Shown here in pieces: positions 1 through 58,942 of a stretch of DNA of 58,942 bases. Origin of the DNA: Campylobacteraceae bacterium. GTDB lineage: Bacteria > Campylobacterota > Campylobacteria > Campylobacterales > Sulfurovaceae. The stretch spans positions 1-58,942 of the forward strand of contig JALVXC010000036.1 of the NCBI GenBank assembly GCA_027038275.1. Direction: 5' to 3'. Position 1 is the stretch's first letter; the number at the start of each line of letters is the position of its first letter. Under the pieces are notes generated by a model. That model had not been told where the DNA came from and did not search any database. It saw only the letters and a program-made list of their open reading frames with translations. Made by a program: the position numbers and the translations under genes.

Positions 1-147
1 ACTTTTGATAATGGTGGTGTAATCGATTTTATGCTATTATTTTTTTGGGTGTCTTTATTCATAAGTATTATTAAATACTATAGATACCCATTTTTAGCTT
101 ATCCCACACAATCCGTTATAATCAGAAGATTTAAAGAGGGTTTATAA
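1..147 (+). CDS. Possible 3' end of a membrane-protein gene (partial)
   Basis: Frame 1 is open from the window edge to a TAA at 145-147. It translates to a hydrophobic stretch (FFWVSLFISII) followed by a basic, Arg/Lys-rich tail, which would suit the last membrane helix and cytoplasmic tail of a protein that starts outside the window. It is only 48 codons, so a chance open frame cannot be excluded. It overlaps the open frame of the next gene by about 25 bases. Confidence 0.3.
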   Translation, partial: TFDNGGVIDFMLLFFWVSLFISIIKYYRYPFLAYPTQSVIIRRFKEGL

Positions 148-733
148 AAAGCTAATTTATATCTATTTAGAGAATGATAAAAAAGAGTTAGCCATAAAGA
201 TTGTTGAGGATTTACTCAAAGAGAGATTTGATGTAGAGTATGTGGAACAACTTGTAAAACTTAGTGATATTTCAGATGAACGGTTTAGAGGTTTTGTTCG
301 TAAAGCTATTGAGGAGAGAAGCTATGGAAGTTTTGATTTTATTGCTGATGGACTTAAAAGAGTTGATAATCAAAAAGAGCTAGAAGCACTTTGGAAAAAG
401 AGAGACCTGTATGCATACTATACATATTTAGAGAGAGAAAAACGCATAGATGAGATATTTGAGTTGTTAAAAAAATTACCAGAGAAAAAAGAGAGTTTCT
501 TGAAGCAAAACAAAGAAGCCTATCCAAAAGAGGCGATGGAGTTTTTTAATGCTCAAATTGAAGAGAATTTAAGAACTACAGGAGATAATTACTATAGAGC
601 TATTGCAGATGCTCTGTTTCAGTTAAAGTCATTGATAGATGAAGATGAGTTTCATTTAAGAGTTGAACGCTTAAAGAGTGAATATAAACGACGGCGAAAT
701 TTTGTGGCTATTTTGGTTAATAGATTTGGCTAG
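122..733 (+). pseudogene. N-terminally truncated unknown protein, 163-203 residues readable
   Basis: A GTG at 242 would give a 163-residue protein. The same frame stays open back to a stop at 119-121 and still reads like real protein (for example LENDKKELAIKIVEDLLKER), but no ATG, GTG or TTG lies in that upstream part. This suggests the remaining C-terminal part of a longer gene that lost its start by deletion or frameshift. The product is helical, highly charged and ends in a basic tail (EYKRRRNFVAILVNRFG). That tail faintly recalls the C-terminal part of SWIM zinc-finger proteins, but no zinc motif is left, so the family is not established. If translated from GTG 242 it may still be a small protein. 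A hairpin just after it separates it from the convergent murC. Confidence 0.5.
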
Positions 734-748
734 AAATTTTAGTTTTAA

Positions 749-769
749 ACTCCCATTTAAAATGGGAGT
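749..769. terminator. Bidirectional hairpin between the left-end gene and murC
   Basis: A perfect 9-bp stem (ACTCCCATT / AATGGGAGT) with a 3-base loop lies between two convergent genes. It is preceded by TTTT-rich sequence, which becomes an A-rich/T-rich flank on both strands. It probably ends transcription from both sides. Confidence 0.55.
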
Positions 770-782
770 GGAATGAAAATAG

Positions 783-2096
783 TTATCCTTCCCCACGAAT
801 CTGATAGGTAATGTCTCCTGCACCAAAAGCAGTAATCAAATCTTCACGATACTCTTGAATAATGTTGTTATCTTTGATAACTTGTACTACACCATCTTTT
901 CGTGCAACTTTGTCTGCCATGTGCAGTTTATAGCGTGAAAATGCCCCTTTTAGGTCGATGTCTACTTCAAGCTCTCCTGCTGACCAAATAGGCAAAATAA
1001 CCAACTCATCAACCCCCTCAAAACACTCTACAAAGCCTTGTAGATTGTCTAAAGTTCTACTATATTTATGAGGTTGCCAAATAACATAGAGTTTATTAAA
1101 GCCTCTTAGCTCTTTATAGTGCTTAAGAGACTTCATTGTTACTTTTATCTCTGTTGGGTGGTGACCATAGTCATCTATGACCACACAATTTTCACTGTTT
1201 TGGATAATATCAAAACGTTTTTTTATTCCTTTATAGTGTAAGAGATTTTTACGAATATCTTCAATAGTCTCACCCATCTCTAATGCACCTAAGATAGCCA
1301 ATGAAGCATCAAGAGCAATATGCTCTCCAAATCCAAAGACCTCAAACTCTCCAAACTCTTTAAGTCTAAACTTAGTATGAGGTTCACCATTAACTAAGAC
1401 AAACTCTATGTTGCTAATGTCTCTGCTTGGGTAGAGTTTAACAGAGTCCATCTCTAAAGAGGCTAAAAACTCATCTTCAGCATTAATCACACGAACTTTT
1501 GCAAGATTTAAGAAGTTTCTGTATGCATTATAGAAACGCTCTTCGTCATACTCATAGTACTCCATGTGTTCAGGCTCTACATTAGTAACTATGGCAAGGT
1601 ATGGGTTAGAGTTCAAAAAGCTCTCATCGCTCTCATCTGCTTCAAAAACCACTTTATTGTTGTCTGCATGGCGAACATTTGAGCCAAACTCTTTAGATAT
1701 AGCCCCAATAAGTGCGTTGGAGTCAGGAATGAGCGAAGAGAGCATAGCAGAAGTTGTACTTTTACCATGAGCTCCACCTACAGCGTAGACCTCTTTGTCT
1801 CCTAAGATAGTTTTGAGTGACTCTTTTCGTGAAAGAAGTTCAATCCCAAGCTTTTTTGCACGTTGATACTCTGGGTTGTTTGGACGAACGGCTGCTGAGT
1901 AGATGACTCTCTCAACTCCTTCAACAGCATCTGCATGATGTGGAATAGTGATTTTTGCTCCAAAGTTTAAAGCTAAATCATTTGTAATCTCTGTCTGTTT
2001 AATGTCAGAACCTGAAATTTGGTGTCCGTCGTTGGCTAGAAGTTTTGCTAAGGCAGAGAGTCCAATGCCTCCAATGCCTATAAAGTGTATTTTCAT
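783..2096 (-). CDS. murC: UDP-N-acetylmuramate--L-alanine ligase MurC
   Basis: Cytoplasmic ATP-dependent ligase that adds L-alanine to UDP-N-acetylmuramic acid, the first peptide step of peptidoglycan synthesis. The 437-residue length fits the family. The N-terminal Rossmann motif is visible (HFIGIGGIGLSALA, residues 4-17). The ATP loop GGAHGKSTTSAML is near residue 108, and the Mur-ligase signature FEADESDESFL lies in the central domain. The C-terminal domain carries DDYGHHPTEI. The ATG at 2096 places the Rossmann motif at the usual distance from the N-terminus. It reads away from the porin gene and towards the remnant at the left edge, with a hairpin in between. Confidence 0.97.
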   Translation of the reverse strand: MKIHFIGIGGIGLSALAKLLANDGHQISGSDIKQTEITNDLALNFGAKITIPHHADAVEGVERVIYSAAVRPNNPEYQRAKKLGIELLSRKESLKTILGDKEVYAVGGAHGKSTTSAMLSSLIPDSNALIGAISKEFGSNVRHADNNKVVFEADESDESFLNSNPYLAIVTNVEPEHMEYYEYDEERFYNAYRNFLNLAKVRVINAEDEFLASLEMDSVKLYPSRDISNIEFVLVNGEPHTKFRLKEFGEFEVFGFGEHIALDASLAILGALEMGETIEDIRKNLLHYKGIKKRFDIIQNSENCVVIDDYGHHPTEIKVTMKSLKHYKELRGFNKLYVIWQPHKYSRTLDNLQGFVECFEGVDELVILPIWSAGELEVDIDLKGAFSRYKLHMADKVARKDGVVQVIKDNNIIQEYREDLITAFGAGDITYQIRGEG

Positions 2097-2282
2097 AATC
2101 TATTTCTCTCTCATTATAATTTTTATATAGATGAAATAGTAACACACTTTTTATGGTTTTTTAATTACTTTTAAATGTTATAATTTACTTTATAATATTT
2201 TAACATTTTTATGGTTAAATTGTTTATTATACAAAACGATTAAAATATAATTAATATTCAAGAAAAGATAAGCTTTCTATTG

Positions 2283-2294
2283 TTATCATGATAA
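2283..2294. promoter_or_regulatory. Perfect 12-bp palindrome upstream of the porin
   Basis: TTATCATGATAA lies about 80 bases before the porin ATG in a very AT-rich leader (2097-2373). The ATAAT/ATTAT-type half-sites recall Fur-family operators, but a full Fur box is not present. It is a possible regulator site only. Confidence 0.3.
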
Positions 2295-2373
2295 TGTAAA
2301 TTTATTAGGTTAATTAGTTCGGCTTAATTGAGGGACTTATTAATTATAGATTTAAATATTAAAGGAGAAAAAG

Positions 2374-3555
2374 ATGAAAATTACAAACTTAAGTTTAGCA
2401 GCAATAGCTGCAATGGCTTTTACAACAGGAGCAATGGCTGATGTAGATATGAAAGTTGGTGGACAAGCAACTATTTATTATCAAACTGTTGAAAATGGTG
2501 GAGATACTGACTTCTTTGATCAAGGTAACTCACAAGCGAACGTTGGTCTTCAATTAAATGTAAATGCTGACCTTGGAAATGGTTTTGGTCTTGGAGCACA
2601 AGGTACTGCTCTTGGTACAGCTGGTTTAGAGAATGAACTTGTAAGTAAAACTATGCAATCAGCTGACGGTAGTTTAAATGGTGCTGCTCTAACTAAAGCT
2701 TATTTAACTAAAAAAATTGCTAATACAACATTAAAAATTGGTAGACAAGAGCTTCCTAAATCTCTTTCACCATTGGCATTCTCTGAAAATTGGAATGTAT
2801 ATAAAAATACATTTGATGCAGTAGTTGCTATTAATACAGATATTCCAGATACTACTGTAGTTGGTGCTTATGTTTCTAAGTCAAATGGGCATAAAAATTT
2901 ATCATCATTTAACAATGTAAGTGCTAATGCTGCAGGTAATCCAACGTCTATTAATAAAGGTGCTTATATGCTAACTGTTGCTAACAAGTCTAGTAAAATG
3001 GCTCAACCAACACTTTCATACTATGCACTTAGAGATATTGCTGGAGCAGATTCAGGTTCTGCAATTTGGGCAGATGTTCAAGTAGATGCTGACCTTCCTG
3101 TAAAATTAGGACTACAAGGTGGACAAATTGACCCATCTAATAAACTAGATAAAACAACAGCTTATGGTGCAAAACTTACTGGAAAAGCAAGTAATGTAGC
3201 TCTTAAATTAGCATATACTTCTGTAGATGATGGTGCAGTATCTGTTCAAAATGTTGGTACAGGTATAAAAACTCCACTATATACACAAATGGTTGCTAAT
3301 CAAGGTGCTATTTCTAGTGATGCAGATACAGTAGTACTTCAAGCAGCTATGCCTTTAGCTGTTGGTAAAATTATTGCACAATATGGTTTAACAAGTGATA
3401 ATTCAGCAGCAGAAAATGACTATAATGAGTTAGACCTTCTATATAAATTTAAAGCATTAGGTACAGATATGTTAGCAGCTTATGTAAGAGCTGATGCAGA
3501 TAATGCTAAAGACCCTGCAAATATTATCCGTGTATGGTCAAGATATAACTTTTAA
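2374..3555 (+). CDS. Outer-membrane porin, Opr/epsilonproteobacterial major porin type
   Basis: A 393-residue beta-barrel protein expected to form diffusion pores in the outer membrane. A Sec signal peptide (about residues 1-22, ending AMA) leads into alternating polar/hydrophobic strands rich in Gly, Asn and Asp, with no helical membrane segments. It ends in RYNF; a terminal Phe is the usual signal for BAM-dependent insertion. The strong Shine-Dalgarno AAAGGAGAAAAAG sits directly before ATG. Codon use is regular and the leader is long and AT-rich, as expected for a highly expressed gene. It is monocistronic, bounded by a strong hairpin terminator. The substrate is not readable from the sequence. 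Confidence 0.85.
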   Translation: MKITNLSLAAIAAMAFTTGAMADVDMKVGGQATIYYQTVENGGDTDFFDQGNSQANVGLQLNVNADLGNGFGLGAQGTALGTAGLENELVSKTMQSADGSLNGAALTKAYLTKKIANTTLKIGRQELPKSLSPLAFSENWNVYKNTFDAVVAINTDIPDTTVVGAYVSKSNGHKNLSSFNNVSANAAGNPTSINKGAYMLTVANKSSKMAQPTLSYYALRDIAGADSGSAIWADVQVDADLPVKLGLQGGQIDPSNKLDKTTAYGAKLTGKASNVALKLAYTSVDDGAVSVQNVGTGIKTPLYTQMVANQGAISSDADTVVLQAAMPLAVGKIIAQYGLTSDNSAAENDYNELDLLYKFKALGTDMLAAYVRADADNAKDPANIIRVWSRYNF

Positions 3556-3579
3556 TCTCTAAAAGTTTATCTACTTCTT

Positions 3580-3613
3580 TCCACCTCTTTTGAGGTGGAG
3601 GTTTCTTTCTTTT
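3580..3613 (+). terminator. Rho-independent terminator of the porin gene
   Basis: The stem CCACCTC / GAGGTGG (3581-3587 / 3592-3598) with a TTTT loop is extended by one T-A pair. A T-rich run (GTTTCTTTCTTTT) follows on the plus strand. It lies 25 bases after the porin stop. Confidence 0.8.
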
Positions 3614-3636
3614 AATTTTTCATTAATTTTTCATTA

Positions 3637-3918
3637 TTACTCTTCTAAATTAGTCTGTTGTTCAGCCTCATAAGCCATCATCTGTTGACGTACCTCATTA
3701 ATCTGCACAGGAGTTACATTGTCGTCACTAGACCAAGCTACCTCTACATCTCCATTGTACTCTTTGCCCATTAGTTCTATTTTTTCTGCATACTCAAAAA
3801 CATCAAGGCAAATGACTCTATTTTCTGGGTCATCATCTTTCATTGTGTCAAAAAGCTCAATATACCAACGCCCCATTGGATTGCTTTTAATAACCGATTC
3901 TATAATTGTTGCAGCCAT
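3637..3918 (-). CDS. Unknown 93-residue acidic protein at the end of the nap operon
   Basis: The last gene of the nap operon; its ATG overlaps the napD stop by one base (TAATG), so it is probably translated by coupling with napD. The protein is acidic, has no signal peptide, no Cys cluster and no membrane segment. It contains IELFDTMKDDDPENRVICLDVFEYAEKI-type sequence with aromatic-acid patches. I do not recognise a family. Its position argues for a cytoplasmic accessory role in nitrate reductase assembly or expression, but that is inference from location only. Confidence 0.75.
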   Translation of the reverse strand: MAATIIESVIKSNPMGRWYIELFDTMKDDDPENRVICLDVFEYAEKIELMGKEYNGDVEVAWSSDDNVTPVQINEVRQQMMAYEAEQQTNLEE

Positions 3919-4280
3919 TAAACACCTCCATGAAAATCTTTTTTCTTAAGGTCACCATTGTAGACAACATCTTTTACATCAACATCCTCTTTAGTTAAGA
4001 TTTCAGGAACAGGATTTGCTTCATTTAGCTCTTTAATCGCTTCATCTAACTCCTCTTGATAGGTCATCATCATATCTGCTGTAATAACATTTGGAAGCTG
4101 TTGAATCTTAACAAGTTTTTTAATCTCCTCCTCAACACCATCACCTTCAATAGTTACAATAATTTTTCCTGTTGCTTTATCGGAAAAATGATAATCCACA
4201 TACTCTTCATTTTGAAAATATTCTATTAACTCATCAATATGTTTAGGTAGTGCTTGGACTACTATACTTGATATATTCAT
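3918..4280 (-). CDS. napD: NapD, chaperone for the NapA signal peptide
   Basis: NapD proteins bind the Tat signal peptide of NapA in the cytoplasm and hold back export until the molybdenum cofactor is loaded. The first about 85 residues show the small ferredoxin-like NapD fold (NISSIVVQALPKHIDELIEYF, then GKIIVTIEG and LPNVITADMMMTYQ). At 120 residues it is longer than usual because of an acidic/lysine-rich C-terminal tail that ends DFHGGV. It lies 9 bases after napL and overlaps the next gene by one base, as expected in the Campylobacterota nap order, where napD is at the end. Confidence 0.9.
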   Translation of the reverse strand: MNISSIVVQALPKHIDELIEYFQNEEYVDYHFSDKATGKIIVTIEGDGVEEEIKKLVKIQQLPNVITADMMMTYQEELDEAIKELNEANPVPEILTKEDVDVKDVVYNGDLKKKDFHGGV

Positions 4281-4289
4281 TTTAAACTC

Positions 4290-5252
4290 CTATTTTTTAT
4301 TTAAATCCCATACCATAATAGTACTATCATCACTTGCAGAGAAAATTTTGTTTTCATTTTGAAAAATAATGACATTAAGTGTACTCTTCTGACCTTTAAG
4401 TAGGGCTATCTTTGATTTTGTTGAGCTATTGTAAATAGAGATATTGTTTTGCTCATCCATTGCAAAAGCTACTTTTTTAGCACTTGGACTAAGTGCAGTA
4501 GCATATATAAGAAAATTTCCTAAAATATAACTACCTTTGCCCGTACTTACATCATAAATAGAAGCTCTTCTATCTTGTCCTGCCCCACTAACCATTCCAT
4601 TTTTAAAGTCAACTCTATAGACATTGTCTAAGTTCACTCCTTTAAGCTCTTTTAGAACTTTACCTGTTTGCACATCTACAACACTTAAAATACCACTCTC
4701 ACAAGAGAAGACGGCTTGGCTTTTGTTCTCATTGAGTGCAAAGTCTGAAAATTTAGATTCACTAAGTTGTACTCTGTAGCTCTCTTTTTTACTCTTTAAG
4801 TCCAAAAGAGCTACCTCATTACTTAGGTAGCCTAGCAAGATATGCTCCTTGTCTATAAATCTAGCTTTAATAATAGCTTTTTTATCTTTGGCAGAGAGTA
4901 TCCTTGTAAGGTTTGTATCGTAGATGTAGAGGTCAGAGTAGCCATTTTTACCACTGTCACTAAGGAGTAGGTATCTCTCTCCTATCTTATCTGTACTCAT
5001 AACTCTAGCAGGTATCTCATCGCCCATAAAATCTTTTATGTTAGGGATTGCTATATTTTTAATGTTGCTATTATTGTTATCAATATCTTTTATCTCTATG
5101 TGACCCATATCTGTAGCAACAACTAGTACATGGTCTCTTAAGACCATATCTTTAACTGTACCATTTATTTCAATACTATCTATTGGTTTTAAAGTAGGTG
5201 TAGTTGCATATAAAAAAATATTGCAAAAAAGGAAAAAAATAGTAGTTTTCAT
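4290..5252 (-). CDS. napL: NapL, periplasmic WD40-like beta-propeller protein
   Basis: NapL is a nap-operon protein typical of epsilonproteobacteria, of unknown precise role in nitrate reduction. The 320-residue product begins with a Sec signal peptide (MKTTIFFLFCNIFLYATTPT) and then has repeated beta-propeller blades, with a clear final WD-type repeat (IIFQNENKIFSASDDSTIMVWDL). It has no haem or iron-sulphur motif. Its ATG overlaps the stop of the upstream 113-residue gene by four bases (ATGA), so the two are translationally coupled. Confidence 0.87.
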   Translation of the reverse strand: MKTTIFFLFCNIFLYATTPTLKPIDSIEINGTVKDMVLRDHVLVVATDMGHIEIKDIDNNNSNIKNIAIPNIKDFMGDEIPARVMSTDKIGERYLLLSDSGKNGYSDLYIYDTNLTRILSAKDKKAIIKARFIDKEHILLGYLSNEVALLDLKSKKESYRVQLSESKFSDFALNENKSQAVFSCESGILSVVDVQTGKVLKELKGVNLDNVYRVDFKNGMVSGAGQDRRASIYDVSTGKGSYILGNFLIYATALSPSAKKVAFAMDEQNNISIYNSSTKSKIALLKGQKSTLNVIIFQNENKIFSASDDSTIMVWDLNKK

Positions 5253-5590
5253 GATAAAATACCTTCAATTTGTTTTAATATTAAATCCTCTAACTCTTGT
5301 GTTGAGAGTGAGCTTTTTAGTGCATAGAGGTCAATTTCACTTGCTAAAAAGTTTTCAAAAGAGGGGTTGTCATTTAGTTTTACTATAAGCTCTTCTAGCT
5401 TCTCTTGACCCAATGCCTTTTGTAGTAGCTCTGAAATATAGACAATAAAGTTATACTCTTCAAAATTAAACTCAAACTCTTCAGAGTCATAATCTTCATA
5501 GTTTTCATCTACATTAAGAAGGTGTCTTAACTCTAGCTCTTTGTCTTCTAGCTTGTCAAATAATTTTGGGTATTTTTCATGTAATTTCAT
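5249..5590 (-). CDS. Unknown 113-residue acidic protein inside the nap operon
   Basis: A small, very acidic helical protein (HLLNVDENYEDYDSEEFEF near the N-terminus) without signal peptide, Cys cluster or membrane segment. The start ATG is followed by MKLHEKYPKLFDKLEDKELE. It overlaps napL by four bases. It lies between napF and napL, separated from napF by a 150-base gap filled by a REPIN-like element. I recognise no family. A TorD/NapD-like chaperone is one possibility because it is small, acidic and helical, but no motif supports this. Confidence 0.7.
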   Translation of the reverse strand: MKLHEKYPKLFDKLEDKELELRHLLNVDENYEDYDSEEFEFNFEEYNFIVYISELLQKALGQEKLEELIVKLNDNPSFENFLASEIDLYALKSSLSTQELEDLILKQIEGILS

Positions 5591-5626
5591 AATCTATTCT
5601 CCTACTCTTTGCTTTTTCTCGTTTCC

Positions 5627-5711
5627 CTCGTTCCCACCGTCTCGGTGGGAATGCATACACTTTGTTATTGTTGTTCTCATATGCATTCCCAACGAGGACG
5701 TTGGGAACGAG
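5627..5711. repeat. REPIN-like element 1 (two inverted REP palindromes)
   Basis: The 85-base element has terminal inverted repeats CTCGTTCCCA and TGGGAACGAG. It contains two hairpins: TTCCCACCG-TCT-CGGTGGGAA (5631-5651) and TTCCCAACG-AGGA-CGTTGGGAA (5686-5707). The inner flanks (GGGAATGCATA / TATGCATTCCC) also pair, so the whole unit is one large imperfect palindrome. Two further copies in this window have the same two arms in the opposite order. It lies inside the nap operon, between napF and the 113-residue gene. Confidence 0.85.
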
Positions 5712-5720
5712 AAATGGTAC

Positions 5721-5739
5721 GATAGCAATCGCACCCTAC
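5721..5739 (+). repeat. Partial copy of the second palindrome family
   Basis: The 19 bases GATAGCAATCGCACCCTAC match, on the reverse strand, the right-hand two thirds of the 28-base palindrome at 42028-42055. The left arm is missing and the copy directly follows REPIN-like element 1, just after the napF stop. Confidence 0.65.
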
Positions 5740-5740
5740 A

Positions 5741-6277
5741 TTAATTCAATAATATCTCCTCTTGGGGTATTACTCTATAACTAATTGCTTGGGTAGGGCA
5801 ACGAGAGATACAAAAACCACACGCTGTACACATTTCATTATCTATAACTGGGTTAAACATACCATTAAATAAAATTGCATTATCTATGCAAGGCTCTTTA
5901 CATGCATTGCAGATAACCCCATGATGGGCTACACAAGCTTCAAGTGAAATTTTAAAAATAGCATTTAGATATGGCTCACTACTCTCTTCCTCTTCTAACT
6001 GTAACACATCTTTTTCACAAGCAATAGCACACTCATCACAAAAGGTACAACCATTTTTAGCAAAGGTAAGGGTAGGGGTCTTTGTATCTTTGTCAATAAA
6101 GATAATCTTCTCATCACAAGAAGTAACACAAGCCTGACTCTCACAGCTTGGACACTCACTCTGAAAAAGAGATTCACCTCTTCCATAAGGAGGGCGTATT
6201 AGAAGAGGAGTCTCCTCCTCTTCTGATTGACGCAATGGTTTTGCAATAGATTTAAAAAAACCTCTTCTGCTTACCAC
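5741..6277 (-). CDS. napF: NapF, 4x[4Fe-4S]-type ferredoxin
   Basis: A cytoplasmic iron-sulphur protein of nitrate reductase operons, thought to help NapA maturation or electron supply. The 178 residues carry four Cys groups: CPSCESQACVTSC, CTFCDECAIAC, CVAHHGVICNACKEPC and CTACGFCISRCP, each followed by the usual Pro or Cys ligand. The start is GTG and overlaps the napB stop by one base (TAGTG). An early RRGFFKS sequence resembles a Tat motif but is the normal NapF N-terminus, and no hydrophobic signal core follows it. The downstream gap holds a REPIN-like element. Confidence 0.93.
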   Translation of the reverse strand: MVSRRGFFKSIAKPLRQSEEEETPLLIRPPYGRGESLFQSECPSCESQACVTSCDEKIIFIDKDTKTPTLTFAKNGCTFCDECAIACEKDVLQLEEEESSEPYLNAIFKISLEACVAHHGVICNACKEPCIDNAILFNGMFNPVIDNEMCTACGFCISRCPTQAISYRVIPQEEILLN

Positions 6278-7245
6278 TACTTTACACCATCATTCATCAT
6301 ATCAACAAGGTCAGAGTGTGTCTTAAATTTACCTGTTAGACCATCTGGTTTAAATGTATTTCCTACAGCTGTTTCAACATTTGCTTGTGGAGCATGACAT
6401 TGAGAACAGTTAAATCTACCTTGGTAGAGGTGATTTAGTTTTTTAACTTTTGCTAATTTAATATCACCTACGTTACCTATATCACCTTTTTGAATACCAA
6501 CTTTTTTACCCTCTTTAACTAACTCACCATCTTTTAGAACAGTTGTTGGTCTATAGTTAGTAAAGTGAGATGGTGGGATTGGTGTTGCTCCTACACTTTT
6601 GGCAACATCTGGCATGTGACAACCTAGACACTGGTTATTGTCTTTTGTAATAGGAAGAAGCCCTTCAACTGAGTGAGGAATCATTGGAGGAGCATTTACA
6701 TAAGCTCTCTCAAATTTAGGTGCAGCACCTGGTGCTGGTCTATCAAATTTACTATCATTTGGTTTTACATCTTCTTTAAAAAGAGAGGTTTTTCTTAATC
6801 CTAAAACAGTCTCATCAACTACTTTTTTGTTTCCTAAATCCTCTTTTTCAAGTCTTGCTTTGTCAGCTACTTTTGCGTTAATATCAACTACTTTTTCTAC
6901 TGCTTTAACAGCTTCAACTTCTTCTTTTTTAGCAAGTTTAGAAGATTCTTTAGCTCCAACACCTTTAATTGAAGCAGCAATAGAATCAATATCTGCATCA
7001 GATAAAGAAGCTACTTGTCCTTTCATAATACCTTTCATTGCACCACCATAAGAGCCATCTTTGTACCCTTTAAGTGCTTTTACAATATCCTCTTTAGACA
7101 TATCTTTTACAATTTTAGATTTACCCATTGCGGCTTTTTCAAAATGTTGTCCATGACACCCTACACATGCAGCTGTACTTGCACCATATAGTGCAGAAGC
7201 AGTCAATAGTGAACTTAGTGTCATTACTTTAATAACTTTTGTCAT
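6277..7245 (-). CDS. napB: NapB fused to an N-terminal monohaem cytochrome c domain
   Basis: NapB is the periplasmic dihaem electron-transfer subunit that reduces NapA. Here the protein is 322 residues, far longer than the usual 150-200. After a signal peptide (about residues 1-22) there is a class I cytochrome c553-like domain with CVGCH at 27-31, MGKSKIV and KGIMKGQ. A charged linker rich in Lys, Glu and Val (about 98-150) follows, and then the classic NapB domain with haem sites CLGCH and CSQCH. The protein would therefore carry three haems. It lies 10 bases after napH and overlaps napF by one base. An ordinary NapB extended by domain fusion is the simplest reading. Confidence 0.92.
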   Translation of the reverse strand: MTKVIKVMTLSSLLTASALYGASTAACVGCHGQHFEKAAMGKSKIVKDMSKEDIVKALKGYKDGSYGGAMKGIMKGQVASLSDADIDSIAASIKGVGAKESSKLAKKEEVEAVKAVEKVVDINAKVADKARLEKEDLGNKKVVDETVLGLRKTSLFKEDVKPNDSKFDRPAPGAAPKFERAYVNAPPMIPHSVEGLLPITKDNNQCLGCHMPDVAKSVGATPIPPSHFTNYRPTTVLKDGELVKEGKKVGIQKGDIGNVGDIKLAKVKKLNHLYQGRFNCSQCHAPQANVETAVGNTFKPDGLTGKFKTHSDLVDMMNDGVK

Positions 7246-7255
7246 TTTTTCTCCT

Positions 7256-8062
7256 TTAACTATCTTTATTTAAATTTCTAATACTAAAACCTAAAGCATC
7301 ATCATTACAGACATCTATACAGCGACCACAGTTGGTACACTCTCCATCTGTTACTGAGATACTCTCTTTGTTAATCATATGCAGTACCTGATTTTCAGGA
7401 CAGACAATTTTACACTCCATACAGTTGGTACACGCTTCATGATTGTGTTTAACTCTAATAATACTCTTTTGACCAATAATCGAGTAAGCAGCACCTAAAG
7501 GGCAGAGATGACCACACCAACCATTTTTAACCCCAAATAGGTCAAAAAGGAAGATAGCAATTACTATTGAAATTCCAGCCCCAAAACCAAAGATAATACC
7601 TCTTTGCATAATAGTTATAGGACTTATTGCTTCAAAAGCAGCAATACCTACAATAGCAGAGACGATAAGACCTAAAACCATAATCCAATAGCGTGTTCTA
7701 CGCTTTAAGAAACGGTAATTAACCTCTTCTTTATCTAGCTTTAGTTTCCGTCTAAGCCAATTTGCTAAGTCGGTTACCATATTGATAGGACAAACCCAAC
7801 TACAAAATGCTCTTCCTCCAACTATCATATAGAAGAGTACAATTAGTAATGCCCCTACAAGTACATCTGCTCCAAGTAAAAAACCTGCACTAAGAGCTTG
7901 TAAAGTAGTATAAGGGTCAGCTAATGGAATAAGACCAAAAAGTTTAGAAGAGCCAAATGTTCCTTCTAAAATGTGCCAACCATAGGCATTAGCTGCAAAA
8001 TAGAGAAACATAAGTCCAATCTGTGTTGCTCGTCTAAGGAGCAGATATTTTAAGTTTTTCAT
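7256..8062 (-). CDS. napH: NapH, membrane quinol dehydrogenase subunit
   Basis: With NapG it oxidises menaquinol and passes electrons to NapB, replacing NapC in this group. The 268-residue protein has four membrane helices (first about residues 10-30). It carries the two CX3CP motifs typical of NapH/NosR (CSWVCP and CGHLCP) and two C-terminal [4Fe-4S] sites (CTNCMECKIVCP, CTNCGRCIDVC). It shares one base with the napG stop, so translation is coupled. Confidence 0.96.
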   Translation of the reverse strand: MKNLKYLLLRRATQIGLMFLYFAANAYGWHILEGTFGSSKLFGLIPLADPYTTLQALSAGFLLGADVLVGALLIVLFYMIVGGRAFCSWVCPINMVTDLANWLRRKLKLDKEEVNYRFLKRRTRYWIMVLGLIVSAIVGIAAFEAISPITIMQRGIIFGFGAGISIVIAIFLFDLFGVKNGWCGHLCPLGAAYSIIGQKSIIRVKHNHEACTNCMECKIVCPENQVLHMINKESISVTDGECTNCGRCIDVCNDDALGFSIRNLNKDS

Positions 8063-8892
8063 TAGTATTCTATCTCCCTATTTAGATAATCAGATGGAGC
8101 TTGTTGGCTTCTTTCATCATGAGTTTCTATCTCATCTAGTTTTCTGTTTCCTGCCCTTTGTTGGTCTTTTTTGTCCCAACCTTTTACATAATGGTCTCCT
8201 GCTCTTCCCATAGCGTATTCTCGAGGAAGTACAAAAATAGCAGGTTTCTCTGTAATACAGGCTTTTTCACAAAGTCCACAACCTGTACAAACATCTGAGT
8301 GTACGACAGGAAGTAAAAATGCGTGTTTTCCTGTACGTTCATTTTTTTGATAATCTAGTGTAATTGCCTCATCAAGTAGAGGACAAGCTCTATAACAAGC
8401 ATCACACTGTAGACCCCAATAGGCAACACATGACTCTTTGTGTACTACAGCTAAACCCATCTTAGCTTTGTTAATGTCAAGCTCTTTTTTTTCATTAAGA
8501 AGACTTTTTATATCTAAAGCTTCAGATGGGCATACAACTGCACAAGGAATATCATCACACATATAACAAGGAACTTCTGTTGGAATAAAGTATGGTGTAC
8601 CAATAAGTTTATGGTCTCCACCTTTTGCCATTTTGAGTGTTCCTTCTCTTTGCGTACCATCTTTGTTTTTATTGCTTTCTCTGTTAACACAAGCTTCAGC
8701 ACAAAGTCCACACTTAATGCACACATCTAAGAATTGCTCTTCTGGTAATGCCCCTGGTGGTCTAAGTACCAAAGGTGAAGCTTTTGCCTCATCACAATAG
8801 CCACTCCACAACAATCCACCAAGAGCTGTAAGACCTACGCTTTGAAGAGTCGTTGCCATAAACTTTCGTCTATTGTTGTTGGAGCTTTTCAT
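8062..8892 (-). CDS. napG: NapG, periplasmic iron-sulphur subunit of the quinol dehydrogenase
   Basis: A Tat-exported ferredoxin-like protein that works with NapH. The N-terminus has NRRKFM followed by a hydrophobic stretch (VGLTALGGLLWSG). Four [4Fe-4S] motifs follow: CIKCGLCAEACVN, CYMCDDIPCAVVCP, CVAYWGLQCDACYRACP and CTGCGLCEKACI. At 276 residues it is of normal length. It starts three bases after the napA stop and runs into napH with a one-base overlap. Confidence 0.96.
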   Translation of the reverse strand: MKSSNNNRRKFMATTLQSVGLTALGGLLWSGYCDEAKASPLVLRPPGALPEEQFLDVCIKCGLCAEACVNRESNKNKDGTQREGTLKMAKGGDHKLIGTPYFIPTEVPCYMCDDIPCAVVCPSEALDIKSLLNEKKELDINKAKMGLAVVHKESCVAYWGLQCDACYRACPLLDEAITLDYQKNERTGKHAFLLPVVHSDVCTGCGLCEKACITEKPAIFVLPREYAMGRAGDHYVKGWDKKDQQRAGNRKLDEIETHDERSQQAPSDYLNREIEY

Positions 8893-8895
8893 AGA

Positions 8896-11730
8896 TTATG
8901 CCTTTGTAATCTTAACAGCACACTTCTTGTAGTCTGTCTGTTTAGACATTGGACAAGTAGCATCAAGACATACTTTGTTAATAAATACTTTTTCATCAAA
9001 CCAAGGTACAAATACCAATCCTTGAGGTGGTCTGTTACGTCCACGTGTCTCAACTCTTGCTTTTACCTTACCACGACGAGACTCTACCCATACAAGCTCA
9101 CCACGTTTAACACCTTTAGCTTTTGCATCTTTAGGGTTCATGTAACATAACGCCTCTGGAACAGCACGGAAGAGTTCTGGTACTCTCATAGTCATTGTTC
9201 CTGAGTGCCAATGTTCAAGTACACGACCTGTACATAACCAAGTATCGTAGTTTTCATCTGGCATTTCTGGTGGATCCATATATGGTCTTGCAAAGATTTT
9301 TGCTTTATTTGGTAGAGCAAATTTACCAAGTTTTTTATCTGGACCTGTTAGTGTTCCTTGAAGAATATTTTTTGCTAATGGACCATAGAATGCGTGAGTT
9401 GATTTACTACCAGCTGCTTTTGCTGCTTTTGCTGCATAAGGGTCATACTTAACGTTAAATCTCCACTGTGTCTCTTTTCCATCAACAACTGGCCACTTAA
9501 GTCCTCTTACTTTATGGTAAACTTCAAATGGAGCTAAGTCGTGTCCATGTCCTCTACCAAATGAAGCGTACTCTTCAAAGAGATACTCATGAACCATAAA
9601 TCCATAACCTTTAAATACTTTTCCATCTCCACCTTTAACGTTTCTGCTATCTCCAATACATTCAGAGTTGTCAAAGCCTTTTTGTGGGAATTTATCTAGG
9701 TCTATTTTATACTCTTTGCCTTTATTAGCATAGAGAATTTCAAACATAGTAGTATCTTCTTTGTAACCCATTTTTTTAGCATCGGCAATTACATTTGGGA
9801 GTTTTTTACCATTTCTGAGTGTATATTCACCCCATAAGTCTTTAACTGTAAAGCGTTTAGAGAATTCCATCCACTGCCATGTATCACTCATTGCATCACC
9901 TACAGGTAATACTTGTTGTCTCCAGTGTTGTGTACGTCTCTCTGCATTTCCATAAGCTCCCCATTTTTCGTAAATCATTGCACTTGGAAGTACAAGGTCA
10001 GAAACCATTGCAGAGATTCCAGGGTAACCATCTGAAGTTACAATAAAGTTGTCCATCTCTCTTGCTGCTTTAATCCAATGTTTTGCACTAGCACTATCTT
10101 GGTAAGCATTACATACATTTACCCATGCAAACTTAACAACACCATCTTCAATATCTCTATGAATTTTCATAATATGTTGGTTACCTACAGGGTTAAGTGT
10201 ACCTGCTGGAAGTCCCCATACTTTTTCTGCTTTTGCTCTATGTTTAGGGTTTTTAACCATCATATCGGCAGGAAGTCTGTGACAGAATGTACCAACCTCT
10301 CTTGCTGTACCACATGCACTAGGTTGTCCTGTTAGAGAGAATGCTCCATTTCCAGGAAGAGCTTGTTTATTTAGTAAGAAGTGAACATTGTAAGAGAGTG
10401 TATTTACCCAAGTACCTCTTGTGTGTTGGTTCATACCCATTGTCCAGAAACTTACAACTTTTCTATCTTTTTCAATATATAAGTCTGCTAACATTTTAAG
10501 CTTTTTCTTAAAGCTGTCTATAGACTCATTTGGGTCACCTTTTGCAATTTTTGCAACATAGTCAAGTGTAAATGGCTCTAAAGATTTTTTATACTCTTCA
10601 AAAGAGATTTTCCAGTGTTTAAGTGTACCAGCTGTATTTTTCATGGTATCACCCTCTTTGTACCCATAAGGCTTAAGTGCAGGTGCTTCTTTTGCTGAAA
10701 CTTTTTTACTCATCTCTTTATTGATAGTTTGCATCTCTAATGCAGTGTATTTTCCTGCACTACCGTCAGCATTTACAGGAGTAATAGATTTTTCACCTGC
10801 TCTTCTCATACCATAACCAATGTTTACAGGACCAGCTGTAAATACAATATTCTCTTTTACAAAGTCCCAATCAATAGCTTCTGGGTGATTATATACAATC
10901 TCATGAGCAATATAGTTCCAAATTGCAAGGTCAGTACTTGGAGAGAAGATAATATTAAAGTCACCAAGGTCACAAGTTCTATGTGTATAGGTTTGAATAT
11001 TTACAACTTTTACCTTATCTGGGTTAGAGAGTTTTCTGTCTGTTACACGAGACCATAAAATAGGGTGCATCTCTGCCATATTTGAACCCCAAGTTACAAT
11101 GGTATCTGTAATCTCAATATCATCATAACATCCACTTGGTTCATCAATACCAAATGTTTGGTAGAAACCAACAACAGCACTTGCCATACAGTGACGAGCA
11201 TTTGGGTCAATAGCATTTGAACGGAATCCACCCTTCATCATCTTTTGAGCTGCATACCCTTCCATAACAGTATATTGACCAGAAGCAAATACAGCTACAC
11301 CTTCAGGTCCAGACTCTTTAAGTGCTTTTTTGGCATGTTTTTCCATCTCATCAAATGCTCTCTGCCAAGATACAGGTTTAAATTTACCATGCTTGTCAAA
11401 TTCACCTTTGTCATTCATACGAAGAAGAGGAGTTTTGAGTCGGTCTGCCCCATACATAATTTTTGCATTAAAGTACCCCTTAATACAGTTAAGTCCACGG
11501 TTAACAGGTGCTGCTGGGTCACCTTTTACTGCAACAATACGCCCCTCTTTTGTTGCTAACATAATACCACAACCAGTACCACAAAATCGACAAGCTGCCT
11601 TGTCCCAACGCCAATCAGATTCAGCCTCTTTTGCTTTTGCTTGAGCTTCTTGTGGAACAGAAATTCCCACAGCAGAAGCAGCAGCTACAGCAGCCGAGCT
11701 CTTTAAAAAATCTCTTCTGTTTAATGACAT
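8896..11730 (-). CDS. napA: NapA, periplasmic nitrate reductase catalytic subunit
   Basis: Reduces nitrate to nitrite in the periplasm with a bis-MGD molybdenum cofactor. The 944-residue protein has a Tat signal ([20 protein letters not shown]), a [4Fe-4S] site (Cys47, Cys50, Cys54, Cys82) and the Mo-ligand Cys181 in ARHCMASAV. The C-terminal cofactor-binding region is present ([16 protein letters not shown]). The epsilonproteobacterial NapA is typically about 920-950 residues, so this one is complete. A Shine-Dalgarno (AGGAG) precedes ATG. It is the first nap gene and has an FNR-type promoter in front. Electrons should come from menaquinol through NapGH and NapB. Confidence 0.98.
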
Positions 11731-11762
11731 TTTTTCTCCTATTTAATGAATTATAAGTTAAT

Positions 11763-11811
11763 GCTAGTAACTATATCACGTTTTAGAGAATGGTTTATTG
11801 ATGTAGGTCAA
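11763..11811 (-). promoter_or_regulatory. FNR-type class II promoter of the nap operon
   Basis: The box TTGAC-CTAC-ATCAA (minus strand, 11811-11798) differs from the FNR consensus TTGAT-N4-ATCAA by one base. A -10 hexamer TATAGT lies at 11775-11770. If the box is centred at -41.5 the hexamer falls exactly at -12 to -7 and transcription would start at 11763, leaving a 33-base leader before napA. This is the geometry of an oxygen-controlled class II activated promoter. The regulator is not encoded in this window. Confidence 0.7.
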
Positions 11812-11863
11812 CAATATTATTTTTTTATGATAGCTATTAATAGAATAAATGTTATAAGTTTAT

Positions 11864-12460
11864 CTAATCTTTACTCTTTTCTAAAACTTCTAACTCTTTT
11901 TTCCCCTCTTGTACTTGTTTTGCAAACATTGTTAGAAGAATATCGTTGGGTTGTACAAATGTTTGAATAAAAAATGCAGTTGGACTACTCTCATCAATGC
12001 TTGATGTGTCTACTAATTTTTCAATAAAATCATCAAAACTATGACCTGCCATAACTGCACAAGCATGAATCATCATTGCATCTTTTAAATCGTCATCTTC
12101 AATGGTATGGTGAAGAACTAAGAAAATCTCTTTTGCCCCTTTTTTATCATTTTCACTATAGCGTTGAATACCATGCTCATATATAGCTCTTGCTGTTGCT
12201 AACTCCTCTGGGTCAGTTATGCTAAAGCCTTTATGTTGTGTAAGATTTTCAGCTAATACATCAAAGGCAGTGTTAACAATAAATGTAAAAATATTATTTA
12301 TCTCATCTTCTGTAGCTCCAATTGCCATTTTTGTACCTAATAGCATATAGCCTTTATTGATGCTCTTTTGTGAGTACATCTCATCTTCTATCTGTTTTAG
12401 ATTTGCTAAAAAATTCTCATCTTTTTTTAGTGCTTCTATATCTATGTCTTGTTGTTGCAT
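11864..12460 (-). CDS. Unknown 198-residue helical protein upstream of napA
   Basis: A soluble, acidic, all-helical protein without signal peptide or membrane segment. Only scattered His/Cys residues are seen (FLVLHHTIEDDDLKDAMMIHACAVMAGHSFDDFI). It lies upstream of napA on the same strand, but the nap promoter sits between them, so it is not obviously part of the nap transcript. A REPIN-like element begins 40 bases before its start. I do not recognise the family. A role as a chaperone or regulator is possible from location but not supported by a motif. Confidence 0.75.
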   Translation of the reverse strand: MQQQDIDIEALKKDENFLANLKQIEDEMYSQKSINKGYMLLGTKMAIGATEDEINNIFTFIVNTAFDVLAENLTQHKGFSITDPEELATARAIYEHGIQRYSENDKKGAKEIFLVLHHTIEDDDLKDAMMIHACAVMAGHSFDDFIEKLVDTSSIDESSPTAFFIQTFVQPNDILLTMFAKQVQEGKKELEVLEKSKD

Positions 12461-12499
12461 ATTTTTCCTTCTGTTTTTAAATAATTTATGAGGTATTTA

Positions 12500-12600
12500 C
12501 TCGTTCCCAACGTCCTCGTTGGGAATGCTTAATGCCTTAAAGAATGTTTTTTTCTTCATTAGATTCCAATATGCATTCCCACCGAGACGGTGGGAACGAG
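12500..12600. repeat. REPIN-like element 2
   Basis: A 101-base element bounded by CTCG and CGAG. Hairpin 1 is TTCCCAACG-TCCT-CGTTGGGAA (12504-12525) and hairpin 2 is TTCCCACCG-AGA-CGGTGGGAA (12576-12596). Arm order is reversed compared with element 1, which means the unit is inserted in the opposite direction. It lies between the dapC-like gene and the 198-residue gene. Confidence 0.85.
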
Positions 12601-12611
12601 AGGGAGGGAAT

Positions 12612-13730
12612 CTACAAAGCCCTCTTAATCCTTTCTAACGCCTCTCTTGTTTTGTCCTCTTCATAAACCAAAGCCAATCGAACAAATCCTTTACCTTGCT
12701 CTTCTCGTCCTAAAAATGAACCAGGAATAACCTTAAGATTATAATCGCTGTATAGTCGAGTAGTAAACTCTATCTCATCTTCAACCTCTAGCCATATATA
12801 AAATGTAGCAAGTGGAGGCTTAATATCTAAAATATCTTTGGCAATTTTAAAGTTTTTAATATATTTTTCTCTAAAAATATCCACATGCTCTTGGTCTGCC
12901 CATGCTACAGCTGCTGCATGTTGAAGTGGAAGAGGGGAGGCACACCCTACATAAGTTCGGTAGGTCATGTAGCTTTTTAAAATCTCTGCATCACCAGCAA
13001 TAAACCCAGAACGCAACCCAGGTGCAGAAGAGCGTTTTGAGACAGAGTTAATAACTAAAATATTTTTAAAGTTACTATTTCCAACCTCTATACTTGCATT
13101 TAGTAGAGATGGTAGAGGTTTATCTAAATATAGGTCAATATAGCACTCATCATTTAGTAGAACAAAATTATAGGTAAGTGATAACTCTACCCACCGTTTA
13201 AGTTCATCTATAAGTATTGTTGATGAGGTTGGATTATTTGGGGTATTTAAAATTACCAAGTGGCAACGACTTAGCTCTTTTTCATCTATTGATGGTTGAA
13301 AGTTATTCTCTTTAGTAAGATTTAAATATATAACTTCTGAGTTAGAAGCCTTAGCTGCTCCTTCATAGATTTGATAAAATGGATTAGGGTAAGCCATTAC
13401 AGAGTTTTCTACATCATGAAGTAAAAATTGAGGAAAGTTAAAGAGAACCTCTCTTGTTCCAAAAGTTGGAATGATTTGTTCATTGTTTAGAGTTAAATTA
13501 AATCTTGTATTTAAATATTTCAACATAGATTCACGTAAAATATACTCTCCAGAGCTTTTAGGGTATTTGTTCAGTAGTTTAGCTTTCTCTTGAAGCTTAT
13601 CTAAGATAAATTGGGGAGTTTTAAATTGTGGTTCACCTATGGTTAAACTTAAAGGTGCATAGTTAGTATTGGGTGTAATTTTATCTAAAAGTGTATTGAG
13701 TTTCTCAAAAGGGTATGTTTCAAAGTTCAT
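12612..13730 (-). CDS. dapC: PLP aminotransferase, probably succinyl-diaminopimelate aminotransferase
   Basis: A fold-type I aminotransferase of 372 residues, probably acting on N-succinyl-LL-2-amino-6-oxoheptanedioate in lysine/diaminopimelate synthesis. Visible features are the substrate loop SLTIGEPQFKTP, the PLP-contacting NTPNNPTSS, the motif LLNDECYIDLY and the Schiff-base lysine in NSVSKRSSAPGLRSGF. The C-terminal Arg region (GFVRLALVYEED) binds the carboxylate. The DapC assignment rests on overall similarity; another class I aminotransferase, such as an aspartate aminotransferase, is the alternative. It is flanked by a REPIN-like element downstream. Confidence 0.82.
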   Translation of the reverse strand: MNFETYPFEKLNTLLDKITPNTNYAPLSLTIGEPQFKTPQFILDKLQEKAKLLNKYPKSSGEYILRESMLKYLNTRFNLTLNNEQIIPTFGTREVLFNFPQFLLHDVENSVMAYPNPFYQIYEGAAKASNSEVIYLNLTKENNFQPSIDEKELSRCHLVILNTPNNPTSSTILIDELKRWVELSLTYNFVLLNDECYIDLYLDKPLPSLLNASIEVGNSNFKNILVINSVSKRSSAPGLRSGFIAGDAEILKSYMTYRTYVGCASPLPLQHAAAVAWADQEHVDIFREKYIKNFKIAKDILDIKPPLATFYIWLEVEDEIEFTTRLYSDYNLKVIPGSFLGREEQGKGFVRLALVYEEDKTREALERIKRAL

Positions 13731-13797
13731 AATGGTATGATGCCTAAAATTTTTAGGAGGATTATATCAAAAATAAGATTTAGGTTAGGATTATTTA

Positions 13798-13819
13798 TTA
13801 CCAAGTAGAAACTTGGCAA
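13798..13819 (-). terminator. Hairpin after the 129-residue secreted protein gene
   Basis: The stem TTGCCAAGT / ACTTGGTAA (one wobble pair) with a 4-base loop lies 15 bases after the stop of the gene at 13834. On the minus strand an AT-rich stretch, but no long T run, follows. Confidence 0.5.
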
Positions 13820-13833
13820 TAAAAATATTAATG

Positions 13834-14223
13834 TTATTTATCTTTGTCACAACTAATAGTTTTAGCTATTTTAAGCTCAACATAGTTGTCATCTAACATT
13901 TTTGCAGGTTTTAGACCTTTACAACCAACTTTATCACATGGTTCTGTTTTTGCCATAGGTATCTCAACCATAAGCTCACCCTCTGCCTCTTCTAAGTTAT
14001 CAAAATCACAGGCTTTCCCCTGTTTAAGCTTTGGATTTGTAGATGTTTGAGTAGAAGATTCCGAGTCAATTGTAATTTCAGGTATAATCTCAATCTTCTC
14101 TTTATCTGCTTTATCTGTCTTCTGTTTACTAACAGGTAAATTAGAGTCTGCAAATGAACTACTTGTCCATGTTAAGAGTGCTAAAATACTAACAATAAGG
14201 TATTTTGAAACAATAGTTTTCAT
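13834..14223 (-). CDS. Unknown secreted Cys-containing protein, 129 residues
   Basis: A Sec signal peptide (MKTIVSKYLIVSILALLTWTSSSFA, cleavage after about residue 25) leads into a low-complexity, Lys/Glu/Ser/Thr-rich part. A C-terminal part follows with four cysteines in CDF, CDKVGC and CDKD settings. The short repeats CDxx...VEIPMAKTEPCDK and VELKIAKTISCDK look like two copies of one unit, about 40 residues apart. No family is recognised. It is divergent from the tandem thioredoxin-fold gene with a 174-base, very AT-rich shared intergenic region; redox partnership with that protein is conceivable but unproven. Confidence 0.75.
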   Translation of the reverse strand: MKTIVSKYLIVSILALLTWTSSSFADSNLPVSKQKTDKADKEKIEIIPEITIDSESSTQTSTNPKLKQGKACDFDNLEEAEGELMVEIPMAKTEPCDKVGCKGLKPAKMLDDNYVELKIAKTISCDKDK

Positions 14224-14397
14224 AGTTTTCCTTTGTATCTTAATTATATAATCTAATATTATATAACAGCTCCACTTAAAAATAATTATATTTAAGAGAA
14301 TTAAATATAAAATTAATTAAAAAGTGCTAAAGTTAAATAATATTTTTAACATAATCATATTACACTATTAATAATTAAATAAAGGAGAAAATAATTA

Positions 14398-15156
14398 ATG
14401 AAAAAAATTGCGCTATTAGTTTACGTACCTGTACTCTTAATGTCAGGTGAACTCAAAGATGCTTTGATAAAAGCAAAAAGAACACATACGCCTTTAATGG
14501 TTTATGTTATGTCAGACTCTTGTGCATATTGTGCCAAAATGAAAAAGAGAACTCTTAATGATGAGAGTGTTCAAAAAAATATGCAAGGTTTTATATTTGT
14601 AAAAGCAGATAAAAATGATAAAGAGACAAAGCAGTATCTGCCAAAAACAAGATATACCCCAACGATATATTTTATATCACCAAAATTTAAAGTGGTCAAT
14701 ACGGTTAAAGGTTATTTAAGTAAAAATGATTTTAATTTATGGATTAATGATTCTAAATCAAAGTTAGGAATGTCTACATCTACAACAGAAACATCTACAC
14801 AGATTGGCTCAACAAAAAGTGAAAGATGGTTCTATGACATTGCGTCTGCTGAAGATTATGCTAAACAAGTTGGAAAGAATGTTATGGTCTATGTAGAGAA
14901 TAAACGTTCAAAGTGGTCTAAAAGAATGAGAACAGAGACACTCTCAGATAAAGAGGTAAAAGATGCCTTAGAAAACTTTGTATGGGTTAAACTTCAAAAG
15001 GGTAGTGCTGAGGCAAATGCTTATGGGTTAACTCCAAAGTTAGCACCAACTGTCTACTTTAGAAAAGCAGATGGTACACTACTTGCAGCGGCTAAAGGTT
15101 TCTTTGGTGTTAAAGACTTTTTAAAGTGGGTTAATTATGCAAAGAGTAAGCTATAA
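14398..15156 (+). CDS. Exported protein with two tandem thioredoxin-fold domains
   Basis: A 252-residue periplasmic protein with a short signal-like N-terminus (MKKIALLVYVPVLLMSG). Domain 1 (about residues 18-125) has the active site SCAYCAKM (Cys42, Cys45) and a cis-Pro (YTPTIYF). Domain 2 (about residues 142-252) aligns with it, keeps the cis-Pro (LAPTVYF) and the fold, but has Ser170-Lys-Trp-Ser173 where the CxxC should be. A Ser/Thr-rich linker joins them. Thus one domain should be redox active and the other not. The Shine-Dalgarno AAAGGAGAAAATAATT precedes ATG. Confidence 0.85.
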   Translation: MKKIALLVYVPVLLMSGELKDALIKAKRTHTPLMVYVMSDSCAYCAKMKKRTLNDESVQKNMQGFIFVKADKNDKETKQYLPKTRYTPTIYFISPKFKVVNTVKGYLSKNDFNLWINDSKSKLGMSTSTTETSTQIGSTKSERWFYDIASAEDYAKQVGKNVMVYVENKRSKWSKRMRTETLSDKEVKDALENFVWVKLQKGSAEANAYGLTPKLAPTVYFRKADGTLLAAAKGFFGVKDFLKWVNYAKSKL

Positions 15157-15167
15157 AACTCTTTAAA

Positions 15168-15187
15168 TAGCGACTTTCTAGTCGCTA
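15168..15187. terminator. Hairpin between two convergent genes
   Basis: A perfect 8-bp stem TAGCGACT / AGTCGCTA with loop TTCT lies between the thioredoxin-fold gene (+) and the zinc peptidase gene (-). It probably stops transcription from both sides. Confidence 0.5.
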
Positions 15188-15194
15188 CTAGAGT

Positions 15195-16085
15195 TTAGAT
15201 TCCTGTATTACAAGCAGTAATATCACCACTTCTTATACCTTTTTTAAACCACTCAACTCTTTGAGCTGATGAACCATGAGTAAATGCATCTGGAACTACA
15301 TATCCTTGTGCCTGTTTTTGTAGCGTATCATCACCAATAGCAGAAGCTGCATTGAGTGCCTCTTCAATGTCACCCTTTTCTAAACTACCAAATAGTTTCT
15401 CTTCATAATGAGCCCAAACACCAGCATAGCAGTCAGCTTGTAACTCAACACGAACTTGTAGTTGATTTGCCCCTGCTTGACCACGAGCTTGTTGTTTCAT
15501 GCGTTGAACTTTAGAGAGTGTTCCTTCCATATTTTGAATGTGGTGACCAATCTCATGTGCTAAAACATACGCTTCTGCAAAATCTCCACCTGCATGGTGT
15601 TTTCTCTTTAACTCATCAAAAAATCCTAAATCAAGATATACCTTTTGGTCATTTGGACAGTAGAAAGGTCCCATTTGAGCAGAGGCATGACCACAACCAC
15701 TTGTAGTTGAACCACGGTAGAGAACCATAGTAGGTTCTTTGTATTTTGCTCCATGTTCTCTAAATATTTTTCCCCAAACTTTTTCGGTATCTCCTAAGAT
15801 GGTTGAGATAAAACGTTTTTGTCTCTCATCAGCCTCTTTATTGACAGGAGTAGATGAAACAGCTCCTCCCATAATAGAACTAAGAGGGTTATAGCCTGAA
15901 AAATATGCTACAGCAGCAACTCCAATAATTGCCCAACCAAATTTTGTTCTTAACAAAGGTTTAACAATAGGCCATAAGAACATAATAGTTCCCATAGATG
16001 GCATACCGCGACCTCCTCCACTTGAACCACTCTGACTACGTCTATCTTCTACGTTACGACTCTCGTCTCTATCTTCCCATCTCAT
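15195..16085 (-). CDS. ypfJ: YpfJ-type neutral zinc metallopeptidase
   Basis: A 296-residue member of the putative neutral zinc metallopeptidase family. The N-terminus is charged (MRWEDRDESRNVEDRR) and glycine rich. One membrane helix follows (FGWAIIGVAAVAYFSGY, about residues 55-71), and then the catalytic zinc motif HEIGHHIQ with a downstream Glu-containing helix (VRVELQADCYAGVWAHY). Before it the family signature CGHASAQMGPFYCPNDQKVY is complete. The protein is probably anchored in the inner membrane with the peptidase domain outside. The substrate is not known for the family. Confidence 0.92.
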   Translation of the reverse strand: MRWEDRDESRNVEDRRSQSGSSGGGRGMPSMGTIMFLWPIVKPLLRTKFGWAIIGVAAVAYFSGYNPLSSIMGGAVSSTPVNKEADERQKRFISTILGDTEKVWGKIFREHGAKYKEPTMVLYRGSTTSGCGHASAQMGPFYCPNDQKVYLDLGFFDELKRKHHAGGDFAEAYVLAHEIGHHIQNMEGTLSKVQRMKQQARGQAGANQLQVRVELQADCYAGVWAHYEEKLFGSLEKGDIEEALNAASAIGDDTLQKQAQGYVVPDAFTHGSSAQRVEWFKKGIRSGDITACNTGI

Positions 16086-16177
16086 TTTAATTAATGCTCC
16101 TAAAATTTATTTTAACAAATTATATCACAAGTAAAATTTGACTACAATAACAGTAGTTAACATTTGAGGAGTCCTAT

Positions 16178-17905
16178 GTGTCATTAGCATTAGCAAGAAA
16201 GTATCGCCCAGCAACATTTGATGATTTAATTGGTCAAGAGGCTGTTGCTCAAACCCTCTCTATGGCATTAGAGAGTGACCGACTTTCACATGCTTATTTA
16301 TTTTCAGGTCTTAGAGGTTCAGGTAAAACTTCTACAGCTCGTATCTTTGCTAAAGCACTTCTTTGTGAAAAGGGAACAACATCTCACCCTTGTGGAGTCT
16401 GTGAACACTGTGTAATGGCACTAGAGTCACGACACATGGACATTGTAGAGATGGATGCAGCCTCAAACCGTAAAATAGATGATATTAGAGAACTAATAGA
16501 GCATACAAAATATAAACCATCTACAGCACGATATAAAATCTTTATTATAGATGAGGTTCATATGTTGACTAAAGAGGCTTTTAATGCCTTGTTAAAGACC
16601 CTAGAAGAGCCTCCATCTTATGTTAAGTTTATCTTGGCTACAACTGACCCTCTAAAGCTTCCTGCAACTATTTTAAGTCGTACTCAACACTTTAGATTTA
16701 GAAATATTCCTCAATCGGTCGTTGCAAAACATTTAGCACATATCTTAAACCTAGAGGGTATTGAGTATGAGCCAAGTGCATTAGAGATTATTGCTCGTTC
16801 AGGTGCAGGGTCGGTGCGTGACTCTTTAACCCTTTTAGACCAAGCGATTGTCTACTCTAAGAACTTTGTTAGTGTATCAACAGTTACAAATATGTTAGGG
16901 ATTATTGAGCCATCAATCTTAGAGGAGCTGGTTAACTATGTTTTAGAGAGAAATCAAAAAGAAGTTTTAGCCTTTATTAATTCTGCTGTGGAGTTTGAAG
17001 CACAAATGGTTATAGATGAGTTGATGCTCTACTTGAAAGAGATACTTCTTAGTGGTTCACAGCAGATTGCACCTATGGTTATTGAGCGTTTTTTTAGAAT
17101 ATTAGCAGAGTCAAAATCACTTCTTAATATGGGGGCAGATGGTCAGTTTGTTCTTTCGTTAACTCTCTTTAAGATGATGGAGGCGTTGCAGATAAAAGAT
17201 ATTGATGGAATGATTCGCACTTTAGAGCAGGAGCTTTCAGGGGTACAAATCTCAACTGAACCTGTAGCAAAAGTAGAAAAAAAGGTTATAGAAGAGAGAG
17301 TAGAGCCTGAACCTATTGAAGAAACAATTATTGAAGAGCCAGTTACTCCAGAACCTATTATAGAGAAACCTCTTGACAAAGGTGCTAAGCTCTTTGAATC
17401 ACTTATAGATAAGATGTACGATAGAAACTATGAGCTTGGTGAGTGTTTTAAGTATAGCATTGAGTATATCTCTTTTGAGAACAATCTTTTAACTTGGGAG
17501 TCCTCTGCAACATCAGAACAGAAGAGTCTGCTAAAGAACAACTGGATGATGATTCGTACATTTGTTCATGAGATTTTTGGTTATGAGACCAAAATTAAAA
17601 ATCTCTCAAAGGAGTTGCCCTCCTCAGTAGATGTATCTGAATCTAATACTACGGAATCGGAGTGTTTACACCTGAACAACTCTATAGAAGAACCCATCTC
17701 TATGATAGAAGATGAGGTATTAAATCAGCCAGTTGTTAAGCAAGAAGAGGAGATGCCTATGAAGAGTTCATGTGTTGCTCCTGATGATGGTGGAGTAGAG
17801 TCAGCAAAAGAGAAAGATGAGAGAACCATCTTAGATGAACCGATGGTTGCTAAAGCGTTGGAGTTGTTTGCTCCTAAGAAAGTAAGAGTTAAACGGAAAG
17901 GATAG
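16178..17905 (+). CDS. dnaX: DNA polymerase III subunits gamma/tau, DnaX
   Basis: The clamp-loader ATPase of the replicase. The 575 residues contain the AAA+ region with Walker A GLRGSGKTSTA, a four-Cys zinc module (CEKGTTSHPCGVCEHC), Walker B IDEVHML and the sensor motif SRTQHFRF. A central helical domain and a Glu/Pro/Val-rich linker (about 365-400) lead to a tau-like C-terminal part. The start is GTG, six bases after a GAGGA ribosome site (an out-of-frame ATG overlaps it). In the linker an in-phase A AAA AAG heptamer could give a short gamma-like product by -1 frameshifting (see the separate entry). An 8-base gap separates it from the next gene. Confidence 0.96.
   Translation: MSLALARKYRPATFDDLIGQEAVAQTLSMALESDRLSHAYLFSGLRGSGKTSTARIFAKALLCEKGTTSHPCGVCEHCVMALESRHMDIVEMDAASNRKIDDIRELIEHTKYKPSTARYKIFIIDEVHMLTKEAFNALLKTLEEPPSYVKFILATTDPLKLPATILSRTQHFRFRNIPQSVVAKHLAHILNLEGIEYEPSALEIIARSGAGSVRDSLTLLDQAIVYSKNFVSVSTVTNMLGIIEPSILEELVNYVLERNQKEVLAFINSAVEFEAQMVIDELMLYLKEILLSGSQQIAPMVIERFFRILAESKSLLNMGADGQFVLSLTLFKMMEALQIKDIDGMIRTLEQELSGVQISTEPVAKVEKKVIEERVEPEPIEETIIEEPVTPEPIIEKPLDKGAKLFESLIDKMYDRNYELGECFKYSIEYISFENNLLTWESSATSEQKSLLKNNWMMIRTFVHEIFGYETKIKNLSKELPSSVDVSESNTTESECLHLNNSIEEPISMIEDEVLNQPVVKQEEEMPMKSSCVAPDDGGVESAKEKDERTILDEPMVAKALELFAPKKVRVKRKG
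17278..17310 (+). promoter_or_regulatory. Possible programmed -1 frameshift site in dnaX
   Basis: A AAA AAG occurs in phase with the dnaX frame at 17278-17284, the same heptamer and phase as the known Escherichia coli dnaX site. A -1 slip would add eight codons and end at TGA 17308-17310, giving a product of about 376 residues that keeps the ATPase and collar domains. No strong stimulatory stem-loop is visible right after it. Confidence 0.5.
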
Positions 17906-17913
17906 ATTAAAAA

Positions 17914-18189
17914 ATGACTCAAGAAGCAAAAGTAGAAAAATTTGAACAGGAGTTACTTCCAAAGGTAAAAGATGCCTTTGTAGAGGTGATGAACTATATA
18001 GAAGAGAAAAAGTTACCATCTGCCTATGCTGTCTGTTTGAGTAGTTATGTTGAGAACTTTGTAACAGGTAAAGCCCTAAAGTGGAAAGAGCATTGCGAAG
18101 AGTATGGTGTAGAGATGGATTTTGCCGAGTTAAAAGAGGCACTAGAGAAGATAGAGAGTTTAGATGAACACCTTAAAGAGTTTGCATAA
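17914..18189 (+). CDS. Unknown 91-residue helical protein between dnaX and coaX
   Basis: A small, charged, all-helical protein (KFEQELLPKVKDAFVEVMNYIEEKKL..., ending LDEHLKEFA) without signal peptide or metal motif. It follows dnaX by 8 bases and precedes coaX by 3, so all are probably one operon. No family is recognised. Confidence 0.75.
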   Translation: MTQEAKVEKFEQELLPKVKDAFVEVMNYIEEKKLPSAYAVCLSSYVENFVTGKALKWKEHCEEYGVEMDFAELKEALEKIESLDEHLKEFA

Positions 18190-18192
18190 CCA

Positions 18193-18819
18193 ATGCTTCT
18201 AGCAGATATAGGAAACAGTAGAGTACATATCTATAATGGTGATGAGGTTGTCCATCTCTCTCATCAAGAGGCAATCAAGCAGTATGGCAACCAAGAGTTA
18301 AAATACATTACCGTAAAACATCAACTCAAAGAGCAGTTAGAGAGCCTAGATAAGTGGAAAAATATCTCTGAGCTTATGCAGATAGAGGGGCAGTACTCAA
18401 CTATGGGCATTGACCGTAAAGCTTTATGTCTCTCTCATAAAAGTGGCATATTTGTTAGTGCAGGTTCAGCTATTACTGTTGATGTGGTAGAGGAGGGTAG
18501 ATACCTTGGTGGTTTTCTGCTTCCAGGGTTAAGAGCTTATATAGATGCTTATGCTTCTATATCTCCTGCATTAAAAACAGAACTAAATCCACAAATATCT
18601 CTAAATGAGTTAGCTAAAACAACCCAAGATGCAATAAGTTTTGGTATAATCGCCTCCATAAAAACGCTTATAGAGAAACATCAATCCAACAGACAACTCT
18701 ATATAACAGGTGGTGATGGTAAGTTGCTAAGTCAATTTTTTACCAATGCCATTTTTGATGAGACGCTTATTTTTCAGGGTATGAAAAATGCGATAAGAAA
18801 GGATATAACCAATGTCTAA
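18193..18819 (+). CDS. coaX: Type III pantothenate kinase CoaX
   Basis: Phosphorylates pantothenate in the first step of coenzyme A synthesis. Residues show the ASKHA-fold phosphate motif (LADIGNSRVHIY), the substrate motif (GIDRKALCL) and the second nucleotide motif (SAGSAITVDVVEEGRYLGGFLLPGL). The C-terminal adenosine motif (YITGGDGKLL) is also present. At 208 residues it is shorter than the common 250-260, as usual in epsilonproteobacteria. The coenzyme A made here would also be the donor for carrier-protein activation of the NRPS further on. It overlaps the next gene by 8 bases. Confidence 0.93.
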   Translation: MLLADIGNSRVHIYNGDEVVHLSHQEAIKQYGNQELKYITVKHQLKEQLESLDKWKNISELMQIEGQYSTMGIDRKALCLSHKSGIFVSAGSAITVDVVEEGRYLGGFLLPGLRAYIDAYASISPALKTELNPQISLNELAKTTQDAISFGIIASIKTLIEKHQSNRQLYITGGDGKLLSQFFTNAIFDETLIFQGMKNAIRKDITNV

Positions 18820-19510
18820 CGCCCTAGACCTTTACGCCAAAGTAGAAGACCTTTTAGGAGTCAATGAGGTAACTCCTATTTTAAATGAGTATTACTATGA
18901 AGCCTTAGAGAAGATAGAGTTTAAGAGTCTACTAGATGTAGGTTGTGGTTCAGGTGGTTTCTTAGCACAAATCTCTAAACTCTACCCAAATGTTAAAGCA
19001 AAGGGCATAGACCTTAGCAGTGTTATGGTTGAGATGACAAAGAAAAAAGGGCTAAATGCAGAGTGTATAGACCTATGTAAAGTAGAAGAGACGTATGAGG
19101 TTATTACAGCTATTTTTGACATGGTAAACTATTTAGACGCAAAAAATATTAAACGCTTTTTTCGTTGTGTAGAGGAGAGACTTGAAAAGGGTGGACACTT
19201 TATCTGTGACATCAACACACTCTATGCTTTTAAAGTCATAGCTGCTGGTTCATACATAAAAGATGGCAATGACCGTTTTGTTACTATAGATTCAGACTAT
19301 GTTGAGGAGGATAGAGAGTATTTTATGGATTTTACACTTTTTGAAAAAGAGGGTGAGTGTTTTAAGAAGTCACAAGACTCCATTACCCAATACTTCTACA
19401 CCGTACCAGAGATTCAGAAGCTAACTAAGATGAAGTTGGTCTCTAAGACAGCAATTTCAATCTATAGTCATGAGTCTGAGAAGTATTTTTTGGTTTTTAA
19501 AAAGTTATGA
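18812..19510 (+). CDS. Class I SAM-dependent methyltransferase, substrate unknown
   Basis: A 232-residue protein with the SAM-binding motif I (LLDVGCGSGGFLAQI), an acidic end of strand 2 (AKGIDLSSVMVEMTKKKG) and motif IV-like AIFDMVNYL. The C-terminal part (HFICDINTLYAF, DREYFMDFTLFEKEGE) is typical of the small-molecule methyltransferases in this broad family. The target cannot be read from the sequence. The start overlaps the coaX stop by 8 bases, and the 3' end overlaps convergent nspC by 6 bases. Confidence 0.88.
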   Translation: MSNALDLYAKVEDLLGVNEVTPILNEYYYEALEKIEFKSLLDVGCGSGGFLAQISKLYPNVKAKGIDLSSVMVEMTKKKGLNAECIDLCKVEETYEVITAIFDMVNYLDAKNIKRFFRCVEERLEKGGHFICDINTLYAFKVIAAGSYIKDGNDRFVTIDSDYVEEDREYFMDFTLFEKEGECFKKSQDSITQYFYTVPEIQKLTKMKLVSKTAISIYSHESEKYFLVFKKL

Positions 19511-20635
19511 CAACCTATCCCGAAAATCCTCATACCCAAACTCTTTAACAATCTCAATAGAACCATCTAGCCTTTTAATAGCAATACTAGGTAGAGCAAT
19601 ACCATTAAAAGTAGTTGCCTTTACCATAGTGTAGTGCATTTGGTCTTCAAAAACAATCTTGTCACCAATCTGTAGAGGTTTATCAAAAGAGTAATCCCCC
19701 ATAATATCACCTGCTAAACAGGTGTTTCCTGCTACTCTATAGGTATAAGCCTTCTCTCCTACCTCTCCAGCTCCTCTAATGTCAGCACGATAGGGCATAA
19801 TGATAGTATCAGGCATATGAGCCTCTGCTGATGTATCTAAGATAGCAATCTTTATGCCATTGTCTACAATGTCTAGTACAGAGGCTACAAGTGTTCCTGT
19901 CTGCCACCCTACAGCCTCCCCTGGTTCTAGGTAGAGTTGTAGGTTTGGGTATTTGGCTTGAAACTTCTTAAGAAGCTCAATAAGTTTTTCTATGTTGTAA
20001 CCTTTTTTGGTAATGTGGTGACCTCCACCAAAGTTAACCCACTTTAGTTTAGGTAAAAACTCTCTAAACTTCTCCTCAAAAGCCTCTAAGACCTTTTCTA
20101 GTGCAAAGCTATCTTGTTCACAAAGAGCATGGAAGTGAAGCCCCTCTATACTATTTCCAATTTCACTTTTAAGTAATCTATCAAAATTAGCAACAGTTAT
20201 CCCCAATCTTGAATAGAGACCACAAGGATTATAAAGTTCTACAGGAGCTTCTGAGTACTCAGGATTTACACGAATACCCAAAGAGAGGTTAGGGTTCAAG
20301 CTCTTTGCCAAAGCTCCAAAACGCTCAAATTGAGAAGAGGAGTTAAAGACTAAATGGTTAGAGATAGTTGCTATTGGCTCTATCTCCTCCTCTTTAAAAG
20401 CAGGGCTGTAGGTGTGTAGCTCTTTTTTAAACTTCTCATTAGACAACTTAGCCTCATTAAGTCCAGAGGCACAACAGCCATCTAGGTACTTTGAGACAAG
20501 CTCAAAACTTTGCCAAAGTGCGTAACCCTTTAGTGCTAAGAGTATCTTTACTCCTGTTTGCTTTTTTATATGGGCTAGGGTTTTTAGGTTTTTTTCTAGT
20601 AGTTTTTCTTCTAATAGCCAGTATGGGGTTTTCAT
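19505..20635 (-). CDS. nspC: Carboxynorspermidine/carboxyspermidine decarboxylase NspC
   Basis: PLP enzyme of the alternative spermidine pathway that decarboxylates carboxyspermidine or carboxynorspermidine. It has the alanine-racemase fold with the PLP lysine in LLALKGYALW. Other family signatures are FHALCEQDSFAL, WVNFGGGHHITKKGY, YLEPGEAVGW and GNTCLAGDIMGDY. I chose the ATG at 20635 (376 residues, MKTPYWLLEEK). It has a Shine-Dalgarno AGGA at the right distance and starts at the conserved part; an ATG 21 bases upstream (20656) has no ribosome site. Upstream there is a GTGTAGA/TCTACAC hairpin and a REPIN-like element. Confidence 0.93.
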   Translation of the reverse strand: MKTPYWLLEEKLLEKNLKTLAHIKKQTGVKILLALKGYALWQSFELVSKYLDGCCASGLNEAKLSNEKFKKELHTYSPAFKEEEIEPIATISNHLVFNSSSQFERFGALAKSLNPNLSLGIRVNPEYSEAPVELYNPCGLYSRLGITVANFDRLLKSEIGNSIEGLHFHALCEQDSFALEKVLEAFEEKFREFLPKLKWVNFGGGHHITKKGYNIEKLIELLKKFQAKYPNLQLYLEPGEAVGWQTGTLVASVLDIVDNGIKIAILDTSAEAHMPDTIIMPYRADIRGAGEVGEKAYTYRVAGNTCLAGDIMGDYSFDKPLQIGDKIVFEDQMHYTMVKATTFNGIALPSIAIKRLDGSIEIVKEFGYEDFRDRLS

Positions 20636-20661
20636 AGAGGGTGTCCTATTATTCATTACTT

Positions 20662-20686
20662 GTAGGGTGTAGACCCCGTCTACACC
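20662..20686 (+). repeat. Second-family palindrome, left flank of REPIN 3
   Basis: A 25-base unit starting GTAGGGTGTAGA, with hairpin GTGTAGA-CCCCG-TCTACAC (20667-20685). It is 21/25 identical to the reverse complement of 20839-20863, so the pair flanks REPIN-like element 3 as an inverted repeat. Stem positions differ in a compensatory way (A-T versus T-A). Confidence 0.7.
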
Positions 20687-20723
20687 GTGTTATGAATGTT
20701 TAAAATTCAATTTACATTTTAGA

Positions 20724-20833
20724 CTCGTTCCCAACGTCCACGTTGGGAATACATATTGGAAGTTAATTTACAAAAAAACTCTGTTTAATAAAATAACTCT
20801 CTTATTCATTCCCACCGAGACGGTGGGAACGAG
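20724..20833. repeat. REPIN-like element 3
   Basis: A 110-base element bounded by CTCG and CGAG, with hairpins TTCCCAACG-TCCA-CGTTGGGAA (20728-20749) and TTCCCACCG-AGA-CGGTGGGAA (20809-20829). It has the same direction as element 2. The spacer is AT-rich and differs from those of the other copies. Confidence 0.85.
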
Positions 20834-20838
20834 ATAAT

Positions 20839-20863
20839 GGTGTAGTTGGGGACTACATCCTAC
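20839..20863 (-). repeat. Second-family palindrome, right flank of REPIN 3
   Basis: Inverted partner of 20662-20686 with stem TGTAGT / ACTACA (20841-20846 / 20852-20857). It lies three bases from the stop of the FmdE-like gene, where it may also act as a transcription stop. Confidence 0.65.
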
Positions 20864-20865
20864 GA

Positions 20866-21459
20866 TTATGAAACTGTAGCAACTTTGTCTATATTGTCAA
20901 AAATAGCCTTAACTCTCTCTTGCCAAAGCTCTCCAAACTCTTTTTTCTCTTCGCTAGAAGCGACTCCTTGCATAAGTTTACCCATAAGCTCTTGCATTTT
21001 TGGGTTGCCTCCAATACTACTTGGGTCATAGTTGACGGTTACACTTTTACCTGTGTCTAGTCGTTTAAACTCCATTTGAGCAGGAATATCTGCACCAAAC
21101 TCCATAAGGTTGTTTCTTGCAAATTTACCATTTAGCCCTTTAAAGCCTGAATGCTCTGTTGCTCCTGTAATCTGTGTAACTACATTAGCAATAACACCTG
21201 CAACACCCTCTAGTGGGTTACTTTTAAAACGTACATAGATATTACCTCTAATTGGAGTCTCATCTTGGTAGAGTGCCTCTAGGGCTTTTAGTGTACTAAT
21301 ATAAGCACCAGAGACAGTAGGGCAGGAGTGACCTGCTGATTTTACAATATCTAAGTAGCTAAACTCTACTATTCCATCTTCAAAAGTCCCTAAAAAATCA
21401 GAGAGTGGGTCTTGTAGTTTAATTGTTGGTGTGTTATCGAAAAAATTTGGGTATTTCAT
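20866..21459 (-). CDS. FmdE-like protein, second of a tandem pair
   Basis: A 197-residue soluble protein paralogous to the upstream gene. Both start with YPxFFxxxPTIKLQDPL and carry the motif AGHSCPxVxGAY. This matches the His-Cys metal-binding start of FmdE-family proteins (subunit E of formylmethanofuran dehydrogenase and relatives), although no other methanofuran-pathway gene is present. The real role in this group is unknown; a molybdenum or other metal-linked redox role is only suggested by the family name. It has no signal peptide. It follows the first copy by 9 bases and is probably in the same transcript. Confidence 0.7.
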   Translation of the reverse strand: MKYPNFFDNTPTIKLQDPLSDFLGTFEDGIVEFSYLDIVKSAGHSCPTVSGAYISTLKALEALYQDETPIRGNIYVRFKSNPLEGVAGVIANVVTQITGATEHSGFKGLNGKFARNNLMEFGADIPAQMEFKRLDTGKSVTVNYDPSSIGGNPKMQELMGKLMQGVASSEEKKEFGELWQERVKAIFDNIDKVATVS

Positions 21460-21468
21460 GGTTATCCT

Positions 21469-22074
21469 TTATAGTTCTATAATTTTAATGACATCAGCAG
21501 CATGATTAAAAATCTTCTCCACACGCTGTTGCCAAAGTACTTCAAACTCTATCTCTTCACTAGAAGTTGCCTCACCATTAAGAACTTTGCTCATAAGCAC
21601 ATCTTGTTTTGGGTCAATGGGAATAGAGTCTAAATCATATTGTGCAATAACCTCTTTTTGGTTATCGAGTCTTTTATATCGTATATCTCCTTTAAACTTC
21701 TCATTAAACTTTAATTTTTCAATACGACTAAATTTCCCCTCTACACCTCTAAATCCAAGTTGTAGAGTTGCTCCTGTAATATGGCTTGTAACATCTGCCA
21801 TAACAGAGGTAATATCATCTGTAAGGTCTTTGTTGAAGCTAACTTCAATCTCTCCCCTAACTGGAAGTTTATCTTTGTATAGTGCTTTTAAAGCTCGAAG
21901 AGTCATAAGGTAAGCCCCTGTTACGTCAGGACAGGAGTGACCTGCATTTTTAGTAATCTCTAAGTAGTTAAACTCTACAACTCCGTCTTGAAAAGTTCCT
22001 AAAAATTTTTGTAGTGGGTCTTGAAGCTTAATAGTGGGGCGTGTTTTAAAAAAGGTTGGGTAGTTAAGAATCAT
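21469..22074 (-). CDS. FmdE-like protein, first of a tandem pair
   Basis: A 201-residue paralogue of the next gene, with motif NAGHSCPDVTGAYLMTLRAL at about residues 40-59 and conserved KLPVRGEIEVSF. The overall identity between the two copies is moderate, so the duplication is old. The promoter shows an FNR box with ideal spacing to a perfect -10 (see entry), so the pair should be induced when oxygen is low, together with nap. Function is not established. Confidence 0.7.
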   Translation of the reverse strand: MILNYPTFFKTRPTIKLQDPLQKFLGTFQDGVVEFNYLEITKNAGHSCPDVTGAYLMTLRALKALYKDKLPVRGEIEVSFNKDLTDDITSVMADVTSHITGATLQLGFRGVEGKFSRIEKLKFNEKFKGDIRYKRLDNQKEVIAQYDLDSIPIDPKQDVLMSKVLNGEATSSEEIEFEVLWQQRVEKIFNHAADVIKIIEL

Positions 22075-22097
22075 TCTATTTCCTTAATAGAAGTAAA

Positions 22098-22146
22098 TTT
22101 GACGATTATAGTTTAAAATATAGTTTAAAATCTTGATTTGGGTCAA
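22098..22146 (-). promoter_or_regulatory. FNR-type class II promoter of the FmdE-like pair
   Basis: The box TTGAC-CCAA-ATCAA (minus strand, 22146-22133) has one mismatch to TTGAT-N4-ATCAA. A perfect TATAAT lies at 22110-22105, exactly at -12 to -7 if the box is centred at -41.5, with a predicted start at 22098. The geometry is identical to the napA promoter. Confidence 0.72.
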
Positions 22147-22219
22147 GATTAAAATAGTAAATCTAATCTCAATAGATAATAATTTTTGATATTATATCGA
22201 AAAAATAAAAAGAGAGCTA

Positions 22220-23155
22220 ATGAAAAACACCCCACACATACCCGTACTACTAAACGAAGTCCTAGATGGATTTTCCAATATAAAAGAGGGTTATTTTGTA
22301 GATTGTACGCTTGGGTATGCAGGTCATAGTGAAGCGATGTTAGAGCGTTATAGTCATATAAAACATATTGGTATAGACAGAGATGATGAGGCTTTGGCTT
22401 TCTCTAAAGCAAGATTAGAGCCATTTAAAGAGCGTTCTACACTCTATAAGGGAACATTTGCAAATACTCTACCAACTCTTAAAGAGTCACCTATTACAGG
22501 TCTGTTAGCAGACTTTGGGGTTTCATCTTTGCAACTAGACAAGATGGAGCGTGGTTTTTCGTTTGAGAGTGAAACTTTAGATATGCGAATGGACTCAACA
22601 GCCAAGCTTTCAGCCTATGAGGTGGTCAATGAGTACCCACAAGATAAGCTAGAGTATATCTTAAACCACTATGGAGAGGTTAGAAACTATAAAAAGGTTG
22701 CCTCTGCTATTGTTCAGGCAAGAACTAAAGAGCTTATTAAGAGTGGTAAAGAGCTTTCAGATATTATCTGCTCTGTTACTCCTCGTGGTGGAAAGATACA
22801 CCCTGCAACTCTTGCTTTTCAAGCTATTCGTATAGAGGTCAACAACGAACTAGGGGAGATAGAGGCTCTTTTAGATGTGCTTGAAGAGAAGTTTAAAGAG
22901 GGTGAATTGAGTGAAGCAATTATCTCTTTGATTACTTTTCACTCTTTAGAGGACAGATTGGTAAAGAGTCGTTTTAAAAAGTGGGCAACCAAATGTATAT
23001 GTGACCCACAAGCTATGCGTTGTAGTTGTGGAAAAAACCATGAATTGGGTAAGATGTTGACACGAAAACCGATAGTTGCAACCAAAGAGGAGCTAAAAGT
23101 AAATGCTCGGTCGCGTTCGGCTAAGCTTAGGGTGTTTGTATTTAAAAAAGAGTAA
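22220..23155 (+). CDS. rsmH: 16S rRNA (cytosine1402-N4)-methyltransferase RsmH
   Basis: Methylates N4 of C1402 in the decoding centre of 16S rRNA. At 311 residues it has normal length, with the family start HIPVLLNEVL, SAM-binding FVDCTLGYAGHSEAML and LADFGVSSLQLD. Further signatures are RGFSFESETLDMRMD, HPATLAFQAIRIEVN and ISLITFHSLEDRLVK. The Cys cluster near the C-terminus (CICDPQAMRCSCGK) is common in this group. In many bacteria it starts the division/cell-wall cluster, but here it stands alone. Confidence 0.97.
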   Translation: MKNTPHIPVLLNEVLDGFSNIKEGYFVDCTLGYAGHSEAMLERYSHIKHIGIDRDDEALAFSKARLEPFKERSTLYKGTFANTLPTLKESPITGLLADFGVSSLQLDKMERGFSFESETLDMRMDSTAKLSAYEVVNEYPQDKLEYILNHYGEVRNYKKVASAIVQARTKELIKSGKELSDIICSVTPRGGKIHPATLAFQAIRIEVNNELGEIEALLDVLEEKFKEGELSEAIISLITFHSLEDRLVKSRFKKWATKCICDPQAMRCSCGKNHELGKMLTRKPIVATKEELKVNARSRSAKLRVFVFKKE

Positions 23156-23385
23156 TATAAGAGAGTGGAGGAGTTCTAAAATTTAAAAAGAAAGTGACAA
23201 TTTTGCCTTATCTAAAAATTAGATGAAAAGTTGTGAAAATAAATTTTAATTAGTTATGAAAATGTTGATTTTAAATAAAAAATACCCAATTTGTATAAAA
23301 ATATATTTTAAATAAATATTTTAAGTTATGATTTATATTATATATTATATAACTATTATACAAATGTAAAATAAAAAGGATTGAT

Positions 23386-23769
23386 ATGGAAAAGAGACAA
23401 CTTCTTAACTGTTCACTCTGCTCTTCTTTTATAGGTTTTGCAATGATTTTTGGAGGATGTTCAAACTCAAACTCAGACTCTAAACGTCATAAAACAGCAT
23501 TACATGTGGGTCATTTTGTAAGTGTATTTAAGAAAAAAGTCAAATACAAATGCGATAATAAAATGATTCTACTATCTAGTAATAATGAGTTTAAATGTAA
23601 CTCTTTTCCTATTGCTTTTTATTCAGACAATATTAAATTAGGAGAGATAAACTCAATTCATGAAGATGGATATGTCTTTCCTCAAGATATTATTGTAGTA
23701 GAAGAACCTAAGGTTATGTATAGTAGTAATGAACAGATGTTAGATATAGATAATATATTACCTAATTAA
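23386..23769 (+). CDS. Small predicted lipoprotein, unknown
   Basis: A 127-residue protein with a signal peptide that ends in a lipobox-like IFGGC (Cys about residue 25), so it is probably lipid-anchored. The first residues are atypical (Cys in LLNCSLCSSF). The mature part has an SN/SD-rich start and a short KKKVKYKCDNKM...NEFKCNSFPI segment with two cysteines that could form a disulphide. It is not recognised. A 230-base AT-rich leader precedes it, with a TATATTATAT-rich promoter-like stretch and the Shine-Dalgarno AAAAAGGATTG. Confidence 0.7.
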   Translation: MEKRQLLNCSLCSSFIGFAMIFGGCSNSNSDSKRHKTALHVGHFVSVFKKKVKYKCDNKMILLSSNNEFKCNSFPIAFYSDNIKLGEINSIHEDGYVFPQDIIVVEEPKVMYSSNEQMLDIDNILPN

Positions 23770-23775
23770 TCAAAA

Positions 23776-24127
<352 letters not shown>

Positions 24128-24212
24128 TTAGCCTTTTTTTTTAAGTATCTATGAGAATTTTAGCAAAATAGATTTAAAGTTATAAAGATATTATGGAGGA
24201 AAATAGAGTAGG

Positions 24213-24233
24213 GACAAGGCTTTTCACCTTGTC
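24213..24233. terminator. Hairpin downstream of the superoxide reductase gene
   Basis: The stem GACAAGG / CCTTGTC with a 7-base loop lies 18 bases after the stop of the minus-strand gene. The tail on the minus strand is only partly T-rich. Confidence 0.4.
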
Positions 24234-24250
24234 TTTAAGGGATAGTTTTG

Positions 24251-24634
24251 TTAGTTTACAGTAACTTCTACAGGAGTACCTTCCCAGATACCATGTTTTG
24301 TACAGTAACCATGTGCTACTAGTTTAAGTTTTTTTCCTGTTGGAATAATTGTAAATGTAGTAGTGTTATGAGCTTTTACATTTCCAAGAGTTCCTGGAAC
24401 ATAAGTAGCTTGTGCTAGTTTTGTGTCACCATTAAAAAGAGTAACAGACTCAATGTAGTGGTCAAAGTCATCTGGGTGAGTATACTCATTACCCATCTTT
24501 ACAGTTACCTCAAATGGCTCACCAGCAGTTGCTGTATCTGCACAACTAATAAATGGTGAGTGTCTGTCGATGAGGTCTTTTTTTGCCTCTCTATCTACTT
24601 CTGAGATGTCTTGGTATTTGTTAATTTTTGGCAT
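24251..24634 (-). CDS. Superoxide reductase, one-iron (neelaredoxin/class II) type
   Basis: Reduces superoxide to hydrogen peroxide in oxygen-sensitive bacteria. The 127-residue protein has the iron ligands of the family: His25 (HSPFI), His53 (EYTHP), His59 (FDHYI), and the Cys111/His114 pair in GYCTKHGIW. It lacks the N-terminal rubredoxin-like domain, so it is the one-iron form. The usual Glu-Lys before the first ligand His is replaced by Asp-Arg. It has a good Shine-Dalgarno and its own transcript-like surroundings. Confidence 0.9.
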   Translation of the reverse strand: MPKINKYQDISEVDREAKKDLIDRHSPFISCADTATAGEPFEVTVKMGNEYTHPDDFDHYIESVTLFNGDTKLAQATYVPGTLGNVKAHNTTTFTIIPTGKKLKLVAHGYCTKHGIWEGTPVEVTVN

Positions 24635-24706
24635 GTTAATCCTTCTGTTTTTTTTATTTATAAGTGGATTATAGCAGAATTTATTTTAAATAGGATAATA
24701 TTTGTC

Positions 24707-25144
24707 CTATTTAATTTCTTCTTTTAACTCTTTTGCCCATTTTGAAACTATTTTTTTCTCTTTTTTAGTTAGAATGGTATTTTTATGCATATAGGTATAA
24801 ATAGGCATAGGCATACGAATAAGAAGTGATTTAGGTATTTTGTCTAAGACTTTATACTGTTTCTCCTTAGAGTAGCTATTCCATTTTGAAAAGTTAACAA
24901 CAGTTCGTGCATTTTTTACATGAACTTGTGTAAACCAAGAGATAGGTGCAACTTTATAGTACCATGGTGCTTTAACTTCAGAGGAGTGACAATCATAACA
25001 AGACCTTTTTAAGATGTTCATTACTTCAGAAGAGGTTTGTAGCTCTTCATCTTTTTTAATAGGAAGTTTTGCAGGTATATCTAAAGAGAAAAACTGCATA
25101 GCTATAAAAACTATGAGTGTCCAAAACCAGAAACTTTTTAACAT
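24707..25144 (-). CDS. Membrane-anchored haem-binding protein
   Basis: A 145-residue protein of the haem-binding domain family. An N-terminal membrane helix (SFWFWTLIVFIAMQFF) places the rest in the periplasm. The haem site is CYDCH, followed by the family signature SSEVKAPWYYKVAPISWF and a conserved NFSKWNSYSKEKQ. I chose ATG 25144, with AAAGG upstream. A longer frame from 25216 would add an unrelated Cys-rich leader and overlap the upstream oxidoreductase gene. The protein may be an electron carrier; partner unknown. Confidence 0.82.
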   Translation of the reverse strand: MLKSFWFWTLIVFIAMQFFSLDIPAKLPIKKDEELQTSSEVMNILKRSCYDCHSSEVKAPWYYKVAPISWFTQVHVKNARTVVNFSKWNSYSKEKQYKVLDKIPKSLLIRMPMPIYTYMHKNTILTKKEKKIVSKWAKELKEEIK

Positions 25145-25194
25145 ATTTGAGCCTTTGTTTTTTTGAAAGTATAGCAGAGTAAAACCTAAACATC

Positions 25195-26601
25195 TTAAGC
25201 AACTATATTTCGACACCCTAAAGAGCGAGGGTAGCCTCTCTGCTCACAAAGTATTTGGGCTAAAGAATCAATCTTGTTCTCCTCTAATAGATTAAAAGCA
25301 GAAGAGACCTCATCTTCTATATCAAGATACCCAAGCTTTGTTAAATCATTTCCAATAGCTCTAACCATATCAATCACTGATGATACCTTTACAATCTCAC
25401 ACCGTGCATAACCCTTAGTTGGAAAGCTAACCTCTGCTACACGTAAGGTTGGGTCATCACCTGGAATCTGTTGAGCTCCAAAGAGAGGTTTTGAGCCTAC
25501 TGTAGCTTCTAAAAAGTTAGGAATAAACTTGCCTATATGCTCTATAGCTAACTTTGTTCTCTCCTCTACCTCATCTTTATTCCAAGACTTTTCTATCTTT
25601 TGCATAAAGTTCTCTTTTAGTTTTGGTTGACAGCTAAAGGGTGTGTTAGCCACTAAACCATCATCATAAAGAGTAATATCATTGGTCATTCCATGAAGTT
25701 GAAAGTATCCATTTGGGTAGGGGGTAAACTGACCCATTCCTTGTGGTGTACCACGTTCTCCATGAAAGATAATCTCAGGAAATAGTGTCTGCTCTTTACT
25801 CTTCCAATGGCTCACATAGGCGGCTTTAAACTCTACCATTCGTTTACATGGAACACCGAGCATGTCATCTATCTTTCCTGTTCTAAAACCTGCTGAGTTG
25901 ATGAGGTAGTCAAAGCTCTCTTGCTTGTTATTGTAGCCTACTAGCCAACTCTCTTCTTCTCTTTGAATGTTGGTTACTTCAGTATCTCTTCTTAGTGTAA
26001 CATTTTTCATATTTTCTAATATTAACGTTGCACCTGATGCTAAACGGAAGAGATTTAATCCATACTCTTGAACCAAAATAAGAGGAAACTGTACGTTGTC
26101 AAAGTCTAAATTTTGAGCAACACTCACCATCCACTCATCGGCATTTTTAGGTTTAGTTGGAATCTCTTTAGACTTTAGTCTCTCTAAGTCCTCTTTTGAG
26201 TAGAGCCTAAAGTAGTCTCTAGGCTCTCCTAAGACTTGGTTGCTACTATCTTTTTCAATAAGCCTCTCATACTCTTTTCTCAAAAGCTCTAAACGTGGCA
26301 AAAGTTGTTCTGGAGTCTGCTTATCTATGGTAGGCAGAGCAATAACAGTTGGACGGTAGTCCACCACAAAAGGGTAAAACTTCAAAAAATCTATCGACTG
26401 TTTTAGTAGTTTAATACACTGCTCATTTGAAATCTCTCTGTATAGATTTCCCCCTGCATGAAGATGACAAAAAGGAGGACCTGAGACAAGGCTAGGCTCT
26501 TTTTCAAAAAGGGTAACCTCTAACCCAAGCTTGGCAAGGTACACAGCAGAGGTAGCTCCTGCTACACCACCACCAACAATGGCTATTTTTGCTTTTTTCA
26601 T
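25195..26601 (-). CDS. FAD-dependent oxidoreductase (DAO-type), substrate unknown
   Basis: A 468-residue flavoprotein starting with a Rossmann motif IAIVGGGVAGATSAVYLA and ending its first strand pair with FEKE. A second FAD region (LINSAGFRTGKIDDML) and a C-terminal substrate domain follow. It has no membrane segment. The protein is related to the DAO group (glycine/sarcosine and malate:quinone oxidoreductases); the start HLHAGGNLYREI recalls malate:quinone oxidoreductase but the identification is not firm. It overlaps gph by four bases (ATGA), so the two are coupled. Confidence 0.82.
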   Translation of the reverse strand: MKKAKIAIVGGGVAGATSAVYLAKLGLEVTLFEKEPSLVSGPPFCHLHAGGNLYREISNEQCIKLLKQSIDFLKFYPFVVDYRPTVIALPTIDKQTPEQLLPRLELLRKEYERLIEKDSSNQVLGEPRDYFRLYSKEDLERLKSKEIPTKPKNADEWMVSVAQNLDFDNVQFPLILVQEYGLNLFRLASGATLILENMKNVTLRRDTEVTNIQREEESWLVGYNNKQESFDYLINSAGFRTGKIDDMLGVPCKRMVEFKAAYVSHWKSKEQTLFPEIIFHGERGTPQGMGQFTPYPNGYFQLHGMTNDITLYDDGLVANTPFSCQPKLKENFMQKIEKSWNKDEVEERTKLAIEHIGKFIPNFLEATVGSKPLFGAQQIPGDDPTLRVAEVSFPTKGYARCEIVKVSSVIDMVRAIGNDLTKLGYLDIEDEVSSAFNLLEENKIDSLAQILCEQRGYPRSLGCRNIVA

Positions 26602-27275
26602 TCTAAACTCTCTAAAATATCTTCAAATCTATTACACACTATAGTAGGTTCATAACGCTCAATACTCTCACCATAATTGTACCCATAAGTTACCCCAATG
26701 GAGTCCATATTGGCTGATTTTGAAGCTAAAATATCATTTTTAGAGTCACCAATCATTACACTCTCATCGGTAGAAATTCCCAATTTTTCACAAACATAAA
26801 GTAGGGGCATTGGGTCTGGTTTTTTCTTCTCTAAACTGTCACCACCTAATATAAGTTCAAATAAATCTTTTAACCCAAACTTCTTTAAGATAGGTTCAAC
26901 AAAAGGGTAAGGTTTATTGGTTACAATGGCAAGTCTGTACCCTTGCTCTTTGAGGGTTTTTAGAGTAGTTGGAACATTGGGGTAGGTGACTGTCTCTACT
27001 GTTAAGTTTTTAGAGTAAAAATCTAAAAGTATATTAAGTGCCTCTCTCCAGTAGCTCTCTTCTAAAGTAGTATCAATAGTTTTAGAGCCTGATAAGGCAC
27101 GTTTAACTAATATCTCAGCTCCATTTCCAACCCAATGGTGAATGGTATCTTGAGTAAAAGTCGGAAGATTAAGAGTTTTAAGTGTATGGTTCACAGCCAA
27201 AGCTAAGTCGCCTGAACTGTCAATAAGTGTACCATCTAGGTCAAAGATTAGTAATTTTTTATTGTTTAGTTTCAA
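26598..27275 (-). CDS. gph: Phosphoglycolate phosphatase, HAD family
   Basis: Dephosphorylates 2-phosphoglycolate from DNA repair or oxygenase side reactions. The 225 residues contain HAD motif 1 (LIFDLDGTLIDSS), motif 2 (AIVTNK), motif 3 (KKPDPMPLL) and motif 4 (VMIGDSKNDILASKSA). The alpha-helical cap of the Gph type is present. Other HAD phosphatases have the same motifs, so the exact substrate is less certain than the family. Confidence 0.88.
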   Translation of the reverse strand: MKLNNKKLLIFDLDGTLIDSSGDLALAVNHTLKTLNLPTFTQDTIHHWVGNGAEILVKRALSGSKTIDTTLEESYWREALNILLDFYSKNLTVETVTYPNVPTTLKTLKEQGYRLAIVTNKPYPFVEPILKKFGLKDLFELILGGDSLEKKKPDPMPLLYVCEKLGISTDESVMIGDSKNDILASKSANMDSIGVTYGYNYGESIERYEPTIVCNRFEDILESLE

Positions 27276-27352
27276 TAGTTATACCTGTTTTCTTTTGAGT
27301 ATAGCATATTTAGGATAAAATTTATCCTATTTGAAAAATTGAGCATCAGAAC

Positions 27353-28558
27353 TTAATACAAAAAACCAAACAACCAAAGAGGAATTTTCCCTCCAAATCC
27401 TATCTCCATATCATCTAAAGCCAAAAAAGAGTTTGGTATATCTTTTATCTGCTTAAAACTTTTATTTGCTCCTCCAACTTCAACGGTAAACTTTTCATCT
27501 ATCAAAAAATCCCCTTTTTCAACATAATGAATGCGATGTTGACTAGAAACCATACTTATAAAAAAGCTCTCTCTTATAGTTCCTATCTCTTGGTTGCTAC
27601 ATAAAGCAGAAAAAAGATTGGTATTGGCAAGATATAGTTTATCAGGTTTTCGTATGGCTTTAAATCGTTTGGCTTCGTGTGATATGTGATGAATAAGTTC
27701 AGCTTTTCCTAAATACTCTATATATTTGTAAAGCGTCATTTTACTAATACCAACAGTTGAGGCTAACTTATCAATAGAGAGTTCTAAGGGTTTAGAGACA
27801 CAGATGGTCAAAAGTAGTTTTTTAAGTATATCTATCTTGTCAGCTTGAATGTTAAAGAGCCGTCCTAAATCTTTATACAAGACAGTATTAATGGTCTCAT
27901 GAATTCTATCAATATATTTAGATTTATCTTCAAAATAGAAAGGGTAAACTCCTACATCTATAAACTCATCATAAAGTTTTAAAATCTTTTTATCTATTAA
28001 TGTATCTATAATATCATGCACTATACTCTCATGATTCTCTACAATATTTTCTAAACTATAAGAGTCTAAATCTACTTTTTGAGTCACTTCAAGATACTCT
28101 CTAAATGAAAATATAGGCATTTGGTACATTGAATAACGACGTGCAAAATCTGCATTGGTAATCTCTATGGCAGATGAACCAGAAAAGAGTATTTTTACCT
28201 CTAAAAAATCATAAATAGATTTCAAATGAGCTTGAAAATTATCAGCCTCATGAATCTCATCTATCACAAGAAACTCTCCACCACGCCTTACAAACTCATC
28301 TACAAAATCAAAAAGAGAAACCCCTTTCATCATAGGGTGGTCACAAGAGATATAGAGCTTTTTAGAGGCATTAAGTTTGGTGTGTTTAAGTATCTGTAAC
28401 ATCATGGTAGTTTTACCGACTCCACGACTTCCATAGATACCTATAATTTTACTTGTTGAGTCAAAAATCTCTTGATAGAGAAATCTTTTGTATTTTGGTA
28501 GGGGTTGGTTCTGTTTAAAAAGAGAGAGTCTTTGTGCATTTTTTAGTTTTTCTTTCAT
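27353..28558 (-). CDS. AAA ATPase with C-terminal DUF4143 domain
   Basis: A 401-residue ATPase with Walker A GIYGSRGVGKTTMM and Walker B FLVIDEIHEA, followed by the sensor FSGSSAIEI. A winged-helix-like DNA-binding part (KLASTVGISKMTLYKYIEYL) and the C-terminal DUF4143-type, nuclease-like fold (FTVEVGGANKSF) come next. Such ATPases are widespread, often single, mobile genes of unknown role. It is monocistronic and has no partner gene. Restriction-modification genes lie 550 bases away. Confidence 0.88.
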   Translation of the reverse strand: MKEKLKNAQRLSLFKQNQPLPKYKRFLYQEIFDSTSKIIGIYGSRGVGKTTMMLQILKHTKLNASKKLYISCDHPMMKGVSLFDFVDEFVRRGGEFLVIDEIHEADNFQAHLKSIYDFLEVKILFSGSSAIEITNADFARRYSMYQMPIFSFREYLEVTQKVDLDSYSLENIVENHESIVHDIIDTLIDKKILKLYDEFIDVGVYPFYFEDKSKYIDRIHETINTVLYKDLGRLFNIQADKIDILKKLLLTICVSKPLELSIDKLASTVGISKMTLYKYIEYLGKAELIHHISHEAKRFKAIRKPDKLYLANTNLFSALCSNQEIGTIRESFFISMVSSQHRIHYVEKGDFLIDEKFTVEVGGANKSFKQIKDIPNSFLALDDMEIGFGGKIPLWLFGFLY

Positions 28559-28612
28559 TTTAAGTCCATTATATTATACTAATTTTAATATTTAAAGTAT
28601 ATCATAATATAC

Positions 28613-28978
28613 TTAATTAAAAAAGTTCTGAAAATATTCAGGTATAGCCCTTGGACGACCATCTCGTACAAAGACTAAAGTAACATTCATTTCAAAAATC
28701 TTTTGGCTCTCTTTTAAGACAGTCTGTTTGAGAACAATAGAAGCACTTTTTTGTTTAACAACCTCACTCTTTACCTCTAACATATCACCAAGCTTTGCCA
28801 TACCTAAAAAGTTCGCGTCGATATGACGTACTACAAAACCACTATTATCTCCATCGGTTGGTGTTTTCCCTTTTGCAAAAAATATCTCTGACCTCGCTCG
28901 TTCACAGTATTTGATGTAGTTAGTATGGTAGACAATACCACCTGCGTCGGTATCTTCGTAGTAGACTCGTATTTTCAA
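28613..28978 (-). CDS. ybgC: YbgC-type acyl-CoA thioesterase
   Basis: A hotdog-fold thioesterase of 121 residues with the family motif YYEDTDAGGIVYHTNYIKYCERARSE (residues 5-30; catalytic Asp10 or Asp12). It cleaves short acyl-CoA or acyl-ACP esters. In many bacteria it lies with the tol-pal genes, but here it stands alone. It diverges from the type III mod gene with a 135-base gap. Confidence 0.9.
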   Translation of the reverse strand: MKIRVYYEDTDAGGIVYHTNYIKYCERARSEIFFAKGKTPTDGDNSGFVVRHIDANFLGMAKLGDMLEVKSEVVKQKSASIVLKQTVLKESQKIFEMNVTLVFVRDGRPRAIPEYFQNFFN

Positions 28979-29113
28979 AAGTAACTCCCATAAAATAGAT
29001 ATTTTGTAAGAATTCTATCTAAAAATGTCTACAACTGTGTCTACTTATGATACTTTATTCCCAAGATTTACGCTAAAATAACATTTAAATAAATTTTGAT
29101 ATAAAGAGACTTC

Positions 29114-31021
29114 ATGCCTAAAAAAGAATTTATATACGATAACAGCAACACAACTCAAAACTCAAAACAACTAGCCATACTAAAACAGAACTTTCCAAAC
29201 TGTTTTGACAAAGATGGAAATTTTATAAGCCATAAGATGGAAAAGATAGTAGGTAGTGCAGGGTTAGAATTGAGTAAAGAGAGCTATAGCATTAATTGGC
29301 TTGGAAAGTCTTATGCACGGCTTCTTGCCAATGAAAACCCTCGTACACTTCTAAAAGAGGACAAAGTTCATAACGCTAAAGAGGTAAATAAAAATAGTGA
29401 AAACTTGCTTATAAAGGGTGATAACTTAGAGGTGTTAAAACATCTAAGCAATGCCTATAGTGAGTCAATAAAGATGATATATATCGACCCACCTTACAAT
29501 ACAGGTAGTGATGGTTTTGTCTATAGTGATGATAGAAAGTTTACTAAAGAGGAGCTAAGTAGATTGGCAGGTATAGAGCTAGATGAAGCCCAACGCATTT
29601 TGGAGTTTACAAGCTCTAAATCTAACTCTCACTCTGCTTGGCTTACTTTTATGTACCCACGGCTCTATGTGGCTAGAGAGTTGTTGCGTGAAGATGGGGT
29701 TATTTTTATTTCGATTGATGATAATGAGGTAGCTCAACTTAAAATGCTTTGTGATGAGGTTTTTGGGGAGGAGAATTTTGTCGGTCAATTAATTTGGAAA
29801 AAAAGAGTTTCTCCTGCTAATGATTCTCAATGGTATAGTAGTGACCATGAATATATTTTGATTTATGCAAAAAATAAGGATGAATGGAGTCCAAATAAAA
29901 CTATTAGAACTAAGGAACATAATAAATATTATAAAAATAATGATAACGATGAAAGAGGTGCGTGGAATTCATCTGCATATACTTGTAATAAGAGTAGAGC
30001 AGAAAGACCAAATTTATATTATGGAATAATAAATCCTTACACCAAAGAAGAAGTTTTTCCTAGTGAAAGTGCTGTATGGGCTTATTCTAAAGAAACACAT
30101 GAAGAACATGTAAAAAATAATTTATTATATTGGGGAAAAGATGGAACATCTAAAGCTCCGAGAAAGAAACAGTTTCTTTCTGAAGCAAAACCTATTGTTC
30201 CTCGTTCTATTTGGGATTATTCGGAAGTTGGTAGTACTCAATCTGCTACATTAGAAATTAAATCAATATTTGAATCAAACCCATTTATTTATCCAAAGCC
30301 TATAGGTGTATTAAAAAAAGCTATTTATCAAGGAACACAAAGCAATGACATTATCTTAGATTTCTTCGCAGGTTCAGGAACAACAGCTCACGCAGTAATG
30401 GCACTAAATGCCCAAGATGGAGGAAACAGAAAATTCATTACCGTTCAAATCCCAGAAAAGACAGATAAAAAATCTGAAGCCTTTAAAGCAGGATATAAAA
30501 CCATCTTTGATATTACTAAAGCAAGAATAGAGAAAGCCTCTAAAAAGATACAACAAAGCTTGGAATCGGAGGCTTTAGCCCCGAACAAAGCAAATTTTGG
30601 TTTTAAAATCTTTGAAACTACACCTATATTTGATGGCTATTTAGACGAGATAGAAGAGTTAAACACAAAAACCACACTCTTTAACGCAAATACCTTAAAC
30701 AGTGAAGAGATAGATACACTGCTAACAACATGGAGAGCCTATGATGGAATGCTCTTAACCGATAGTTTAGATGAGATTATGCTTGGAGAGTACACAGCAC
30801 ACTATGGAGCAAATACCCTCTACTTTATGAATGAGGGTTTTAATATAGAAGCACTACAAGCATTTATAGAGAAGCTAGACAATGACAAAGAGTTTGAACC
30901 ATCTAAACTTGTTATTTTTGGATATAACTTTGATAGTAAACATCAACTAGAGTTAAAAGAGGCGTTAAAGAACTATACAAATAAGAAAAGTATAGAGTTA
31001 GATATGGTGGTTAGGTACTAA
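29114..31021 (+). CDS. mod: Type III DNA methyltransferase, Mod subunit
   Basis: Methylates adenine in a short asymmetric site and also gives the restriction complex its specificity. The 635-residue protein has the beta-class order: catalytic DPPY at 125-128 first, then the SAM motif FAGSGTTAH at 418-426. The middle part (about residues 225-410), where target recognition sits, has clearly different, more AT-rich and AAT/AAA-heavy codon use. The Res subunit follows with one base between stop and ATG, so both are coupled. No long homopolymer or tandem repeat suitable for phase variation is visible at the 5' end. Confidence 0.95.
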   Translation: MPKKEFIYDNSNTTQNSKQLAILKQNFPNCFDKDGNFISHKMEKIVGSAGLELSKESYSINWLGKSYARLLANENPRTLLKEDKVHNAKEVNKNSENLLIKGDNLEVLKHLSNAYSESIKMIYIDPPYNTGSDGFVYSDDRKFTKEELSRLAGIELDEAQRILEFTSSKSNSHSAWLTFMYPRLYVARELLREDGVIFISIDDNEVAQLKMLCDEVFGEENFVGQLIWKKRVSPANDSQWYSSDHEYILIYAKNKDEWSPNKTIRTKEHNKYYKNNDNDERGAWNSSAYTCNKSRAERPNLYYGIINPYTKEEVFPSESAVWAYSKETHEEHVKNNLLYWGKDGTSKAPRKKQFLSEAKPIVPRSIWDYSEVGSTQSATLEIKSIFESNPFIYPKPIGVLKKAIYQGTQSNDIILDFFAGSGTTAHAVMALNAQDGGNRKFITVQIPEKTDKKSEAFKAGYKTIFDITKARIEKASKKIQQSLESEALAPNKANFGFKIFETTPIFDGYLDEIEELNTKTTLFNANTLNSEEIDTLLTTWRAYDGMLLTDSLDEIMLGEYTAHYGANTLYFMNEGFNIEALQAFIEKLDNDKEFEPSKLVIFGYNFDSKHQLELKEALKNYTNKKSIELDMVVRY

Positions 31022-31022
31022 A

Positions 31023-33932
31023 ATGAGTGGTTTTAAATTTGAACGAAACTTACCCCATCAGCTAGAGGCTACCAATGCACTACTACAAGCATTTTCAACA
31101 GCATACTCCATACCCCATAGTGATAAAGCCATGGCAAATATCTCTAACCCTCATATAGAGCTTGACCCTATGACCTTTGGGATAAATATGCGTTCATTAC
31201 AAGAAAACTTTCTCTTTGAAGATAGAAAACATAGTGTTACCTCTAATGTTTTAGATATATCTATGGAGACAGGAACAGGAAAGACATATACCTATACTAA
31301 AATGATGTTTGAACTTCAAAAGCATTTGGGTATTGTTAAGTTTATTGTGGTTGTGCCGACACTCTCCATAAAAGCAGGTACAGTTAATTTTTTAAGAGCA
31401 AAGGCTACCAAAGAGCATTTTAGACAAGAGTATAAGTCTGAGATAAAAACTTATGTGGTCGAGAGTAAAAAAAGTAGCAAAAAGAAAAAAGAGACCATGC
31501 CACAAGCTGTAAGTAGGTTTGTAGAGGCAAACTCTTTTGGAGCAAAGAGTATTCATGTTCTTGTTATTAACGCAGGAATGTTAAACTCTGATACCATGAG
31601 TAAAGCCTTTGATGTAAACTTGTTTGATAGATACAACACACCTTTTGGGGCTATTGCCTCTGTGAAGCCTTTTACTATAGTAGATGAGCCTCATAAGTTT
31701 GCTACGGTCAATAAGAGTTGGAAAAATATAGAGAAGTTTGGTTCACAGTATATTGTGCGATATGGAGCGACCTTTAATGGTGACTTTAAAAACCTTGTCT
31801 ATAAACTCTCTGCTGTAGACGCTTTTAATAACAATCTTGTAAAAGGTGTAGTAGCACATATAGAGGAGTTTGAAGATGGTAAAGGGATAGGATTAACACT
31901 TAAGTCTACCAATGGGAAAGAGGCTACTTTTGAACTTAATATGAATGGTAAAAAATCTACTCATAAACTCATAGCCAAAGCCTCACTCTCTACCATACAT
32001 GAGGCGATGCAAGGGCTTAGAGTTGAGAAGATGAACAAAACAAAAGTTGTACTCTCAAATGGGCTAGAACTCTCTAAAAATTCGACTATTAATCCCTACT
32101 CTTATGATGACTCTTTGCAAGATAAGATGATACAAAGAGCTGTACAAAAGCACTTTGAGCTAGAGCGAGAGTTACTAACACGAGAGGTAAAGATAAAACC
32201 TTTGACACTCTTTTTTATAGATGATATTGAGGGTTATCGTGATGGTAATAGCTTGGCAGGTTCACTTAAATCTAAATTTGAAGCTATAGCCAAAGGGCAT
32301 ATAACCAAATTGCTTAAAACAGAGACAAATAAGTTTTATAAAGAGTATTTAGAGAGGTCTCTTAAGGATTTATCGCTTATTCATGGTGGATATTTCTCTA
32401 AAGACAATACAGAAAAAGATGAGAAGATAGAAAAAGAGATAAATGAGATACTACACGATAAAGAGTCCTTGCTTAGTTTAGAGAATGTACGCCGTTTTAT
32501 CTTCTCTAAATGGACACTGCGTGAGGGGTGGGACAATCCTAATGTATTTCAGATTTGTAAACTTCGTTCTAGTGGTTCTGTAACCTCTAAACTCCAAGAG
32601 GTGGGGCGTGGACTTAGGCTACCTGTAAATGAATATATGTCTAGGGTAAAAGATGAGGTTTTTGATTTGCACTACTATGTGGACTTTACAGAAAAAGATT
32701 TTGTAAGCTCTTTGGTTGAAGAGATAAATGAGAAATCTGGAACTCTTAATGAGCTAGAGACACCAAAAAGATTAAATGATGATATTATTAAAAAGATTAT
32801 TGACTCTTATGGTTTAAGTGAAGAGGAGATACTTGAACAACTAGATGAACTAAATGCTATCAAGCGAAACAACGACTTTAAAGAGGGTGGATATGAGGCT
32901 ACAAAACTGCTTTTTGCTGAAGCTTTTGAACAAGGGCTTCAAAAAGACAAAGTAAGAAGAGCCGACCAAGAGAACAACAAAGCACGACTAAGAGCAGGAA
33001 AATACAATGAGCTAAAAGAGTTGTGGGAGAGCATTAACCAAAAGGTGATTTTGGAATACAAAGTAGAGAGTGAAGAGCAGTTTAAAGGGTTGCTTAAAGG
33101 CTATTTTTTAGAAAACAAAGAACGATTTGAACTCCAAGGTGTCAAAACAAAAACAGCAAGATTGGAGTTTGAGAACTCTGTAGCATTCTATCAAGAGATA
33201 GAGAGCATAGAAGATAAAATATTAGCTGTAGTAACCATGAGCTATAAAGCCTTTTTGGTTGAACTCGCTTCTGCGTTATCGGTAAATATGCCAACACTAC
33301 ATCAAGTGTTTGTAGAGATACAAGATGAGCTAGACATAAACCACTACAGAAATATGCAAACCATAAGAGCTGTAAGAACAGGGTTTAACCAATATCTGCT
33401 AGACAATGCCATAGATAAGTTCTCTATAGGCTACAAGAAAATCTCAAATAGCATACACCCAACTAAGCTAACAGATGTAGATGGTAAACCAAAAGAGTAT
33501 ATTAATGCCTCTGATATTGGGGTGAAGTTTGAAGAGGGAAAAACACAAGAGAGGTATCTATTTGAAGAGCTATTTTATGATTCTGAGCTTGAAAAAGAGA
33601 ATATAGAGACAGAGATAACAGAAGTTACTGTATTTACAAAAATACCTAAAAACTCCATACGCATACCTGTTGCAGGTGGTGGAACTTATAGCCCCGATTT
33701 TGCCTATGTAGTTAAACGAACCAATGGAGAGAAGACACTAAATCTAATAGTCGAAACCAAAGATGTAAAAGCCCAGCGTGACCTAAGAGGTGAAGAGAGC
33801 CAAAAGATAAGACATGCCAAGGCTCTGTTTGCTCATTTGGACTCTGATATAGAGGTAAAGTTTGAGACACAGTTGAGGGGTAAGGCTATGAGTGAGATTA
33901 TGAGGGAGGTGATGGGGAAAGAAAGAGTATAG
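31023..33932 (+). CDS. res: Type III restriction enzyme, Res subunit
   Basis: ATP-dependent translocase/nuclease that cuts DNA when two unmethylated sites are met. The 969-residue protein has the superfamily 2 motifs: METGTGKT (81-88), DEPH (221-224) and the late motif QEVGRGLRLP. At the C-terminus is a PD-(D/E)xK nuclease site with SPDFAYVV (Asp892) and VETKD (Glu911, Lys913). Both halves look intact, so the system is probably active. Confidence 0.95.
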   Translation: MSGFKFERNLPHQLEATNALLQAFSTAYSIPHSDKAMANISNPHIELDPMTFGINMRSLQENFLFEDRKHSVTSNVLDISMETGTGKTYTYTKMMFELQKHLGIVKFIVVVPTLSIKAGTVNFLRAKATKEHFRQEYKSEIKTYVVESKKSSKKKKETMPQAVSRFVEANSFGAKSIHVLVINAGMLNSDTMSKAFDVNLFDRYNTPFGAIASVKPFTIVDEPHKFATVNKSWKNIEKFGSQYIVRYGATFNGDFKNLVYKLSAVDAFNNNLVKGVVAHIEEFEDGKGIGLTLKSTNGKEATFELNMNGKKSTHKLIAKASLSTIHEAMQGLRVEKMNKTKVVLSNGLELSKNSTINPYSYDDSLQDKMIQRAVQKHFELERELLTREVKIKPLTLFFIDDIEGYRDGNSLAGSLKSKFEAIAKGHITKLLKTETNKFYKEYLERSLKDLSLIHGGYFSKDNTEKDEKIEKEINEILHDKESLLSLENVRRFIFSKWTLREGWDNPNVFQICKLRSSGSVTSKLQEVGRGLRLPVNEYMSRVKDEVFDLHYYVDFTEKDFVSSLVEEINEKSGTLNELETPKRLNDDIIKKIIDSYGLSEEEILEQLDELNAIKRNNDFKEGGYEATKLLFAEAFEQGLQKDKVRRADQENNKARLRAGKYNELKELWESINQKVILEYKVESEEQFKGLLKGYFLENKERFELQGVKTKTARLEFENSVAFYQEIESIEDKILAVVTMSYKAFLVELASALSVNMPTLHQVFVEIQDELDINHYRNMQTIRAVRTGFNQYLLDNAIDKFSIGYKKISNSIHPTKLTDVDGKPKEYINASDIGVKFEEGKTQERYLFEELFYDSELEKENIETEITEVTVFTKIPKNSIRIPVAGGGTYSPDFAYVVKRTNGEKTLNLIVETKDVKAQRDLRGEESQKIRHAKALFAHLDSDIEVKFETQLRGKAMSEIMREVMGKERV

Positions 33933-33943
33933 CCCCATAGAAG

Positions 33944-34633
33944 CTATTTTTGTTTTTTACTTTTTTTCTTCTTTTTCAAACTCTTCAAATACTCTTTAGC
34001 CGTAATCTCTTGACCATTGACAATAACATGAGTAGCAATACTACGTTTGCACATCTCTTTTGTCCCCATCCAGTAGTCTTGACCCACTAACATCTGTTTG
34101 TACTCATCTTCACTAAGAAAACCATTTTTGACAATAATATCATAGAAAAAAGCCTCTAGCTTTTTAGAGGTATGAGTAACCCGTGCTTTTACCTCTCCAC
34201 CTTTTCCCACAGCTCCACCAGAGTAGTTGTGATACATAAAGTCAGAGTATGGATAGACTACACGTTTATCTGCCATAGAAAAAAGCATAGCTCCCATGCT
34301 ATAACCTTTATTATCTAAGTAGGCAACAGTTCTACCATAAAACTTCTCTTGAATAATATTGTAAAACTGCATTCCCTCATTTACAAAACCACCTCCAGAG
34401 TCTATCATAAACTCTAGTATATCATGCTCTTTAGCTGATTTTAATTCATTAAAAACAGAGTGCAGACCTTTTTTTAGTTCAAAAAAACGACCAATGTAGA
34501 CACGGTAACGTGTATGTTTGGGAGTTATCTCATAGAGTCTTCTTGTTTTGTCTACTACTCTTTTTTGTTCAGGAATTATTTCGGAGTAGAGGGTGTGTTG
34601 TTCACTACTTAGTTCTTTTTTTGCACCAGTCAT
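33944..34633 (-). CDS. ClpP/crotonase-fold serine protease-like protein
   Basis: A 229-residue protein with a ClpP-like core and unusual ends. The presumed triad is Ser112 (KGYSMGAMLFSMAD), His135 (DFMYHNYSGG) and Asp186 (GQDYWMGTKEM), in the right order and spacing. The oxyanion Gly region (IDSGGGFVNEGM) is also present. The N-terminal 45 residues and a basic Lys-rich C-terminal tail (LKKKKKSKKQK) are not typical for ClpP. No ClpX/ClpA is beside it and it has no signal peptide, so it may act with another unfoldase or be a non-standard member. It is not a housekeeping clpP by sequence. Confidence 0.8.
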   Translation of the reverse strand: MTGAKKELSSEQHTLYSEIIPEQKRVVDKTRRLYEITPKHTRYRVYIGRFFELKKGLHSVFNELKSAKEHDILEFMIDSGGGFVNEGMQFYNIIQEKFYGRTVAYLDNKGYSMGAMLFSMADKRVVYPYSDFMYHNYSGGAVGKGGEVKARVTHTSKKLEAFFYDIIVKNGFLSEDEYKQMLVGQDYWMGTKEMCKRSIATHVIVNGQEITAKEYLKSLKKKKKSKKQK

Positions 34634-34678
34634 TTTTAATCCCTATTTCGATAAATTTTCAAATTTAATTATAACATA

Positions 34679-35689
34679 TTATTTTACAGCTTGTGCAATA
34701 ATATGAATTGCCATTCCATAAGAGGTTGAGTTGTTGTATTTAGTAAGCACTCTAAAGTTTCTACCCCCTAGCCAGATGTCATCGTGGTCTCTGTTTCTTG
34801 TCTTTAACAGATAGGCTTTTGACTCTCCAAAATACTCTGTAGGTACAATCCCTTTTTTCTTTAGGTAAGAGACAGAGTACTTTTTCTTATGAGAAGTTTT
34901 AAGTTTGGTAAAACGTTTTCCTTTAAAGTTGGTAGGTACAGCCACTACAGCCCCTTTTACCCAACCTTTGTTATGCATAAATCTAGCAATGACCCCTATG
35001 CAATCCTCTAAATCCCAAGGGTCTTTAACTCCGTCGCCATTATAGTCAACCATAAATTTTCTCTGAACAGATGGTACTTGTTGTACTGCTCCCATAGCTC
35101 CTGCAAAAGAGCCATATTGAGTGTAGATGTCTCGGTTCTCCTCTCTCATAAGCAAAAAGAGGTGTTTAAGTTCCGATTTAAAAAACTTCTTCATACGGTT
35201 TTTATGAAAGGCAAGGGTAGCTAGAGCATCTAAGATTCGGTAGTTTCCTGTGTAAGTTCCATATTTACTCTCGACACCCATAAAACCTACAATATAGTCC
35301 ATATCGACTCCATACTCATCTTCGGCTCGTTTAAGTGTATTGTAGTAGTTTTGTTTAAAATCTTTGGCAAGTTGAATAGTAGCATCATCAAGAACATGGG
35401 CTTTATAACGCTCCCATGAGCCATTTGTAGAGCCTACCTTATATTTACCTGTGTAACGGTCAAGTGTCTCTTTGTCTAACATAGCATTAGAGAGTACCTC
35501 CTCCATATAGCTACGCTTAAAGTGGTTACGTTTGACCATCATATCTATAAATTTTTTTACCTCCGTTTTTTTTAGATAGTTATATGGTATAGGTGGAGTT
35601 GGAGTTTTTGGCTCGGTTGCATTTAGAGTAAAGGTTGTTATTAGGGTTAGTGTTATTAGTTTTATATAATTCATATTTAATAATATCAT
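34679..35689 (-). CDS. Lytic murein transglycosylase, MltB type
   Basis: Cleaves peptidoglycan in the periplasm. After a signal peptide (MNYIKLITLTLITTFTLNA) the 336-residue protein has the family catalytic Glu in GFMGVESKYGTY. It also has AGAMGAVQQVPS and the YNGDGVKDPWDLEDCIGVIARFM signature. The start may be the internal ATG at 35674, which gives the cleaner signal peptide; neither ATG has a strong ribosome site. It is not a lipoprotein (no lipobox), unlike Escherichia coli MltB. Confidence 0.9.
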   Translation of the reverse strand: MILLNMNYIKLITLTLITTFTLNATEPKTPTPPIPYNYLKKTEVKKFIDMMVKRNHFKRSYMEEVLSNAMLDKETLDRYTGKYKVGSTNGSWERYKAHVLDDATIQLAKDFKQNYYNTLKRAEDEYGVDMDYIVGFMGVESKYGTYTGNYRILDALATLAFHKNRMKKFFKSELKHLFLLMREENRDIYTQYGSFAGAMGAVQQVPSVQRKFMVDYNGDGVKDPWDLEDCIGVIARFMHNKGWVKGAVVAVPTNFKGKRFTKLKTSHKKKYSVSYLKKKGIVPTEYFGESKAYLLKTRNRDHDDIWLGGRNFRVLTKYNNSTSYGMAIHIIAQAVK

Positions 35690-35852
35690 ACTTTTATGAT
35701 TTTTTTGTGTAATAAGTACCGAAATAAAATGAATTATAAAAATTAAACTAAGGTGGTTAATTTTTAGAATAGATAAGAGCTATCATATTAATCTAATTAA
35801 AACAAAAATTCGCTAAAATACACAATAAAATATAAATAAAGTAAGGAATAGA

Positions 35853-36347
35853 ATGAAAATAGTAGTAATACAAGGTCCAAACCTAAATATGTTAGGGGTT
35901 AGAGAACAAAATATCTATGGACCAATGAAGTTAGATGATGTTCATGCTCAAATGGAGGAGTATGCAAAACAAAATGGTGTGGAGATAGAGTTTTTTCAGA
36001 GTAATTTAGAGGGAGAGATTGTTGATAGAATTCAAGAGTGCCTTGGTGATGCTGATGGGATTATTATAAACCCTGCTGCTTATACACATACATCTATTGC
36101 TATTCGTGATGCTATTGCTGCTGTTCAGATTCCAACTGTAGAGGTTCATCTCTCTAACATTCACCAAAGAGAGGAGTTTAGACAAACCTCTTTAATAGCT
36201 CCTGTTTGTGCAGGACAGATTGTTGGTTTTGGTCCTTTTAGTTACCATTTAGCTATGATTTCTATTGTTCAGATTATGAGAGAGATTGCAGCAATGAAAG
36301 AGGCACAAGCAGGGCAACAGGCACAGGCTGCTTTACAAGGAAATTAG
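35853..36347 (+). CDS. aroQ: 3-dehydroquinate dehydratase, type II
   Basis: Third enzyme of the shikimate pathway (dehydroquinate to dehydroshikimate). The 164 residues show the family start [14 protein letters not shown], catalytic Tyr in IYG, the helix [15 protein letters not shown] and the [11 protein letters not shown] and [15 protein letters not shown] motifs. It is followed by an M24 peptidase gene, as in other epsilonproteobacteria. A Gln/Ala-rich tail ([12 protein letters not shown]) is an extension without known role. Confidence 0.97.
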
Positions 36348-36359
36348 ATTTAAATTTTG

Positions 36360-36388
36360 TAGGGTACGTTGGGAAATGTACTCTACAA
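36360..36388. terminator. Weak hairpin between aroQ and the peptidase gene
   Basis: GTAGGGTAC and GTACTCTAC form a partly mismatched stem around a 10-base loop. It belongs by sequence to the GTAGGGTG-type palindromes seen elsewhere in the window. Its effect on transcription is uncertain. Confidence 0.35.
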
Positions 36389-36421
36389 ATTCAAAAAATT
36401 ATTAAAAAAGAGAATATTTTT

Positions 36422-37441
36422 ATGAACTATATTGTTAAAGACGAAAATGCTATCTATTATGAGTGTGGCTATAGCTCAGACAATGCTCTGTTTCTAAAGC
36501 TAGGAAGTGAAGCCTTTTTTATAACAGACTCACGCTATGAGATTGAGGCAAAAGAGAGTGTAAATGGTGCAACAGTTATTATAGATAGAGATTTATATGG
36601 ACAAGCCAATAAGCTCATAAAAAATTCAAATATTAAAAAGCTCAAATATGACCCAAAAGAGTGGAGTATTTGGGCTTTTGAGAAGTTAAAAGATGGTCTA
36701 AAGATTAAATTTAAAGCAGTTCCTGATTTCTCTCATAAAAAGAGAATAGTTAAGAGTTCAGAGGAGTTACTGTTGCTTAAAAAAGCAGTAACATTAGGAG
36801 CTAAGGCTTTTGATGAGTTTGCAGAGATTATTAAAAAACATGGTTTTGGTCAAGATGAAAAGATGTTAACCTTTATGGCTAAAGCGATGCTCTCTCAAAA
36901 GGGAAAGTATGAACTCTCTTTTGACCCTATTGTAGCTGTCAATGCCAATGCCGCAAAACCTCATGCTCTTCCAACAGATACTATACTCTCTAAAAAAGAT
37001 TTACTTTTAGTCGATGCAGGGTTAAAGTACAAGCGTTACTGTTCAGATAGAACTCGTACTATCTCAGCTCGTAAAGATTTTGAGTTTGGTTATAAGCAGA
37101 GATTTAAGAAAAAAAAGATTCAAAAAGCTTACGATTTAGTCTTAAAAGCTCATGATAATGCCATAGAAAAAGCACGTTCAGGAATGAAAGCAAAAAAGAT
37201 AGATGCTCTAACACGTGATATTATTGAAAAGGGTGGTATGGGTAAGTATTATGTTCACTCAACAGGTCATGGAGTAGGGTTAGATATTCATGAGATGCCC
37301 TACATCTCTTCAAAGTCAGATACTATTGTAGAAGATGGCATGGTCTATACTATTGAACCTGGGATTTATGTTCCTAATGAGTTTGGTATTCGCATTGAAG
37401 ATATGGTAGCTATGCAGAGTGGTAGGGCTGTAGTTTTGTAG
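36422..37441 (+). CDS. pepP: M24 metallopeptidase, Xaa-Pro aminopeptidase type
   Basis: A cytoplasmic peptidase that removes the N-terminal residue before proline. The 339-residue protein has an N-terminal creatinase-like domain and a C-terminal pita-bread domain. The two-metal ligands are Asp (LLVDAGLKYKRY, SDRTRT), His (HSTGHGVGLDIHE) and Glu (YTIEPGIYV, IRIEDMV). It is of normal length for this group. It probably shares a transcript with aroQ. The stop codon lies inside a hairpin. Confidence 0.92.
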   Translation: MNYIVKDENAIYYECGYSSDNALFLKLGSEAFFITDSRYEIEAKESVNGATVIIDRDLYGQANKLIKNSNIKKLKYDPKEWSIWAFEKLKDGLKIKFKAVPDFSHKKRIVKSSEELLLLKKAVTLGAKAFDEFAEIIKKHGFGQDEKMLTFMAKAMLSQKGKYELSFDPIVAVNANAAKPHALPTDTILSKKDLLLVDAGLKYKRYCSDRTRTISARKDFEFGYKQRFKKKKIQKAYDLVLKAHDNAIEKARSGMKAKKIDALTRDIIEKGGMGKYYVHSTGHGVGLDIHEMPYISSKSDTIVEDGMVYTIEPGIYVPNEFGIRIEDMVAMQSGRAVVL

Positions 37442-37458
37442 GTTGGTTTCCCAACCTA
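37439..37458. terminator. Bidirectional hairpin between the peptidase gene and the Tat-exported protein gene
   Basis: A perfect 8-bp stem TAGGTTGG / CCAACCTA with a TTTC loop lies between convergent genes. The TAG stop of the peptidase gene is the first part of the stem. Confidence 0.5.
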
Positions 37459-37466
37459 GAGTGGTT

Positions 37467-39269
37467 TTAATTTAAAGCCTTTTTAACCTCATCTTCAAAA
37501 TATTGAGAGATACTATCCCAAGGGTTACCATCAGCTCCATCTTCGGTAAAGTAGATATAGCTAAACTTATGCTCTCTTGCAAAGCTTATAAGGTCATCTA
37601 CATTGTCATCTTCCATCTCATAAATCAAGAGTGAAAGCTCTGTTGTTTTAGTTGGAGTGTTGTATGTTTCAGGTGGATTATTTAATAGCTCCTCATTAGG
37701 GTTTTCATAACTTACAATAAGGTTTGCAATACCTGAATCAACATATTTTTGGTCAGTAGTCATACCTGGGTTTAAGATAACATACTCTAAGTTACGATTT
37801 TTAGCTTCGCTACTTAAGTTACTATAGTAATCTAGTAGATTTGCATCTGTTGAGGTCTCATCAAAGAAGATTCCACTAACTCCATCCTCTTTATAGAGAC
37901 TGCTCCATGCTTCAATATCATCAATAACATCTTGTGTTGCTCTGTTTCCATATTTAGTATAGACATAACCAACTACTCTAATATCTGCTTCTACAAGAGC
38001 TTGAATACCATTTGTATATTCACTGTTTTCTTCTCTAAAATGACCATTACTTGGATTAACAATAGCAATTATCTCAATATTTGGATTATTTTGTTTTGTA
38101 TCAATTAGCTTTTGCCAAATAGAGTTCTCTTGACCTAAATCAGGGTAAGAGTAGAGTGGAATTAAGATTTTTAAATCCTCTTTTTGGTTATTTAAATCAT
38201 CACTAAGTAGCTCACTAAGCCATGAAGCAACTCTTTTAAAGGAGGCATTTTTATCTCCATCTTCATTTACCAATCTATTTTTATAAGGTGTCTCAAAACC
38301 TAAGTGGAAAATTCCGTCAAAGACCCTATTAATAGCATTTTTCCCAAAAAGTTTAGTTTTAGCTCCATCATTTTGAACTTTATGGTAACCTGTCTCTTCG
38401 TCCTCTTCATCGTCACCATGTAGCTCTTCCCAAGTATCAGCATAGTTATTTACTAGATACTTGTTAACACTTTTTATATCCTCTTTAGTGAAAACTCCTG
38501 TCGCCCCTGCATTAGTCTGTTCAATCGCTTCTAGTAGTAGATGACTCATCTCATTAGCACTTCTAGCTCCAATACGCATATCTCCTGTTGAGATACGATG
38601 TTGTAATCCTTTATCATTATAGATAATTGTAACAGCTTGGTCTAGTCCTGTGCCTGTATTGCCTACAACTTCACTTATCTCAGGGTTAGCTAGTCGTCCA
38701 GCCTCTAAATCCTCTTTTAATAGAGCATTTAACCACTCAGCTACACGTCTAAATGGTCTGTTTTTATCTCCATCTTCATTTATGAGTCTATTTTTAAGAT
38801 GAGTCTCAAATCCTAGATGATATATGCTGTCGGCTACTTTGTTAATTGCATTTTTTCCAAAGAGTTTAGTTCTTGCTCCATCATTAACTACAAGGTGAAA
38901 TCCTGTCTCCTCTCCCTCTTCATCATTACCATGTAGCTCTCTCCACTCCTCTTTGTAGTTATGAAAGATATAGTCATTTATCTCTCGTGTATCTGCTGTA
39001 GAGATATATTTATCATTTGCAACTCCTGTTTGTATAATTGCTTCTATTATAATTTCATTCATTCGTTCAGCTGATTCAATAGCTGTTTGAATATCTCCCT
39101 TATCTACACGACGATTAAGACGTGTATCATTTTTAATAATATCTATTATTTTATTGAGTCCAACTACATCAGAACCATCATTAGAACTATCTTCTGCATA
39201 AGATAGTGATGGTAAAAGGCTTACAGCAGGTAGCGTACAGAGTGTTCTTAAAAAGTTTCTTCTTTTCAT
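37467..39269 (-). CDS. Tat-exported protein with two ~150-residue repeats and a spherulin-4-like domain
   Basis: A 600-residue exported protein. The N-terminus MKRRNFLRTLCTLPAVSLLP is a Tat-type signal (twin Arg, then hydrophobic part, AYA-like end). Two clearly homologous repeats follow, about residues 37-195 and 208-360, each with a GD-x-SAxxMN start and the highly conserved stretch ELHGxDEExEETGxH. Each then has NDGAxTKLFGKNAIN and NEDGDKN. The C-terminal 230 residues match the spherulin-4/GH-like barrel (LIPLYSYPDLG, AIVNPSNGH, RVVGYVYTKYG, GIFFDETST, VILNPGMTT). The repeat resembles sequences I recall from bacterial haem-peroxidase/calcium-binding proteins, but I cannot name it firmly. 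A secreted polysaccharide-active enzyme is a plausible role. Confidence 0.78.
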   Translation of the reverse strand: MKRRNFLRTLCTLPAVSLLPSLSYAEDSSNDGSDVVGLNKIIDIIKNDTRLNRRVDKGDIQTAIESAERMNEIIIEAIIQTGVANDKYISTADTREINDYIFHNYKEEWRELHGNDEEGEETGFHLVVNDGARTKLFGKNAINKVADSIYHLGFETHLKNRLINEDGDKNRPFRRVAEWLNALLKEDLEAGRLANPEISEVVGNTGTGLDQAVTIIYNDKGLQHRISTGDMRIGARSANEMSHLLLEAIEQTNAGATGVFTKEDIKSVNKYLVNNYADTWEELHGDDEEDEETGYHKVQNDGAKTKLFGKNAINRVFDGIFHLGFETPYKNRLVNEDGDKNASFKRVASWLSELLSDDLNNQKEDLKILIPLYSYPDLGQENSIWQKLIDTKQNNPNIEIIAIVNPSNGHFREENSEYTNGIQALVEADIRVVGYVYTKYGNRATQDVIDDIEAWSSLYKEDGVSGIFFDETSTDANLLDYYSNLSSEAKNRNLEYVILNPGMTTDQKYVDSGIANLIVSYENPNEELLNNPPETYNTPTKTTELSLLIYEMEDDNVDDLISFAREHKFSYIYFTEDGADGNPWDSISQYFEDEVKKALN

Positions 39270-39403
39270 GTAATATCCTTATCTTTTTGAAAGTGTATAT
39301 TATATTAGAAACTTGATTAGATTAATGTAATATAATAAATAAAAATTAGTTAAATTATTAAAATTTTACTAAAATAGTTAAATATGTTATAATAAAAACA
39401 AAA

Positions 39404-39886
39404 ATGCAAAAAAAATTAGATAAAAAAAACATCCTATATTTTCAAAAAAATTACCCATACTACTTAAAAAAAAGAAGTAGTAGACATTTTCAAGCTATAT
39501 TGGGCATAGGAGGAAATATCGGTGATGTACGGCGACGATTTAACCATCTATTTGTTTATTTTAAAAAGTCACCATTTGTAGAGATAGTTGAAACTTCACC
39601 TATTCTTAAAAATCCACCTTTTGGATACCTTGAGCAAGATGATTTCTATAATGCATTAATAATTGTGAAAACTTGTTTAAAACCTAAAGCACTTTTACGC
39701 TATATTTTACATTCAGAAAAAAAATTTGGAAGAAAACGCTCTTTTCCTGATGCTCCTCGTACTTTAGATATAGATATGATATTTTATGAAGATATTCAGA
39801 TGAAGAGCAGAGAGTTAACACTACCTCACCCATCTTGGGCAAGTCGTAGCTCTGTTTTAATTCCTTTAAGCTATCTAAAAACATAA
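39404..39886 (+). CDS. folK: HPPK (6-hydroxymethyl-dihydropterin pyrophosphokinase)
   Basis: Transfers pyrophosphate from ATP to 6-hydroxymethyl-7,8-dihydropterin in folate synthesis. The 160-residue protein has the start AILGIGGNIGD, the YNALI segment and the family signature RKRSFPDAPRTLDIDMIF. HPSWASRSSVLIPL ends the core. The first about 30 residues (rich in Lys and aromatic residues) form an extension; a later start is possible but no better ATG is available. It is followed by the FlhF-like gene with an 8-base gap. Confidence 0.93.
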   Translation: MQKKLDKKNILYFQKNYPYYLKKRSSRHFQAILGIGGNIGDVRRRFNHLFVYFKKSPFVEIVETSPILKNPPFGYLEQDDFYNALIIVKTCLKPKALLRYILHSEKKFGRKRSFPDAPRTLDIDMIFYEDIQMKSRELTLPHPSWASRSSVLIPLSYLKT

Positions 39887-39894
39887 GAGAGACA

Positions 39895-40758
39895 ATGGCA
39901 AAAAACGATGATGATAAACTTTTAACTGTTGAAGATATTCGTTCGCTTAGAGAAGAGATTTCGCTTATGCACAGCTCGTTAGCTAAAGATGTAGTTGGAC
40001 ATGCTCCTCTTGTTAAAAAGGTAGTTGAACGATTTGTAGAGAGAGGGCTTCAACGAGAGTGGGTAGAGAAGTTGTTGGCTACTTTGGTTGGTTCAGAAGT
40101 TGAAGATGATGAAGAGATTCTTATTGCCTATGTTTTAGAAGAGTTGGATATTTTGCTTAATGTTGAAGAGGAGAGTAGAGAGCTAAAGAGGACTATACAT
40201 ATTATTATAGGTGGAACAGGAATTGGTAAGACCTCTTTGGTAGGTAAGTTGGCAACACGCTATAAGTATCTTTTGAAAAAGTCACACAATGTTGTTTTTC
40301 TCAATCTTGACCACCATAAGGTTGGTGCTGTTGAGCAGTTAGAAAACTATTCAGATGCAATGGATATTCCTCTTATAACACTAGATGATTTTTTAGAAAA
40401 TGAGTACGATGTTGTATTTGTAGACACAGCAGGTAGCAGAGGTGAAGATATTGAGGAGCTAGAGAATTTTATTGAGCTTATTAAAGATTGTATGGAGTAT
40501 AAGATTGTTGTCTCTTTAGCACTCTCTGCTACTTCTAAAATGAGAGATTTAGAAGCTATAAATAGTGCTTTTGAGCGTTTACCTATTAAAAACTATATTT
40601 TAACTAAATTGGATGAGACTTGTGATTTGTCAGATATTATAAATTTTTTAATAAGAGAAAAAAGAGCTGTCTCATATATCTCTACAGGGCAGGAGATACC
40701 TGAAGATTTGATTGTGGCTACTAAAGAGTATCTACTTAAAAAATTTATGGAAGAGTAA
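39895..40758 (+). CDS. FlhF-like SRP-family GTPase, shortened
   Basis: A 287-residue GTPase with P-loop GGTGIGKTS (106-114), G3 motif DTAGSRG (177-183) and G4 motif TKLDE (237-241), with the SRP-GTPase order and the late [11 protein letters not shown] signature of FlhF. Flagellar FlhF proteins are usually near 400-450 residues with a basic N-terminal domain; here that domain is missing and the N-terminal 100 residues are acidic. No flhG, fliA or other flagellar gene follows; mnmA does. It could be a relict FlhF in a non-flagellated lineage or a reused targeting GTPase. Confidence 0.8.
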
Positions 40759-40760
40759 AA

Positions 40761-41786
40761 ATGGAAAAAAAAACGATATTGGTCGGAATGAGTGGTGGAG
40801 TTGATTCCACAGTAACATCTATACTTCTACAAAAAGAGGGTTATGAGGTAACAGGTGTTTACATGAAACTTCATGAGAAAGAGGGGTATCATGAAAAGAA
40901 CTATGCTAAGGCAAAGAGGGTAGGTGACTACTTAGGAATTGAAGTACACTTTCTTGATTTATCAAATGAGTTTAAAGATGAGGTATATGACTACTTTGTT
41001 GAAACCTATAAGCAAGGTTTAACTCCAAACCCTTGTGTAATGTGTAATAGAACCATAAAGTTTGGTAAAATGGTAGAGTTTGCAGACTCTTTAGGCATAG
41101 AGAAGGTAGCTACAGGTCACTACCTAAATTGTGATGGAGAGTTTTTTTACACTGCAAAAGATGACTCTAAAGACCAAAGTTACTTTGTAGCACAAGTAAA
41201 AAAAGAGGTGCTTCCTCGTCTAGTCTTTCCTTTGGGCTCATGGATTAAAGATGATGTAAAAGAGTTTGCCTCTAAAATAACACCTCTTCAAGATTTTGCA
41301 ACCCAAAAAGAGAGTTCTGAGATTTGTTTTGTAGAGAATGACTATACAGAGATATTAGAGAGACACATGAACATAGATTTAGCAGGTGAGACAGTAAATG
41401 AAAAGGGAGAAGTGATAGGAACGCATAAAGGTTATATGCACTACACCATTGGAAAACGTAGAGGTTTTACTGTAGATGGAGCTCATGACCCATACTTTGT
41501 TTTGGCTATTAAACCTGAAAAAAATCAGATAGTTGTAGGTAAAAGAGATGAACTGCAAGTAGATAGTTTTAAGATTAAAAAAGTCAATCTCTTTAAAGAA
41601 TATTTAAGCGATTTTGACTCAACTGTAAAAGTACGCTATAGAACAAAAGCTATTCCTTGTAGAGTTAAACTTAATGGTGATACTGGTGAAGTAGAACTTT
41701 TAGAGTCTGTTTTTGGCTTAGCGTATGGACAGATAGCTGTCTTTTATGAAGATGACAAAGTTATTGGTTCTGGGGTGATTTGTTAG
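40761..41786 (+). CDS. mnmA: tRNA-specific 2-thiouridylase MnmA
   Basis: Makes 2-thiouridine at the wobble base of Lys, Glu and Gln tRNAs. The 341-residue protein has the PP-loop [10 protein letters not shown] at its start and the two catalytic cysteines in [13 protein letters not shown] and SSEICFVE. The tRNA-binding signature ATGHYLN and YTIGKRRGF are also present. It begins two bases after the FlhF-like gene, so these genes and folK are probably one transcript. Confidence 0.97.
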
Positions 41787-41839
41787 TTCTATTTAAGTAC
41801 TCTTATGTTAAATTGCTACAAAAAATAAAGGAAATATTT

Positions 41840-42031
41840 ATGAATGTTCAAAAAATTAGAGCGTTTTGTCGTCCGTTTAGGATTGTACTTGGTTCAGCCT
41901 TAATTGGTTATGGAATCTACTCAGGAATCCAATGGTTTTATTTAGGAGCTATTCCTCTTATTGCAGGATTGGTTAACTTTTGTCCTCTATGTAAGATTAC
42001 AGGTCAGTGCGATATATTTGGTAGAGAGTAG
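41840..42031 (+). CDS. Small membrane protein, DUF2892/YgaP-tail type
   Basis: A 63-residue protein with two membrane helices (RIVLGSALIGYGIYSGIQWFY; FYLGAIPLIAGLVNF) and a C-terminal Cys-containing tail (CPLCKITGQCD). These are the marks of the DUF2892 family, often fused to rhodanese. I chose ATG 41840 because AAAGGA lies 7 bases before it; the frame is open to 41780 but that part is not conserved-looking and overlaps mnmA. Its role may be linked to sulphur metabolism in related proteins, but this is not known. Confidence 0.8.
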   Translation: MNVQKIRAFCRPFRIVLGSALIGYGIYSGIQWFYLGAIPLIAGLVNFCPLCKITGQCDIFGRE

Positions 42032-42055
42032 GGTGCGATTGCTATCGCACCCTAC
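42028..42055. terminator. Perfect 12-bp-stem palindrome after the DUF2892 gene
   Basis: The stem GTAGGGTGCGAT / ATCGCACCCTAC with loop TGCT contains the stop codon of the small membrane gene and reaches into the last codons of the convergent helicase gene. It probably stops transcription from both sides. It is the full-length form of the partial element at 5721-5739. Confidence 0.65.
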
Positions 42056-44073
42056 TTGAGCAATTTTGCCTCATATAAAAAAGGAGAGGGTTTAAAGTCT
42101 AACTTTTTAACCCTATCGTATTTAGCAAAAGAGAGGTAGAGCTTCTCTTTTGCTCGTGTTACAGCTACATAAAAGAGTCTTCTCTCTTCATCTAAGCTTC
42201 CACCTTTTCCCATTAGTTTTGTATTTGGAAAACGTCCGTCCATAAGGTCAACCACATAAACTTCGGTAAACTCTAACCCTTTACTCGCATGAATACTCAA
42301 AAGGTTGACCCCATCGCCCTCACTTAGTTCATTTCCTCCTAAGACCATAGCATTTACAAATCTTGGAATCTCCTTGTATTGACCTGCTAGGTCACTTAGA
42401 AGTCTTGCTTTTCTTGCTATTCGCTCTTTTGCTAAGTTCTTTTTGTCAAGGTCTATCTCTCCAGATTTTAGTTTACCTCTTTGGTTAGATAAAAGCTCTA
42501 CTAAAAATTGATATAGAGGAGAGCCAATAAGCTTTATAAGTAGGCTTCTTGGTTGCTTTATGTGGCTAATAGAGCCTATAAACTCATAAAACATTATAAA
42601 AAACTCCAATCCATCAGGGGTTAGTTTTGGGTACTTTAAGATAGGGTGAGAGCGTATCTTTTCACTCATCTCTATTTTAGAAAATCTTGTAACTGAACCT
42701 ATCTCTGTGTCATCGTCAAAGAGTCCAAGTTGCATATTTTTGTTTGGGTTTAGTTTGGGTAGAGTATGAACTCTTGGGTGCATAAGCCCTACAAATAGAT
42801 TTCCCTCTCCAAAGTGTCTAAAGCACTCAAACATCTCTTTTGCTACAGCAGAGCCGATATTTTTCCCATATTCAAAAATATGAATAAACGCCATCATATC
42901 TTTTGGGTTAACTATAAGTGAGCAGACATCTAGCAGAAACTTAACCTCTTTTGCCTCAAAGAAGCTATTTCCACCTTTACGTTTTGAGGGGATTCCCATC
43001 TCACGCAGAGTAGCCTCTATACCATCGGCAGAGGCGTTGTTTCTAAAGATAACAGCAATATCATTAGCAGGAGTATAGCTCTGTTTTATGGTTCTAGCAA
43101 TGCTCTGGTATTGGTCAAATAGCTCATTATACATAAGTAGTCTAGGAGGTTGGTTTTTTCCTTTTCTAGTTACTACTAACTTTTTAGGGTAGATACGCTC
43201 ATTTCTCTCAATAACACGGTTAGCCAAAGCTAAAATGCTTCCTGATGACCTATAGTTTTTATCTAAGGTAAAGACATTGGCATTTGGGTAACGCTTGGCA
43301 AAGGTGGCGATATTTTGAATATTTGCTCCATTAAAGGCGTAGATACTTTGGTCGTAGTCACCCACACAAAAGAGTGAGGGTGGTTTCATTGCATCTATCA
43401 ATGCACTCTGTAGGGTATTTGTATCTTGGTACTCATCTACTAAAACCTCTACAAGGTCTCTTTTGTTCTCTTCTAAGTGGGCTTTCATTTTAAGTAAGAG
43501 GTCATTAAAAGAGACAAAACCATACTGCTCTTTTGTAGCTTCAAACTCATCAATAATATCCATGTATATGTCTATTAGCACTCTATGCTCTGGGTACTTC
43601 TCTAAAAACCAAACATCAAAGCCATCTAATGAGGCATTCTGATATAGCGAGTACTGCTCATATAGATATGTAGCTGAAAAAGGCTCTGTGTCAAGATTTA
43701 GTCGTTTAAGTTGACGCTTCTCATAAACTGAACGAAAGAGAGTCTTTAACTCTGTTGGTTGTTTTAAAGAGATATTACTGTTAAGCTCTTTTAACCATCG
43801 GTATGAGACAGCATGAAAAGTTCCAGATTCAATCTTGTTGACAATACGTGGTGGGTAGTAGCGTCCAACCCTAGTCAACATCTCACCAGCTGCTTTGTTT
43901 GTAAAGGTTAGTAGAAGAATTTTAGAGGGGTCTGTCCCCTTTTCAATAAGTTGAGCAATTCGCCCAACAATAGTAGATGTTTTTCCTGTCCCAGCAGAAG
44001 CAATAATAAGATTGTTTCCCATGGGAGCAGTGGCAGCACTTAGCTGCTCTTCGTTAAGCGTACTAAGTGGCAT
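42052..44073 (-). CDS. UvrD/Rep-type superfamily 1 DNA helicase
   Basis: A 673-residue 3'-5' helicase for DNA repair or replication restart. The motifs are in order: I ASAGTGKTSTI, Ia LLLTFTNKAA, II LVDEYQDTN, III GDYDQSIYAF, IV YRSS, V SIHASKGLEF and VI ERRLFYVAVTRAKEKL. It has no Res-like nuclease part. It overlaps nothing and is followed upstream by a small unknown gene (44082-44417) with an 8-base gap. UvrD, Rep and PcrA cannot be told apart from this sequence alone. Confidence 0.92.
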   Translation of the reverse strand: MPLSTLNEEQLSAATAPMGNNLIIASAGTGKTSTIVGRIAQLIEKGTDPSKILLLTFTNKAAGEMLTRVGRYYPPRIVNKIESGTFHAVSYRWLKELNSNISLKQPTELKTLFRSVYEKRQLKRLNLDTEPFSATYLYEQYSLYQNASLDGFDVWFLEKYPEHRVLIDIYMDIIDEFEATKEQYGFVSFNDLLLKMKAHLEENKRDLVEVLVDEYQDTNTLQSALIDAMKPPSLFCVGDYDQSIYAFNGANIQNIATFAKRYPNANVFTLDKNYRSSGSILALANRVIERNERIYPKKLVVTRKGKNQPPRLLMYNELFDQYQSIARTIKQSYTPANDIAVIFRNNASADGIEATLREMGIPSKRKGGNSFFEAKEVKFLLDVCSLIVNPKDMMAFIHIFEYGKNIGSAVAKEMFECFRHFGEGNLFVGLMHPRVHTLPKLNPNKNMQLGLFDDDTEIGSVTRFSKIEMSEKIRSHPILKYPKLTPDGLEFFIMFYEFIGSISHIKQPRSLLIKLIGSPLYQFLVELLSNQRGKLKSGEIDLDKKNLAKERIARKARLLSDLAGQYKEIPRFVNAMVLGGNELSEGDGVNLLSIHASKGLEFTEVYVVDLMDGRFPNTKLMGKGGSLDEERRLFYVAVTRAKEKLYLSFAKYDRVKKLDFKPSPFLYEAKLLK

Positions 44074-44081
44074 AGATACCT

Positions 44082-44417
44082 TTATTGACCAAGAATATAG
44101 TAGGTTGGTTTGTTTGCTACTTTCTCTGTTTCGATTTTATATTTTGTTGCCCAATGGTTAACAAGCTCTGAGAACTCTTTTTGAATCTCTTTAGAGGTAT
44201 TTTCACTACCTTTAATCTTAAATACATCTTTTGAGTTAGATAGTGCAACAACCCCATTAAGGTGTGCTAACTCATCATGTAGTGCCAATATATGTTTTGA
44301 GAAATTTTTAAAACCTTTAGTATTGGCTATAGTCTTTTTTATCTGCTCTACAGATTTATCTGTTTTTGTGTATCCAAGTTGGGTTAAAAGTGCTTCTGGA
44401 GTTAACTCTAAGTGCAT
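44082..44417 (-). CDS. Unknown 111-residue protein upstream of the helicase gene
   Basis: A small, basic-acidic mixed protein (HLELTPEALLTQLGYTK, KGFKNFSKHILALHDELAHL), soluble and without Cys or signal peptide. It is the first gene of a two-gene unit with the helicase (8-base gap). No family is recognised. Confidence 0.7.
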   Translation of the reverse strand: MHLELTPEALLTQLGYTKTDKSVEQIKKTIANTKGFKNFSKHILALHDELAHLNGVVALSNSKDVFKIKGSENTSKEIQKEFSELVNHWATKYKIETEKVANKPTYYILGQ

Positions 44418-44561
44418 TTATATCCTTTATATAATTTTAAGTTGAGGTAGATTTTAGCAGAAAAATGGTTAGTAATTAATGAAGTTTTTTAACTAATAGA
44501 CAAGATTATACTTAACCTATTTTAGATAGAATTACCACATTAAAATAAACGGATATATAAT

Positions 44562-45824
44562 ATGGACTATTTACAAATAACAGGAGGAGCTAAGCTTTCA
44601 GGCTCTATTAAAATTTCAGGTGCTAAAAATTCAGCTTTACCAATTATTGCAGCGACTATTCTTTCTGATAAACCTGTCAAGTTAACAAATCTACCTAATG
44701 TTGTTGACATTAGAACACTTCTTAAACTTTTAGATATTTTAGGTGCTACAGTAGAGCATAATGATACAGTAGTAGAGATTAACAATGGAACAATGAACTC
44801 TACTAAAGCTGTCTATGAGATTGTCTCTCAAATGAGAGCCTCTATTTTGGTTTTAGGTCCACTATTAGCTCGTTTTGGAGAGTGTGAGGTGAGTCTTCCA
44901 GGGGGGTGTGCTATTGGTCAACGTCCTATTGATTTGCACTTAAAAGCTATGGAAGCGATGGGAGCAACTATTGAGATAAAGGGTGGGTATGTAAGAGCAG
45001 AAGCACCAAATGGGTTACAAGGAGCTAAGATAGTTTTTGATAAAATCACTGTTGGTGGAACAGAAAATACACTTATGGCAGCAGCCCTAGCTCATGGAAC
45101 AACAACGATTGTCAATGCGGCCAAAGAGCCTGAGATTGTGCAACTCTGTGAGATGTTAGCCGATGGTGGAGTTAAGATAGATGGTATTGGAACATCAGAG
45201 ATTGTTGTTGAAGGAACAGGGCAAAAGCCATTAACCTTTAAAGAGGTAGAGATTATTCCTGACCGTATTGAAGCTGGTACTTACCTATGTGCAGCAGCAA
45301 TTACTAACTCAACTATTACTCTTGAAAAGGTAAATCCTACACATATTGAAGCCTCTATTGACAAGCTTGAAGCGATGGGTTGTAGTTTTAAGATAGATGG
45401 AGAAAATATTACAATTAGTGGAACAAGTAGGCTCAATCCTGTTTCGTTAGTAACTACAGAGTACCCAGGATTCCCTACAGATATGCAAGCACAGTTTATG
45501 GCTGTAGCCACAATGGCAATAGGTGAATCGGTTATAGAAGAGAGACTCTTTGAAAACCGATTTATGCACGTCTCAGAGTTAAACCGTTTAGGTGCTGATA
45601 TATGGTTAAAAGGTTCAGTTGCAGCAGTTAAACCTGTAGCACAGCTCTATGGAGCAGATGTTATGGCAACTGACTTACGTGCAAGTTCAGCTTTAGTTTT
45701 AGCAGGACTTGTAGCACAAGGAGTAACCAATGTTCACCGAATCTATCACTTAGATAGAGGGTATGACAATTTAGAGGGAAAACTCTCGGCTTTAGGTGCT
45801 AAAATAGAGCGTTTGAGTGAGTAG
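44562..45824 (+). CDS. murA: UDP-N-acetylglucosamine 1-carboxyvinyltransferase MurA
   Basis: First committed enzyme of peptidoglycan synthesis; it adds enolpyruvate from PEP to UDP-GlcNAc. The 420-residue protein has two EPSP-synthase-like halves. The start [18 protein letters not shown], the active-site Cys in [15 protein letters not shown], and the later [10 protein letters not shown] and [12 protein letters not shown] are all present. Its last codons overlap the start of the phosphopantetheinyl transferase gene by 8 bases, an uncommon link between a cell-wall gene and a natural-product gene. Confidence 0.97.
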
Positions 45825-46470
45825 TTTGTTTAAGGAGGCTATCTATTATCTTGATTTTAAAGATGTAAATAGAGTAGATGAATTAAAAAAACTATTAAGT
45901 GAAGAAGAGCTAAAAAAAGCAAATAGATTTCTAAAAAATAGAGATAAAGAGAGCTATATAATCTCTCATGCTTTTCTTAGAATACTTCTGACACATTATT
46001 CTCCTCATATAGAGCCAAAAGATTGGATATTTGAAAAAAATCAATATGGTAAACCTTTTCTTGCAAAAAAACATCAAATTAAATTATATTTTAATCTATC
46101 TCATACCTACTCTCATGTAGCAATAATTTTAAGTACTTTAGGTGAGTGTGGTATAGATATTGAAGAGGATAGAGGATTAATTTTAGATAATAATTTAATT
46201 GATTTAGTATTAACTAAAAAAGAGAAAGAGATTTACTACCTTGATAAAAAAAGAGAAACATTTTATATCTTTTGGACACTAAAAGAGGCATATTTAAAGG
46301 CAGAAGGCTTAGGTTTTACAATACCTCCTAGTGAAGTAGATTTTAGTTTTTTTGATAGAGAAAAAAGTTTAGTAAAAGATGGTTATCTATATGGGACAAA
46401 ACTTATTTCAGAAAATATATATTTATCTTATGTTTTTCAAGGTATTAAAGAAGAAATTAAATTTATTTAA
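45817..46470 (+). CDS. Sfp-type 4'-phosphopantetheinyl transferase
   Basis: Transfers the phosphopantetheine arm from coenzyme A to carrier-protein serines; here it should activate the four T domains of the adjacent NRPS. The 217-residue length and the motifs are of the Sfp/Gsp type: [10 protein letters not shown] (92-101), GIDIEEDRG (112-120, Mg-binding acidic residues) and [16 protein letters not shown]. The start is GTG within the last codons of murA. The 120-base gap to the NRPS holds a promoter-like TATAAT (46526-46531) and a hairpin, so the NRPS may be separately controlled. Confidence 0.93.
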
Positions 46471-46525
46471 GTTTAATTTAAATAAAAATGTAACTCTTCC
46501 TTAATTTTTTTATTATTTAATATTT

Positions 46526-46531
46526 TATAAT
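46526..46531 (+). promoter_or_regulatory. Possible -10 box for the NRPS gene
   Basis: A perfect TATAAT lies 60 bases before the NRPS start, in a very AT-rich stretch. No clear -35 box is seen, which is usual in Campylobacterota. The transcript would begin near 46538 and carry the hairpin at 46565-46583. Confidence 0.4.
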
Positions 46532-46564
46532 TATCTTAATTTTATATAAAAAATGGCATGATTT

Positions 46565-46583
46565 CTCCTTTATATAAAAGGAG
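46565..46583 (+). promoter_or_regulatory. Hairpin that sequesters the NRPS ribosome-binding site
   Basis: A perfect 7-bp stem CTCCTTT (46565-46571) / AAAGGAG (46577-46583) encloses the loop ATATA. The 3' arm is exactly the Shine-Dalgarno (AGGAG, 46579-46583), which has ideal 7-base spacing to the TTG start at 46591. In RNA the site would be masked unless the stem opens. Temperature, a ligand, or coupling to an upstream ribosome could decide that. Confidence 0.6.
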
Positions 46584-46590
46584 CTTATAA

Positions 46591-48540
46591 TTGATATTAG
46601 ATTTAGTAATAGATAGATTAAAAAAACATATAGACAGTACACCCGATAAAGTAATTTTTAGATATATAGAGAATGATTCAGATAGACCAAAGATAGTAAC
46701 TTTTAAAGAGTTGGATTATGAGGCAAAAAAAGTAGCTTCTATGCTTCAAGAAAAGTATAATAAAGGGGATAGAGCATTACTACTTTATCCCGCAGGGTTA
46801 GATTTTATATATGCATTTTTGGGTTGTTTGTATGCAGGGGTTGTTGCCGTACCTGCCTATCCACCTAGAAAAAATCAAAAGATAGATAGACTAAGAAATA
46901 TTGTAGAAGATTGTGATGCAAAGGTTATATTGACAACAGACCAAATCTATAAAATCTCAAAAGATATATTTGAAAAAGATGAATTGTTCTCAAATATATC
47001 TTTAGTATCTACCGAGACTATAGAAGAGAATAGACCATTTAATGAAGTTTTAGTAGATAATGAAGATTTAGCTTTTTTACAATACACATCAGGCTCAACT
47101 GGAAATCCTAAAGGAGTAATGGTAAGCCATGCCAATATCTCCTCTAATTTAGAAGTTATAAAAGAGTTTGTAGAGTGTGACAAAAATTCAATCGGTACAA
47201 GTTGGTTACCACATTTTCATGATATGGGGCTTATTGGTGGGGTGCTTTTACCTATGTATGTAGGTTTTGAAATAATATTGATGTCACCTTTGTATTTTTT
47301 GCAAAAACCTATTCGTTGGTTGAAGGTCATAAGTGACTATCGAGTCAATATTACAACTGGGCCAAACTTTGCTTATGAGTTGTGTATCAATAATATAAAA
47401 GATGAAGAGTTAAAAGATATAGATTTAAGTTCATTGCACTCTATGTTAAATGGTGCAGAACCTATCTATGCAGATACGCTAAGGAGATTTACCCAAAAAT
47501 TTACAAAGTATGGATTTGATAAAAAAGCTCATTGCCCATGTTATGGTATGGCAGAGACTACGCTTATTGTTACTGGTATACCTAGAGAAAGAGAATATAG
47601 AGTAATTTCAGTTGATAGTAAGGCTTTGAAAAACAATCAAGTAGTCTTAAAAGAGAGAGACAAAGGCTCTCAGGAGTTAGTCTCTTGTGGTGTAACTCGT
47701 TTGGGTCATGAGGTTGCAATTGTAGATAGCAATATGAAACTCTTAGATGAAAATATGGTTGGAGAGGTTTGTGTTAGAGGTGCAAGTGTAACTAAAGGAT
47801 ATTGGAGAAATAGTAGTAAAACTAGAGATGATTTTCATAATTATCTAAAAGAGAGTAAAGAACCATATCTTAAGACAGGAGATTTGGGATTTTTATATGA
47901 TAATGAGTTGTATATTTGTGGAAGAAAAAAAGCTATGATGGTTATTAGAGGAAAAAACTACTATCCACACGATATTGAACTAAGTACATACTCTTCTCAT
48001 GAGGCTTTAGTAAATATGGGAACAGCAATTTTTAGTATAGAAAAAAATGGTTTGGAGAGAGTTGTTGTTGTTCAAGAGGTAAAACGAACATATATACGCA
48101 AATTAAATCCAACAGAAGTTTTTAAGGCAATCCAAGAGGCAATTTATATTAATCATGAGATACAAGCGTATGATATAGTTCTGATTAGACCGGGACAACT
48201 AAAAAAGACATCTAGTGGTAAGATTCAACGATATAACAACAAAGAGGCTTATCTTGAAAATAGTTTTTCTAGTTTATATCAATATTTAGATGTGGAATCT
48301 TTAGAAAAAGAAAATGAGTATTTAGCTCCAAGAAATGAGACAGAAGAGAGATTAGCTAAGATATTCCAAGAGGTATTGAGTATAGATAAAGTAAGTATCA
48401 ATGATAACTTCTTTGAGTTAGGAGGGCATTCCCTACTTGCTATGCAGTTAGTATCGAGAGTTAGAAGTGAATTAGAGATAGAGTTACCACTAAAAGAGCT
48501 GTTTGGAATGCCTACTGTAGAGGCTCTTTCTCTCTATCTA
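46591..48540 (+). other. NRPS loading module: fatty-acyl-AMP ligase + carrier domain
   Basis: Residues about 1-570 are a FAAL-type adenylating domain, seen from AVPAYPPRKNQKIDRL, YTSGSTGNPKG (165-175), SWLPHFHDMGLIGG and the C-terminal GRKKAMMVIRGKNYYPHDIE. FAALs activate a medium- or long-chain fatty acid and hand it to a carrier domain (LGGHS, Ser614) instead of to coenzyme A. It sets the lipid tail of the product; chain length cannot be read. Confidence 0.9.
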
Positions 48541-51500
48541 CAGACTCACGGAGAAGAGAGTAGCTTAACTAAAATACCATTACAACAAAACAGAGATAAT
48601 CTAAAACTCTCTTATGCTCAAGAGCGATTATGGTTTTTGGATAAGTTTGAAGGGGGGAAAAGTACAACCTATCATTTATCGGCAGTATTAACGCTAGAGG
48701 GCGAATTAAATAGAGAAGCGTTTAATAGAGCATTGAAAACTATAGTAAATAGACATGAAGCACTACGAACAAACTTTATAGAGAGAGATAGAGAAACTTT
48801 ACAGATTATAAGAGAAGCAGATAGATTTAGAGTCGTAGAGATAGAGTCTAATGAGAGTCGTATAGACAAAGAGATAAAAGAGATACTATCTCAACCATTT
48901 AACCTAGAGAGTGATATGCTTTTTAAAGCAGTTCTTTTTGTTATCAATAGCGATAAACACTATCTTTTGGTAAATATGCACCATATTATATCTGATGGGT
49001 GGTCTATTGGGGTATTAGTAAAAGAGTTTACAGCACTATATAGTGCTTATAGTAGTAATCAACCCAATCCACTACCACCACTAGAGATACAATATGCAGA
49101 TTATGCTGTATGGCAAAAGGAGTATTTGCAAGGTGAACTACTAGATGTAAAACTAAATTATTGGAGAGAGACATTAGGAGCAGTAGAGCCATTAGCTTTA
49201 CCGACTACTTATCCAAGACCTGCTATACAGAGTAATAGAGGAAACCTTATAAAATTTAATATTGATAAAGAGGTAACTAAAAAATTAAATGATTTAAGTA
49301 AAAAATATGATGTAACACTCTTTATGACACTACTTAGTAGTTTTGGACTACTGTTGCATAGATATAGTGGGCAAGAGGAGTTTGTAATAGGCTCTCCTAT
49401 AGCCAATAGAAACCGTGCAGAGATAGAGCCTTTGATAGGATTTTTTGTAAATACCTTGCCACTCAAACAGAAGTTTAGTTCCGATATGAGTTTTAATACA
49501 CTATTGCAACAGATAAAAGAGTATACACTAAGTGCTTATGAGTATCAAGATGTTCCATTTGAAAAGATAGTTGATTCAGTAGATATTCCAAGAGATACCT
49601 CTCGTTCACCACTCTTTCAAGTTATGTTTGCATTGCAGAATAATCCTGATAGTATGGTTCTCGAATTAGATAAGCTAAAGATTGAGAGTGTAGAGTTAGA
49701 AAATACTACTTCTAAGTTTGACTTGACAATGGATATTACAGAGGTAGATGAGATACTTCAATGTTCGCTAGAGTATGCAACAGACCTCTTTAGTCAAGAG
49801 TATATAAAATCTATGATTGAACATTTTAAAGTTCTCTTGAAAGCTATAGTAAAAGATGATACTCAATCCATATCTAAATATCCACTCCTAACAAAACAAG
49901 AGGAGCAACAACTTCTTGTTGAGTATAATAATACAAAAGTAGAGTACCCAAAAGACAAAACCATACATCAACTCTTTGAAGAGCAAGTAGAGTTAAACCC
50001 AAATAGTATAGCAGTAGTTTATAAAGATAATGAGTTAACCTACCAAGAACTCAATACCAAATCTAACCAATTAGCACACTATCTTATAGCCCAAGGAGTA
50101 GAACCTGATACTCTAGTAGCAATCTGTGTAGATAGGTCACTAGATATGATAGTAGGACTCTTAGCCATACTTAAAGCAGGAGGGGCTTATGTGCCTATAG
50201 ACCCTACTTATCCTAAAGATAGAGTAAAGCACATGTTAGATGATAGCAATGCAAAACTACTACTTACACAAGCAGATTTAGAAGAGTCTCTTCCTGTAAC
50301 TAATAGTAAAACTATTGCTATAGACAGACTTGATACAACTAAAGAGAAGAGTACCAATCCTAAAACAGAAGTAACCTCAAATAATCTTGCTTATGTTATT
50401 TATACTTCGGGTTCAACAGGATTACCTAAAGGGGTAATGGTTGAGCATAGAGGGGTTATAAACTTAGTGGAGTGGCACAAAGATAAGTTTAAAATCTCTC
50501 AAAATTCCAACGCTACACAAGTTGCTAGTATGGCATTTGATGCTTCAGTTTGGGAGATATTTCCATATCTTTTAAATTCAGCTAAATTGGTAATTTTACC
50601 CAAAACGGTTATCTTAAATATAGAACTCTTTTTAAAAGAGTTATTGACAAAAGAGATAACACACGCTTTTGTTCCAACGGCATTAGCTCAACAGTTTTTG
50701 GAAAAAGAGGATTTAGATAGATTAAATTTAAAATATATATTTGTAGGTGGAGAAAAATTAGATAGTTTCAAGCATAATAAAAAATATTTAGTAAGTAATA
50801 ACTATGGGCCTACAGAGTGTACGGTTGTATCTCTCTCTTGTATCTTAGAATCTAACTCTTCTACACCTCCAATAGGTCGCCCAATTAATAATACTCAACT
50901 CTATATCTTAGATGAAGAGCAAAATCTAGTACCCAAAGGAGTAGTAGGAGAGTTATATATAGCAGGAGATGGATTAGCAAGAGGCTATCTAAACCAACCA
51001 GAACTAACCAAAGAGAAGTTTATAGAGAATCCATTTAACAAGGGAACTAGACTATATAAAACGGGAGATTTGGTTAGATACTTAGAAGATGGAAATATAG
51101 AGTATATATCAAGAGTAGATGACCAAGTACAAATAAGAGGATTTCGAGTAGAACTTGGAGAGATAGAAGAGCAACTCCTAAAGATAGAAGCGATAAAAGA
51201 GAGTGTAGTCTTAGTAAAAGAGGATAAGAATAGAAATAGGTCTTTGGTAGCGTATATTACAACCAAAGATAATCAAGAGATAGATAGTGATATAAAAAAT
51301 AGACTCTCTCACTATTTGCCAGAGTATATGATTCCAGTAGCCTATAAAACTATAGACTCTATGCCTCTAACCCCAAATGGTAAAGTAGATAAAAGAGCAT
51401 TAGCTAAACTAGAGGTCAATATAGAATCGACTACAGAGTATATAGCCCCAAGAGATGAGATAGAGGAGAAACTAGCTAAAATCTTCCAAGAGGTATTAAA

Positions 51501-54500
51501 TATAGAGAGAGTAGGAATCTATGATAACTTCTTTGAATTAGGAGGACATTCACTACTTGCTACTCAGTTAGTATCGAGAGTTAGAAGTGAATTAGGGGTA
51601 GAGTTACCACTAAAAGAGTTGTTTGCAATGCCTACTGTAGAGGCTCTATCTATTTATATACAAAATTATGGAAAAGAGAGTAGTTTAAATAAAATACCAT
51701 TACAACAAGATAGAGATAACCTAAAACTCTCTTATGCACAAGAACGACTTTGGTTTTTAGATAAGTTTGAAGGTGGCAATAGCACAACCTATCATATACC
51801 AGCAGTTCTAAAATTGGAGGGTAAATTAAATAAAAAAGCCCTCAATAGTGCATTAAGAACTATAGTAAATAGACATGAAGCACTAAGAACAAATTTTATA
51901 GAAAAAGATAATCAAACTCTACAGATTATAAGAGAAGCAGATAGATTTAGAGTAGAAGAGATAAAATCTAAAGAGGATAGTATAGAAGCAGAGATAAAAG
52001 AGATACTATCTCAACCCTTTAACCTAGAGAGTGATATGCTCTTTAAAGCCGTTCTCTTTACTATCAATAGCGATAAATACTACCTTTTAGTAAATATGCA
52101 CCATATTATATCTGATGGGTGGTCTATAGGGGTGCTAGTAAAAGAGTTTATAGCACTCTATAACGCTTATAGTCATAATAGAGAAAATCCACTACCACCA
52201 TTAGAGATACAATATGCAGATTATGCTGTATGGCAAAAAGAGTATCTACGAGGTGAAGTATTAGATGAGAAATTAAATTATTGGAAAGAGAGACTACAAG
52301 GGATAGAATCATTAGCCCTGCCAACTACCTATCCACGACCTGCCATACAGAGCAATAGAGGAAAACATATAAACTTTACTATTGATAAAGAGATAACTAA
52401 AAAGTTAAATAGCTTAAGTAAAACAAATGATGTTACACTCTTTATGACACTACTAAGTAGTTTTGGATTATTGATGTATAAGTATAGTGGGCAAGAGGAG
52501 TTTGTAATAGGCTCTCCTATAGCCAATAGAAATCGTGCAGAGATAGAGCCTCTAATAGGGTTCTTTGTAAATACCTTGGCATTTAAACAAGATTTTAGTT
52601 CAGATATAAAATTTAGCACTCTACTACAACAGACAAAAGAGCATACACTAAGTGCTTATGAACACCAAGATGTTCCATTTGAAAAGTTGGTTGATGTACT
52701 AGATATACCAAGAGATACTTCTCGTTCACCACTCTTTCAAGTTATGTTTGCATTACAGAATAATCCTGAGAGTATAGTGCTTGAATTAGATAAGCTAAAA
52801 ATAGAAACAGTAGAGATTGAAAATGCTACCTCTAAATTTGACCTGACAATGGATATTACAGAAGAAAATGGAATGCTTCAAGGTTCATTAGAGTATGCAA
52901 CAGACCTATTTAGTCAAGAGTATATGGAATCTATGGTTGAACACTACAAGATTCTTTTGGAAGCCATAGTAGAAGATGAGACACAACCAATATCAAAATA
53001 TCCTATTTTAACCAAACAAGAAGAGCAACAACTTCTTATAGAGTACAATAACACAAAAGCAGAGTATCCAAAAGACAAAACCATACATCAACTCTTTGAA
53101 GAGCAAGTAATGCTTAATCCTGATAATATAGCCGTGGTCTATGAAGATGAAGAGTTAACCTACCAAGAGCTAAATATCAAATCAAACCAATTAGCACACT
53201 ACCTTATAGCCCAAGGTGTAGAGCCTGATACTTTGGTAGCAATCTGTGTAGATAGGTCATTAGATATGATAGTAGGACTCTTAGCTATTCTAAAAGCAGG
53301 AGGGGCTTATGTGCCAATAGACCCTACCTATCCTAAAGATAGAATAAAATATATATTAGATGATACTCAAGCAAAATTGTTACTTACTCAATCTCACTTG
53401 GAAGATAGATTTCCTAAAGCTATTGCTATAGATACTCTCGATATAACAAAAGAGAAGAGTAACAATCCTAAAACAGAAGTAGACTCAAATAATCTTGCTT
53501 ATGTAATCTATACTTCGGGTTCTACAGGGTTGCCTAAAGGGGTAATGGTTGAGCATGGTGGAGTTGTAAATTTAGTAAGCAATGAAATAGAGTTATTTGA
53601 TATAACAACTCAATCTATTATGTTACAGTTTTTTTCTTATGGATTTGACTTTTCTGTATCGGAAATCTTTAATGCTTTGTGTAGTGGTATAAAACTAGCT
53701 ATACCTACAAATGAGCAAAGAATGCCAAGTAGATTAGAGTTTTATATTGAAAAATTAAATGTAACACATGCGTTTATCCCTCCTATAGTATTAGCAGAGT
53801 TAAAAAATAGTGATAGATTAAACTCTCTACAACTTATTAATGTGGGTGGTGATATTTGTCCGTTATCTGTTGCAAATAGATGGTATAAGAGAGTAAAATT
53901 TTTCAACACTTATGGGCCTACTGAAGCTACAGTTGATGCATCTTATTTTCTATATAATGATGAGGTTTTGGGAAATTCTCTACCAATTGGTCGTCCTATT
54001 AACAATACCCAACTATATATCTTAGACAGACACCTAAACCTAGTACCAAAAGGGGTAATAGGAGAGTTACATATAGCAGGAGATGGATTAGCAAGAGGTT
54101 ATCTAAACCAACCAGAACTTACAAAAGAGAAGTTTATGGATAATCCATTTAACAAAGGAGAAAAACTCTATAAAACAGGTGATTTAGTAAGATACTTAGA
54201 AGATGGAAATATAGAGTATATCTCACGAATAGATGACCAAGTCAAGATAAGAGGATTTAGAATAGAGTTAGGAGAGATAGAGGAACAACTCCTAAATATA
54301 GATGAGATAAAAGAGAGTGTAGTATTAGCCAAAGAAGATAAAAATGGCAATAAGTCATTAGTAGCCTATATTACCACCGAAGAGAATAAAGAGCTAGATA
54401 GTAGCAGTATTAAAAATAGACTCTCTAAATATCTACCAGAGTATATGATACCAGTAGCCTATAAAACTATAGAGTCAATGCCCCTAACACCAAATGGCAA

Positions 54501-57500
54501 AGTAGACAAAAAAGCATTGGCTAAACTAGATGTCAATATAGAATCGACTAAAGAGTATGTAGCCCCTAGAGATGAGATAGAGGAGAAATTAGTTCAAATA
54601 TTCCAAGAGGTATTAAATGTAGAGAGAGTAGGAATCTATGATAACTTTTTTGAGTTAGGAGGACATTCACTATTGGTTATTGAGCTTATTAATCGCCTAA
54701 ATAAGCTAGGATTAGATATTTCTATACAAGATGTATTTGCTTCTCAAAAATTGGTAGATATGGCTACTCTATTGCAAAAGCATAAAAAAACTACTCTATC
54801 TATACCTGACAATCTAATTCCTAAAAATTGTAACTATATTACCCCTGATATGCTTCCTCTACTCTCAATCTCTCAAAATGAGATAGATAAAATCGTAAAA
54901 TCATCTGTAGGAGGAGTAGAGAATATCCAAGATATTTATCCTCTCTCTTCACTACAAGAGGGTATGCTTTTTCACCATCTCCTAAATAGTGAATTTGATG
55001 TATATATAACCCCAGTACTACTTACTTTTCAAAATATAAATAGTATCAATAGTATTATTGAGGCTTTACAATATGTAATAGATAGACATGATGTAATGAG
55101 AACCTCTATACATAGTGAGGGGCTAGAAAAGGCTGTTCAAGTTGTTCACAAAAGAGTAAAACTAAAACCAAAAGAGATAAAAGCATCAGCCAACGAGAGT
55201 ATAAAAGATAAAATGTTAGAGAGAATGCAACCACATAATCTATATATGCCTCTAACAGTTGCTCCTCTGCTAGATGTAGAGTATGGATATGACCAAGAAA
55301 ACAATCAATACTATGTTTTATTTAAATCACATCATATTATAAGTGACCATATCTCAATAGAGATATTGGTTCAAGAGATTATTTCATACCTAAACAAAAA
55401 GACAAATGAGCTACCAAAGCCATTGCCATATCGTAACTTTATCTATTACACTCTACATAAATACGACAAGAAAAAAGCAGAATCTTTCTTTTTGGAAAAA
55501 TTATCAGATGTAGATGAACCAACGCTACCATTTGGACTACTGAATACTAAAATGGATGGAGATAATATTTTAGAAGATGAGTCTATGATTCCATTAGAGT
55601 TATCTCAACAGATTCGCTCAATCTGTTTTGATTTAAAAGTCACTCCAGCCTCATTTTTTCATCTAGCTTTTGCTATAGTTTTAGCCCAATGTAGTAGTAG
55701 AGATGATGTAGTTTTTGGTACTCTTCTATCAGGTAGATTTCAAGAAGATATAACTATTGACAATATGATGGGTATGTTTCTAAATACGCTTCCTATTCGT
55801 ATAACTCTTACAGAAAAATCTATAGAGGCACTTCTTGTAGAGACGCAAAAGTATCTATTTGATTTAATTAATTATGAGCAGACACCATTAGTAACTGCTC
55901 AAAAATGCAGTGCAGTATCTAGTGATATTCCACTCTTTAGTGCTATTTTAAATTATAGACAGAGTAGACAAAATGATAATAATTTAGATATAAACAGTGA
56001 TATTGAGATGGTATTAAGCCAAGAGAGAGCTAACTATCCATTTACAATTAGTATTGATGATTTTGGTGATGATTTTGGAATAACAACACAAGTAGACTCT
56101 TCTATAAATGCCAAACAGATTACACAATATATGTTGACCATTTCCAATAAAATAGTCCAACTATTGCAAAATCAACCAACCAAAGATATTACAGATATTT
56201 CAATCTTGCCACCACAAGAGAAGCAACAACTTCTTATAGAGTACAATGATACAAAAGCAGAGTACCCCAAAGAGAAAACCATACACCAACAATTCCAAGA
56301 GCAAGTAGAACACAATCCAAATAACATAGCAGTAGTCTACGAAGATAAAGAGTTAACCTATAGAGAACTAAATACTAAATCAAACCAATTAGCACACTAT
56401 CTTATAACACAGGGTGTAGAACCCGATACTCTAGTAGCAATATGTGTAGATAGGTCACTAGATATGATAATAGGACTCCTAGCTATACTTAAAGCAGGAG
56501 GGGCTTATGTGCCAATAGACCCTACTTACCCTAAAGATAGAGTAAAACATATGTTAGATGATAGCAATGCAAAACTATTACTTACTCAATCACACCTAAA
56601 AGATACTCTTCCTCAAACCAATAGTAGAGTTATTGCTATAGATACTCTTGATATAACCAATAAAAAAACTACCAATCCAAAAACAGAAGTAACCTCTAGT
56701 AACCTTGCTTATGTTATCTATACTTCAGGCTCTACAGGATTGCCTAAAGGGGTGATGGTTGAACATAGTGGAGTTATAAATTTAATAGAGTGGCATAAAA
56801 ACAGGTTTAAAGTCTCTAAAGATTCCAAAGCCACACAAGTGGCTAGTATGGCATTTGATGCATCAGTTTGGGAGATATTTTCATACATTCTAAATTCAGC
56901 TAAATTGGTAATTTTACCAAAAAGAGTAATCTTAAATATTGAACTATTTTTAAAACAGCTATTAGCAGAAGAGATAACACACGCCTTTGTTCCAACTGCA
57001 TTAGCTCAACAGTTTTTAGAAAAAGAGGATTCAGATAGATTAAATCTCAAATATATGTTTGTAGGTGGAGAAAAATTAGATAGCTACAAATACGATAAAA
57101 AATATTTAGTAGTCAACTGTTATGGGCCTACAGAGTCTACTGTTATATCTCTATCATCTATCTTAAACTCCAAATCCTCTACACCTCCAATTGGTCGCCC
57201 CATCAATAACACCCAAATCTACATCTTAGACAAACACCAAAATCTAGTCCCCAAAGGAGTAGTAGGAGAGTTACACATAGCAGGAGATGGATTAGCAAGA
57301 GGCTATCTAAACCAACCAAAACTCACAAAAGAGAAGTTTATAGAGAATCCATTTAAAAAAGGTGAAAGACTTTATAAGACAGGCGATTTAGTAAGATACC
57401 TAGAAGATGGAAATATAGAGTATGTAGGAAGAGTAGATGACCAAGTAAAAATAAGAGGCTTTAGAATAGAGCTAGGAGAGATAGAGCAACAACTCCTAAA

Positions 57501-58626
57501 TATAGATGAGATAAAAGAGAGTGTAGTCTTAGCCAAAGAGGATAAAAATAGAAATAAATTTTTAGTAGCCTACATTACAACCAAAGATAATCAAGAGCTA
57601 GATAGTAACATAAAAAATAGACTTTCTCATTATTTGCCAGAGTATATGATACCAGTAGCCTATAAAACTATAGACTCTATGCCACTAACTCCAAATGGCA
57701 AAATAGACAAAAAGGCATTAGCTAAAATAGATGTCAATATAGAATCAAACAGAGAGTATGTAGCCCCAAGAGATGAGACAGAAGAGAAACTAGCTAAAAT
57801 CTTCCAAGAGGTATTAAATATAGAAAAAATAGGAATACATGATAACTTCTTTGAGTTAGGAGGACACTCACTACTAGCTACACAACTGCTATTAAAAATT
57901 AGAACTACCTTGCAGACTGAAATAGCTCTTCACTCTATATTTATAAATCCAACAATAGTAGGAATCAGTAGTTATATAAAAGAGAATAACTATAAACAAA
58001 GTTTAGTCCCCTTACAAAAAAATGGAGACAAAACACCAATCTTTGCAGTTCATGGCTTAGGAGGAAATGCACAACAGTTCAAACAACTCTCCAATATCTT
58101 AGGAGAAGAACAACCAATGTACGCATTTCAAGATATAGCTCTAACCGAAGAGGAGGTATCTTATACAAGCGTACAAGATATAGCACAACAATATATATTT
58201 ATGCTCAAATCTGTAGCTCCAAAAGAGCCATATAAATTGGTAGGACACTCTATTGGAGGTTTAATTGCTTATGAGATGGCATCTATTTTAGAAAAAGAGG
58301 GTAAAGAGGTTGAGTCTCTTACCTTGTTAGATTGTTATATGCCTCAATTATTAGATTTTGAGACTATAGATAATCAAGCAAAAGAGTTAATAGATAGTCT
58401 GAATCTATCTTATGATAATTACTTAAAACTTCAAGAGGTATACAGAGACTATAAACTCCCTTCACGTAGATTGAGAACTAATATATCTTTATATATTGCT
58501 TCTGAAAACTCTAAGAAAGAGGAGAATAGTAAATTATGGAAAAAAGTAAATAGCAATATAACTATTAAAGAGCTTAAAGAAGACCATTTTAGCATATTAT
58601 CTAATGAAACTCTTAAAGAGATATAA
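46591..58626 (+). CDS. Nonribosomal peptide synthetase with fatty-acyl-AMP ligase starter (FAAL-T/C-A-T/C-A-T/C-A-T-TE)
   Basis: A single 4011-residue assembly line predicted to make a fatty-acylated tripeptide. The start is TTG, chosen because an AGGAG site lies 7 bases before it and the FAAL domain begins right there. Carrier serines lie in LGGHS at residues 614, 1654, 2693 and 3760. Condensation motifs are HHIISDG at 797 and 1837; the third C domain has HHLLNSEFD at 2795 and HHIISDH at 2914. Adenylation motifs YTSGSTGLPKG begin at residues 1271, 2307 and 3377. The type I thioesterase has GHSIGG with Ser3887, and probable Asp and His partners in LLDCY and EDHFSIL. The upstream phosphopantetheinyl transferase should activate it. 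No transporter or regulator is within the window. Sub-domains are listed separately. Confidence 0.95.
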   Translation: MILDLVIDRLKKHIDSTPDKVIFRYIENDSDRPKIVTFKELDYEAKKVASMLQEKYNKGDRALLLYPAGLDFIYAFLGCLYAGVVAVPAYPPRKNQKIDRLRNIVEDCDAKVILTTDQIYKISKDIFEKDELFSNISLVSTETIEENRPFNEVLVDNEDLAFLQYTSGSTGNPKGVMVSHANISSNLEVIKEFVECDKNSIGTSWLPHFHDMGLIGGVLLPMYVGFEIILMSPLYFLQKPIRWLKVISDYRVNITTGPNFAYELCINNIKDEELKDIDLSSLHSMLNGAEPIYADTLRRFTQKFTKYGFDKKAHCPCYGMAETTLIVTGIPREREYRVISVDSKALKNNQVVLKERDKGSQELVSCGVTRLGHEVAIVDSNMKLLDENMVGEVCVRGASVTKGYWRNSSKTRDDFHNYLKESKEPYLKTGDLGFLYDNELYICGRKKAMMVIRGKNYYPHDIELSTYSSHEALVNMGTAIFSIEKNGLERVVVVQEVKRTYIRKLNPTEVFKAIQEAIYINHEIQAYDIVLIRPGQLKKTSSGKIQRYNNKEAYLENSFSSLYQYLDVESLEKENEYLAPRNETEERLAKIFQEVLSIDKVSINDNFFELGGHSLLAMQLVSRVRSELEIELPLKELFGMPTVEALSLYLQTHGEESSLTKIPLQQNRDNLKLSYAQERLWFLDKFEGGKSTTYHLSAVLTLEGELNREAFNRALKTIVNRHEALRTNFIERDRETLQIIREADRFRVVEIESNESRIDKEIKEILSQPFNLESDMLFKAVLFVINSDKHYLLVNMHHIISDGWSIGVLVKEFTALYSAYSSNQPNPLPPLEIQYADYAVWQKEYLQGELLDVKLNYWRETLGAVEPLALPTTYPRPAIQSNRGNLIKFNIDKEVTKKLNDLSKKYDVTLFMTLLSSFGLLLHRYSGQEEFVIGSPIANRNRAEIEPLIGFFVNTLPLKQKFSSDMSFNTLLQQIKEYTLSAYEYQDVPFEKIVDSVDIPRDTSRSPLFQVMFALQNNPDSMVLELDKLKIESVELENTTSKFDLTMDITEVDEILQCSLEYATDLFSQEYIKSMIEHFKVLLKAIVKDDTQSISKYPLLTKQEEQQLLVEYNNTKVEYPKDKTIHQLFEEQVELNPNSIAVVYKDNELTYQELNTKSNQLAHYLIAQGVEPDTLVAICVDRSLDMIVGLLAILKAGGAYVPIDPTYPKDRVKHMLDDSNAKLLLTQADLEESLPVTNSKTIAIDRLDTTKEKSTNPKTEVTSNNLAYVIYTSGSTGLPKGVMVEHRGVINLVEWHKDKFKISQNSNATQVASMAFDASVWEIFPYLLNSAKLVILPKTVILNIELFLKELLTKEITHAFVPTALAQQFLEKEDLDRLNLKYIFVGGEKLDSFKHNKKYLVSNNYGPTECTVVSLSCILESNSSTPPIGRPINNTQLYILDEEQNLVPKGVVGELYIAGDGLARGYLNQPELTKEKFIENPFNKGTRLYKTGDLVRYLEDGNIEYISRVDDQVQIRGFRVELGEIEEQLLKIEAIKESVVLVKEDKNRNRSLVAYITTKDNQEIDSDIKNRLSHYLPEYMIPVAYKTIDSMPLTPNGKVDKRALAKLEVNIESTTEYIAPRDEIEEKLAKIFQEVLNIERVGIYDNFFELGGHSLLATQLVSRVRSELGVELPLKELFAMPTVEALSIYIQNYGKESSLNKIPLQQDRDNLKLSYAQERLWFLDKFEGGNSTTYHIPAVLKLEGKLNKKALNSALRTIVNRHEALRTNFIEKDNQTLQIIREADRFRVEEIKSKEDSIEAEIKEILSQPFNLESDMLFKAVLFTINSDKYYLLVNMHHIISDGWSIGVLVKEFIALYNAYSHNRENPLPPLEIQYADYAVWQKEYLRGEVLDEKLNYWKERLQGIESLALPTTYPRPAIQSNRGKHINFTIDKEITKKLNSLSKTNDVTLFMTLLSSFGLLMYKYSGQEEFVIGSPIANRNRAEIEPLIGFFVNTLAFKQDFSSDIKFSTLLQQTKEHTLSAYEHQDVPFEKLVDVLDIPRDTSRSPLFQVMFALQNNPESIVLELDKLKIETVEIENATSKFDLTMDITEENGMLQGSLEYATDLFSQEYMESMVEHYKILLEAIVEDETQPISKYPILTKQEEQQLLIEYNNTKAEYPKDKTIHQLFEEQVMLNPDNIAVVYEDEELTYQELNIKSNQLAHYLIAQGVEPDTLVAICVDRSLDMIVGLLAILKAGGAYVPIDPTYPKDRIKYILDDTQAKLLLTQSHLEDRFPKAIAIDTLDITKEKSNNPKTEVDSNNLAYVIYTSGSTGLPKGVMVEHGGVVNLVSNEIELFDITTQSIMLQFFSYGFDFSVSEIFNALCSGIKLAIPTNEQRMPSRLEFYIEKLNVTHAFIPPIVLAELKNSDRLNSLQLINVGGDICPLSVANRWYKRVKFFNTYGPTEATVDASYFLYNDEVLGNSLPIGRPINNTQLYILDRHLNLVPKGVIGELHIAGDGLARGYLNQPELTKEKFMDNPFNKGEKLYKTGDLVRYLEDGNIEYISRIDDQVKIRGFRIELGEIEEQLLNIDEIKESVVLAKEDKNGNKSLVAYITTEENKELDSSSIKNRLSKYLPEYMIPVAYKTIESMPLTPNGKVDKKALAKLDVNIESTKEYVAPRDEIEEKLVQIFQEVLNVERVGIYDNFFELGGHSLLVIELINRLNKLGLDISIQDVFASQKLVDMATLLQKHKKTTLSIPDNLIPKNCNYITPDMLPLLSISQNEIDKIVKSSVGGVENIQDIYPLSSLQEGMLFHHLLNSEFDVYITPVLLTFQNINSINSIIEALQYVIDRHDVMRTSIHSEGLEKAVQVVHKRVKLKPKEIKASANESIKDKMLERMQPHNLYMPLTVAPLLDVEYGYDQENNQYYVLFKSHHIISDHISIEILVQEIISYLNKKTNELPKPLPYRNFIYYTLHKYDKKKAESFFLEKLSDVDEPTLPFGLLNTKMDGDNILEDESMIPLELSQQIRSICFDLKVTPASFFHLAFAIVLAQCSSRDDVVFGTLLSGRFQEDITIDNMMGMFLNTLPIRITLTEKSIEALLVETQKYLFDLINYEQTPLVTAQKCSAVSSDIPLFSAILNYRQSRQNDNNLDINSDIEMVLSQERANYPFTISIDDFGDDFGITTQVDSSINAKQITQYMLTISNKIVQLLQNQPTKDITDISILPPQEKQQLLIEYNDTKAEYPKEKTIHQQFQEQVEHNPNNIAVVYEDKELTYRELNTKSNQLAHYLITQGVEPDTLVAICVDRSLDMIIGLLAILKAGGAYVPIDPTYPKDRVKHMLDDSNAKLLLTQSHLKDTLPQTNSRVIAIDTLDITNKKTTNPKTEVTSSNLAYVIYTSGSTGLPKGVMVEHSGVINLIEWHKNRFKVSKDSKATQVASMAFDASVWEIFSYILNSAKLVILPKRVILNIELFLKQLLAEEITHAFVPTALAQQFLEKEDSDRLNLKYMFVGGEKLDSYKYDKKYLVVNCYGPTESTVISLSSILNSKSSTPPIGRPINNTQIYILDKHQNLVPKGVVGELHIAGDGLARGYLNQPKLTKEKFIENPFKKGERLYKTGDLVRYLEDGNIEYVGRVDDQVKIRGFRIELGEIEQQLLNIDEIKESVVLAKEDKNRNKFLVAYITTKDNQELDSNIKNRLSHYLPEYMIPVAYKTIDSMPLTPNGKIDKKALAKIDVNIESNREYVAPRDETEEKLAKIFQEVLNIEKIGIHDNFFELGGHSLLATQLLLKIRTTLQTEIALHSIFINPTIVGISSYIKENNYKQSLVPLQKNGDKTPIFAVHGLGGNAQQFKQLSNILGEEQPMYAFQDIALTEEEVSYTSVQDIAQQYIFMLKSVAPKEPYKLVGHSIGGLIAYEMASILEKEGKEVESLTLLDCYMPQLLDFETIDNQAKELIDSLNLSYDNYLKLQEVYRDYKLPSRRLRTNISLYIASENSKKEENSKLWKKVNSNITIKELKEDHFSILSNETLKEI
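48583..51660 (+). other. NRPS module 1: C-A-T, predicted leucine
   Basis: The C domain (start LSYAQERLWFLDKF, active site HHIISDG) would join the fatty acid to the first amino acid. Aligning the A domain with GrsA gives pocket residues D-A-W-F-F-G-N-V-V-K, one change from the published leucine code DAWFLGNVVK. The carrier serine is residue 1654. Confidence 0.7.
51688..54790 (+). other. NRPS module 2: C-A-T, amino acid not predictable
   Basis: The C domain is very similar to that of module 1 (HHIISDG at 1837). The A domain differs strongly (QFFSYGFDFSVSEIF region); my hand alignment gives pocket residues D-F-S-F-N-G-T-V-D-K, which fits no code I know. The carrier serine is residue 2693. This module ends with the linker PKNCNYITPDMLPL. 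Confidence 0.65.
54820..58000 (+). other. NRPS module 3: atypical C, A-T, predicted leucine
   Basis: The C domain starts QDIYPLSSLQEGMLFHHLLNS and belongs to another subtype than the first two. The elongated first His motif (HHLLNSEFD, compare HHI/LxxxxGD) is a mark of dual epimerisation/condensation domains, but G is F here; the second motif is HHIISDH, with H for G. The A-domain pocket D-A-W-F-F-G-C-V-I-K is again leucine-like. The carrier serine is residue 3760. Confidence 0.6.
58010..58626 (+). other. NRPS terminal type I thioesterase domain
   Basis: An alpha/beta hydrolase of about 200 residues: FAVHGLGGNAQQF (oxyanion loop), GHSIGGLIAYEM (Ser3887), LLDCYMP (acid) and EDHFSIL (His). It releases the acyl-peptide by hydrolysis or cyclisation. 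Without a side-chain nucleophile known in the peptide, a linear acid is the simpler expectation. Confidence 0.85.
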
Positions 58627-58639
58627 GTAGTTTTGACTC

Positions 58640-58663
58640 GTCCCAAAGCTTCAGCTTTGGGAC
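58640..58663. terminator. Palindrome after the NRPS gene
   Basis: A perfect 10-bp stem GTCCCAAAGC / GCTTTGGGAC with a TTCA loop lies 14 bases after the NRPS stop. It covers the stop and last codons of the convergent antitoxin gene. There is no T run on either side, so it may be a REP-type palindrome that also works as a transcription block. Confidence 0.5.
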
Positions 58664-58926
58664 ACTTTAGCATTAGCTTTACTCTCCTCTAAAAACTCCT
58701 CAAAACTAATAGTTTCACCAATATTCTGTTGTGCCTCTTCCATTGCTTGAATGGTTGTTGCATTAGGAACTTTTAGCTCAAAAGGAATACCTTTTTCATA
58801 CTTAATACGCTTTAAAAATAGAGTAATAGCTTGTGAAGTGCTAAGTCCAATCTCTTTTAAAATCTCTTCCACCTCTTGTTTTAAGTTACCATCAACTCTT
58901 GCTCTAACTGTTGCATTTAATGTCAT
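58651..58926 (-). CDS. RelB/DinJ-family antitoxin
   Basis: A 91-residue ribbon-helix-helix antitoxin: MTLNATVRARVDGNLKQEVEEIL, then GLSTSQAITLFLKRIKYEKGIPFEL, the usual RelB/DinJ signature. The C-terminal part should wrap a YafQ/RelE-type toxin. No toxin gene follows; the next gene downstream is the convergent NRPS, 25 bases away. The last residues (KVSQS) come from the palindrome at 58640-58663, so the C-terminus may be altered. The Shine-Dalgarno AAAGGA lies before the ATG. Confidence 0.9.
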   Translation of the reverse strand: MTLNATVRARVDGNLKQEVEEILKEIGLSTSQAITLFLKRIKYEKGIPFELKVPNATTIQAMEEAQQNIGETISFEEFLEESKANAKVSQS

Positions 58927-58931
58927 GACAT
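58920..58931. promoter_or_regulatory. Palindrome over the antitoxin start codon
   Basis: A perfect 12-bp palindrome ATGTCATGACAT covers the ATG of the antitoxin gene. RelB/DinJ proteins repress their own promoters through short palindromes, so it is a plausible operator, though its place at the start codon is downstream of where most operators lie. Confidence 0.4.
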
Positions 58932-58942
58932 ATCCTTTTTCT

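Follow-up and report, generated by a model that had tools for sequence, protein, structure and literature searches.

A predicted class II Crp/Fnr-type promoter, probably read by an Nss/DNR-like regulator, places an FmdE-like gene pair with denitrification and nitric oxide genes in Sulfurovaceae

The window, i.e., the whole 58,942-nt stretch of DNA analysed here (Campylobacteraceae bacterium, family Sulfurovaceae, contig JALVXC010000036.1), harbors a tandem pair of FmdE-like genes that are 49% identical, separated by a 9-nt gap and probably co-transcribed, and, at some distance on the same strand, the gene for the periplasmic nitrate reductase. The features relevant to the two promoters are as follows.

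8896-11730, minus strand: napA, periplasmic nitrate reductase (TIGR01706, 1341 bits)
11770-11775, minus strand: -10 hexamer of napA, TATAGT, spaced as at the FmdE-like pair
11798-11811, minus strand: box TTGACCTACATCAA upstream of napA, in the layout seen at the FmdE-like pair
20866-21459, minus strand: FmdE-like gene 2, 197 aa, tandem paralogue (PF02663, 26.6 bits, cut-off 22.9)
21469-22074, minus strand: FmdE-like gene 1, 201 aa (PF02663, 26.8 bits, cut-off 22.9)
22081-22085, minus strand: AAGGA, read from the sequence as the ribosome-binding site ahead of FmdE-like gene 1
22098, minus strand: predicted transcription start with a 24-nt leader, placed from the -10 position
22105-22110, minus strand: -10 hexamer TATAAT, at -12 to -7 relative to the predicted start, with a spacing that is enriched genome-wide
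22133-22146, minus strand: Crp/Fnr-type (Nss/DNR-like) box TTGACCCAAATCAA, centred at the predicted -41.5 and conserved upstream of orthologues
22220-23155, plus strand: rsmH (MraW methylase), divergent, with no -10 at class II spacing on its side and a box that is not tied to it in relatives

The window also carries a nonribosomal peptide synthetase of 4011 aa (46591-58626, plus strand) with four AMP-binding, three condensation and four carrier domains and a thioesterase, a gene that seems unusual for a Campylobacterota genome.

The box at the FmdE-like pair has the form TTGAC-N4-ATCAA, and its layout relative to the predicted start is that of a class II Crp/Fnr-type promoter, i.e., a palindrome at about -41.5 and a -10 hexamer at -12 to -7. 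Re-reading the sequence confirmed the textbook class II arrangement that a preliminary description of this DNA had reported here, as well as its observation that the napA promoter (TATAGT) shares the half-sites and the spacing, the gap between box and hexamer being 22 nt at both. Its statement that the layout is confined to these two places in the window also agrees with our count of exactly two matches to TTGAY-N4-RTCAA. Taken alone, however, two boxes per window are weakly unusual and not significant (2 found against 0.47 expected, with at least two in 8 of 100 shuffles), and a degenerate scan of the window allowing two mismatches was uninformative (58 matches, 66 expected). The significance of the FmdE and napA promoters thus lies in the spacing between box and -10, not in the boxes alone. 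Judged by its sequence, the promoter of the FmdE-like pair appears to be an ordinary case of a known promoter type.

The genome-wide scan for TTGAY-N4-RTCAA plus a -10, proposed in the same description, bore out this spacing. Across the genome of the window (188 contigs, 97% complete) we tallied only boxes with the TTGAY/RTCAA core, which gave 38, 12 of them intergenic and 26 intragenic, and the surrounding DNA was examined for all. A hexamer matching TATAAT in at least five of six positions, at the exact class II offset and in at least one direction, accompanied 11 of the 12 intergenic boxes and none of the 26 intragenic ones (Fisher p = 1e-8), while no other offset between -15 and +15 exceeded three in either class. 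The 11 promoters, each a class II box with a -10, stand at the following places.

before napA
before the FmdE-like pair
before a 115-aa gene followed by norC and norB
before nosZ
before a fused siroheme decarboxylase gene (AhbA/AhbB), divergent from a 189-aa gene
before a divergent pair of small genes
before a 138-aa gene
before a multihaem cytochrome gene
before sufB, in the SUF iron-sulfur assembly operon, with TATAAC as -10 (L024, C15:65777)
before a short-chain dehydrogenase gene followed by an AraC-type regulator gene, with TATAAT as -10 (L022, C6:64623)
before a hemerythrin-DUF2249-membrane protein operon (C172), unlinked from fmdE

Judging from these genes, the set would be a denitrification and nitric oxide (NO) regulon. 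The box before sufB suggests NO-linked control of Fe-S biogenesis, and the promoter of the short-chain dehydrogenase and AraC-type regulator genes is an unexpected member.

Of 150 genomes of the family, 111 have an FmdE-like gene. When TTGA-N6-TCAA with a -10 (at least 5/6) at an offset within 2 of the class II position was sought upstream of these genes, 55 of 85 loci had it, 48 at the exact class II position, whereas the controls for these loci gave 0 in reversed sequences and 0.065 in shuffles. A second set of 83 loci, in which five loci were added and more distant paralogues left out, gave 57 loci with box and -10, spread over 9 of the 11 genera of the family, and some of the remaining loci have the box with one mismatch; the comparison of orthologues that the preliminary description had called for thus upheld the box. 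In most box-bearing loci it starts 62-80 nt before the ATG. FmdE copies immediately behind another gene lack it (0/11); in some loci where the gene is operon-internal the box is found at the operon head (L104, L106), and in some clusters it precedes a cytochrome or globin gene instead of fmdE. Counted per ORF, the box promoter lies at 54 of 88 FmdE ORFs as against 13 of 298 other ORFs in the same loci, and several of these 13 share the FmdE intergenic region or are globin or cytochrome genes of the same clusters. Because relatives differ in the gene upstream of a boxed fmdE (rsmH, napA, a ferredoxin-like or a hemerythrin-PAS gene, or yet another), it is fmdE, and not rsmH, that the box accompanies. 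The link between box and fmdE weakens beyond Sulfurovaceae: in Sulfurimonas and Arcobacter the FmdE homologues follow housekeeping genes or are part of housekeeping operons and have no box, and the box is present at 15 of the best 80 named hits, most of these 15 being family genomes. A candidate variant box about 200 nt before Sulfurimonas homologues (TTGCxCAAAATCAA with TAGAAT) was rejected, as xseA precedes the gene and the motif was read as xseA coding sequence. Taken together, the genome-wide spacing statistics, the conservation among orthologues and the operon neighbors described below make the regulon membership of the FmdE-like pair a well-supported prediction.

The gene order fmdE-hemerythrin-DUF2249-membrane protein recurs in more than 30 loci, usually behind the box, and in the source genome the hemerythrin-DUF2249-membrane protein operon lies apart from fmdE, yet carries the same box. 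Other settings bring fmdE together with a globin, an HPP membrane protein, a cytochrome c and a Crp/Fnr gene, and some loci pair it with a PF01883 Fe-S assembly protein. In six loci fmdE is divergent from napA, and in others it adjoins napFLD or napAGH. Pfam, NCBIfam and PDB sequence searches gave no name to the membrane partner; its predicted fold alone did (pLDDT 77.6), matching the large subunits of cbb3 oxidase and NO reductase with Z 30-31, although only two to four of its histidines are conserved. This partner (424 aa, L045:1182-2456, minus strand) has homologues in about 47 family loci. A 113-aa protein (L064:2162-2503, plus strand, and similar loci) adjoins fmdE and the haem-copper-fold gene and has a weak DUF2249 match (E 0.012). 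Of the genomes at least 90% complete, 53 have nirS or norC, and every one of these also has an FmdE-like gene (p = 1e-9, a value that ignores shared ancestry), as do 62 of 65 near-complete napA genomes, a count that likewise ignores shared ancestry. FmdE is also retained in nine near-complete genomes that have no nap, nir, nor or nos, and in eight of the nine it lies beside a hemerythrin or globin (among these eight neighbors one hemerythrin was identified by eye, and two globins were deduced from an ORF call with a frame shift). DUF2249 proteins of haloarchaea are induced under denitrification (PMC11218638), and the core of NO regulons includes dnrN and nnrS (PMC1274295). The usual partners, i.e., hemerythrin, DUF2249, globin and haem-copper-fold proteins, thus point to NO handling, and the FmdE-like genes probably belong to the NO-coping machinery of the cell.

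The predicted structure of FmdE-like gene 1 (pLDDT 95.7, pTM 0.92) matches the fold of 3D00 (Z 11.3), 2GLZ (11.1) and 2GVI (10.7), the next match being at 5.0, whereas a PDB sequence search with the FmdE alignment profile found no chain even at E 10. Invariant residues in the FmdE alignment include D19, H46, S47, C48, R73, G101, G107, F108, G110 and Q182, and H46 and C48, which lie within a GHSCP motif, could be metal ligands. FmdE-like proteins are widespread. Literature searches, on the family by name as well as on FmdE in connection with heme, NO or denitrification, turned up nothing on a bacterial function, and as far as this literature shows the proteins are uncharacterised in bacteria.

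FNR holds a [4Fe-4S] centre in an N-terminal cysteine cluster, and nitrate, NO or N2O are the signals of Nss/DNR-type regulators. The genome yielded five Crp/Fnr proteins, with cysteines at positions 16, 102, 112, 238 and 241 in one, 102 and 153 in another, none in a third, and 44 and 78, and 96, in the remaining two; the N-terminal cluster of FNR is absent from all five. Two of them have an E..SR recognition helix (ETFSRIL and ETLSRIL) and reach 25-32 bits with the Fnr model (cut-off 228); one is encoded about 3.8 kb from norC, and the gene of the second diverges from one that was judged hemerythrin-like by eye. According to a review, Campylobacterota encode no FNR orthologue, and Wolinella succinogenes responds to nitrate, NO and N2O through NssA, NssB and NssC (PMC6682613). 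In Nitrosophilus labii (Campylobacterota), TTGA-N6-TCAA starts 48-49 nt before the transcription starts of napA, norE and nosB (PMC11539149), the same box-to-start distance as at the FmdE-like pair, and Pseudomonas DNR binds the same TTGA-N6-TCAA motif (PMC1274295). Owing to the missing FNR cysteines, the E..SR helices, the low Fnr scores and this literature, the reader of the box is most likely an Nss/DNR-type regulator rather than the oxygen sensor FNR. The preliminary description had spoken of an FNR promoter and a low-oxygen nitrate-respiration regulon: its label of FNR is not supported, given the same cysteines, scores and review, and while membership in the regulon stands on spacing, conservation and operons, the low-oxygen part probably does not hold, as nitrate, NO and N2O, rather than oxygen itself, are the expected signals. 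We consider it very unlikely that a true oxygen-sensing FNR activates the pair within such a low-oxygen regulon, even though the box fits the FNR consensus and is common to napA, and N-oxide respiration and oxygen limitation go together in nature, and in a genome that is 97% complete a missed FNR is possible but improbable.

Another explanation assigns the FmdE-like protein to the molybdenum enzyme NapA, as a factor in cofactor supply or maturation, and holds that its NO-operon neighbors merely share the signal. The loci where fmdE is divergent from napA or adjoins other nap genes, its presence in nearly all near-complete napA genomes, and the naming of the family after the operon of a molybdenum enzyme (Pfam description) speak for it, but the protein is retained, mostly beside a hemerythrin or globin, in the nine genomes devoid of nap, nir, nor and nos, and it occurs in all nirS or norC genomes while missing from three near-complete napA genomes. 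We thus regard this explanation as unlikely, if far from negligible, and the operon partners, the box, the co-occurrence and the fold favour NO handling or repair of NO damage over a role limited to NapA. That the box serves the divergent rsmH, the FmdE side being incidental, is hardly credible: a symmetric palindrome does lie between both start codons, but a -10 at class II spacing is found on the FmdE side only, and in relatives the box stays with FmdE despite its changing neighbor. Chance occurrence in an AT-rich genome could account for two boxes in one window, as the shuffles illustrate, but the spacing statistic and the conservation upstream of orthologues contradict it so strongly that we give it practically no weight.

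We therefore return to the Nss/DNR-read class II promoter, and postulate, with a probability of about 0.62 for the reading as a whole, that it places the pair in an NO and denitrification regulon and that the protein counters NO damage. The box at -41.5 would replace the -35 element, and an Nss/DNR-type Crp/Fnr protein bound to it would turn on the FmdE-like pair together with the nap, nor, nos, siroheme decarboxylase, suf and hemerythrin-DUF2249 operons, in response to nitrate or to the products of its reduction, chiefly NO. The FmdE-like protein would be cytoplasmic and of FmdE fold, its invariant His-x-Cys site probably binding a metal or a metal cofactor, and it most likely acts with the hemerythrin, the DUF2249 protein and the partner of haem-copper-oxidase fold to limit or repair NO damage to metal centres. 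The box and its spacing, the regulon, the conservation, the operon links and the fold were computed, and from them we infer the identity of the regulator, the signal, the metal binding and the role. The preliminary description had offered regulon membership as a first clue to the role, and a clue it is, but nitrate respiration is too broad a frame, given partners (hemerythrin, DUF2249, globin, haem-copper-fold proteins) that point to NO handling. More tentatively, and at somewhat less than even odds, the fmdE-hemerythrin-DUF2249-haem-copper-fold operons may form an unrecognised module of Campylobacterota for NO defence or for the repair of metal centres, and the role of the FmdE fold in it would be unrelated to formylmethanofuran dehydrogenase.

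What appears new is that in Sulfurovaceae an FmdE-fold protein belongs, as a conserved member, to the NO/denitrification regulon and also to an NO-type operon, of which we found no description in the literature searched. For an abundant group of vents and sediments, the protein's place in this regulon and its recurring partners provide a testable role, and the regulon map is a contribution to denitrification control in Campylobacterota, a phylum with poorly known regulation.

Compared with known systems, the FmdE-like protein shares with the FmdE family (PF02663; 3D00, 2GLZ and 2GVI) a Pfam score above the cut-off and the fold (Z 10.7-11.3), but it is only 13-14% identical to these structures, and no link to formylmethanofuran dehydrogenase was seen beside the gene. 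With the NO-response genes dnrN/ytfE (hemerythrin type), nnrS and those for DUF2249 proteins, the likeness is that fmdE has a hemerythrin, a DUF2249 protein and a protein of haem-copper fold in its operon and behind its box, although the fmdE-linked hemerythrin scores far below the cut-offs of RIC/DnrN, and the membrane partner, with its two to four conserved histidines, has no Pfam match to NnrS or COX1. E. coli-type FNR class II promoters have the same box consensus, -41.5 position and sigma70-type -10, but the Crp/Fnr proteins found in this genome all lack the N-terminal cysteine cluster of FNR. The FmdE-like genes are not described, in the literature found, as members of the Nss regulon of W. 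succinogenes and N. labii or of the DNR/NnrR regulons of Proteobacteria; in other respects the likeness to these regulons is close, i.e., TTGA-N6-TCAA about 48 nt before the start of transcription, nap, nor and nos among the targets, and Crp/Fnr regulators without FNR cysteines, with an E..SR helix and with a gene near the nor cluster.
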